DNA of 35,618 bases, taken from contig SIRU01000047.1 in the NCBI GenBank assembly GCA_004366385.1, positions 1 through 35,618 of the forward strand, given 5' to 3'. The notes under the pieces were generated by a model that was not told the DNA's origin, made no database searches, and worked only from the letters and a program-made list of their open reading frames with translations. Shown in pieces: positions 1-35,618 of the stretch; the first letter of the stretch is position 1; each line of letters starts with the position of its first letter. Source of the stretch: Actinomycetota bacterium (GTDB lineage Bacteria > Actinomycetota > Thermoleophilia > Gaiellales > Gaiellaceae). The position numbers were made by a program, and so were the translations under genes.

Positions 1-99
1 CGCCTCCACGCCTCGCTCGCGGACGGCTTCGGCCCGGCCGACGCCGTCCTCCCGGTCTACGTGCGCGCCCCCGACGCGGAGGCAAGGAGCACCGCGTGA
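1..99 (+). CDS. tsaB: TsaB C-terminus (partial), t6A tRNA modification
   Basis: This is the last 32 codons of a gene entering from the left edge, ending at TGA 97-99. The peptide contains PVYVRAPDAE, which matches the usual C-terminal P-x-Y-x-R-x-P-D-A signature of TsaB. TsaB is the catalytically inactive ASKHA-fold partner of TsaD in the complex that makes threonylcarbamoyl-adenosine at A37 of ANN-decoding tRNAs. The identification also rests on context: rimI starts within its stop codon (GTGA, 96-99) and tsaD follows, the standard bacterial tsaB-rimI-tsaD order. Only the tail is visible, so nothing can be said about the nucleotide-binding part. Confidence 0.8.
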   Translation, partial: RLHASLADGFGPADAVLPVYVRAPDAEARSTA

Positions 100-578
100 G
101 CATCGAGGTCCGCCGCCTCGACGTGCACGACCTCGACGGCGTCGAGACGATCGAGCGCGCGTCGTACCCGACCCCGTGGTCGCGCTCGATGTTCGTCGCT
201 GAGCTGCGGAAGCCGAGCGCGCTCGCGCTCGGCGCCTACGCGGACACCGAGGAGCTCGTGGCGTACGCGTTCGCATCGCGCTACGTCGACGCGTGGCACG
301 TCATGAACGTCGCCGTCGCTCCCGAGTTCCGCCGCCGCGGGATCGCGACCCTCCTCCTCGAGCGCCTCTTCGAGGTGACCGCGGGCGACCAGCGCCGCGG
401 CTACACGCTCGAGGTGCGCGTCTCGAACCACGACGCGATCCGGCTGTACGAGAAGCTCGGGTTCGAGGCGCGCGGGATCCGCCGCGGCTACTACACCGAC
501 AATCGTGAGGACGCCCTGATCATGTGGCGCGAGGCCGTCCCCGCCGACGCGGAGCGGGCCAGGTCCGAGGCGACGTGA
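96..578 (+). CDS. rimI: RimI-type N-alpha-acetyltransferase (GNAT)
   Basis: A 160-residue single-domain GNAT protein. RimI acetylates the N-terminal alanine of ribosomal protein S18 with acetyl-CoA; homologues can act on other N-termini. The acetyl-CoA pyrophosphate loop is visible as RRRGIATLLLERL at about residues 78-90. The late GNAT motif SNHDAIRLYEKLGF, typical of RimI, is near residues 110-123, followed by GIRRGYY. The GTG start at 96 overlaps the tsaB stop by four bases, implying translational coupling. The same GTGA overlap links it to tsaD downstream. The exact substrate is inferred from the family and operon position. Confidence 0.9.
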   Translation: MSIEVRRLDVHDLDGVETIERASYPTPWSRSMFVAELRKPSALALGAYADTEELVAYAFASRYVDAWHVMNVAVAPEFRRRGIATLLLERLFEVTAGDQRRGYTLEVRVSNHDAIRLYEKLGFEARGIRRGYYTDNREDALIMWREAVPADAERARSEAT

Positions 579-1537
579 TCCTCGCCCTCGAGACGTCCTG
601 TGACGAGACCGCTGCGGCGGTCCTCGACGGCGGGCGCGTGCTGTCCTCCGTGGTCTCCTCGCAGGCGGCGCTGCACGAGCGCTACGGCGGCGTCGTCCCG
701 GAGATCGCGTCCCGGCGTCACCTGGAGCTCGTCGGCCCGGTCGTGCGCGAGGCCCTCGAGGAGGCGGGGGTGCGGCTCGACGGCGTCGAGCGCGTCGCCG
801 TCACGCAAGGCCCGGGGCTCGTCGGCGCGCTGCTCGTGGGGCTCTCGGCGGCGAAGGCGATCGCGTGGGCGGCACGGCTCCCGCTCGTCCCGGTCGACCA
901 CCTGGAGGGTCATGTCGCGTCGCTCTACGTCGAGCCGGACCCGCTCGAGCCGCCGTTCCTCTGCCTGCTCGCGAGCGGCGGCCACACGCTGCTCCTCGCC
1001 GTCCGTGAGCGCGGCAGCAGCGAGCGCCTCGGGACGACGCTCGACGACGCGGCCGGGGAGGCGTTCGACAAGGGCGCGCGCCTGCTCGGGCTCGGGTATC
1101 CCGGCGGCGCCGAGATCGACCGTCTCGCGCAGGAGGGCGATCCTCGGGCGTTCGCGTTCCCGGTCGCGCGCGTCCCCGGCCTCGACTTCTCGTTCTCGGG
1201 GCTCAAGACCGCGCTGCTCTACGCCGTGCGCGACCTCGGCGAGGAGGAGACGGCGCGGCGACGGGCGGACCTCGCGGCCTCGTACCAGGACGCGATCGTG
1301 CGCGCGCTCGCCGGCCGCGCCCGCGAGGCGGCCGAGCGGACGGGCCTCGAGACGATCGCGGTCGTCGGCGGCGTCGCCGCGAACTCAGCCCTCCGGGCCG
1401 CGCTGCCGGACGCGCGCTTCGCGCCGCTGTCGCTCTGCACGGACAATGCGGCGATGATCGCGTCCGCCGCGCGCTTCACCCCCGCGGTCCCCTGTCCCGG
1501 CTACCTCTCGCTCGATGCGTACGCCTCGCTCTCGTAG
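575..1537 (+). CDS. tsaD: TsaD, tRNA N6-adenosine threonylcarbamoyltransferase
   Basis: Transfers the threonylcarbamoyl group from TC-AMP to A37 of tRNA, working with TsaB and TsaE in the cytoplasm. I start it at GTG 575, which overlaps the rimI stop (GTGA) and follows a GAGG sequence. This gives 320 residues, close to the family norm, beginning MILALETSCDETAAAV. An in-frame upstream start at 524 would add a low-complexity arginine-rich leader lying inside rimI. Visible motifs are the metal-binding HLEGH, the nucleotide loop LLASGGHT, YPGGAEIDRL, DFSFSGLKTAL, VVGGVAANSALR and CTDNAAMIA. Nothing catalytic appears to be missing. Confidence 0.95.
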   Translation: MILALETSCDETAAAVLDGGRVLSSVVSSQAALHERYGGVVPEIASRRHLELVGPVVREALEEAGVRLDGVERVAVTQGPGLVGALLVGLSAAKAIAWAARLPLVPVDHLEGHVASLYVEPDPLEPPFLCLLASGGHTLLLAVRERGSSERLGTTLDDAAGEAFDKGARLLGLGYPGGAEIDRLAQEGDPRAFAFPVARVPGLDFSFSGLKTALLYAVRDLGEEETARRRADLAASYQDAIVRALAGRAREAAERTGLETIAVVGGVAANSALRAALPDARFAPLSLCTDNAAMIASAARFTPAVPCPGYLSLDAYASLS

Positions 1538-4019
1538 CCGCCTCGCCGGTGTCGCCGCCGCGCTCGCGGTGGCGCTGGGGGCCGCCGGCGCCCACGCGCA
1601 GGACACGCCGCAGCCGTCGATCGACGAGGCCGGCTGGCAGGGCGTCCTCGGCACCCGCGGAGCCGTCTCGACCGGGCAGCGTTACGTCGTCCTCCTCGAC
1701 GAGCCGTCGCTCGCCGCGCGGGTGACGGCGGCCGGCGGGAGGGCGACCGAGGCGCAGATGCGCACGTGGACGGGCACCGCGCTCCGCGTCCAGGAGCAGT
1801 TCCTCGCGCGGATGACGGCCGCGGGCGCGCGGGTCGCGCCCGACTACCGCTACGTGCGCGTCCTCAACGGGTTCTCCTCGCGCCTCGACCCGACCTCGCT
1901 CGCGCTGCTCGAGTCCGATCGCGAGGTGGTCGGCGTGTACCCCGTTCGCGTCGCGTACCCGGCGCAGGCGGCGGGCTCCGCCACGATCACGCCGTCGCTG
2001 CTCACGGGGCTCGACGTCCCCGGGCTGGACGGGACGGGCGTGACGGTCGCCCTTCTCGACACCGGCGTCGACCCGTCGCACCCGTACCTGCGGGGGAGCG
2101 TCGTCGACGGCATCGACCTGCTCGAGCCGGGGAGCGGCGCCGTCGCGCAGCCGCATCCGACGATCCCCGGTCGCCTGGAGCGGCACGCGACCGAGCTCGC
2201 CGGGGTCGTCGCCGGGTCGGAGGGCCCCGGCGGCCTGCACGGCGTGGCGCCGGGCGCGACGATCCTTCCCATCCGCGTCGCCGGCTGGCAGGCCGACGCC
2301 GAGCGCGGGTACACGGTCTACTCGAGGACGGATCAGGTCATCGCCGGGCTCGAGACCGCGGTCGACCCGAACGGCGACGGCGACACGATGGACGCAGCGC
2401 GCGTCGCCCTCGTCGGCGTGGTCGAGCCGTACGCCTCGTTCCCGGACGGCCCGCTCGCCCGCGCCGTCGCGGGCGCGACCGCACTCGACACGCTCGTCGT
2501 CGCGCCGGCGGGGAACGACGGGAGGATCGGGCCGACCTTCGGCTCGATCGGCGGGCCGGGCGGGGCGCCCGCCGCGCTCACGGTCGCGGCCGCCGACGGC
2601 CGCCCCGACGCGCCGACCGTCCGCGTGCACGTTCGGGCCGGGCTGCGCGTCCTCTTCGAGGGCCGGCTGCCGCTCGGCGGCGCGCCGACGCGGACGGTGA
2701 CGGCCGGCGTCGTGCCCGTCACGCGAGGCGCGGCCCGGAAGGGGACTGCGGGGCTGTTCGACCAGAGCGGGCTGAGCCGCGTCGCCGGGCGGGCGCCGCT
2801 CCTGCCGCGCGGTGTCCTCTCGGACGAGACGGTCGAGGAGGCGACGGTCGCCGGGGCGGTCGCCGTGCTCGTGGACGGGCGGCTCCCGGCGGGGGCCTTC
2901 TCGCTGGACGTGCCCGAGGGCGTCCCCGTGGTGGGCCTTCCCACTGCGCTCGTGAAGGAGATCCGCGCCATGCTCCAGGCCGGCGTGCCGGTGACGGCCT
3001 CCGTGGGTGTCGTCGACGTGGACGAGAACGAGGCCGGCAGCCTCGTGGCCGCGTTCTCCTCGCGCGGGCTCGCGTTCGGCGGCGGCCTGAAGCCCGATCT
3101 CGTGGCGGCCGGCGTCGCCGTCCCCACCTCGGAGCCCGGACGGGGACAGGACGGCGATCCGCGGTACGGGACGGTCAGCGGCACGAGCGTCGCCGCCGCC
3201 GTGGTCGCGGGCGCTGCCGCCGTGCTCGCGCAGGGCCGGCCGCAGGCCGGGGCGGTGGACCTCGCGGCGCTCCTCGTCGGCTCTGCCCAGCGGCGCGACC
3301 TCGACGCGACCGCGTCCGGTGCGGGGCTCGTCGATCTCCGGGGCGCCGTTCAGCAGGAGATCGTCGTCGACCCGCCGAGCATCTCCTTCGGCCCGGCGCG
3401 GGGACCCGACCTGGAGCAGACGATCCGCGTCCGGAACGTCTCCACGAGACCGGTCGCGGTCACGATCCAGACCGTCGCGCTCGCTCCCAGGGGCGTCGAG
3501 CTGACGGTCGACCCGACCGATCTCGAGCTACGCCCCGGGCAGCGCGCGACGGTCGCCGTCGTCGCCGAGACGGGCTCGCTCTCGGAGCGCGCAGGCGTCG
3601 CCACGGGCGAGCTCGCGCTGATCGTCGCCGACTCGACGACCGTGCACGTCCCGTGGGCGGTGGCGGTCCCGGCGCCGGTCGACGCGCTCACGCGCGTCCG
3701 GCTCGCGGTGCCCAAGGGGCGCGTCTCCGACCAGACGCCAGCCGTGCTCAGCCTGACCGCCGGCGCCGTGACCACGGACCCCGGCCTGGCGATCCGGCCG
3801 CTCGAGTCGCTCGAGGTGAGGCTCGTCCGCGGGGGCGAGCTCCTGGGCGTGCTCGCACGCCGCCGCGAGCTCCTGCCCGGCCGCTACGCGTTCGCGCTGA
3901 CGGGCCGGGGCCCCGGCGGAGAGCGGCTGCCGCGCGGCGCCTACGTCGTCCGGCTCCTCGCGCGCATGGGCGAGGGCTTCGGACGTCAGGTCGAGAGCGT
4001 CGAGTACGTGGTGCGTTAG
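1515..4019 (+). CDS. Secreted subtilisin-like serine protease (S8) with I9 prodomain
   Basis: An 834-residue secreted peptidase. An arginine-rich N-terminus and hydrophobic stretch ending AGAHAQ (about residue 29) form a signal peptide. Residues 55-145 resemble the inhibitor I9 propeptide (RYVVLLDEP ... VRVLNGFSSRL). The S8 catalytic residues are D182 (VALLDTGVD), H224 (ERHATELAG), oxyanion N334 (APAGNDG) and S558 (VSGTSVAAA). An insert between N and S (about 370-500) resembles a PA-like domain, and the rest looks like beta-sandwich. The His motif reads RHATE instead of the usual HGTH, so activity is likely but unproven. The ATG at 1515 lies 23 bases inside the end of tsaD. Substrate unknown. 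Confidence 0.85.
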   Translation: MRTPRSRSRLAGVAAALAVALGAAGAHAQDTPQPSIDEAGWQGVLGTRGAVSTGQRYVVLLDEPSLAARVTAAGGRATEAQMRTWTGTALRVQEQFLARMTAAGARVAPDYRYVRVLNGFSSRLDPTSLALLESDREVVGVYPVRVAYPAQAAGSATITPSLLTGLDVPGLDGTGVTVALLDTGVDPSHPYLRGSVVDGIDLLEPGSGAVAQPHPTIPGRLERHATELAGVVAGSEGPGGLHGVAPGATILPIRVAGWQADAERGYTVYSRTDQVIAGLETAVDPNGDGDTMDAARVALVGVVEPYASFPDGPLARAVAGATALDTLVVAPAGNDGRIGPTFGSIGGPGGAPAALTVAAADGRPDAPTVRVHVRAGLRVLFEGRLPLGGAPTRTVTAGVVPVTRGAARKGTAGLFDQSGLSRVAGRAPLLPRGVLSDETVEEATVAGAVAVLVDGRLPAGAFSLDVPEGVPVVGLPTALVKEIRAMLQAGVPVTASVGVVDVDENEAGSLVAAFSSRGLAFGGGLKPDLVAAGVAVPTSEPGRGQDGDPRYGTVSGTSVAAAVVAGAAAVLAQGRPQAGAVDLAALLVGSAQRRDLDATASGAGLVDLRGAVQQEIVVDPPSISFGPARGPDLEQTIRVRNVSTRPVAVTIQTVALAPRGVELTVDPTDLELRPGQRATVAVVAETGSLSERAGVATGELALIVADSTTVHVPWAVAVPAPVDALTRVRLAVPKGRVSDQTPAVLSLTAGAVTTDPGLAIRPLESLEVRLVRGGELLGVLARRRELLPGRYAFALTGRGPGGERLPRGAYVVRLLARMGEGFGRQVESVEYVVR

Positions 4020-4043
4020 TCGTAGCGACGCCCGGGACGGGCA

Positions 4044-4049
4044 TATACT
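4044..4049 (+). promoter_or_regulatory. Probable -10 element of gdhA
   Basis: TATACT lies in the 62-base gap between the subtilase stop and gdhA, 32 bases before the ATG. This leaves room for a short leader with the AGGAGG site. I see no good -35 hexamer upstream. The same TATACT hexamer occurs in the two PadR promoters at 24347 and 25101. Confidence 0.45.
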
Positions 4050-4081
4050 CGGCGCCGTCGGGCGACCAGGAGGCGCAGTCG

Positions 4082-5353
4082 ATGAGCACAGCCGAGGTGG
4101 GCTCCCATCTCCGCGAGAACCCGTTCGAGCTCGCGAAGTCCCAGCTCCGGAGGGTCGGCGAGGTCTTCGCCCTCGACCCCAACCTGATCCGGGTCCTCTC
4201 CCAGTGCAAGAAGGCCGTCGAGGTCTCGATCCCCGTGCAGATGGACGACGGGTCGATCGAGGTCTTCCTCGGCTACCGCGTGACGCACAACATCGCGCGC
4301 GGGCCGTCCAAGGGCGGGATCCGCTACCACCCCGCGGTCACCCGCGACGAGGTCAAGGCGCTCGCGATGTGGATGACGTGGAAGTGCGCGCTCATGGGGC
4401 TGCCGTTCGGCGGCGCGAAGGGCGGCGTCGTCTGCAACCCGAAGACGCTCTCTCCGAAGGAGCTCGAGCGGATGACGCGCCGCTACACGAGCGAGATCAT
4501 CAACGACATCGGGCCCGAGCGGGACATCCCGGCCCCCGACGTCGGGACCGACGGCCGCGTCATGGCCTGGATCTTCGACACGTACTCCATGAACAAGGGG
4601 CACTCCGTGCTCGGCGTCGTCACCGGCAAGCCGCTGTCGGTCGGCGGGTCGCTCGGGCGGGAGGAGGCGACCGCGCGCGGGGCGCTCTACTGCATCCAGG
4701 CGCTCGCCGTGAAGCAGGGCATGCGGACGTCCGAGTACTCGGTCGCGATCCAGGGGTTCGGGAACGTCGGCGCTCACCTCGCGCGGCTCCTGCACCTCGA
4801 GGGCGCGAAGGTCGTCGCGGTCTCCGACTCGCGCGGAGGCGCCCACAACCCGGACGGGATCGACGTCCCCGCCGCGCTCGCGCACAAGCAGGAGCGGGGG
4901 ACGCTCGCCGGTCTCGCGAACGCCGAGCCGGTCACGAACGAGGAGCTGCTCGAGCTCGAGTGCGACATCCTCGCGCCGTGCGCGCTCGAGCAGGTGATCA
5001 CCGAGGAGAACGCGGACCGGATCAAGGCGCGCGTGATCTGCGAGGGCGCGAACGGGCCGGTGACGCCCACCGCGGACGCGATCCTCGAGGAGAAAGGCGT
5101 GCTCGTGCTCCCGGACGTGCTCGCGAACGCGGGCGGCGTCGTGGTCTCCTACTTCGAGTGGGTGCAGGGCCTCCAGGAGTACTTCTGGCGCGAGGACGAG
5201 GTGAACGCGAAGCTCCACGACATCGTCGCGCGCGCGTTCGAGGAGGCCTGGCAGACCCGCGACCGCTTCGAGACGAGCCTGCGCCTGGCGTCGTACGGGC
5301 TCGCCGTGCAGCGGGTCGCGGAGGCGACGACGACCCGAGGCCTCTATCCCTAG
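4082..5353 (+). CDS. gdhA: Glutamate dehydrogenase (Glu/Leu/Phe/Val dehydrogenase family)
   Basis: A 423-residue NAD(P)-dependent dehydrogenase that interconverts glutamate and 2-oxoglutarate plus ammonia. The start at ATG 4082 is set by a perfect AGGAGG at 4068-4073. The substrate domain has the three conserved lysines: K77 (GPSKGGIRYHP), K101 (WMTWKCAL) and K113 (PFGGAKGG, the catalytic lysine). The strictly conserved DIPAPDVGTDGRVMAWI follows. The Rossmann loop is GFGNVG (residues 225-230), and ANAGGVVVSYFEWVQ closes the active site. It belongs to the small hexameric class also found in archaea and thermophiles. Cofactor preference is not assigned. It is followed by the redox pair glutaredoxin-rex. 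Confidence 0.93.
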   Translation: MSTAEVGSHLRENPFELAKSQLRRVGEVFALDPNLIRVLSQCKKAVEVSIPVQMDDGSIEVFLGYRVTHNIARGPSKGGIRYHPAVTRDEVKALAMWMTWKCALMGLPFGGAKGGVVCNPKTLSPKELERMTRRYTSEIINDIGPERDIPAPDVGTDGRVMAWIFDTYSMNKGHSVLGVVTGKPLSVGGSLGREEATARGALYCIQALAVKQGMRTSEYSVAIQGFGNVGAHLARLLHLEGAKVVAVSDSRGGAHNPDGIDVPAALAHKQERGTLAGLANAEPVTNEELLELECDILAPCALEQVITEENADRIKARVICEGANGPVTPTADAILEEKGVLVLPDVLANAGGVVVSYFEWVQGLQEYFWREDEVNAKLHDIVARAFEEAWQTRDRFETSLRLASYGLAVQRVAEATTTRGLYP

Positions 5354-5585
5354 ACGCGTCGTCGTCTACACGGGCGCGGGCTGCGGGCTGTGCGCGCCGG
5401 CGCTCGAGGTCGTGCGGGGGGTGCAGCAGGAGGTCTGGTTCTCGCTCGAGGTCGTCGACATCGGCGGCGACCCGAAGCTGGAGGCGCGGTACCGGGTGCA
5501 CCTTCCCGTCGTCGAGATCGACGGCGAGCGCGCGTTCACGCACTTCGTGGACGAGGACGCTCTGCGCGCGCGCCTCAGCGGCTGA
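5346..5585 (+). CDS. Glutaredoxin-like protein (DUF836 type), no canonical start
   Basis: A frame ending at TGA 5583-5585 encodes RRVVVYTGAGCGLCAPALEV followed by a thioredoxin fold with HLPVVEIDGER, where P is the cis-proline. The redox motif is CGLC (codons 5382-5393). This matches the small DUF836/glutaredoxin-like family, one of which sits directly upstream of rex in Streptomyces, so the order supports a real gene. There is no ATG, GTG or TTG in frame before the CxxC motif. Reading back into gdhA, the only near-start codon in the right place is ATC 5346, eight bases before the end of gdhA, giving 79 residues. Rare initiation, reinitiation after gdhA, or a sequence error are all possible; the listed start is provisional. 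Confidence 0.7.
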   Translation: MPRRVVVYTGAGCGLCAPALEVVRGVQQEVWFSLEVVDIGGDPKLEARYRVHLPVVEIDGERAFTHFVDEDALRARLSG

Positions 5586-5624
5586 CGGTTCCCTCGTCGG
5601 CAGGCTCCGGGCCGCTGGTAAGAA

Positions 5625-5643
5625 TCGTGACACTTCGTCACGA
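5625..5643. promoter_or_regulatory. Palindromic Rex-like operator upstream of rex
   Basis: A perfect inverted repeat with 7-base arms TCGTGAC and GTCACGA around a 5-base spacer, 20 bases before the rex start. It resembles the Rex operator consensus TTGTGA-N6-TCACAA, with C for T in each arm and one extra spacer base. An overlapping palindrome, ACTTCGT-C-ACGAAGT, spans 5632-5646. A weak -10 (AAGAAT, 5620-5625) abuts it, so a bound protein would block transcription. Autoregulation of rex by NADH/NAD+ ratio is known in actinobacteria; here it is inferred. Confidence 0.65.
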
Positions 5644-5663
5644 AGTCCGAGGAAAGGGAGCGA

Positions 5664-6284
5664 GTGGCAGAGCGTCTGACGGTTGGAGTCGCCGCTCGCC
5701 TGAGCCGGTACCTCCAGGTGCTGACCCAGGCGCGGAAGATGGGGAAGGATCGGATCTCGTCGCAGGAGATCGCGGAGTACACGAACATCAACGCGACGCA
5801 GATCCGCCGGGACCTCTCGAACTTCGGGAAGTTCGGCAAGCGCGGCGTCGGGTACCGGACGGACGCGCTGCTCGAGGAGATCCGGCAGATCTTGCGCACC
5901 CAGGGGCAGCACAACGTCGCGCTGGCCGGCGCCGGACGGCTCGGCGGCGCGATCGCAGGCTCGCCGATCTTCGACGAGCACGGCATCACGATCGCGGCCA
6001 TCTTCGACAACGACCCCGACAAGATCGGGACGCGCATCGGCGACCTCACCGTCGACGCCATCGACCGCGCGACCGAGATCTGCCGCGACCGCAACATCAT
6101 CGTGGGCGTGATCGCGGTGCCCGCGGAGACTGCACAGGACGCCGCCGACGCACTCGTCGCCGCGGGCGTCAAGATCATCTTCAACTACTCCGAGGCGCTC
6201 CTCGACGTCCCGGCCGACGTCAACGTGCACACGTCGAACCCTGCGGTGGACGTGCTGTACGCGCTGTACTTCCACCTCACCTGA
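5664..6284 (+). CDS. rex: Redox-sensing transcriptional repressor Rex
   Basis: A 206-residue cytoplasmic repressor that senses the NADH/NAD+ ratio; NADH binding releases it from DNA. The N-terminal winged helix (about 1-80) contains RISSQEIAEYTNINATQIRRD and LSNFGKFGKRGVGY, hallmarks of Rex. The Rossmann domain has the glycine-rich GAGRLG at 89-94 and continues through IFDNDPDKIG to the end. The C-terminal NPAVDVLYALYFHL matches the family's domain-swapped helix. The GTG at 5664 is preceded by GGAAAGGGAG. Upstream are the glutaredoxin-like gene and a palindromic operator; likely targets are respiratory and fermentative genes elsewhere. Confidence 0.95.
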   Translation: MAERLTVGVAARLSRYLQVLTQARKMGKDRISSQEIAEYTNINATQIRRDLSNFGKFGKRGVGYRTDALLEEIRQILRTQGQHNVALAGAGRLGGAIAGSPIFDEHGITIAAIFDNDPDKIGTRIGDLTVDAIDRATEICRDRNIIVGVIAVPAETAQDAADALVAAGVKIIFNYSEALLDVPADVNVHTSNPAVDVLYALYFHLT

Positions 6285-6293
6285 GGCGGCTGA

Positions 6294-6332
6294 CCGAGAG
6301 CGGCACGGCGCCCCGCGGTTGTGCCGGCTCGG
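6294..6332 (+). terminator. Hairpin after rex
   Basis: Ten bases after the rex stop, CCGAG (6294-6298) pairs with CTCGG (6328-6332), and CGGCAC (6301-6306) pairs with GTGCCG (6321-6326), separated by a small internal loop. The loop is 14 bases. There is no T-run, as is usual in high-GC actinobacteria, so termination is inferred from position and stem strength. Confidence 0.5.
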
Positions 6333-6739
6333 CTCGGCCTTGGGCGAGACGGCTGGTGCGCGCGCGGCTCACAGGCTCGCGTCGCGTCTCCTCGCCTCGG
6401 GCGCCGGCTCGTCGGACGTCGGCTCGGGTCGTCTCGTCTGCCGGGGGCGGCTGGCGACGCGCAGCGGTGGAACGATCGGCACGCACCTTTCACACTCCCG
6501 TGCACCACGCGTTCGCACTTCGGCGATACGCTGGCAGCGGGTGGAGGGTGGTCGAACACCCCACCCAGGGCGGGGTGAGTTGAGGGGGGGCGGCTGAAGT
6601 CCGCGGCGGCGGCGACTCGCAGCAGCGGGCGGGCTGCTGCCCCGACGGCGGTGCCGAAGGCCGACGCACGCGGCGGACCGGCCGGGCAGTGTGCGGCTCG
6701 GCCCGCCCTGATGTGCTCTCGACCCGCGAGGATGCAGGC
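6333..6739. other. Long non-coding stretch with a promoter and G-rich leader before the glycosyltransferase
   Basis: No convincing gene lies here; open frames on both strands are low-complexity arginine/proline shadows. From about 6505 it holds CCACGCGTTCGC (6505-6516), a -10 candidate TACGCT (6527-6532), and a stacked hairpin. In the hairpin GGGTG (6539-6543) and GGGTG (6546-6550) pair with CACCC (6557-6561) and CACCC (6562-6566). The G-tract GGGGTGAGTTGAGGGGGGG (6572-6590) follows. The same order recurs before hppA at 9811-9880. If TACGCT is used, the leader is about 200 bases. A closer weak -10 (GAGGAT, 6728-6733) lies six bases before the GTG and could give a leaderless transcript. Confidence 0.45.
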
Positions 6740-7987
6740 GTGCGCATCCTCCTCTGGCACGGCTACCTCCTCGGCGGCACCGGCTCCAACGTGTACACGC
6801 GCCAGCTCGCGCGCGAGTGGTCGCGCGCCGGGCACGACGTGACCGTGCTCTGCCAGGAGCCGCACCCGGAGCCCCACGACATCGGCGGCGCCGAGGTCGT
6901 GCGGCCGGACGTCGGCGGGCTGCTCCCGGTCTTCGTGCTCGACCGCTACGAGGGCTACGAGGTGAAGCTCCTCCAGGACTGCACGCGCGCCGAGCTCGAT
7001 GCGTGGGTCGAGGCGAACGCGCGCGAGGTCCGCTCGCGGCTCCCCGCGGACGTCGTCCTCTGCAACCACGTCCTCCTCGGCGGCGCCGTCGGAGCTGCCA
7101 CCGGCGCGCCGTACTCGGTGAAGGCGCATGGCTCCGAGCTCGAGTACTCGATGCGCGGGCGGCCCGCACTCGAGGCCTGGGGCGCCGAGGTGCTCGCCGG
7201 CGCGCGCGCGACGTTCGTCGGCTCCGCGCACATACGCGAGGTGCTGGAGGAGGTCTGCGGGCACGTCGAGCGCGTGCACGAGGTGCCGCCGGGTGTCGAC
7301 GTGGAGGAGTGGCGCCCGCGCCCGCGCGAGGAGGCGCTCGCCGGGCTCCTCGCCGAGAGCCGCCGCGACCCGCCGAACCCCGGGAACGCGAACGAGCGGC
7401 TCCCGGACGAGGGGAACGCGGACCGGCTCGCCGCGTTCCTCGCCGAGGACGAACCGACCGTCGTCTACTTCGGGAAGCTCCTCCACAACAAGGGCGTGCA
7501 CGTGCTGCTCGACGCGCTCGCAGGCATCGACGCGCGAGCGGTCATCGTCGGCTTCGGCGACTACCGGAAGGAGCTCGAGGCGAGCGCCGACCCCGGTCGC
7601 ACGCTCTTCACCGGCCCGCTCGAGCACCGTCATCTCGTCCACCTGCTGGCGCTCGCGGGCTCCTGCGTCGTGCCCTCGATCTTCCCCGAGGCGTTCGGGA
7701 TGGTGGCGGCCGAGGCCGCCGCCGCCGGCTGCCCACCACTCGTCGCGCGCCACTCGGGGCTCGCCGAGGTGGCCGAGGGGCTCGAGGCCGAGTATCCACC
7801 CGCTGCCCGCCACCTCGCCTCGTTCGAGACGGGCGACGCCGACGACCTCCGCGAGAAGCTGCGCGCGCTCCTCGAGCTCGACCCCGCGACGCGCGCAGAG
7901 GTATCCGCCGCCGCGCGCCGCGCGGCCGTCGAGCGCTGGAGCTGGGCGAGCGTCGCGCAGAGGCTGCTCGGCGCCTCCATACAATGA
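6740..7987 (+). CDS. Glycosyltransferase family 4 (GT-B fold)
   Basis: A 415-residue retaining glycosyltransferase, cytoplasmic or peripheral, using a nucleotide-sugar donor. GTG 6740 gives MRILLWHGYLLGGTGSNVYTR, the usual N-terminal beta strand and glycine loop; the in-frame start at 6689 only adds an unrelated leader. The C-terminal donor domain begins with VVYFGKLLHNKGVHVLLDAL and carries the GT4 E-x7-E motif in PEAFGMVAAEAAAAG. A hydrophilic insert near residues 210-230 (PPNPGNANERLPDEGNADR) separates the two Rossmann domains. The acceptor is unknown. A YbdK-type ligase follows nine bases later, but nothing links the two reactions. Confidence 0.85.
   Translation: MRILLWHGYLLGGTGSNVYTRQLAREWSRAGHDVTVLCQEPHPEPHDIGGAEVVRPDVGGLLPVFVLDRYEGYEVKLLQDCTRAELDAWVEANAREVRSRLPADVVLCNHVLLGGAVGAATGAPYSVKAHGSELEYSMRGRPALEAWGAEVLAGARATFVGSAHIREVLEEVCGHVERVHEVPPGVDVEEWRPRPREEALAGLLAESRRDPPNPGNANERLPDEGNADRLAAFLAEDEPTVVYFGKLLHNKGVHVLLDALAGIDARAVIVGFGDYRKELEASADPGRTLFTGPLEHRHLVHLLALAGSCVVPSIFPEAFGMVAAEAAAAGCPPLVARHSGLAEVAEGLEAEYPPAARHLASFETGDADDLREKLRALLELDPATRAEVSAAARRAAVERWSWASVAQRLLGASIQ
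7980..7985 (+). promoter_or_regulatory. -10 element, leaderless promoter of the carboxylate-amine ligase
   Basis: TACAAT overlaps the glycosyltransferase stop codon and ends eight bases before ATG 7994. Transcription would begin at or next to the start codon. No Shine-Dalgarno sequence lies in the eight-base gap, consistent with a leaderless mRNA. Confidence 0.5.
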
Positions 7988-7993
7988 CCCGCC

Positions 7994-9151
7994 ATGGGCG
8001 ACGAGCAGCGGCTCTCGGCTGACGAGCTGATCACCCGGGCGCGCGAGGCGTTCGAGACGGCGACCGATTTCACGGTCGCGGTGGAGGAGGAGTTCGCACT
8101 CCTCGACCCCGAGACGCTCGACCTCGTGAACCGCTTCGAAGAGGTGCAGGGAGCCGCGCACGGCACGGCGCTCGAGGAGCACCTCGTCGGCGAGCTGATC
8201 GCGTCCGAGGTCGAGATCCGCACGGGCAAGCAGGAGTCCTTCGCGGACATCCCCGGCGCCCTCGCCGAGCGCCGCGCCCAGCTGCAGGCGCTCGTCGAGC
8301 CGATGGGGATCGTTCTCGGCGCCACCGGTACCCACCCGTGGGCAGACTGGAAGAAGCAGCGGATCATCGACACACCCCACTACCGCCGCAACGACGAGCT
8401 CCTGCGCTACGTCGTCTGGCGCAACAACACGTTCGGCCTGCACGTGCACGTCGCGATCCGCGGCGCCGACCGGGCGCTCGCCGTGGTCGCCGGCATGCGG
8501 AACTTCCTCCCGGAGATCCTCGCGCTGTCCGCCAGCTCGCCGTTCGTCGAGAGCGTGAACACGGGGCTCCACTCCGCGCGGACGCAGATCTTCACGCGCT
8601 TCTTCCCGCGCTGCGGAGTCCCCGACGCGTTCTCCTCGTGGGACGAGTACGAGCGGTTCGTGCGCTTCCTCTACGACACGGGCTCGATCACGGAGCACAC
8701 GCAGATGTGGTGGAGCGTGCGGCCGCACCTCGCGTTCCCGACCGTGGAGACGCGCATCGCGGACGGCCAGCCCGAGCTGGGCGAGGCCGTGGCGCTCGCG
8801 GCGTTCACCACCTCGCTCGCCGCGCGCATCGCCCGTGCGTACGACGAGGGCGAGCCCGTCGAGCCGCTGCCGCACCGGCTGATCGAGGAGAACTTCTGGC
8901 GCGCGATCCGTTGGGGGCTTCCGGGCGAGCTCCTCGACTTCGCGCGCGGCGAGCCGATCCCGGCGCGTCGGCGGCTCGAGGAGCTGATCGAATGGGTGCT
9001 GCCGGTCGCGAAGGAGATCGGCGCTGCGCCGTACCTGGCGGTGCCGGAGCGGAACGCCGCCGAGCGCCAGATCGAGCGCCTCGAAGAGGGTGCGTCGCTC
9101 GAGGAGATCTACGCCGAGCAGGTGGGCGCGGCGGAGCGCATCGGTGGCTGA
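7994..9151 (+). CDS. Carboxylate-amine ligase, YbdK/GCS2 family
   Basis: A 385-residue ATP-dependent ligase of the glutamate-cysteine ligase family 2 fold. The family joins the gamma-carboxylate of glutamate to an amine, weakly with cysteine in E. coli YbdK; the true substrate is often unknown. Visible signatures are the metal/ATP glutamates in TVAVEEEFALLDPE (about residues 28-41), ASEVEIRTGKQESF, GTHPWADWKKQRI, NTFGLHVHVAI and FLPEILALSASSPF. The length fits the family. The ATG at 7994 lies just past a TACAAT promoter element. The next gene starts within its last eight bases. Annotation as glutathione or mycothiol biosynthesis would be over-reach. Confidence 0.85.
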   Translation: MGDEQRLSADELITRAREAFETATDFTVAVEEEFALLDPETLDLVNRFEEVQGAAHGTALEEHLVGELIASEVEIRTGKQESFADIPGALAERRAQLQALVEPMGIVLGATGTHPWADWKKQRIIDTPHYRRNDELLRYVVWRNNTFGLHVHVAIRGADRALAVVAGMRNFLPEILALSASSPFVESVNTGLHSARTQIFTRFFPRCGVPDAFSSWDEYERFVRFLYDTGSITEHTQMWWSVRPHLAFPTVETRIADGQPELGEAVALAAFTTSLAARIARAYDEGEPVEPLPHRLIEENFWRAIRWGLPGELLDFARGEPIPARRRLEELIEWVLPVAKEIGAAPYLAVPERNAAERQIERLEEGASLEEIYAEQVGAAERIGG

Positions 9152-9629
9152 GGATCCCGGCGCGCAGGGGCCGCCGAGCGAGGAGGAGCTGCTCGCGGCG
9201 CTCGACCGGATCGGCGTCTCCGACGTGCTCGTGCAAGCGGCTGCGACCTCCATCTCGATCGGCTTCCGCCGTGTGTCCGCCGACGCGCGCGACCTCCCGC
9301 AGGCGCGGCTCGCGATCGAGGCGCTGCGCGCGCTGGAGCCGGTGCTGCGCGAGAACGGGGTCGACGAGGCGATCGTCCGGGATCTCGAGCAGGCGCGCGC
9401 GAACCTCCAGCTCGCGTACGCGGCCGCGGTTGCCGAGACGGCTCCGAGCCAGGCGGCCGCCGAGGGGACGGGCGACGACGCGGCGGCCGAGGTCACACCT
9501 GACGATCAGGCTTCGCACGCGTCGGAAGGTGCACCGCCCGGGGAGCCTGCCGCAGACGCGCGTGAGGGCTCAGCTCCCGAGGGGCCTGCCGCAGACGACG
9601 CGGCTGTCGCGTCGCCCGCAGACGAGTAG
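9144..9629 (+). CDS. Small acidic helical protein, DUF1844-like
   Basis: A 161-residue protein starting at GTG 9144, eight bases inside the ligase gene, so probably co-translated. Residues about 12-92 are helical; SDVLVQAAATSISIGF, then ARLAIEALRALEPVL, then LEQARANLQLAY follows the pattern of DUF1844, a family of unknown function common in actinobacteria. The last 65 residues are a disordered acidic Ala/Gly/Pro/Glu tail. Within the tail a 14-base direct repeat (GCCTGCCGCAGACG at 9545-9558 and 9584-9597) encodes a repeated EPAADA/GPAADD segment. No function is assigned. The in-frame start at 9090 would only add an arginine-rich shadow of the ligase. Confidence 0.65.
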   Translation: MAEDPGAQGPPSEEELLAALDRIGVSDVLVQAAATSISIGFRRVSADARDLPQARLAIEALRALEPVLRENGVDEAIVRDLEQARANLQLAYAAAVAETAPSQAAAEGTGDDAAAEVTPDDQASHASEGAPPGEPAADAREGSAPEGPAADDAAVASPADE

Positions 9630-10033
9630 CCGACCGCCGACGACCCGGCCGCCTGTCCGACTCCACCGGTGAGTCGCCCTCGCAGTTGGTGGCTGGGCCG
9701 GCGTGCCGCCTGGAGATCGGCAAGCTCGAAAGCGATAGGACATCTCGCAGGGCTGTCGATCTCGCCGCGCCGGATCTCCCACGGGTGCGCTCTCGTTGCG
9801 AAGTCGGCACCCACGCGTTCGCGTTTCCTCGCTAGCCTGACTTCAGGGACACGGGAGTGCCCCTGGGGGACGTTGGGGGGAGAGTCGGGCGTCGGTGCCG
9901 CAAGAGCAACGCCGTCGCAGCGCCCGCCTGGCGCGCACCTCGTCGCGGAGCGCAGCAACCGCTTGTGATAGATAATCGGCCGCGCCGGGGCGACTCGGCG
10001 CTCACTTTGTGATGGGCCACGACCGGAGGATCG
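9630..10033. other. Non-coding stretch with hppA promoter and structured leader
   Basis: The first 180 bases hold nothing I recognise. CCACGCGTTCGC (9811-9822) is followed ten bases later by a -10 candidate, TAGCCT (9833-9838). Next comes a hairpin, CAGGG (9844-9848) with CCCTG (9861-9865) and an inner CAC/GTG pair closing a GGGA loop. The G-tract GGGGGACGTTGGGGGG (9865-9880) follows. If TAGCCT is used the hppA leader is about 190 bases. A second -10-like GATAAT at 9971-9976 would give a leader of about 50 bases. The leader does not match the c-di-AMP (ydaO) or cobalamin riboswitch consensus. Confidence 0.45.
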
Positions 10034-12079
10034 ATGGACTTCTTCGTTGACCATGCCGTCCTGTTCGCGCTCCTGAGCGCTGCCGTCGCCATCGTGTACG
10101 GCCTGTACCTGACCTGGTGGCTGCTGAAGCAGCCTGCCGGGAACGAGAAGATGCAGGAGATTGCGGCCGCGATCCAGGAGGGCGCTGCCGCGTACCTGCG
10201 CAAGCAGTACACCACGATCGCGATGGTCGCGATCGTCCCCTTCTTCCTGCTCGGGTTCTACGACAAGCTGGGCTGGGGGACCGCGATCGGCTTCCTGATC
10301 GGCGCCGTGCTGTCCGGCGCCGCGGGCTTCATCGGCATGAACGTCGCCGTTCGCTCGAACGTGCGCACCGCGGAGGCCGCACGCGAGGGGCTCCAGCCGG
10401 CGTTCACGGTCGCCTTTCGCGCAGGTTCCGTGACCGGGCTGCTCGTGGTCGGCCTCGGCCTGCTCGGCGTCGCCGGCTACTACGGCGTGCTCACCGACTG
10501 GGTCGGGAACAGCCCAGAGTCAGCGGTCTTCGACCTCGTGGGTCTCGCGTTCGGCGGTTCGCTGATCTCCGTCTTCGCCCGTCTCGGCGGCGGGATCTAC
10601 ACGAAGGCCGCCGATGTCGGCGCCGACCTCGTGGGGAAGATCGAGGCCGGGATCCCGGAGGACGACCCCCGGAACCCCGCGGTCATCGCCGACAACGTGG
10701 GCGACAACGTCGGTGACTGCGCCGGCATGGCGGCCGACCTGTTCGAGACGTACGCCGTCACCGCGGTCGCCGTGATGCTCCTCGGGATCCAGTTCGAGGC
10801 GACGAGCCTGTGGCTCTACCCGCTCGCGCTGGGCGGCATCTCCATCCTCGCCTCGGTCATCGGGACGCTCTTCACGCGCGTGCGGACCGGGCCGAACGCG
10901 ATCATCAACGCGCTCTACCGCAGCGTCCTCGTCGCGACCGTCCTCGCCGCGCTCGGGTTCATCCCGGTCACGATGGCGTACGACAACGCCGAGTTCGGCT
11001 TCTGGAACCTGTACGGCTCGGCGCTCATCGGTCTCGCGGTCACGTTCCTGCTCGTCGCGATCACCGAGTACTACACCGGCTCCCGCTGGCACCCTGTGAA
11101 GGAGATCGCCCGCGCGTCGCAGACGGGGCACGCGACGAACATCATCTCCGGCCTCGCGGTCGGGATGCAGGCGACGGCGCTGCCGGTGCTCGTCATCGCC
11201 ACCGGCGTCGTCGGCGCGTACTACGCCGCCGGCGAGCAGCTGTACGGGATCGGCGTCGCGGTCATGGCGCAGCTCTCGATGACGGGGCTCATCGTCGCGC
11301 TCGACGCATACGGCCCGGTGACCGACAACGCGGGCGGCATCGCGGAGATGGCTGACATGCCGGAGGGCGTGCGTAGGGTCACCGACCCGCTCGACGCCGT
11401 CGGCAACACGACGAAGGCGGTAACGAAGGGCTATGCGATCGGCTCGGCCGGTCTCGCCGCGCTCATCCTCTTCGACGAGTACGGGCGTGGCCTGAGGGAG
11501 GAGGGCCTCGCGCTCTCGTTCACACTCGACGACCCGTGGGTGATCGCCGGCCTCTTCGTCGGCGGCCTCATGCCGTTCCTCTTCGCGTCGCTGGCGATGC
11601 AGGCGGTCGGGCGCGTCGGCGGCCAGGTCGTGGAGGAGGTGCGCCGGCAGTTCCGCGAGGACCCGGGGATCATGGAGTACACCTCGCGGCCGGACTACTC
11701 GCGCGCGATCTCGATCGTCACCGGCTCCGCGATCAAGGAGATGATGCTCCCTGCGCTCATCCCGGTCGCCATCCCGATCATCGTCGGGATCATCAGGCCG
11801 GAGATGCTCGGCGGGCTCCTCATCGGAACGATCGTCACCGGCATCTTCCTCGCCATCGCCATGACCTCCGGCGGCGGCGCCTGGGACAACGCGAAGAAGC
11901 TGATCGAGGACGGCCTCTACGGCGGCAAGGGTTCGGACGCCCACGCCGCCGCCGTCACCGGCGACACGGTCGGCGACCCGTACAAGGACACGGCCGGCCC
12001 GGCGATCAACCCGATGATCAAGATCGCGAACATCGTCGCGATCCTGCTGATCCCGATCATCGCGTCGATCCACGGCTAG
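10034..12079 (+). CDS. hppA: Membrane-bound H+-translocating pyrophosphatase, K+-independent type
   Basis: A 681-residue integral membrane pump with about 16 membrane segments; it couples pyrophosphate hydrolysis to proton export. The catalytic signature is [20 protein letters not shown] followed by [25 protein letters not shown]; the C-terminal [17 protein letters not shown] is the second pyrophosphate/Mg site. Residues 457-464 read GNTTKAVT. The lysine (K461) and threonine (T464) are those of the K+-independent class; K+-dependent enzymes have alanine at the lysine position. ATG 10034 follows GGAGGA at 10025-10030. The upstream leader is long and structured. A GC hairpin follows its stop. 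Confidence 0.95.
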
Positions 12080-12099
12080 CACCGACGATCGCTAGCACC
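12075..12099. repeat. 9-bp direct repeat at the hppA/subtilase junction
   Basis: GCTAGCACC occurs at 12075-12083, spanning the hppA stop codon, and again at 12091-12099, seven bases apart. It lies where the second subtilase loses homology at its 5' end, so it may mark a slippage or deletion junction. Chance is possible for so short a repeat. Confidence 0.5.
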
Positions 12100-12102
12100 C
12101 CA

Positions 12103-12124
12103 GGGGGCGGCGGAGGCCGCCCCC
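12103..12124 (+). terminator. Perfect 9-bp GC hairpin after hppA
   Basis: GGGGGCGGC (12103-12111) and GCCGCCCCC (12116-12124) pair around a GGAG loop, 24 bases past the hppA stop. There is no T-run. It lies immediately before, and in frame with, the truncated subtilase, so it would hinder readthrough into that gene. Confidence 0.65.
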
Positions 12125-12132
12125 CGGCGAAG

Positions 12133-14910
12133 GTGAAGAAGTACGCCGACTATCTGCGAGGAGCCCACGCCGCGACGCTCAAGCGCGTCGGTGGAGGGCA
12201 GAAGCTCTACGACTACGTCTATACCTACAACGGCTTCACCGCCCGCCTCACCGAGGCACAGGCCACCAAGCTGGAGAAGCTTGAGAGCGTCCTCGCCGTT
12301 GCCGAGGACGAGCTCCACACGGTGGACACGTCGAGCACGCCGTCCTTCCTCGGGCTCGACGCGCCCGGCGGGCTCTGGTCGCAGCTCGGCGGAACGGGAG
12401 TGCCGTCCGCGCACCCCGCCCCGTCGACGAAGGGGGCCGGCGATAACGTCGTCATCGGCATCGTCGACTCGGGGATCTGGCCGGAGAACAAGAGCTTCTC
12501 CGACCGAGACACGAGCGGGAAGCTCGTCTACCAGCCCATTGCCGGCCCGAAGTGGTTCGGGCGCAAGTGCACGCCCGGCGAGGCGTTCAACGCGTCGATG
12601 TGCAACCAGAAGCTGATCGGAGCCCGGCACTTCAACGCCGCCTGGGGCGGCGACGCGGCCCTCGAGGCGGAGCGGCCGTGGGAGTTCATGTCGCCACGCG
12701 ACTACAACGGCCATGGCTCGCACACGGCCGGCACCGCCGGCGGGAATGCCGCCGTCGCGGCCACCGGTCCCGCGGCCGTCTTCGGCACCGTCAACGGCGT
12801 TGCGCCTCGCGCGCGCATCGCGGCGTACAAGGCGCTCTGGTCGACCGAGGACGCGTCGACCGCGAGCGGTTTCACATCGGACCTCGTCGCCGCGATCGAC
12901 CAGGCGGTTGCGGACGGCGTCGATGTCATCAACTACTCGATCAGCGGGACGCGGACGAACTTCCGCGACCCGGTGCAGATCTCGTTCCTGTTCGCGGCGG
13001 ACGCAGGCGTCTTCGTCTCGGCCTCCGCGGGCAACAGCGGGCCCACGACCGGCACGGTCGCGCACCCGGGCCCGTGGCTCACCACGGTCGCTGCGGGCAC
13101 GCACAACCGCAACGGCACCGGGTCCGTGACGCTCGGCAACGGTGAGACGTACAACGGAGCCTCGGTCGCGACTCCGGTCGGCCCAGTCGGCCTCGTCGAC
13201 TCCACAGCTGCAGGGATGGCTGGAGCCAACCCGGCTGATGTCCAGCTGTGTGTCCCCGGGTCGCTCGATCCGGCAAAGGTCACGGGCAAGATCGTTCTCT
13301 GCCTCCGCGGCGTCATCGCGCGTGTCGACAAGAGCCGCGCCGTCGAGATCGCGGGTGGGGTCGGAATGGTGATGTACAACGACCCGGACAGCTCGCTCAA
13401 CGCCGACTTCCACTTCGTCCCCAGCGTCCATGTGAACAGGGCCGACGGATTGGCAATCAAGGCGTACGCGGCGACGGCGGAGGCTACTGCGACGATCAAC
13501 CAGTCGACCATCGTCTTCAACGAGCCGGCGCCGTTCACGGCGAGCTTCTCGTCCCGCGGCCCGCTGACCGCGGGCGGCGGCGACCTGCTGAAGCCGGACG
13601 TCATCGCGCCCGGCCAGGACATCCTGGCCGCGGTGGCGCCGCCGGGGAACGCGGGTCGTGACTTCAACCTGTACAGCGGCACGTCCATGTCGGCTCCCCA
13701 CGTCGCCGGTCTGGCTGCGCTGCTCAGGCACCTGAAGCCGAACTGGTCGCCGATGATGATCAAGTCGGCGCTCATGACCTCCGGGTACGACGTCCTCGAC
13801 GGCGGCACGCCGGCGCCGAACACGAACCCGGTCCTGATCTTCCGTCAGGGAGCGGGGCACGTGCGGCCGAACAGCGCGGCCGATCCGGGCCTCGTGCTCG
13901 ACAGCGGGTTCAACGACTGGCTGAACTTCATCTGTGGGACGCAGCCAGGCCCGTTCTGCTCGGCGTTCACGGCAATCGACCCGAGCGACCTCAACGTGCC
14001 GTCGATCGCGATCGGCGACCTCGCCGGCTCGCAGACGGTGACTCGTAGGGTGACGAACGTCGGTGCGAGCAGCGCCACGTACAACGCGTCGTTCACGGGC
14101 ATGGCGGGCTTCAACGTCACGATCGCGCCGTTGTCGCTCACGCTCAGCCCGGGCCAGACGGGTACGTTCACCGTCACGTTCACGAGGACGACCGCGGCGC
14201 TGAACGCCTACACGGGCGGGCAGCTCCGCTGGACCGACGGGACGCATGTCGTTCGCATCCCCATGGTCGTCCGGCCGGTCGCGCTCGGCGCTCCGGCGAC
14301 GGTGTCGGGGAACGGCGCGGACATCACCTACCAGGTGAAGTTCGGCTACACGGGGCCCTTCACGGCGGCACCACGCGGGTTGGTCGCACCGACCATCACC
14401 CCCGGGACGGTCGCCCAGGATCCCGACCAGACGTTCAACCCGAGCGACCCGACCGGGACGGTCGCGATTCCGGTGACGATCCCGGCCGGGACGACGTACG
14501 CCCGCTACGGGCTGTTCGACGCGGACGTCGCGCCAGGGGCGGACATCGACCTCTACGTGTACCAGGGCGCGTCGCTCGTCGGTGCGAGCACGACGGCGAC
14601 CTCGACGGAGGAGGTCAACTTCGTCTTCGCCAGCCCGACCGCGGCGGCGATCGCCCTGACCGTGTACGTCCACGGCTGGGGAGTCCCGACCGGGACCTCG
14701 CCGTTCAGGCTCCACGAGTGGTACGTCGGCACGGCCGCCGCGAGCAACATGACCGTGGCCGCGCCGACCTCCGCGACGCTCGGAGACACCGGGAACGTCA
14801 CGCTGAGCTTCTTGGGCCTTGCTCCGGGGACGAAGTACCTCGGGTCGGTGGCGTACTCCGGCGCAGCCGGCTTGCCGAGCCCGACGATCGTCCGGGTGGA
14901 CACACCGTAG
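12133..14910 (+). CDS. Subtilisin-like protease (S8) with PA domain, apparently 5'-truncated
   Basis: Resembles secreted plant-type subtilases: partial I9 propeptide (YNGFTARLTEAQATKLEKL, from about residue 32), S8 domain, PA insert (about 350-450, KIVLCLRG and GGVGMVMYNDP), then an Fn3-like domain and a C-terminal beta domain. Numbered from GTG 12133, the catalytic residues are D112 (GIVDSGIWP), H194 (NGHGSHTAGT), N301 (SAGNSGP) and S518 (SGTSMSAPHVAG). The catalytic part is intact over 925 residues. There is no signal peptide and the first propeptide strand (usually YIVV-like) is missing. The frame is open back into hppA with no ATG. Either the 5' end was lost by rearrangement or the start is not recognised; a working secreted enzyme seems unlikely as it stands. 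Confidence 0.75.
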   Translation: MKKYADYLRGAHAATLKRVGGGQKLYDYVYTYNGFTARLTEAQATKLEKLESVLAVAEDELHTVDTSSTPSFLGLDAPGGLWSQLGGTGVPSAHPAPSTKGAGDNVVIGIVDSGIWPENKSFSDRDTSGKLVYQPIAGPKWFGRKCTPGEAFNASMCNQKLIGARHFNAAWGGDAALEAERPWEFMSPRDYNGHGSHTAGTAGGNAAVAATGPAAVFGTVNGVAPRARIAAYKALWSTEDASTASGFTSDLVAAIDQAVADGVDVINYSISGTRTNFRDPVQISFLFAADAGVFVSASAGNSGPTTGTVAHPGPWLTTVAAGTHNRNGTGSVTLGNGETYNGASVATPVGPVGLVDSTAAGMAGANPADVQLCVPGSLDPAKVTGKIVLCLRGVIARVDKSRAVEIAGGVGMVMYNDPDSSLNADFHFVPSVHVNRADGLAIKAYAATAEATATINQSTIVFNEPAPFTASFSSRGPLTAGGGDLLKPDVIAPGQDILAAVAPPGNAGRDFNLYSGTSMSAPHVAGLAALLRHLKPNWSPMMIKSALMTSGYDVLDGGTPAPNTNPVLIFRQGAGHVRPNSAADPGLVLDSGFNDWLNFICGTQPGPFCSAFTAIDPSDLNVPSIAIGDLAGSQTVTRRVTNVGASSATYNASFTGMAGFNVTIAPLSLTLSPGQTGTFTVTFTRTTAALNAYTGGQLRWTDGTHVVRIPMVVRPVALGAPATVSGNGADITYQVKFGYTGPFTAAPRGLVAPTITPGTVAQDPDQTFNPSDPTGTVAIPVTIPAGTTYARYGLFDADVAPGADIDLYVYQGASLVGASTTATSTEEVNFVFASPTAAAIALTVYVHGWGVPTGTSPFRLHEWYVGTAAASNMTVAAPTSATLGDTGNVTLSFLGLAPGTKYLGSVAYSGAAGLPSPTIVRVDTP

Positions 14911-14931
14911 GCAGACCTCCATCGGGCAGCA

Positions 14932-14957
14932 GAGGGGCCGGCGCGAGCCGGCCCCTC
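14932..14957 (+). terminator. Perfect 11-bp hairpin after the second subtilase
   Basis: GAGGGGCCGGC (14932-14942) and GCCGGCCCCTC (14947-14957) pair around a GCGA tetraloop. It lies 22 bases past the stop and before the next promoter. It is the strongest terminator-like stem in the window, again without a T-run. Confidence 0.75.
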
Positions 14958-14984
14958 GCTGTCTCTCCACCGGACGCGGCACGG

Positions 14985-14990
14985 TAGGCT
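14985..14990 (+). promoter_or_regulatory. -10 element of the RCK pair
   Basis: TAGGCT lies ten bases before GTG 15001, after a strong terminator. The predicted transcript would have at most a few leader bases and no Shine-Dalgarno sequence. Confidence 0.45.
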
Positions 14991-15000
14991 GGGCCTCGAC

Positions 15001-15429
15001 GTGAAGGCGGTCGTCATCGGGTGCGGGCGCGTGGGCTCGGCCGTCGCCAAGGGCCTCCTCGCCGACGGCTGGGACGTCACCGTGGTCGACGAGCGCGAGG
15101 ACGCGGCGGTGCGGCTCGGCGACGGCTGGACGGGCGGCTTCCTCGTCGGCCACGCCATGGACACCCGCGTGCTCGAGAAGGCCGGCGTCGCCGACGCCGA
15201 CGCGGCGGTCGTCGCGACGAACGGCGACAACACGAACCTCGTGATCGGGCAGGTGCTCCAGAAGCGGTACGAGATCGGGAACGTCGTCGTCCGCGTGCTC
15301 GACCCTGCGCGCGCGACGTTCTACGGGGAGCGCGGGCTGCACACGGTGTGCCCGACGCAGACCGCGATCTCCGTGCTCCTCGACGCGCTCCGGCCGACCG
15401 CGGCCGCAGGCGCTGCCGAGGCGGGCTGA
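15001..15429 (+). CDS. RCK_N-only TrkA-family protein (potassium channel/transporter regulator)
   Basis: A 142-residue NAD(H)-binding RCK_N protein starting at GTG 15001. The Rossmann loop GCGRVGSAVAKGL (residues 8-20) and acidic strand end VVDERED (about 29-35) are clear, and ATNGDNTNLVIGQV is typical of the family. It lacks the RCK_C (TrkA_C) domain, ending in an Ala-rich tail. Its stop overlaps the start of a full RCK_N-RCK_C protein (TGATG), so the two are probably made together and may form a hetero-oligomeric gating ring on a K+ transporter. TrkH on the opposite strand nearby is the obvious candidate partner, by inference. Confidence 0.82.
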   Translation: MKAVVIGCGRVGSAVAKGLLADGWDVTVVDEREDAAVRLGDGWTGGFLVGHAMDTRVLEKAGVADADAAVVATNGDNTNLVIGQVLQKRYEIGNVVVRVLDPARATFYGERGLHTVCPTQTAISVLLDALRPTAAAGAAEAG

Positions 15430-16094
15430 TGTACGTCCTCGTCGCCGGCGGTGGGAAGGTGGGCGCGAACTCGACGCGCTCGCTGCTCGAGATGGGCCAC
15501 GAGGTGAGCCTCATAGAGCAGCGGCCGGATCGCGCCGCGCTCCTCGAGGACGAGTTCGGCCCGATCGTCACGCGCGGCGACGCGACGGAGATCTACGTGC
15601 TCGAGCAGGCCGGGATCGCGCGGCCGCCCGAGCTCCTGCTCGCGGTCACGGGCGACGACGAGGACAACCTCGTGATCTCGCAGATCGCGAAGGACGGCTA
15701 CCGGGTGGACAAGGCGATCGCCCGCGTGAACGACCCGCGGAACCAGGCGCACTTCCACCTGCTCGGGATCCAGCAGACGATCTGCGCGACGACGAGCATC
15801 CTCGGCCTCGTCGAGCACGAGCTCCCGGATCACGGGCTCGTGCGGCTCCTCGAGCTCCAGGGCGAGGGCCTCGAGATCGTCGAGGTGCAGATCGTCGGCA
15901 GCTCGCCGGCCGCAGGCTCGCGCGTCGGCGGCGTGAAGATCCCCGAGGGGTCGCGGCTCATCTCGGTCTTTCGCCACGGCCGCACCGAGCTCGTGGACGA
16001 CAAGCTCGTGATCCGCCCCGGCGACCAGGTGCTCGCGCTCGTCCACCGCGACTCCGCCGCCGACCTCCGCCACGCGCTGCTCGGCGCCGGCTAG
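15429..16094 (+). CDS. TrkA-family protein with RCK_N and RCK_C domains
   Basis: A 221-residue cytoplasmic regulatory subunit of potassium uptake. The N-terminal Rossmann loop is VAGGGKVGANSTR, with LIEQRPDRAALLE and AVTGDDEDNLVISQIAK downstream. Residues about 140-221 form the RCK_C domain (VGGVKIPEGSRLISVFR, then VIRPGDQVLALVHRD), which in relatives binds regulatory ligands such as c-di-AMP or ATP. The ATG at 15429 shares a base with the stop of the preceding RCK_N-only gene, so the two are coupled. It is convergent with trkH. Confidence 0.87.
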   Translation: MYVLVAGGGKVGANSTRSLLEMGHEVSLIEQRPDRAALLEDEFGPIVTRGDATEIYVLEQAGIARPPELLLAVTGDDEDNLVISQIAKDGYRVDKAIARVNDPRNQAHFHLLGIQQTICATTSILGLVEHELPDHGLVRLLELQGEGLEIVEVQIVGSSPAAGSRVGGVKIPEGSRLISVFRHGRTELVDDKLVIRPGDQVLALVHRDSAADLRHALLGAG

Positions 16095-16102
16095 GGCAGG
16101 CG

Positions 16103-16120
16103 GGCCGCCGCGGCGCGGCC
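16103..16120. terminator. Hairpin between convergent RCK gene and trkH
   Basis: GGCCGC (16103-16108) and GCGGCC (16115-16120) pair around a six-base loop in the 94-base gap between two converging genes. It could serve both strands. The stem is short, and GC-rich palindromes are common here. Confidence 0.35.
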
Positions 16121-16188
16121 GCGAAACGGACACCTTCAGGGGTCTTCGCGCGATCGGGGCTCGCGTGAGCGGATCCCGGTCTCGCGCG

Positions 16189-17733
16189 CTACCACGTTCG
16201 CCAGTAGCTCCTCGTGAGCAGCACGAGGACCGGCAGCAGCTCGAGCCGCCCGATCCACATGAGCAGGATCAGCACGACGGTCGAGAAGTCGCTGAAGCTC
16301 TCGAAGTTCCCGTACGGGCCTGCCGGCCCCAGGGCGGGGCCGATGTTCCCGGCCGCCGACGCAGCCACGGCGACGATGTCGATCGCGCTCAGGTCCATGT
16401 TCACGCGAGCCGCGTCGAAGGCGATCAGGAGCGCGCCGACGATGAAGACGCCGATGTACATGAGGACGAAGCTCCCGACGGCGCGCAGCGTCCGCTCGTC
16501 GACCGGCGCCGAGTTGAAGCGGATCGGCGAGACGAGCTCGGGGTGGACGGTCTGGCGCAGCTCGCGGCGCAGGATCTTGCCCATGAGCAGGTGCCGGACG
16601 ACCTTCACGCCGCCGCTCGTCGAGCCGGCAGAGCCGCCGATGAACATGAGCCCGACGAGGGTGATCACGGCGAGGACCGGCCAGGCGTCCCAGTTCGTCG
16701 TCGAGTACCCGGTCGAGGTGACGATCGTGAGCGTCTGGAAGACCGCGTTTCGTACCGCTGCCTCGCCGGCGAAGACGCCCTCGGCCCAGAGCTCGACGGT
16801 GAGCACGACGCTCGCGACCAGGAGGATGCCGACGTAGAGGCGGAACTCCTCGTCACGGGGGAAGACGCGCGGGTCGCGGCGCAGGAGCGCCCGGTACGTG
16901 AGCGCGAAGTTCGTGCCCGCGACCAGGATGAAGAACGCGATCACCCATTGTGTCGTCGCGCTGAACGCCTCGATCGAGAGCGCCTCGGTCGAGAAGCCGC
17001 CGCTCGGCAGGGTCGTGAACGCGTGCGCGACGGCGCGGAAGATGTCCATCTGCTCGTCGATCCCGGTGAAGCCGAGGATCGCGAGCAGGGCGATCTCCAG
17101 GAGCGTGATCGCGACGTACACGATCCAGAGGCGCTGGGCGGTCTGGCGGATGCGCGCGCCCAGGCTCTCCATCTCCGGCCCGGGCAGCTCCGACTCGAGG
17201 AGCTGGCGGCCGCCGACGCGCAGGCGCGGGAGCACCGCGAGCACGAGGACGATGATCCCCATCCCGCCGAGCCACTGGGTCTCCGCGCGCCAGATGAGCA
17301 GCGAGCGGTCGAGCGACTCGACGTCCGTGAGGAGGCTCGCCCCGGTCGTCGTGAAGCCGGACATCGACTCGAAGAGCGCGTCCACCGGGCGGTCGAGCTG
17401 GCCCTCGCCGGAGAGGAGGTACGGGATCGCGCCGTAGAAGGCGACGAACAGCCACGTGAGCGCGACGACGAGGTACCCCTCGCGGGTTCCGATCGGGTCC
17501 GCGTCCGCGGTCCGGCGGGCGACGGCCCAGCCGAGCCCGGCCGCGATCGCGCCGGCCGCGAGGAAGTGCCAGAAGCGTTCGCCGTAGCCGATCGCCACGG
17601 CTGTCGGCAGGAGCGTTGACGGGCTCAGGTAGAGGACGAGCGTGGCGACGACGTGTGTGGTCGCGCGGAGGTCGACCGCGGCCCGGCGCCGCTTGCCGAT
17701 CGGGCGGATGCGACCTGCGGGCGCGTCGGTCAA
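16189..17733 (-). CDS. trkH: TrkH-type potassium uptake transporter, membrane subunit
   Basis: A 514-residue membrane protein of the Trk/Ktr superfamily, four K+-channel-like M1-P-M2 repeats. The four selectivity-filter segments are visible: SGFTTTGAS, TLPSGGFST, VTSTGYSTT and AAGNIGPALG, each with the key glycine. FIGGSAGSTSGGVKVVR follows the third repeat, as usual in TrkH. The start is TTG 17733, overlapping the trkA stop (TTGA), so the two genes are translationally coupled. The N-terminal 25 residues are basic and soluble. It acts with TrkA, and probably with the RCK pair encoded at 15001-16094. Confidence 0.93.
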   Translation of the reverse strand: MTDAPAGRIRPIGKRRRAAVDLRATTHVVATLVLYLSPSTLLPTAVAIGYGERFWHFLAAGAIAAGLGWAVARRTADADPIGTREGYLVVALTWLFVAFYGAIPYLLSGEGQLDRPVDALFESMSGFTTTGASLLTDVESLDRSLLIWRAETQWLGGMGIIVLVLAVLPRLRVGGRQLLESELPGPEMESLGARIRQTAQRLWIVYVAITLLEIALLAILGFTGIDEQMDIFRAVAHAFTTLPSGGFSTEALSIEAFSATTQWVIAFFILVAGTNFALTYRALLRRDPRVFPRDEEFRLYVGILLVASVVLTVELWAEGVFAGEAAVRNAVFQTLTIVTSTGYSTTNWDAWPVLAVITLVGLMFIGGSAGSTSGGVKVVRHLLMGKILRRELRQTVHPELVSPIRFNSAPVDERTLRAVGSFVLMYIGVFIVGALLIAFDAARVNMDLSAIDIVAVAASAAGNIGPALGPAGPYGNFESFSDFSTVVLILLMWIGRLELLPVLVLLTRSYWRTW

Positions 17734-19055
17734 AGCGCCTCGACCACGCGCTGTGCGTCCGCGGAACGCGTGAAGAGGATCACGCGGTCGCCGGCCTCGA
17801 GCACGTCGTCGCCGTGCGGGAAGATCGCGGTCCCGTTCCTCACGAGCGCGCCGATGAGAGCTCCCCGGATCGGCATGTCGCGGAACCGCTGCCCTGCGTA
17901 GCTCGACGTGGGCCGCGTGGTGACGTCGAGAACCTCGTACTGGTTCCCCTCGAGCATGGAGACCTGCCGCGTCCTCGGGTCGTGCGCGAAGCGGATGATC
18001 TCCTCCGCGGTGACCGCGCGCGGGTTCACCGAGACGTCGATCCCCGCGTGCTCGAAGGCCTCGACCGAGATCGGCTCGTGCGCGATCCCGACCGTGAACG
18101 GCACGCCGTGCACCTCGACGAGCGACGCCGCGTACAGGTTCTTCGCGTCGTCCTTCATCGCGAAGATGGCCGCCTGCGCCTGTCCGATCCGCTCGCGCTC
18201 GAGGAAGTCCGGGTCGATCCCGGTCGCGTTGTAGACGCTTGCCTTCGGGAGCGACTCGGCGACCCGACGGGCCTGCTCCCGCGAGGCCTCGATCACGCGG
18301 ACGCCGATCCCCTGGTCGAGGAGCACACGCGCGATCGCCGTGCCGACGCGGCCGCCGCCGAAGATGACGACGTCGCGCACGCTCGCCCCTTTCGGGGCGA
18401 GGAGCGTGCTCCAGGCCTGCGCCGCCTGCGGGGAGCCGATGACGACGATTCGGTCACCGGGGTGGATCTCGTCGTCGCCGCCCGGGAAGGAGAGGTCGTC
18501 GCCGCGGATGATCGCGGCGACCTTCGAGTCGTCGGGCACCTCGGCCCGGCGGAGCGGGAGCCCGGCGATCGCGGGTGACGCGCCCTCGGTCACGTCGAAC
18601 TCCACGATCTGCACCTGCCCCTCCGCGAAGACGTCCGTCTGCCGTGCGGCGGGCACGCCGATGATGCGGCTGATCGCGTGCGCGGTCTCCAGCTCGGAGC
18701 TGACCACGAAGTCGACGTCGAGCTGCCCTGCGTGCCAGAGCTCGACGTACTCGACGTTCGAGGTGCGGATGACCGTGGTCGCGTGCTTCGCCTCGCGCCG
18801 CGAGAACATCCCGGCCACGAGGTTCGCCTCGTCGCGCGACGTGCAGGCGATCACGAGGTCGGCGGTCTTGATCCCGGCCGCGGCGAGGTCACGCTGGCTC
18901 GTCCCGTCGCCCTCGAAGGTCGCGACGTCGTAGCGCTCGGAGATCGCGCGCAGCCGCGAGGGCTCGGTGTCGAGGACGGTGATCTCGTGGTGCGCGTGGA
19001 GGGCGTCCACGATCGTGAAGCCGACCTGGCCCGCGCCGATGACGAAGATCTTCAC
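17730..19055 (-). CDS. trkA: TrkA, potassium transport regulator with two RCK repeats
   Basis: A 441-residue peripheral membrane protein with duplicated RCK_N-RCK_C units. The first unit has VIGAGQVGFTIVDAL with acid D29 in TVLDTEP, and GDGTSQRDLAAAGI. The second starts near residue 230 with VVIFGGGRVGTAIARVLL. Each RCK_C has the PGDRIVVIGS or AGDRVILFTRS strand. NAD(H)/ATP binding controls opening of the TrkH pore. GTG 19055 is preceded eight bases upstream by TACGCT, so the mRNA is likely leaderless. It heads a trkA-trkH operon and is divergent from the sugar dehydrogenase. Confidence 0.93.
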   Translation of the reverse strand: MKIFVIGAGQVGFTIVDALHAHHEITVLDTEPSRLRAISERYDVATFEGDGTSQRDLAAAGIKTADLVIACTSRDEANLVAGMFSRREAKHATTVIRTSNVEYVELWHAGQLDVDFVVSSELETAHAISRIIGVPAARQTDVFAEGQVQIVEFDVTEGASPAIAGLPLRRAEVPDDSKVAAIIRGDDLSFPGGDDEIHPGDRIVVIGSPQAAQAWSTLLAPKGASVRDVVIFGGGRVGTAIARVLLDQGIGVRVIEASREQARRVAESLPKASVYNATGIDPDFLERERIGQAQAAIFAMKDDAKNLYAASLVEVHGVPFTVGIAHEPISVEAFEHAGIDVSVNPRAVTAEEIIRFAHDPRTRQVSMLEGNQYEVLDVTTRPTSSYAGQRFRDMPIRGALIGALVRNGTAIFPHGDDVLEAGDRVILFTRSADAQRVVEAL

Positions 19056-19063
19056 GACGGCGA

Positions 19064-19069
19064 AGCGTA
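19064..19069 (-). promoter_or_regulatory. -10 element, leaderless promoter of trkA-trkH
   Basis: On the minus strand TACGCT ends eight bases before GTG 19055. The divergent dehydrogenase promoter (TACGGT, 19091-19096) lies 21 bases away, so the two promoters lie back to back in a 47-base gap. Confidence 0.5.
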
Positions 19070-19090
19070 CGCCCGGCGGAGGCCGTCGGC

Positions 19091-19096
19091 TACGGT
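19091..19096 (+). promoter_or_regulatory. -10 element, leaderless promoter of the sugar dehydrogenase
   Basis: TACGGT ends six bases before ATG 19103. Transcription would start at about the A of the ATG. No ribosome binding site is present. Confidence 0.5.
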
Positions 19097-19102
19097 GGGT
19101 CG

Positions 19103-20233
19103 ATGCGCGCCTCGCCGCTGTTGCTCGTTCTGGCCACGGCTCTCGTGCTCGCTCTGCCCGCGTGCGGAGGGAGCGGCGGCGACGACGCCGTCGAGGAGAC
19201 GGCGGAGGCGCCGGCCGCGGTCGGGCAGCCGGGCGCCGCGACGACCTTCAAGCGCACCGTCTTCGCCCGCGGCTTCGACAGCCCCGTCCTCCTCACGCAC
19301 GCGCCGGGCGAGCCGAACGCCCGGTACGTCGTCGAGCAGCCGGGCCGCGTGATCCGCATGGTCGGGAAGCGCCGCACCGTGTTCCTCGACGTGCGTCGCG
19401 ACGTCACCTACGGCGGCGAGCAGGGCCTCCTCGGGCTCGCGTTCCACCCGAGCTACGAGAAGAACCGCCTGCTGTACGTCGCGTACACCTCGAGCGACGG
19501 GCGCAACGTCGTCGAGCGCTTCCGGTCGAACGGGCGCGTTGCGCTGACCTCCACGCGGAGGAAGCTGCTCTCGGTGCGGAACCCGTACAGCAACCACAAC
19601 GGGGGGCACGTGACGTTCGGGCCGGACGGGCGCCTGTACACGTCGATCGGCGACGGCGGCTCGGGCGGCGACCCGGAGAACCGCGCTCAGAACATGCGCT
19701 CGCTGCACGGCAAGCTCCTCGCGCTCAACGTGGCGAAGGCGGGGGCGAAGTGGCAGATCGCGGCGCTCGGGCTCAGGAACCCGTGGCGGTTTTCCTTCGA
19801 CCGCGAGACCGGCGACCTGTACATCGCGGACGTGGGGCAGAACGCGCTCGAGGAGGTCAACTTCAGGCCGCGCCGGGCCTCCGGGCTCGCGAACTACGGC
19901 TGGAGCCTGTACGAGGGCTCGCGGCAGTTCAAGAGCACGCCTCGCGGCCCGGGCAAGCTCGTGTTCCCGATCTTCGAGTACGACCACGGCCGCGGGTGCA
20001 GCGTCACCGGCGGGCACGTGTACCGCGGGAGCGCCCGCCCCGCCGAGCGCGGCCGGTACGTCTTCGGCGACTACTGCTCCGGGACGATCTGGAGCTTCCG
20101 CGTCGTCGGCGGGAAGGCGACGCAGGTGCGGACGGAGCCGTTCCGGGTCGACAGCGTGTCCTCCTTCGGCGAGGACGCCGCGGGCGAGCTCTACGCCGTC
20201 GGCCACGGCGGCACGATCTACCGCCTCACGTGA
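19103..20233 (+). CDS. PQQ-dependent sugar dehydrogenase-like lipoprotein (GSDH beta-propeller)
   Basis: A 376-residue extracytoplasmic lipoprotein: hydrophobic signal LLLVLATALVLALPA followed by lipobox cysteine C21 and a Gly/Ser-rich linker. The rest is the glucose/sorbosone dehydrogenase six-bladed propeller. Markers are YGGEQGLLGLAFHPSYEKN, NHNGGHVTFGPDGRLYTSIG with the PQQ-site histidine, LRNPWRFSFDRETGDLYIAD and YVFGDYCSGTIWSF. The family (soluble glucose dehydrogenase, YliI/Asd) oxidises aldoses with PQQ; the substrate and even PQQ dependence are unproven here, and no PQQ synthesis genes are in view. The ATG is six bases past a -10 box. It converges on a small coiled-coil gene. Confidence 0.85.
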   Translation: MRASPLLLVLATALVLALPACGGSGGDDAVEETAEAPAAVGQPGAATTFKRTVFARGFDSPVLLTHAPGEPNARYVVEQPGRVIRMVGKRRTVFLDVRRDVTYGGEQGLLGLAFHPSYEKNRLLYVAYTSSDGRNVVERFRSNGRVALTSTRRKLLSVRNPYSNHNGGHVTFGPDGRLYTSIGDGGSGGDPENRAQNMRSLHGKLLALNVAKAGAKWQIAALGLRNPWRFSFDRETGDLYIADVGQNALEEVNFRPRRASGLANYGWSLYEGSRQFKSTPRGPGKLVFPIFEYDHGRGCSVTGGHVYRGSARPAERGRYVFGDYCSGTIWSFRVVGGKATQVRTEPFRVDSVSSFGEDAAGELYAVGHGGTIYRLT

Positions 20234-20239
20234 TCGGCG

Positions 20240-20461
20240 CTACCCCGCGCGCCGGCGGACGCGCGGAGGCGTCTGCCCGAGGGCGGCGTAGGCGAGCGCG
20301 TTCAGCGCCTCGTTGAGCTGTCTGAGCTCGCCGGCGACGAGCGCGAAGCCCTCCTGCTGCTCGGCCGTGCGATTCAGGCGCTCCAGCTCCTGCGCGATGC
20401 GGTCGAGCCGCTCGAGCAAGGCGTCGAGCTGGCGATCTCCGACCTCGCGCTTCGGCTCCAC
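20240..20461 (-). CDS. Small coiled-coil protein, unknown function
   Basis: A 73-residue hydrophilic protein. Residues about 8-60 have heptad-like leucine spacing (LDALLERLDRIAQELERL, then LNEALNALAYAALG), predicting a helical coiled coil. The tail is basic (RVRRRAG). I do not recognise a family. The GTG start at 20461 is 11 bases downstream of the HAD stop, so it is probably the last gene of the VanZ-HAD operon. It ends six bases from the convergent dehydrogenase. Position and coiled-coil pattern favour a real gene over a shadow, but there is no clear ribosome binding site. Confidence 0.55.
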   Translation of the reverse strand: MEPKREVGDRQLDALLERLDRIAQELERLNRTAEQQEGFALVAGELRQLNEALNALAYAALGQTPPRVRRRAG

Positions 20462-20472
20462 GACGGACGATT

Positions 20473-20934
20473 CTACGTCGCGGCGGTCACCAGCTGGGCG
20501 CGCGTCCGCACGACGGTTGCGTCTGCGCCCAGCCGCCCGAGGAGCCGCTCGAGCGCCTCCGTCCCCGTCTCGAGTGCGATCACTCGCCGATCGGCGCCCA
20601 GCTGCGCGAGCGCGACGCGGGCGAGCGACTCCGGCGCGTCGGTGAAGACCCCGAGCTCGTCTCCCGCCTCCGCGAGCGTTCGGAGCGCAGCGCTCGCCGC
20701 GGCGTCCCGGCGGAGGTAGACGGGGGCGCGGTCCTCGGCGAAGCGCTCGAGGAGGGCGCGCCAGTTGCCCGCACCGCGCGTGTCGAGCGCGGCTGCGGCT
20801 TCGCCGCGATCCTCCGGCAGCTCGCCCGCCGAGACGCCGAGCACGCCCTCGGCCGAGCGCAGCCAGTCGCGCCAGAGCGGGCGCGTGTCGCCGAGCGCGC
20901 CGTCCAGGTCGATCGCGAGCGCCCGGCCGCTCAC
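20473..20934 (-). CDS. Small HAD-like hydrolase
   Basis: A 153-residue protein starting at GTG 20934, overlapping the VanZ stop by four bases (GTGA). Motif I is AIDLDGALGDTRPLW, with the DxD pair at residues 9 and 11 (the usual T/V two positions later is A). GVFTDAPESLARVAL is motif II. The final GDxxxD acidic motif is weak or absent (LGADATVVRTRAQL), so phosphatase activity is uncertain. As I recall, similar short HAD proteins containing ERFAEDRAPVYLR occur in Thermoleophilia, which supports the taxonomic guess. The longer upstream extension of this frame is a shadow of the VanZ gene and the riboswitch. Confidence 0.75.
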   Translation of the reverse strand: MSGRALAIDLDGALGDTRPLWRDWLRSAEGVLGVSAGELPEDRGEAAAALDTRGAGNWRALLERFAEDRAPVYLRRDAAASAALRTLAEAGDELGVFTDAPESLARVALAQLGADRRVIALETGTEALERLLGRLGADATVVRTRAQLVTAAT

Positions 20935-21332
20935 AGGCGCCGTCGCCGACTCACCCACTGCCACGCCACGACTCCGGCTGCGACGCCGATCGCGTCGATC
21001 GCCACGTCGAGCGGCGACCCGGCGCGGCCCGGCACGAGCGCCTGGTGGACCTCGTCGGAGACCGCGTACGCGACCCCGAGCCCGAACGCGACCGACGGCC
21101 GGCCGAGCGCGCGTACGAGCAGCGCCCCGAGCACTGCGTACTCGCTCGCGTGCGCGAGCTTCCGCAGCACGAGATCCCAGCCGCCGAGCCCGGTCCCGAG
21201 ATCCGGGACCGACGACAGCGCGAAGATCAGCCCGGCCCACGCGACGACCGGGAGCCACAGGCCGACGAGACGCCGGTGTCTGACACCGGAGGCCCGCAAA
21301 CCCGCATGGTTGCGTGGAGCGGTGTCGGACAC
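20931..21332 (-). CDS. VanZ-family membrane protein
   Basis: A 133-residue membrane protein with about four hydrophobic segments. VanZ-like features are FALSSVPDLG after the first segment, KLAHASEYAVLGALLVRAL in the second, and YAVSDEVHQALVPGRAGSPLDVAIDAIG. VanZ homologues are linked to teicoplanin resistance in enterococci, but most have no known role. I choose GTG 21332 because TATCAT lies six bases upstream on the minus strand, matching other leaderless promoters here. The upstream in-frame ATG at 21434 lies inside the oppositely oriented cobalamin riboswitch. Two GGTGTC-N-GACACC palindromes cover its start and first codons. Confidence 0.82.
   Translation of the reverse strand: MSDTAPRNHAGLRASGVRHRRLVGLWLPVVAWAGLIFALSSVPDLGTGLGGWDLVLRKLAHASEYAVLGALLVRALGRPSVAFGLGVAYAVSDEVHQALVPGRAGSPLDVAIDAIGVAAGVVAWQWVSRRRRL
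21273..21289. promoter_or_regulatory. 17-bp palindrome, possible operator (copy 1)
   Basis: CCGGTGTC and GACACCGG flank a single T: a perfect inverted repeat. It lies within the first codons of the VanZ gene, 46 bases centre-to-centre from a second copy of the same GGTGTC-N-GACACC core. Confidence 0.5.
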
Positions 21333-21334
21333 CG
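21320..21334. promoter_or_regulatory. 15-bp palindrome, possible operator (copy 2)
   Basis: CGGTGTC and GACACCG flank a single G. It covers the VanZ GTG start (21330-21332) and begins in the -35 region of the plus-strand riboswitch promoter (-10 TAGGCT, 21343-21348). A protein bound here could control both divergent units. No regulator is identified. Confidence 0.5.
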
Positions 21335-21338
21335 TCCG

Positions 21339-21348
21339 ATGATAGGCT
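21339..21348. promoter_or_regulatory. Overlapping divergent -10 elements (VanZ and btuFCD)
   Basis: On the minus strand TATCAT (21344 to 21339) sits six bases before the VanZ GTG. On the plus strand TAGGCT (21343-21348) would start the riboswitch transcript near 21355. The two hexamers share bases, so polymerase can occupy only one at a time. Confidence 0.45.
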
Positions 21349-21354
21349 CGCCCC

Positions 21355-21537
21355 CGCACACGGAGCACGGTGAGGGAACCCGGTGCGAATCCGGGACGGT
21401 CCCGCCGCTGTGAGGGGAGATGCTCCCCCGCCACGAAGCCACTGGCGAAAGCCGGGAAGGCGGCGAGGGAGGGAGCCCCGAGTCAGAAGACCTGTCGCGC
21501 TCCTCCATAACCGGACCCCTCGTGGAAGGAGGACCCA
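21355..21537 (+). ncRNA. Cobalamin (B12) riboswitch, translational-off type
   Basis: A textbook AdoCbl riboswitch. P1 is GGAGC (21362-21366) with GCTCC (21499-21503). The core has GAGGGAACCCGGTGCGAATC, the CCCGCCGCTGTGA segment, GAAGCCACTG, CCGGGAAGGC and the closing GAGTCAGAAGACCTG. The L5 loop GGTCC (21398-21402) is complementary to GGACC (21513-21517) in the downstream hairpin loop, the expected kissing-loop pair. That hairpin's stem pairs TCCTCC (21501-21506) with GGAGGA (21528-21533), which is the btuF ribosome binding site. Ligand binding should therefore hide the site and stop B12 import. Confidence 0.95.
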
Positions 21538-21538
21538 G

Positions 21539-22483
21539 GTGCTTCGCACGTCCCTGCTCGCCGTCACGGCCGCTGCCTGCCTGCTCGCGCTCGGCGTCAC
21601 CGCCGCCGCCGGCGGCCCGACGGCGCCCGCCGCGCTCTCGACCAAGAAGCCCGCGCCCAAGCCGTTCCCGGTCACGATCACGACCCCGGCCGGCAAGGTC
21701 ACGGTCAAGAAAAAGCCGCGCCGGATCGTTTCGCTCTCCCCGACCGCAACCGAGAGCCTGTTCGCGATCGGCGCCGGCCGCCAGGTGATCGCGGTCGACG
21801 ACCAGTCGGACTTCCCGAAGAACGCGCCGAGGACCACGCTCTCCGGCTTCACGCCGAACGTGGAGGCGATCGCCGCCTACCGGCCCGACCTCGTCGTCAT
21901 CTCGTACGACCCGAAGGGGCTCGCCGCTTCGCTCCGGCGCTTGAAGATCACGGTCGTCCACCACGACGGCGCCCGCACGCTGAAGGAGGCGTACACGCAG
22001 ATCCGCCAGCTCGGCCTGGTCACCGGCAACAGCGCCGGGTCGACGCGCGTCGTCAAGCAGATGCGGACGCGGATCGACGGCATCGTCGAGCGGTCGAAGT
22101 CCCGCGCCCGCGGCCTCTCCGTCTACCACGAGCTCACGCCCGACCTCTACTCGGCGACGTCGAAGACGTTCATCGGGAGGGCGTACGCGCTGCTCGGGCT
22201 TCGCAACATCGCGGACGCGGCCGACTCCGCGGGGAGCGGATACCCGCAGCTCTCGTCCGAGTACGTGGTCTCGGCGAACCCGGACCTCGTCGTCCTCGCG
22301 GACATCGTCTGCTGCGGACAGAAGCCCTCGACGGTCGCGGCGCGGCCCGGCTGGGACCGCATCAATGCCGTGCGCACGGGCTCGATCGTGCGCATGGACG
22401 ACTCGATCGCGTCCCGCTGGGGCCCGCGGCTCGTGAACTTCTTCCGCGCGATGTCGTCCGCGCTGGCGCGGCTCCGCTCGTAG
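21539..22483 (+). CDS. btuF: BtuF-like cobalamin-binding protein of an ABC importer
   Basis: A 314-residue periplasmic-type binding protein of the helical-backbone family. GTG 21539 lies six bases after AAGGAGG. The N-terminus is a signal sequence (LLAVTAAACLLALGV); no convincing lipobox, so anchoring is unclear. PRRIVSLSPTATESLFAIGA is the classic start of the BtuF/FhuD fold, followed by YRPDLVVISYDP and SANPDLVVLAD. It is directly controlled by the B12 riboswitch and followed by permease and ATPase genes, so the ligand is a corrinoid by strong inference. A basic Lys/Pro linker (KKPAPKPFP) precedes the fold. Confidence 0.92.
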   Translation: MLRTSLLAVTAAACLLALGVTAAAGGPTAPAALSTKKPAPKPFPVTITTPAGKVTVKKKPRRIVSLSPTATESLFAIGAGRQVIAVDDQSDFPKNAPRTTLSGFTPNVEAIAAYRPDLVVISYDPKGLAASLRRLKITVVHHDGARTLKEAYTQIRQLGLVTGNSAGSTRVVKQMRTRIDGIVERSKSRARGLSVYHELTPDLYSATSKTFIGRAYALLGLRNIADAADSAGSGYPQLSSEYVVSANPDLVVLADIVCCGQKPSTVAARPGWDRINAVRTGSIVRMDDSIASRWGPRLVNFFRAMSSALARLRS

Positions 22484-22490
22484 GGGAGAG

Positions 22491-23561
22491 ATGGAAGCCA
22501 CCGCCGCGCAGGAGCAGCAGCGGGCGGCCGTCCGCGCACGTGGGCTGACGCCGCTCTGGGCCTGCGCGGCGGTGGCGTTCCTCCTCGTCGCGGTCGTGAC
22601 GGGCGTGCTCGTCGGCCCCGTCGAGCTCGGCTTCATGCGGGTCGTCGAGTCGTTCGCGGCGAAGCTCCACGTGCCCGGCGCCGTCTCCCCGCTGAACGAG
22701 ACCGAGGAGGCGATCCTGTGGGAGATCCGCGCGCCGCGCGTCGTGCTCGGCGCGATCGTGGGCGGGATGCTCGCGCTCGCGGGCGCGACGTACCAGGGCG
22801 TGTTCCGGAACCCGCTCGCCGACCCGTATCTGCTCGGGGTCGCGGCGGGCGCGGGGCTCGGCGCGACGATCGCGATCGCGTACCTCCCGGAGGGCCTGCG
22901 CGGGCAGCGCGCGCTCCCCGTGGCGGCGTTCGTGGGGGGCGTCGTCGCGGTCTCGCTCACGTACGCGGTCGGCCGCTCCGCCCGCCGCGAGCGCGACGCG
23001 GCCACGCTCGTCCTCGCCGGCGTGACGGTGGCCGCGTTCTTCACCGCGTGGCAGACGTTCGTCCAGCAGCGGAACACGGACACGCTCCAGCAGGTGTACA
23101 GCTGGATCCTCGGGAACATCCCGTCGACGGGCTGGTCGGACGTCCGGCTCGTGCTCCCGTACGCGGCGGTGGCGGCGGTCGTGATCCTCGCGCTGCGGCG
23201 CGTCGTCGACGTGCTCAACCTGGGAGACGACGAGGCGGCGAGCCTCGGGCTGCACGTGCAGCGGATCCGGCTCGCGCTCGTGATCGCGGCGACGCTCGGG
23301 ACGGCCGCGGTCGTCGCCGTGAGCGGGCTGATCGGCTTCGTCGGGATCATCGTCCCGCACGCGCTCCGGCTGCTCTTCGGCATCGGCTACCGGGCGCTGC
23401 TGCCGCTGTCCCTGATCTGCGGCGCGGGGTTCCTCGTGCTGGCGGACGTCGTCGCGCGCACCGCGTTCGCGCCTGCGGAGATCCCGCTCGGCGTCGTGAC
23501 CGCGCTCGTCGGCGCGCCGTTCTTCGCGCTCGTCCTCCGCTCGACGAGAGTCGGGCCGTGA
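22491..23561 (+). CDS. btuC: BtuC-like cobalamin ABC importer permease (FecCD family)
   Basis: A 356-residue permease with about ten membrane helices. The family signature is RAPRVVLGAIVGGMLALAGA followed by TYQGVFRNPLADPYLLGV and AGAGLGA. The coupling region is SLGLHVQRIR, and GLIGFVGIIVPHALRLL is the conserved gate/coupling helix. ATG 22491 follows GGGGAGAG, eight bases after the btuF stop. Its stop overlaps the ATPase start by four bases. With BtuF and BtuD it forms a type II importer (BtuC2D2-F) for corrinoids. Confidence 0.93.
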   Translation: MEATAAQEQQRAAVRARGLTPLWACAAVAFLLVAVVTGVLVGPVELGFMRVVESFAAKLHVPGAVSPLNETEEAILWEIRAPRVVLGAIVGGMLALAGATYQGVFRNPLADPYLLGVAAGAGLGATIAIAYLPEGLRGQRALPVAAFVGGVVAVSLTYAVGRSARRERDAATLVLAGVTVAAFFTAWQTFVQQRNTDTLQQVYSWILGNIPSTGWSDVRLVLPYAAVAAVVILALRRVVDVLNLGDDEAASLGLHVQRIRLALVIAATLGTAAVVAVSGLIGFVGIIVPHALRLLFGIGYRALLPLSLICGAGFLVLADVVARTAFAPAEIPLGVVTALVGAPFFALVLRSTRVGP

Positions 23562-24376
23562 GCGCGATCGAGCTGAGCTCGGTGACCGTGCGGCTCGGCG
23601 GGCGGCCGGTCGTCGACGCCGTCGACCTCGACGTCGGCGACGGCGAGTGGCTCGCGCTCATCGGCCCGAACGGCGCCGGGAAGACGACGCTGCTGCGCGC
23701 GGTCGCCGGGCTCGTCCCCTACGAGGGCTCGATCGTGCTCGACGGCCGCCCGGCCCGCGAGCTGCGGCGCACCGAGCTCGCGCGCCTGCTCGCCGTCGTC
23801 CCGCAGGAGCCGTCGACGCCTCCGTGGATGACGGTCGGCGAGTACGTGCTCATGGGCAGGACACCGCACCTCGGCCCGCTGGCGAAGGAGGGGAGAGAGG
23901 ACCGCGAGGCAGCCGCGCACGCCGTCTCCCGGCTCGACCTGGACGGCTACGAGGAGCGGCGGCTCGGCACGCTCTCCGGGGGCGAGAAGCAGCGCGCCGT
24001 CGTCGCGCGCGCGCTCGCGCAGGAGGCGCGCGTCGTCCTCCTCGACGAGCCGACCTCCTCGCTCGACATCGGGCACCAGCAGCAGGCGCTCGAGCTCCTC
24101 GACTCGCTGCGCGAGGAGTCCGGCCTCACGCTCGTCGCCGCGATGCACGACCTCACGCTGGCCGCGCAGTACGCGGACCGGATGACCCTGCTCGACGGCG
24201 GCCGCGTTGTCGTCGAGGGTGCGCCGCGCGACGTGCTGACCGAAGCGCTCGTCGAGGTGCACTACGGGGCCGAGGTCGACGTCGTTCCCGTGGGAGGCCG
24301 CGTCGCGGTCGTCCCTCGCCGTTCTCCCATACCCAGACCATCTGGGTATACTCCCCCGCGTGAACGACCGGAGTGA
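23558..24376 (+). CDS. btuD: BtuD-like cobalamin ABC importer ATPase
   Basis: A 272-residue ABC ATPase starting at GTG 23558 inside the btuC stop. Walker A is GPNGAGKTT (36-44), the Q-loop glutamine is in VVPQEP, the signature is LSGGEKQR (139-146), Walker B is VVLLDEPTSSLD with the catalytic glutamate, and the H-loop is H197 (AAMHDLTL). The last 25 or so codons are unusual: they run through the PadR operator and promoter at 24329-24352 and into the PadR remnant, ending at TGA 24374-24376. This suggests that the original 3' end was replaced when the PadR-HAAS module was inserted or duplicated. Confidence 0.92.
   Translation: MSAIELSSVTVRLGGRPVVDAVDLDVGDGEWLALIGPNGAGKTTLLRAVAGLVPYEGSIVLDGRPARELRRTELARLLAVVPQEPSTPPWMTVGEYVLMGRTPHLGPLAKEGREDREAAAHAVSRLDLDGYEERRLGTLSGGEKQRAVVARALAQEARVVLLDEPTSSLDIGHQQQALELLDSLREESGLTLVAAMHDLTLAAQYADRMTLLDGGRVVVEGAPRDVLTEALVEVHYGAEVDVVPVGGRVAVVPRRSPIPRPSGYTPPRERPE
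24329..24349. promoter_or_regulatory. PadR operator, copy 1, overlapping a -10 box
   Basis: Arms ATACCCAGA (24329-24337) and TCTGGGTAT (24341-24349) flank CCA: a perfect inverted repeat of the PadR type. The -10 TATACT (24347-24352) overlaps its right arm and ends seven bases before GTG 24360. The element lies inside the end of btuD. It is a near-copy of the operator at 25082. Confidence 0.75.
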
Positions 24377-24404
24377 GGGTGCGCTGGAAGCCGTGGTCGC
24401 ATGA
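24360..24404 (+). pseudogene. PadR remnant reduced to a 14-codon minigene
   Basis: GTG 24360 to TGA 24402-24404 encodes MNDRSEGALEAVVA. The first four codons match the start of the intact PadR (GTGAACGACCGG, 25114-25125) and the last codons match its end (ME-AVV, 25410-25425). The operator, promoter, spacing to the start, and overlap with the following HAAS gene are all kept. The simplest reading is a tandem duplication of operator-padR-HAAS followed by an internal deletion of about 270 bases in the first padR. As a leaderless minigene it may still deliver ribosomes to the coupled HAAS gene. Confidence 0.75.
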
Positions 24405-25048
24405 CGATCGACGCTTACCTCGCGGAGCTCGAGCGCCGGCTGTCCTGGACCGGGCGCCGCCGCGCGCTGCCCGAGGTCAAGGAGCACCTGCGCGACGCGG
24501 CTTCACGGCACTGCGAGGCGGGCGCATCGCCGTTCGAGGCGGAGGAGGCCGCGACCCGTGACTTCGGCCCGCCGGGCGAGGTCGCCCGCCGCGTGGACGG
24601 CGAGCTCGCCGTCCGCGAGACGCGCCTCGCATCCGTGCTGGCGCTCGTTGCCACACTCACGTTCGTGTTCCCGCTGTACGTGATCCCGGAGAACACGCTT
24701 CCGCCGGCGAGCTGGGCGGAGGTCCCGGCCGACATCCACGCGCTCCAGCGCGTCTCCATCGGCCTGTGGCTGCTCGCCGGCGGCCTCGCCGTGGTGAGCG
24801 TGCTTCTCGCGTTGACGCGCCGACCGCAGCTCGCCGGGCCTGCCCTGGTTGCTACTGCGATCGCGATCACGGTCGCGACGGCGGCCGGCTCCGCGGGCGC
24901 TCTCCGCTGGATCCAGGAGACACCGAGCAATCCGAATCACTTCCTCTCCGCGCCGTTCGCGGCTCTGATTCTCGGCGCGTGCGTGCTCGCGGCGCTCTGG
25001 GCGCGCTCGACGCGCCGCCGCCTCGCCGCTGCGACCGTGTCGGGCTGA
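24401..25048 (+). CDS. HAAS-domain membrane protein with four TM helices
   Basis: A 215-residue protein whose ATG 24401 overlaps the remnant's stop (ATGA). Residues 1-75 form a HAAS domain (HTH-associated alpha-helical signalling): TIDAYLAELERRL, then EVKEHLRDAASRH and FEAEEAATRDFGPP. Four membrane helices follow at about 77-96, 119-138, 146-166 and 185-201. HAAS proteins are encoded next to PadR regulators and are thought to pass membrane signals to them. By hand count its first 80 residues match the second HAAS protein (25422) at 53 positions, while the remainder is unrelated. Its own PadR is deleted, so it may now signal to the PadR at 25114. Confidence 0.8.
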   Translation: MTIDAYLAELERRLSWTGRRRALPEVKEHLRDAASRHCEAGASPFEAEEAATRDFGPPGEVARRVDGELAVRETRLASVLALVATLTFVFPLYVIPENTLPPASWAEVPADIHALQRVSIGLWLLAGGLAVVSVLLALTRRPQLAGPALVATAIAITVATAAGSAGALRWIQETPSNPNHFLSAPFAALILGACVLAALWARSTRRRLAAATVSG

Positions 25049-25081
25049 GCGTCGGCCCGACCGAGCTCGAGGGCGCTCTCC

Positions 25082-25104
25082 TATACCCAGAAAGTCTGGG
25101 TATA
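25082..25104. promoter_or_regulatory. PadR operator, copy 2, overlapping the padR promoter
   Basis: Arms TATACCCAGA (25082-25091) and TCTGGGTATA (25095-25104) flank AAG, a perfect 10-bp inverted repeat. The -10 TATACT (25101-25106) overlaps the right arm and ends seven bases before GTG 25114. A bound PadR dimer would block its own promoter, and the mRNA would be leaderless. Confidence 0.8.
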
Positions 25105-25113
25105 CTCGCCGAC

Positions 25114-25425
25114 GTGAACGACCGGCTCCGCGGGCACGTCGACGTGCTCCTCCTCGCCGCCCTCGAGGCGGGACCGGCGCACGGCTACGGCCTCGCCGAG
25201 CTCGTCCGCGAGCGGAGCGCCGGCGCGTTCGATCTCCCCGAGGGCACGATCTACCCGAGCCTGTACCGCCTCGAGCGGAAGCGTTTCGTCGCCAGCCGCT
25301 GGAAGACCGTGGAGGGCAGGCGGAGGCGCGTGTACCGGCTCACGGCGGGCGGCACGCAGGAGCTCGAACGCCAACGCTCCGAGTGGCGCGACTTCACCCG
25401 TGCGATGGAGGCGGTGGTCACGTGA
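25114..25425 (+). CDS. PadR-family transcriptional regulator
   Basis: A 103-residue winged-helix protein of the short PadR class. The family pattern is clear: LLLAALEAGPAHGYGLAEL, then DLPEGTIYPSLYRLERKRFV and the beta wing RRRRVYRLTAGG. GTG 25114 is fixed by the promoter seven bases upstream. It probably represses its own operon through the TATACCCAGA palindrome, and also the copy at 24329. The stop overlaps the following HAAS gene (GTGA), typical of PadR-HAAS pairs. The inducing signal is unknown. Confidence 0.9.
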   Translation: MNDRLRGHVDVLLLAALEAGPAHGYGLAELVRERSAGAFDLPEGTIYPSLYRLERKRFVASRWKTVEGRRRRVYRLTAGGTQELERQRSEWRDFTRAMEAVVT

Positions 25426-25949
25426 CCATCGACGCGTACCTCGCCGAGCTGGAGCGCGCGCTCCCGCGGATGGGACGCAGCCGCGTGCTTCGCGAAGCCC
25501 GTGAGCACATGCGCGACGCGGCTGCGCAGCACCGCGAGGACGGCGCGTCGGAGTTCGAGGCGGAGACGGCCGCGACGAGGGACTTCGGCCCGGTGGACGA
25601 CGTCGCACTTCGCCTGTGCGCCGAGCTCGCCGTCCGCCAGACGCGGATCACTTCGGCGCTCGCGCTCGGTGTGGTCGCCGTGGCGGCGCTCGTGGTCGCC
25701 GGTGTCCTCTCCTTCGACGCCGAGACGAACAGCTCGGCCCCGACGCCCGTGCTTATTGCGACCCGGACGATCGAGGCCGGGACGCCCGGCATGATCCTCG
25801 TCGGCCGGGAGATGTACCAGCCCACGACGCTCCCGAAGAGCGAGGTGCTCGAAGGAGCGATTGCCGACCCGTCTTTCCTCAGGGGGCGCACGACGGCCGT
25901 CGAGCTGCTGCGTGGGCAGCAGCTCACGGCCGCCGACTTCCATCCCTGA
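25422..25949 (+). CDS. HAAS-TM-SAF fusion protein
   Basis: A 175-residue protein starting at GTG 25422 in the padR stop. Residues 1-75 are a HAAS domain very like that of the 24401 protein. One membrane helix spans about 78-97. Residues about 109-175 read like a SAF domain: PVLIATRTIEAGT, then SEVLEGAIADPSFLRGR and LLRGQQLTAADF. SAF domains occur in CpaB/RcpC pilus proteins, flagellar FlgA and antifreeze-like proteins. The topology would place HAAS inside and SAF outside the membrane. I know of no described HAAS-SAF protein, though I cannot search. The SAF call rests on pattern only. Confidence 0.75.
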   Translation: MTIDAYLAELERALPRMGRSRVLREAREHMRDAAAQHREDGASEFEAETAATRDFGPVDDVALRLCAELAVRQTRITSALALGVVAVAALVVAGVLSFDAETNSSAPTPVLIATRTIEAGTPGMILVGREMYQPTTLPKSEVLEGAIADPSFLRGRTTAVELLRGQQLTAADFHP

Positions 25950-25976
25950 ATTCGGGAGCCAGCCGGAGCCCACGGC

Positions 25977-25982
25977 TAGCAT
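25977..25982 (+). promoter_or_regulatory. -10 element of pcrA
   Basis: TAGCAT ends six bases before ATC 25989, the same spacing as the -10 boxes before the dehydrogenase, VanZ and VapB starts. It places the transcription start at the ATC, suggesting a leaderless message. Confidence 0.4.
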
Positions 25983-25988
25983 CGACGC

Positions 25989-28148
25989 ATCGCCGTCACC
26001 GCCCCCGAGAGCTTCCTGCACGGCCTCAACGAGGCGCAGCTCGAGGCGGTCCGCACCACGGAGGGCCCGCTGCTCGTCGTCGCCGGCGCGGGCTCGGGGA
26101 AGACGCGCGTCCTCACACATCGCGTCGCGCACCTGATCGCGGACAAGAAGGTGAAGCCGAACGAGATCCTCGCGATCACGTTCACGAACAAGGCGGCGGG
26201 TGAGATGCGCGACCGGCTCACGGGCATGCTCGGCGTCACCGCGCGCGCGATCTGGATCCTCACCTTCCACGCCGCCTGCGGCCGGATCCTCCGCCGGGAG
26301 GCCGAGCGGCTCGGCTACCGCTCCACGTTCACGATCTACGACGATCAGGACCAGGTGCGGCTGACGAAGGCGTGCCTGGAGGAGCTTGGCAAGGACCCGA
26401 AGCGCTTCGCCCCGCGCGGGATCCACTCGCAGATCTCGCGCATGAAGAACGAGCTCGTGACGCCGCAGGAGGCGCTCGAACGGGTGGCGTCGTTCTGGGA
26501 CCAGACCGTGGCGGAGACGTACGACGCGTACCAGCGCCGACTGCACGCCTCGAACGCGGTCGACTTCGACGACCTGCTCATGCTCACGGTGCAGGTGCTG
26601 GAGCGCTTCCCGGAGGCGCGCGAGAAGTGGCAGAGCGCGTTCCGCTACATCCTCGTCGACGAGTACCAGGACACGAACCACGCGCAGTACCGCCTGCTGC
26701 AGCTCCTCGGCGAGAAGCACGGGAACGTGTGCGCGGTGGGAGACGGAGATCAGTCGGTGTACGGCTTCCGGGGCGCCGACATCCGGAACATCCTCGAGTT
26801 CGAGAAGGACTTCCCGGGCACGCGCGTCGTCACCCTCGAGCAGAACTACCGCTCCACGAACTCGATCCTGCGCGCCGCGAACGCGGTCATCGACCAGAAC
26901 AGCGAGCGGAAGCCGAAGAACCTCTTCTCCGAGCTCGGCGAGGGCGAGCCGGTGCGCGTCTTCGAGGTCGAGGACGAGCACGCGGAGGCTCGGTTCGTCG
27001 CGGCCGAGATCGCCGGGCTCATCGACCGCGGGCTGTCTGCCAGCGAGATCGCGGTCTTCTACCGGACGAACGCGCAGTCGCGCGTGCTCGAGGACGTGCT
27101 CGTCCGCCAGGACGTCCCGTACCAGGTCATCGGCGGGCCCCGTTTCTACGAGCGCGCGGAGATCAGGGACGCGACCGCGTACCTCTCCGTCCTCGTGAAC
27201 CCGTCCGACGCGGGCTCGCTGCTCCGGATCGCGAACCGCCCGCGGCGCGGGATCGGCGCGACGTCGATCGCGCGGCTCGTCGAGCGCGCGCAGGCGTCCG
27301 GGCGCACGCTCTTCGAGGCGATGGCGGACCCGGAGTCCGCGGGCGTGGCGGCGGCCTCTGCGCGGGCGGTCAAGAGCTTCCACGGGACGATGGAGTCCTT
27401 GATGGCGCTCTCGCAGGACCTCCCGGTGGACGAGCTGCTCGAGCGTGTGCTCGAGAAGACCGGGATCATGGACGCGCTCGAAGCCGAGCGGACGATCGAG
27501 GCGCGCGGCCGCATCGAGAACCTCCAGGAGCTCGTCGGCGTCGCACGCGAGTACCGCACCGAGACCGCCGACGCGTCGCTCGCCGGGTTTCTTCAGGACA
27601 TCGCGCTCGTCTCCGACCAGGACACGATCGCCGACGACCGCGGCCTCGTCACGCTGATGACGCTGCACAACGCGAAGGGCCTCGAGTTCTCGGCCGTGTT
27701 CGCCATCGGGATGGAGGAGGGCGTCTTCCCGCACATTCGCGCGATCGAGGAGCAGGGGATCGAGGAGGAGCGGCGGCTCTGCTACGTCGGCCTCACGCGG
27801 GCCAAGGAGCGGCTGACGCTGACGCACACGATGTCCCGCTCGCTCTGGGGCCGGCGCACGTACAACCTCGCCTCGCGCTTCCTCGACGAGCTCCCGCGCG
27901 AGGTCGAGCGCGAGCGGCTGCGGCCCGCCTCGTGGTCGAACTACGGCTCGCCGGCGAGCGCCGCGCCCGAGCCGCGCGGCGACCCGACGCTCGCGCTCGC
28001 GACCGGCGACTCCGTCCGCCACGCCTCGCTCGGGGAGGGCGTCGTGACGGCCGTCGAGCCCGGGGGCGTCGTCACGATCCGCTTCGCCGAGGACGGCACC
28101 GAGCGCAGGCTGATGACCGAGTACGCGCCGCTCGACAAGATCGCGTAG
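25989..28148 (+). CDS. pcrA: PcrA/UvrD-type DNA helicase, non-canonical start
   Basis: A superfamily 1A 3'-5' helicase acting in repair and replication restart. Motifs: Q-motif LNEAQLEAV, Walker A AGAGSGKT, ITFTNKAAGEMRDRL, Walker B VDEYQDTNH, GDGDQSVYGFRGADI, LEQNYRS, TLHNAKGLEFSAVF and YVGLTRAKERL. The C-terminal 45 residues (VRHASLGEGVV...) form the Tudor-like domain that binds RNA polymerase. Walker A lies upstream of the first in-frame GTG (26151), so that start cannot be right. Between the TAG at 25977 and Walker A there is no ATG, GTG or TTG. ATC 25989, six bases past a -10 box, gives 719 residues and a normal N-terminus; CTG 26016 is the other candidate. Confidence 0.93.
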   Translation: MAVTAPESFLHGLNEAQLEAVRTTEGPLLVVAGAGSGKTRVLTHRVAHLIADKKVKPNEILAITFTNKAAGEMRDRLTGMLGVTARAIWILTFHAACGRILRREAERLGYRSTFTIYDDQDQVRLTKACLEELGKDPKRFAPRGIHSQISRMKNELVTPQEALERVASFWDQTVAETYDAYQRRLHASNAVDFDDLLMLTVQVLERFPEAREKWQSAFRYILVDEYQDTNHAQYRLLQLLGEKHGNVCAVGDGDQSVYGFRGADIRNILEFEKDFPGTRVVTLEQNYRSTNSILRAANAVIDQNSERKPKNLFSELGEGEPVRVFEVEDEHAEARFVAAEIAGLIDRGLSASEIAVFYRTNAQSRVLEDVLVRQDVPYQVIGGPRFYERAEIRDATAYLSVLVNPSDAGSLLRIANRPRRGIGATSIARLVERAQASGRTLFEAMADPESAGVAAASARAVKSFHGTMESLMALSQDLPVDELLERVLEKTGIMDALEAERTIEARGRIENLQELVGVAREYRTETADASLAGFLQDIALVSDQDTIADDRGLVTLMTLHNAKGLEFSAVFAIGMEEGVFPHIRAIEEQGIEEERRLCYVGLTRAKERLTLTHTMSRSLWGRRTYNLASRFLDELPREVERERLRPASWSNYGSPASAAPEPRGDPTLALATGDSVRHASLGEGVVTAVEPGGVVTIRFAEDGTERRLMTEYAPLDKIA

Positions 28149-28177
28149 CCTGCCGCCCGGGGTGGAGGGATGACTGG

Positions 28178-29398
28178 GTGACAGGGGTGACTCTCGAGTA
28201 CCGGAGCCCGGCTGCGGACGAGTTCGCGGACGTCCTTCGCGCCACGCACGTCGCGTTCGGCGAGGAGCTGAAGGACGACGATCTCGAGCGCCAGCGTGCA
28301 GTCATGCCGCTCGACCGCGTGCTCGCGGCGTGGGACGGCGCGACGCCGGTCGGCGTCACGGCTTCCTGGCCGTTCTCGGAGCTCACGCTCCCAGGCGGAG
28401 GAACAGCCCCCGCCGCAGGCATCACGTGGGTGGGTGTCCTCCCGAGCCACCGGCGCCGCGGCATCCTCACCGAGCTCATGCGCCGCCAGCTCGAGGACGT
28501 CCACGAGCGAGGCGAGCCGCTCGCCATCCTGTGGGCGTCCGAGGCGCCGATCTACGGGCGCTTCGGCTACGGGATCGCGATCCCGGAGACATCGATCGAT
28601 GCGGAGCGTGGCGCGTTCACGCTGCGCGACGACCCGGGTCCGCGCGGCACCGTCCGGCTCGTCACCGAGGAGGAGGCGTTCGAGCTCTTCCCTCCGCTCC
28701 ACGAGCGCGTCCGCGCGCAGCGCGTCGGCGCCATCCGGCGCGACGACGACTGGTGGAAGCTGTTCCTGCTCGCCGACCCCGAGCACTGGCGCGAGGGCGC
28801 GAGCCCGAAGTACTACGCGTACCTCGAGCTCGACGGCGAGGCGGCGGGGTACGCGCTCTACCGTCTGAAGTCCAAGTGGGAGGAGGGGACGCCGAGGGGC
28901 GATCTCTTCGTGCACCAGGCGGTCGGGATCACGCCCGAGGCGACCGCCGAGCTCTGGCGCTACCTGTTCGGCATCGACCTCGTCGCACGGGTGAAGGCGA
29001 GCCGGCCGGACTGCGCCGCGCTCGTCCTCATGGTCGAGGACTCCCGCCGGCTGCACGTCTCGGGCGCGGAGGGCGTCTGGTTGCGGATCGTGGCTCTGGA
29101 GGGCGCGCTCGCCGCGCGCGGGTACAACGCCGGGGAGGCCGTCGTGCTCGAGGTCACGGATCGCATGTTCGAGCGGAACGCGGGCCGCTGGCGCGCCGGT
29201 ACGGAGCCTGGCAGGACGGACGACGATGCCGACGTCGCGCTCGACGTGGCCGACCTCGCCTCCGCCTACCTGGGCGCGTTCACGTTCGAGCAGCTCGCTG
29301 CCGCGGGCCGGGCGCGCGAGCTGCGGCCCGGCGGGCTCGCGCGCGCCACGGCGCTCTTCGCGACGCCTCTGCCGCCGTGGTGCCCGGACGCCTTCTGA
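28178..29398 (+). CDS. Eis-like N-acetyltransferase (GNAT), first of a tandem pair
   Basis: A 406-residue cytoplasmic acetyltransferase of the Eis family: N-terminal GNAT, a second degenerate GNAT, and an SCP2-like C-terminal domain. The acetyl-CoA loop is VGVLPSHRRRGILTELMRRQ. IYGRFGYGIA holds the tyrosine equivalent to the general acid Y126 of M. tuberculosis Eis, and the chain ends in F as Eis does, where the terminal carboxylate is catalytic. Eis enzymes acetylate amines of aminoglycosides and lysines; the natural substrate here is unknown. GTG 28178 follows GGAGGGA at 28164-28170. A paralogue follows 13 bases later. Confidence 0.88.
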   Translation: MTGVTLEYRSPAADEFADVLRATHVAFGEELKDDDLERQRAVMPLDRVLAAWDGATPVGVTASWPFSELTLPGGGTAPAAGITWVGVLPSHRRRGILTELMRRQLEDVHERGEPLAILWASEAPIYGRFGYGIAIPETSIDAERGAFTLRDDPGPRGTVRLVTEEEAFELFPPLHERVRAQRVGAIRRDDDWWKLFLLADPEHWREGASPKYYAYLELDGEAAGYALYRLKSKWEEGTPRGDLFVHQAVGITPEATAELWRYLFGIDLVARVKASRPDCAALVLMVEDSRRLHVSGAEGVWLRIVALEGALAARGYNAGEAVVLEVTDRMFERNAGRWRAGTEPGRTDDDADVALDVADLASAYLGAFTFEQLAAAGRARELRPGGLARATALFATPLPPWCPDAF

Positions 29399-29411
29399 TG
29401 GAGGACGGCCG

Positions 29412-30626
29412 ATGAGCTTCGACGTCGCGCCGTGCTCGAACCTCGCAGAGTTCTCGGACGCAGTCTTCGCGATCGGCCAGTACTTCGGGATGGAGCCGAC
29501 CGAGGAGCGCATGGAGCGCTTCTCGCGCAACCTCCCGTTCGAGCGCATGCACGCCGCGCGCGAGGATGGGATGACGGTCGGTGGCGCGGGCGCGTTCCCG
29601 TTCGAGATGACGATTCCCGGCGGCGTGGTGCCGACCGCGGGCGTCACTGTCGTCGGCACGTTCCCGACGCACCGGCGGCGAGGTGTCCTGCGTTCGCTCA
29701 TGCGCGCCCAGCTCGACGACGTCCACAAGCGCGGCGAGCCGGTCGCGGCGTTATGGGCCTCGGAGGAGACGATCTACGGCCGCTTCGGCTACGGGATGGC
29801 GTCGCTCAACGGCTCGGTCACGGTGCCGCGCGAGGGCTCGGCGTTCGCCCAGCCGCTCGAGCCCGCGGGCCGCGTGCGGCTGGTCGAGGCCGCCGAGGCC
29901 CTCGAGCTCTTCCCGCAGGTCTGGGACGCGGTGCGCCGGGCCATCCCAGGGATGCTCGGCCGCAGCCGCGACTGGTGGGAGCACCGGATCCTCTTCGACT
30001 CGCCCGAGAACCGCCAGGGCGGCGGGCCGAAGCGTCTCGCGCTACTCGAGACGGACGGCCGCGCGGAGGGGTACGCGATCTACCGGCACAAGTTCGCGTT
30101 CCGGGAAGGCGAGCCCGACTCCGAGCTCGCGGTCGTGGAGGCGGTCGCGCTCGACGGCCGGCCGACGGCCGAGATCTGGCGCTTCCTGTTGGACGTCGAC
30201 TGGATGGTGAGGACCACGGCCGGCCTGCTCCCGGTCGACCACCAGCTCTGGCAGCTGCTCGCGACCCCGCGGCGGATGAAGATGCGCCTGGGCGACGGGC
30301 TGTGGGTGCGGCTCGTGGACGTGGGGGCGGCGCTGTCGGCGCGCGCGTACGCAGCCGACGGGGCGGTGGTCTTCGACGTGCGGGACGCCTTCTGCCCGTG
30401 GAACGAGGGCCGCTGGAAGCTCGAGGGCGGGACGGCGGAGCGAACCGACGCCGACGCCGATCTCGCGTGTGACGTGACCGCGCTCGGCGCGACGTACCTC
30501 GGCGGCTTCACATGGGCCGAGCTCGTCCGCGGCGGCCGGGCCGAGGAGCTGACGGACGGGGCCGCCGCGCGCGCGGACGCGATCTTCGGCACCTGGCGAG
30601 CCCCGTGGTGCCCCGAGATCTTCTGA
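29412..30626 (+). CDS. Eis-like N-acetyltransferase (GNAT), second of a tandem pair
   Basis: A 404-residue paralogue of the preceding protein. VVGTFPTHRRRGVLRSLMRAQ is the acetyl-CoA site, IYGRFGYGMA carries the catalytic-type tyrosine, and it ends PWCPEIF with the terminal phenylalanine. ATG 29412 follows GGAGG. The two proteins share order and motifs throughout but differ enough in the N-terminal substrate region (for example PFERMHAAREDG) to suggest different acceptors. One leucine codon is TTA (29751-29753), rare in high-GC actinobacteria. The gene ends three bases from the convergent mgtE stop, with no room for a dedicated terminator. Confidence 0.88.
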   Translation: MSFDVAPCSNLAEFSDAVFAIGQYFGMEPTEERMERFSRNLPFERMHAAREDGMTVGGAGAFPFEMTIPGGVVPTAGVTVVGTFPTHRRRGVLRSLMRAQLDDVHKRGEPVAALWASEETIYGRFGYGMASLNGSVTVPREGSAFAQPLEPAGRVRLVEAAEALELFPQVWDAVRRAIPGMLGRSRDWWEHRILFDSPENRQGGGPKRLALLETDGRAEGYAIYRHKFAFREGEPDSELAVVEAVALDGRPTAEIWRFLLDVDWMVRTTAGLLPVDHQLWQLLATPRRMKMRLGDGLWVRLVDVGAALSARAYAADGAVVFDVRDAFCPWNEGRWKLEGGTAERTDADADLACDVTALGATYLGGFTWAELVRGGRAEELTDGAAARADAIFGTWRAPWCPEIF

Positions 30627-30629
30627 GCC

Positions 30630-31991
30630 TCAGACTGCGCCGGTGACGCCGAGTACGAGCGTCGCGATCGTGAAGTAGATGAGCAGCCCGGCGGCGTCCA
30701 TGATCGTCGCGATGAGCGGGCTCGACGCGACGGCCGGGTCGAGGCCGACCCGGGTCAGGAAGAAGGGGAGCGCGCCGCCGACGAGGTTCGCCACGAGGAC
30801 GATCCCGACCATCGCCAGCCCGACCACGATGCCCACCTCGACGCCGCCCCGCACGATCCCGAGGAGGCCGGCCGCGACGCCCATCGTCAGCCCCAGCGCG
30901 AGGCCGACGGCGAGTTCCTTGCCGAGCGCACGCGCCCACTGCCGCAGCCTGAGGTCGCCGGTCGCGAGCGAGCGGACGACGAGCGTGGCCGACTGCGCGC
31001 CCGTGTTCCCGCCGGCGCCGATGAGGAGCGGGATGAAGAACGCGAGTGCGATCGTCTCCTCGAGCGTGTCCTCGAAGAGCGCGATGACCCCCGACGACAT
31101 GAGCGCGACGCCGATCAGCACGAGCAGCCACACGATGCGGCGGCGGTAGAGGGCGCTGACGCTCGCGCCCCGGTACCGCGTGTCGAGCGGCTCGATCGCG
31201 GCGCCGAGGTAGAAGTCCTCGGTCGCCTCCGCCTCGGCCACGTCGAGGAGGTCGTCGATGGTGACGATGCCGAGGAGCACGCCGTCGGAGTCGACGACCG
31301 GAAGCGCGTAGCGGTCGTGCCGGGCGATGAGCTCGACCGCGCGCTCACGGTCCTCGTCCGCCGGAACGCTCACGAAGGACCAGTCCATGACCGTGTCCAC
31401 CGGCTCCTCGGGGTCGCCGAGCACGAGCGCGGAGAGCGGAATGGCGTCCAGCAGGCGCCAGCGCGCGTCGGTGACGTAGATCTCGTCGATCGTCTCGCTC
31501 TCCGGCCCGCGCTCGCGGATGTGCGCGAGCGCGCGCGCGACCGGCCACTCCTGCTTGACGGCGACGTAGTCCGGGGTCATGAGCCGGCCCACGCTCTCCG
31601 GCGGGTAGCCGAGCAGCGAGCGCGCCTCGGCCAGCTCCTCGGGCGGGAGGAGGTTCAGGAGCTGCTGGACGAGGCGCCCGGGCAGCTCCTCGAGCAGCGA
31701 CGTGCGGTCGTCCGGGGCGAGCCCTTCGAGAACGGCGCGCGCCTCGTCGTCCGTGAGCTCTGCGATGAGACCGTGGCCGCTCTCGGTGTCGAGCAGGGCG
31801 AAGACCTCCGACGAGAGCTGCCGCGGCAGGAGGCGGAAGACGACGACGCGGTCGGGCTTGTCGAGCTCGTCGAGGAGCTCGGCCGCGTCCGGCGGCTCGA
31901 GCTCCGCGAGCAGCGAGCGCAGCCCGGCGAGGTCCCGCCGCTCGAGGCGTGCCTGCACCTCCTCGTGGACGTCCGCGGTCAGCTCGGTCAT
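30630..31991 (-). CDS. mgtE: MgtE magnesium transporter
   Basis: A 453-residue Mg2+ channel/transporter. The N domain (about 15-130) has the repeating helical LLDELDKPDRVVVFRLLP and LEELPGRLVQQLLNLLP. A pair of CBS domains follows (YPPESVGRLMTPDYVAVK, and LPVVDSDGVLLGIVTIDDLL). The C-terminal membrane domain has five helices; FFIPLLIGAGGNTGAQSATL is the pore helix signature and the TM5 segment carries SSPLIATIMDAAGLLIYF. ATG 31991 follows GGGAGA. The upstream in-frame extension to 32114 overlaps the divergent stress-protein gene and is not needed. Intracellular Mg2+ closes the channel through the N and CBS domains. Confidence 0.94.
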   Translation of the reverse strand: MTELTADVHEEVQARLERRDLAGLRSLLAELEPPDAAELLDELDKPDRVVVFRLLPRQLSSEVFALLDTESGHGLIAELTDDEARAVLEGLAPDDRTSLLEELPGRLVQQLLNLLPPEELAEARSLLGYPPESVGRLMTPDYVAVKQEWPVARALAHIRERGPESETIDEIYVTDARWRLLDAIPLSALVLGDPEEPVDTVMDWSFVSVPADEDRERAVELIARHDRYALPVVDSDGVLLGIVTIDDLLDVAEAEATEDFYLGAAIEPLDTRYRGASVSALYRRRIVWLLVLIGVALMSSGVIALFEDTLEETIALAFFIPLLIGAGGNTGAQSATLVVRSLATGDLRLRQWARALGKELAVGLALGLTMGVAAGLLGIVRGGVEVGIVVGLAMVGIVLVANLVGGALPFFLTRVGLDPAVASSPLIATIMDAAGLLIYFTIATLVLGVTGAV

Positions 31992-32058
31992 GCCGTCTCC
32001 CTGATCGGTTCCCGGCCGTGAGAACGAGGTGGATCGCGGCAGCCGCTCGCCGCGCTGG

Positions 32059-32064
32059 CAGCAT
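32059..32064 (+). promoter_or_regulatory. -10-like element before the universal stress protein gene
   Basis: CAGCAT ends six bases before GTG 32071. It is a weaker match than the other boxes (C instead of T at position 1), but the spacing is the leaderless spacing seen repeatedly in this window. Confidence 0.3.
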
Positions 32065-32070
32065 TGTGAC

Positions 32071-32472
32071 GTGGACGGCAGGCCCGTTCTGTGTGCAGTC
32101 GCCGACGACGACATCAGCCACCGCGTCGTCGAGAGCGCTGCGGAGCTCGCCCGGCGCCTCGCGTGCGACCTCGTGCTCGCTCACGTCGTCGAGGACGTGC
32201 GCAGTCGCTCGGCCGGCGAGCTCCTGCTCGCGGATGCGACCGTGGCCGCGCAACTCGGGACGGGCGTCGACCGGCGCGTGCTCGTGGGCGGCGCCGTGGA
32301 GGAGCTCACCGGCCTCGCGCGTGCTCTCGACGCCGCCCTGCTCGTCGTCGGCTCGCGCGGGCGCGGGGCGCTGTCGAGCGCGCTCCTCGGCAGCGTGTCC
32401 CACGGCCTTGCGGCCGGTGCGCCGTGCCCGGTCGTCGTGGTGCCGGCGGGGATCGACGCTGAGCGCGGCTGA
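32071..32472 (+). CDS. Universal stress protein (UspA family)
   Basis: A 133-residue Usp-fold cytoplasmic protein. The N-terminal strand is RPVLCAVADDDIS with the usual acidic residue of the ATP site, and the C-terminal loop VVGSRGRGALSSALLGSVSH matches the G-x2-G-x9-G-S ATP-binding motif, followed by CPVVVVP. It is therefore likely an ATP-binding Usp. I use GTG 32071 because the fold begins there; the 32029 start adds 14 residues unlike the family and lies in the divergent promoter region. It is followed by hsp20, suggesting a stress locus. Confidence 0.87.
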   Translation: MDGRPVLCAVADDDISHRVVESAAELARRLACDLVLAHVVEDVRSRSAGELLLADATVAAQLGTGVDRRVLVGGAVEELTGLARALDAALLVVGSRGRGALSSALLGSVSHGLAAGAPCPVVVVPAGIDAERG

Positions 32473-32557
32473 GCGATCTCCCGGCCGAAATCCGTCCTTT
32501 CTGCTGATGGCCCGGCCCCCTCGCGGCGGGATGATGGAGGTGGAAAGGAGGGGAAGC

Positions 32558-32977
32558 ATGACCACGATCGTCAAGTGGGCGCCCTTCCGGGAGTTCGACG
32601 TCGTCGACCGCCGCATGCGCCGGCTGCTCGAGGACTTCGGCGTCGCGCCCGCCCCGCTTCCCGCCGCGGACATGTACGAGACCGAGAAGGAGCTGATCGT
32701 CGAGCTGGAGGTTCCGGGCTTCGACGAGAAGGAGCTCTCCCTCGAGGCCTCGGACCACGTGCTCACGATCAAGGGTGAGCGCAGGAGGGAGAAGGAGGAG
32801 AAGGAGAAGACCTTCTACCTCCACGAGCGGCTGGAGAAGCACTTCGAGCGCTCGTTCACGATGCCGGTCGAGGCGGATCTCGACCACGTCGAGGCGAAGT
32901 TCGAGGGCGGCGTGCTGGAGGTGCACGTGCCGAAGATCGAGCCCGCGAAGGCGCGGACGATCCCGATCAAGGCGTAG
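32558..32977 (+). CDS. hsp20: Hsp20 small heat-shock protein
   Basis: A 139-residue alpha-crystallin-domain chaperone that binds unfolding proteins without ATP. The domain runs from about residue 38 (ADMYETEKELIVELEVPGF) through LTIKGERRREKEEKEKTFY, FERSFTMPVEADLDHVEAKF, and the GVLEVHVPK strand near the end, which contains the conserved G-V-L. The C-terminal IPI motif (TIPIKA) that docks neighbouring dimers is present. ATG 32558 follows AAAGGAGGGG. I see neither a CIRCE nor a HAIR operator upstream. A strong hairpin follows the gene. Confidence 0.93.
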   Translation: MTTIVKWAPFREFDVVDRRMRRLLEDFGVAPAPLPAADMYETEKELIVELEVPGFDEKELSLEASDHVLTIKGERRREKEEKEKTFYLHERLEKHFERSFTMPVEADLDHVEAKFEGGVLEVHVPKIEPAKARTIPIKA

Positions 32978-32997
32978 CCCACGCAAGCGCACCACCG

Positions 32998-33034
32998 GGA
33001 GGTGCCCGGGCTCACGAGCGAGCCGGGTGCCTCC
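32998..33034 (+). terminator. Hairpin after hsp20
   Basis: GGAGG (32998-33002) pairs with CCTCC (33030-33034), and CCCGG-GCTC pairs with GAGC-CGGG around ACGAGC with a one-base bulge. Outer ACCAC (32991-32995) can also pair with GTGGT (33037-33041). It lies 20 bases after the stop and has no T-run. Confidence 0.65.
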
Positions 33035-33062
33035 TAGTGGTTGCCAGTAGATACAGCCCAGA

Positions 33063-33092
33063 TTGACAGTACATATGGCTACGCCGTACGAT
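33063..33092 (+). promoter_or_regulatory. vapBC promoter with -35 TTGACA and -10 TACGAT
   Basis: TTGACA (33063-33068) and TACGAT (33087-33092) are 18 bases apart, the clearest two-part promoter in the core. The -10 ends six bases before GTG 33099, so the mRNA is predicted to be leaderless. This argues against starting vapB at TTG 33063 or ATG 33075, which would overlap the promoter. Confidence 0.65.
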
Positions 33093-33098
33093 GAGCTC

Positions 33099-33350
33099 GT
33101 GCCGAAGACCACCATCGACATCCCGGACAGCCTGCTGGCGGAGGCCAAGGAGGTTGCCGCCCGCGAGGGAACCACGCTCCGCGCGCTCGTCGAGTCCGGT
33201 CTGAGGGCCGCCATCGACCGACGCACGCGGCGCGGACGATTCCGTCTTCGAGACGCGAGCGTCGACGGACACGGGCTTCAGCCCGAGTTCCGGGACGCCG
33301 GCTGGGATCGGGTCCGCGACGCGGCCTACGAGGGTCGTGGCGGCGCGTGA
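33099..33350 (+). CDS. vapB: VapB-type antitoxin
   Basis: An 83-residue antitoxin starting at GTG 33099: MPKTTIDIPDSLLAEAKEVA then TTLRALVESGLRAAIDRR, the ribbon-helix-helix pattern of VapB proteins (PF09957-like). The C-terminal part (FRDAGWDRVRDAAYEGRGGA) is the flexible segment that normally plugs the toxin active site. Its stop overlaps the toxin start (GTGA), so the pair is coupled. Such complexes usually repress their own promoter, here TTGACA/TACGAT just upstream. Confidence 0.88.
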   Translation: MPKTTIDIPDSLLAEAKEVAAREGTTLRALVESGLRAAIDRRTRRGRFRLRDASVDGHGLQPEFRDAGWDRVRDAAYEGRGGA

Positions 33351-33781
33351 TTGCGCTCGATACGAACCTTCTCGTCTACGCACACCGACGCGACCACGGG
33401 CAACACGCAGCCGCCACGGCGGTCGTTCGCTCGCTGGCCGAGGGCGTCGTGCCCTGGGCGATCCCCTGGCCATGCCTGCACGAGTTCCTCGCGATCACGA
33501 CGCACCCACGGATCTTCGACCCGCCGACGACGATCGCCGCGGCGCTCGGCCAGGTCGACGCGTGGCTCGAGAGCCCGACGATCGTGCTTCTCGCCGAGCG
33601 AAGTGAGCACTGGCCGCACCTTCGCGCGCTCGTCGACGCGGGCGACGTGCGCGGCCCCCGCATTCACGACGCGCGCGTCGCCGCGATCTGTCTCGCCCAC
33701 GGCGTCACCGAGCTGTGGACCGCCGACCGAGACTTCGGCCGCTTCCCGCGGCTGCGGACGAAGAACCCGCTCGTCGCCTGA
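33347..33781 (+). CDS. vapC: VapC-type PIN-domain ribonuclease toxin
   Basis: A 144-residue PIN nuclease starting at GTG 33347 within the vapB stop. The four acidic metal-binding positions are visible: D5 (ALDTNLLVYA), E46 (PCLHEFLAI), D109 (RIHDARVAAI) and D127/D129 (WTADRDFGRF). VapC toxins cleave tRNA or rRNA at specific sites; the target is unknown. It is full length with all active-site residues, so the module looks functional. It ends 38 bases before tRNA-Val, close to a genomic island boundary, a common place for such modules. Confidence 0.9.
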   Translation: MIALDTNLLVYAHRRDHGQHAAATAVVRSLAEGVVPWAIPWPCLHEFLAITTHPRIFDPPTTIAAALGQVDAWLESPTIVLLAERSEHWPHLRALVDAGDVRGPRIHDARVAAICLAHGVTELWTADRDFGRFPRLRTKNPLVA

Positions 33782-33801
33782 CCGATCGACCCGGCGGCCG
33801 G

Positions 33802-33807
33802 TATCAT
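33802..33807 (+). promoter_or_regulatory. -10 element of tRNA-Val
   Basis: TATCAT lies 11 bases before the first base of the tRNA, which would give a primary transcript with only a few 5' bases to remove. No clear -35 is seen. Confidence 0.45.
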
Positions 33808-33818
33808 CGGCCGTCCCA

Positions 33819-33891
33819 GGGCGGTTAGCTCAGTTGGGAGAGCACCAGCTCGACAAGCTGGGGGTCACTGGTTCGAGCCCAGTACCGCCCA
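33819..33891 (+). tRNA. tRNA-Val (GAC anticodon), with C at position 33
   Basis: A complete cloverleaf of 73 bases. Acceptor GGGCGGT/ACCGCCC, D stem GCTC/GAGC, anticodon stem CCAGC/GCTGG, T stem ACTGG/CCAGT and loop TTCGAGC all pair perfectly. The anticodon GAC is at 33852-33854. CCA is not encoded. The anticodon loop reads TCGACAA, so position 33 (33851) is C where U is nearly universal. Position 32 T could pair with 38 A, extending the stem and shrinking the loop to CGACA. Everything else looks functional. Its 3' end abuts an integrase remnant, as expected for an attachment site. Confidence 0.93.
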
Positions 33892-33900
33892 TCCAAAAAG
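33868..33900. other. Probable integration site (att) at the tRNA-Val 3' end
   Basis: The T-arm and 3' end of the tRNA run directly into A-rich, lower-GC DNA (ATCCAAAAAG), and a tyrosine-integrase fragment ends 44 bases beyond the tRNA. This is the standard geometry for an element integrated at a tRNA 3' end. The second att copy, if any, lies outside the window. Confidence 0.45.
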
Positions 33901-33934
33901 ACCTGCAAATCGGGCTCTGCCGTTGTCTGATAGA

Positions 33935-34390
33935 TCAACGTACCGGCCCTCCGTCCCACACCGTCCCCATAGCAGGATCTCGCGAGGAGCGGAATACGTG
34001 CGATTCGAGCGCGATTGCGGCCTCTCGATGAGCGCCTTTGTACAGGTGCCCGTACCGGCGCAGGACGAGCGCGCCGCCGTCGGAGTGGCCCATCCGCTCC
34101 GCGATCACTTTGACGTTGCAACCGGCGGCGATCATCAGGGACGCGCCGGTGTGCCGCAGGTCGTGAAAGGTGAGCTCGGGAATGTCGGCGGCGCGGGCGG
34201 CAGGCTTAGCATCTCCATCGAGCACTGAGATCTTGGAAGGGAGCCTCGGTGTCGCCCCTTTGCGTTTGACCGGGTTCTCGAGGGTATGCTCGTAGCCAGT
34301 GCGACCGACCGCACGGGCCTCACCGACTCGGTGGGGGCCACGCGATCTGTGTCCGTCGCCGAAGCTCGAGCCTTCGATCGGCCTTGACAC
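33935..34390 (-). pseudogene. Tyrosine recombinase/integrase C-terminal fragment
   Basis: The minus-strand frame contains a recognisable integrase catalytic C-terminus: ELTFHDLRHTGASLMIAAG (His and the second catalytic Arg), VIAERMGHSD (His), and ALVLRRYGHLY with the nucleophile tyrosine in RYGHL. About 75 residues match the family. The preceding part (NPVKRKGATPRL, then SVLDGDAKPAARAADIP) does not show the N-terminal core-binding domain or the first catalytic arginine; a whole integrase would need roughly 250 more residues. It reads toward tRNA-Val. I take it as the decayed integrase of an island inserted there. Confidence 0.75.
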
Positions 34391-34413
34391 CTGTAAGGAC
34401 CGGCGCGCACAAT
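34384..34413 (+). promoter_or_regulatory. Promoter of the mauE-like operon
   Basis: TTGACA (34384-34389) and CACAAT (34408-34413) are 18 bases apart. The predicted start is near 34420, giving a leader of about 23 bases before ATG 34443. The -35 is a perfect consensus, unlike most core promoters in this window. Confidence 0.5.
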
Positions 34414-34442
34414 TGCGCTACTTCCAGTCTGCGGCGGAAGGG

Positions 34443-34985
34443 ATGTCCGTGGAACTCGCCGCCGCAGCGCGAATCGTTATCTTCGCCACTTTCGCGGTTT
34501 CGGCTTCCCAGAAGGCGACTGCAGTTTCACGATTTGCGGAGCAGGTTGCGGACTACGGTCTGTTCCCGTACCGCGCGACGAAGGCCGCCGCGGCCTGCGT
34601 CATCGTGATCGAGGTCGTAATGGCGGTGGCCATCCTCGTACCCAGCACCGCGGTCACTGCGTCGATGGCGGCCGCTGCCTTGCTTGCCGCCTTCGCCGCA
34701 GTGCAGATCCGTGTCCTCCATGCAGGCAGTCAGATCTCCTGCGGATGTTTCGGCGGCCAAGGTGATCTCGATCGAGTCGACAAGCACAGCATCGTCCGGA
34801 CGCTCTTGCTTGCGTCGGTCGCTTTACTCGGGGTTTTTGCTGGCGGCGGTGCCATGACGCCCGCGGTGGTGCCGATCGTGATCGCACTTGTCTGCGTTGT
34901 CTTCGTCGGCAGTGAACTCACCCGTCTCCTCACTGATGTAGCGGAAGCCGAACGCGATCTGGCTGCGCAGGGGCAGGTTGACTGA
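34443..34985 (+). CDS. MauE/DoxX-like redox-associated membrane protein
   Basis: A 180-residue protein with four to five membrane helices (about 7-23, 47-67, 70-90, 118-135 and 140-158). IRVLHAGSQISCGCFGG carries the C-x-C-F-G motif (cysteines 100 and 102) typical of MauE, which helps form disulfides in methylamine dehydrogenase maturation. The next gene is a thioredoxin-like protein, the usual MauE-MauD order. The segment is lower in GC than the core (a line I counted nearby was 60%) and uses a TTA leucine codon (34824-34826), pointing to acquisition by transfer. Involvement in methylamine use is not shown; similar pairs occur in unrelated clusters. Confidence 0.78.
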   Translation: MSVELAAAARIVIFATFAVSASQKATAVSRFAEQVADYGLFPYRATKAAAACVIVIEVVMAVAILVPSTAVTASMAAAALLAAFAAVQIRVLHAGSQISCGCFGGQGDLDRVDKHSIVRTLLLASVALLGVFAGGGAMTPAVVPIVIALVCVVFVGSELTRLLTDVAEAERDLAAQGQVD

Positions 34986-35548
34986 TGCCGGCGTACTGGG
35001 TCGTTGCGGTATTGCTGCTGATCATCACGGCGCTGAACTCGCTGGCTGTCGTAGCGCTGATACGCCAGGTCGGTCTACTCCACATACGGATTCGCCCAGT
35101 ACCTGCGCTGCTCGACGCCGAAGGGCCGCAGCCCGGCGCGGAAATCAGCTTCGAGGCTTCGCATTGGACCACCGTCGTGGGAAATGGGCATGATCGGTTG
35201 GCATTCGTGTTCTTCTCGCCGACGTGCAATCTCTGCGGGCCGCTACTCCCAGGAATCCAGCAGCTCGCGCACGAGCGGCCGGAGCAGTTCGTACTCGTCA
35301 CGGATACCGCTCTTGATCGTGCTGGCGAATACCTGAAAGCCAAGAAGATCCGCCTTCCCGTAATTGCGGAGCCGCGCTCCCTGACGCGGAATGCCGTTCC
35401 AGGTGCACCGTTCATAGTCGTCACCGACCGTCAGGGACGCGTCCACCTTGGTGGCGGTGTCAACAGTCTCGAGCAAGTCGAGTGGCTCCTTGATCGCGCG
35501 TCCGTAGAACCCGACGACGCAGTCACGCCAGAGACGACTTGGAATTGA
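34985..35548 (+). CDS. MauD/TlpA-like membrane-anchored thioredoxin-fold protein
   Basis: A 187-residue protein with an N-terminal membrane anchor (about 5-26, VVAVLLLIITALNSLAVVAL) and an extracytoplasmic thioredoxin-like domain. The active site is FFSPTCNLCGPLLP (cysteines 81 and 84), and the cis-proline lies in VPGAPFIVVTD (P142). ATG 34985 shares a base with the stop of the MauE-like gene (TGATG). The likely job is to exchange disulfides with a secreted cysteine-rich partner, receiving electrons or oxidant through the MauE-like protein. Codon use is less GC-biased than the core, as for its neighbour. Confidence 0.82.
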   Translation: MPAYWVVAVLLLIITALNSLAVVALIRQVGLLHIRIRPVPALLDAEGPQPGAEISFEASHWTTVVGNGHDRLAFVFFSPTCNLCGPLLPGIQQLAHERPEQFVLVTDTALDRAGEYLKAKKIRLPVIAEPRSLTRNAVPGAPFIVVTDRQGRVHLGGGVNSLEQVEWLLDRASVEPDDAVTPETTWN

Positions 35549-35606
35549 CCCGCTTTGGTTGACACCGTGATGCTTTCGGGCCAAGTGGACTGTGAGAGGA
35601 GCGGAA

Positions 35607-35618
35607 ATGCCGAGGACG
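35607..35618 (+). CDS. Start of the next gene in the mauE-like operon (partial)
   Basis: ATG 35607 begins an open frame (MPRT) that runs off the window edge. GAGAGGAG lies about seven bases upstream, a good ribosome binding site, and the gene is in line with the MauE/thioredoxin-like pair 58 bases earlier. In related clusters the next product is often a secreted cysteine-rich protein or a MauA-like subunit, but four codons cannot show this. Confidence 0.45.

Follow-up and report, generated by a model that had tools for sequence, protein, structure and literature searches.

Textbooks treat uridine at position 33 as invariant in elongator tRNAs, where it forms the U-turn by which the anticodon is presented. 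The turn rests on a contact of the U33 N3-H with a phosphate, a contact of its 2'-OH with N7 of a purine at position 35, and stacking. Candida tRNA-Ser(CAG) carries G33, and this non-U33 elongator has been kept in its lineage and is linked to codon reassignment. Mutations of U33 are said to lower translation efficiency, and in a yeast tRNA-Gln the U33C change gives a phenotype that was put down to slow decoding (PMC3664417). In vivo, GAU is read efficiently by a Streptomyces tRNA-Asp(AUC) that has C33, and no modification of it was reported from small-RNA sequencing (PMC9262613). C33 has also been remarked on as unusual in the tRNA-Cys(GCA) of Sulfolobales and was not isolated in that study (PMC7668247). 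Both of these published C33 tRNAs have a pyrimidine at position 35, contrary to the purine-35 contact. No earlier description of the C33 pattern in bacterial tRNA-Val(GAC) was found in the open-access literature, and tRNA databases may show such genes unremarked.

The stretch of DNA analysed here (the window) is 35,618 nucleotides long and belongs to a member of the Gaiellaceae, Actinomycetota (assembly GCA_004366385.1, contig SIRU01000047.1). It contains a tRNA-Val(GAC) gene with C33. Judged from its sequence, this is probably a functional elongator tRNA, with the near-invariant U33 replaced by C, and no other tRNA of the genome is dedicated to GUC.

The tRNA-Val(GAC) gene and its surroundings

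ARAGORN identified the window's one tRNA gene as a tRNA-Val with anticodon gac at 33819-33891 of the forward strand, with CCA not encoded. Rfam model RF00005 matched the same 73 bases over its full length (model 1-71 of 71) with 64.9 bits, the cut-off being 29. All pairs are intact in the stems 1-7/66-72, 10-13/22-25, 27-31/39-43, and 49-53/61-65. The anticodon arm, CCAGC-TCGACAA-GCTGG (33845-33861, forward strand), encloses a loop of T32, C33, G34, A35, C36, A37, and A38. The anticodon GAC (33852-33854, forward strand) is for GUC and, via wobble, GUU. The canonical U-turn loop has U33, and this tRNA has C in its place (33851, forward strand). An earlier note had described C33 in a tRNA with perfect stems and a clear anticodon, and this is borne out. 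Minimum-free-energy folding without tertiary contacts did not recover the cloverleaf.

The valine identity elements A35, C36, A73, and G3-C70 are present (set from PMC9976931). U4-A69, which the same source tabulates for bacteria and which may not apply beyond model bacteria, is absent; C4-G69 is found instead. U4-A69 is likewise missing in T33 relatives of family f7. The gene does not have the features of a bacterial initiator. Its anticodon is GAC and not CAU, G1-C72 is paired, and the stem CCAGC/GCTGG is without three G-C pairs at 29-31/39-41. Nor does it have those of a pseudogene, as the stems are unbroken, the score is good, the copy is not redundant, and the gene is conserved.

The genome is 2.73 Mb in size and 97% complete, and the window is its contig C40. 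RF00005 identified 47 tRNA loci with 34 to 75 bits, a range that includes the window tRNA. The loci were extracted and their loops read with ARAGORN; owing to overlaps between neighbouring loci, this reading counts some genes twice. T33 is found in the other 46 matches, that of the initiator-like tRNA included, and the window tRNA is the sole exception. The valine tRNAs are one Val(GAC) with C33, and Val(TAC) and Val(CAC), both with T33. The earlier note had suggested looking for a canonical second tRNA-Val(GAC), and neither the Rfam matches nor ARAGORN gave one in this genome. In 17 window ORFs picked as likely genes, GTC is the fourth commonest codon and accounts for 61% of the valine codons (399 of 657). 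The tRNA-Val(GAC) must therefore see heavy use. Most valine decoding has to fall to the C33 tRNA, unless U34 of tRNA-Val(UAC) is modified for C-ending codons.

The gene had also been placed next to an island, and signs of one are indeed present. An integration core covers tRNA positions 29-73, with C33 inside (33847-33891, forward strand). A second copy, identical at 45 of 45 positions, lies elsewhere in the same genome (G000:C44:138181-138225; L077 2182-2226), and core-like copies of 42-45 nt occur in several relatives. The copy on contig C44 has a TrwC/MobF relaxase gene on one side and chromosome-like sequence with a terminator on the other. Just downstream of the tRNA is the C-terminal part of a tyrosine integrase (33935-34390, reverse strand; PF00589, E 3e-9, profile 110-169 of 172). 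A single integrated mobilizable element probably has one end on each of these contigs. The core and the integrase fragment therefore explain the impression of an island without the tRNA being a pseudogene.

Upstream, a VapB-like antitoxin (33063-33350, forward strand; PF09957, E 1.8e-5) is followed by a PIN-domain VapC-like toxin (33347-33781, forward strand; PF01850, E 6e-10) that ends 37 bases before the tRNA. Within the presumed element, a MauE-family membrane protein and then an ORF without a Pfam match are encoded at 34299-35548. Elsewhere in the window, a Cobalamin riboswitch (21373-21493; RF00174, 89.8 bits) stands directly ahead of genes for a substrate-binding protein, a permease, and an ATPase. 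From the ORF translations, these genes resemble a B12-type ABC importer.

Distribution of C33

The identical 73-mer was found in 28 of 61 related genomes, own genome counted, and these represent many genera. When position 33 was left open, the pattern matched 287 of the 399 class genomes searched, with C33 in most of the matches listed. A T33-only and slightly looser pattern matched 26 of 189 class genomes. The T33 matches were all of those in f7, part of those in f10, G160 of f5, and an unusual extra copy in G168. Families f1, f2, and f3 possess C33 and gave no T33 match, and f4 has one of each. The class is thus predominantly, not wholly, C33.

In a sample of 396 Actinomycetota genomes, a strict pattern found C33 in 84, T33 in 120, and both in none; in the rest the tRNA lies outside the pattern or the assembly is incomplete. 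The own-class members of this sample gave 32 C33 and 0 T33. Eight families (f4, f5, f10, f16, f18, f33, f35, and f50) hold both forms, and base 33 has therefore switched repeatedly. A C33 and a T33 form of f16 differ at position 33 alone over the 37 bases matched. The sole C33 tRNA-Val among the 79 matching genomes of f35 is that of Corynebacterium wankanglinii, whose two Val(GAC) copies both have C33; an extra C33 match in G782 of this family is not tRNA-like. An extra T33 Val(GAC) at G339:C113:2509-2545, which we take to resemble the E. coli gene, is possibly contamination of that assembly.

Cellular genomes outside Actinomycetota were scanned in two phyla, Bacteroidota and Chloroflexota. 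The C33-G34 pattern was present in 4 of 148 Bacteroidota genomes, always in Val(GAC), and in 0 of 151 Chloroflexota genomes. One of the four is Salinimicrobium xinjiangense, in which both Val(GAC) copies have C33. In IMG/VR, 72 virus contigs carry the C33 Val(GAC) pattern and ARAGORN confirms 66, of which 50 have at least five tRNA genes in the fetched stretch. T33 Val(GAC) matches in viruses number at least 120. Among the loci L232-L303 are large phage contigs whose fetched stretch encodes 5-36 tRNAs, the C33 tRNA-Val(GAC) among them. In L244 and L262, a C33 copy of Val(GAC) is accompanied by a T33 copy. A Halomonas plasmid match of 91.8% proved to be a tRNA-Val(TAC) with T33. The earlier suggestion of a lineage-specific variant is correct in that the variant is real. 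It is too narrow in its scope, as C33 turns up repeatedly within Actinomycetota and is also present in Bacteroidota and phages.

C33 was also sought with any anticodon in 149 phylum genomes, by a pattern that covers isotypes with a D-stem GAGC and a variable-region GTC. Val(GAC) gave most of the matches, followed by six Thr(GGU) and three Ala(GGC). There were single C33 genes for Val(TAC), Met(CAT), and Thr(TGT), and a few chance matches that were not tRNA-like. The C33 tRNA-Thr(GGT) genes are in G416, G442, G474, G484, and G513 of f16 and in G430 of f34 (L155-L160); in G513 the tRNA-Val(GAC) has T33. The C33 tRNA-Ala(GGC) genes (L143, L214, and L215) are in f22 genomes that also have C33 in tRNA-Val(GAC).

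Among virus tRNAs except Val(GAC), 30 of 1285 distinct genes (2.3%) have C33. A purine is present at position 35 in 20 of these 30 (p = 0.04, uncorrected, one of several tests), and a need of C33 for R35 is weakly supported. A rule that C33 goes with G34 fails in the virus tRNAs (odds ratio 0.96). The distinct Val(GAC) genes collected number 65, of which 49 have C33; the set was selected, and its counts are descriptions and not frequencies. Of the 49, 47 have T at position 32, whereas position 38 varies, with A in 23 genes, C in 21, and T in 5. A T32-A38 pair, which had been proposed to tighten the loop, is thus not general, and U32-A38 pairing is not required as a compensation for C33.

Possible roles of C33

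It can be proposed how such a tRNA would work. C33 would remain C in the mature RNA. A U-turn-like fold would be kept, and only the contact of N3-H with the phosphate would be lost. The contact of the 2'-OH at position 33 with N7 of purine 35 might be retained. The ribosome would then take the C33 tRNA with normal or slightly lower affinity, and C33 would be either tolerated or tuning the decoding strength of tRNA-Val(GAC).

The possibility of simple tolerance has to be taken seriously, even if we would not bet on it. By drift, C33 would be nearly neutral and have no role of its own, in a tRNA that is itself functional. The repeated switches between C33 and T33 inside families fit this, and so do reports that C33 costs some tRNAs little. 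However, a neutral change should spread over isotypes, and C33 is concentrated in Val(GAC) in the 149 phylum genomes. The lack of any T33 match in f1, f2, and f3 also stands against drift. The preference for one anticodon and the persistence of C33 throughout families suggest that it has a role and did not merely drift. Drift is compatible with our preferred reading of a functional tRNA-Val(GAC); what separates the two is solely whether C33 itself has an effect. A stronger version would make C33 in tRNA-Val(GAC) a selected and repeatedly evolved decoding device, or the target of an unknown C33-to-U33 deaminase, and thus a systematic, anticodon-specific exception to U33 in bacteria and phages. 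This is put forward tentatively, as a possible but somewhat doubtful extension.

It is unlikely that C33 is borne by integrative elements. The integration core spans tRNA positions 29-73, and an element with C33 in its core could convert the host tRNA. The perfect core copy by the TrwC relaxase gene, the integrase fragment by the tRNA, and the core copies in relatives are consistent with such a process. Virus contigs L274 and L298 also have a C33 tRNA-Val 3' half joined to a 5' half that is unlike tRNA-Val. However, the 5' halves of the 28 genomes are identical too, and C33 is also found in lineages with other tRNA bodies. Conversion is at most a candidate process.

Editing appears very improbable. 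The gene would have C33, a cytidine deaminase would turn it to U33 in the RNA, and the mature tRNA would be canonical. C-to-U editing of tRNA is known in Methanopyrus, at position 8, and a site-specific enzyme would be in line with C33 being almost missing from most other tRNAs in these genomes. However, C33 is sporadic in lineages far from each other and in phages that have one or a few C33 genes, and every one of these would need the enzyme. RNA sequencing of the one published actinobacterial C33 tRNA detected no modification (PMC9262613).

A sequencing or assembly error or a decaying pseudogene, both raised in the earlier note, can be dismissed with near certainty because the same 73-mer with C33 recurs in 28 independently assembled genomes, and here it is the sole tRNA-Val(GAC), with an Rfam score in the range of its peers and nothing found in favour of either.

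Comparison with known tRNAs

If tRNA-Val(GAC) with C33 is functional, whole bacterial families decode their apparent main valine codon by a C33 tRNA, without a U33 alternative. Close relatives that differ at base 33 offer natural pairs for the part of U33 in speed, accuracy, and wobble. It will be interesting to use these pairs also to determine if tolerance of C33, or a preference for it, is particular to the anticodon GAC. C33 tRNAs should not be dropped as pseudogenes by annotation pipelines.

The window tRNA shares with the canonical bacterial tRNA-Val(GAC) the anticodon, the seven-base loop, A35, C36, A73, G3-C70, A37, and the overall body. It differs in having C33 and not U33, and C4-G69 and not U4-A69. 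C33 is common to it and the eukaryotic initiator tRNA-Met (PMC9023262). The latter has an A54-A58 pair, whereas the initiator features tested are all absent from the window tRNA. In comparison with Candida tRNA-Ser(CAG), nothing points to codon reassignment. The tRNA-Cys(GCA) of Sulfolobales (PMC7668247) is likewise an elongator with lineage-wide C33. It differs in being archaeal and limited to one clade, and in having Y35 and G27-U43. The Streptomyces tRNA-Asp(AUC) (PMC9262613) and the window tRNA are both actinobacterial elongators with C33, and the Streptomyces gene also sits in a probable integrative region. That tRNA is expressed and decodes its codon. However, it is a rare accessory tRNA with a purine at position 32, a low score, and Y35, whereas the window tRNA is part of the core set, is encoded by one gene copy, and reads a major codon.
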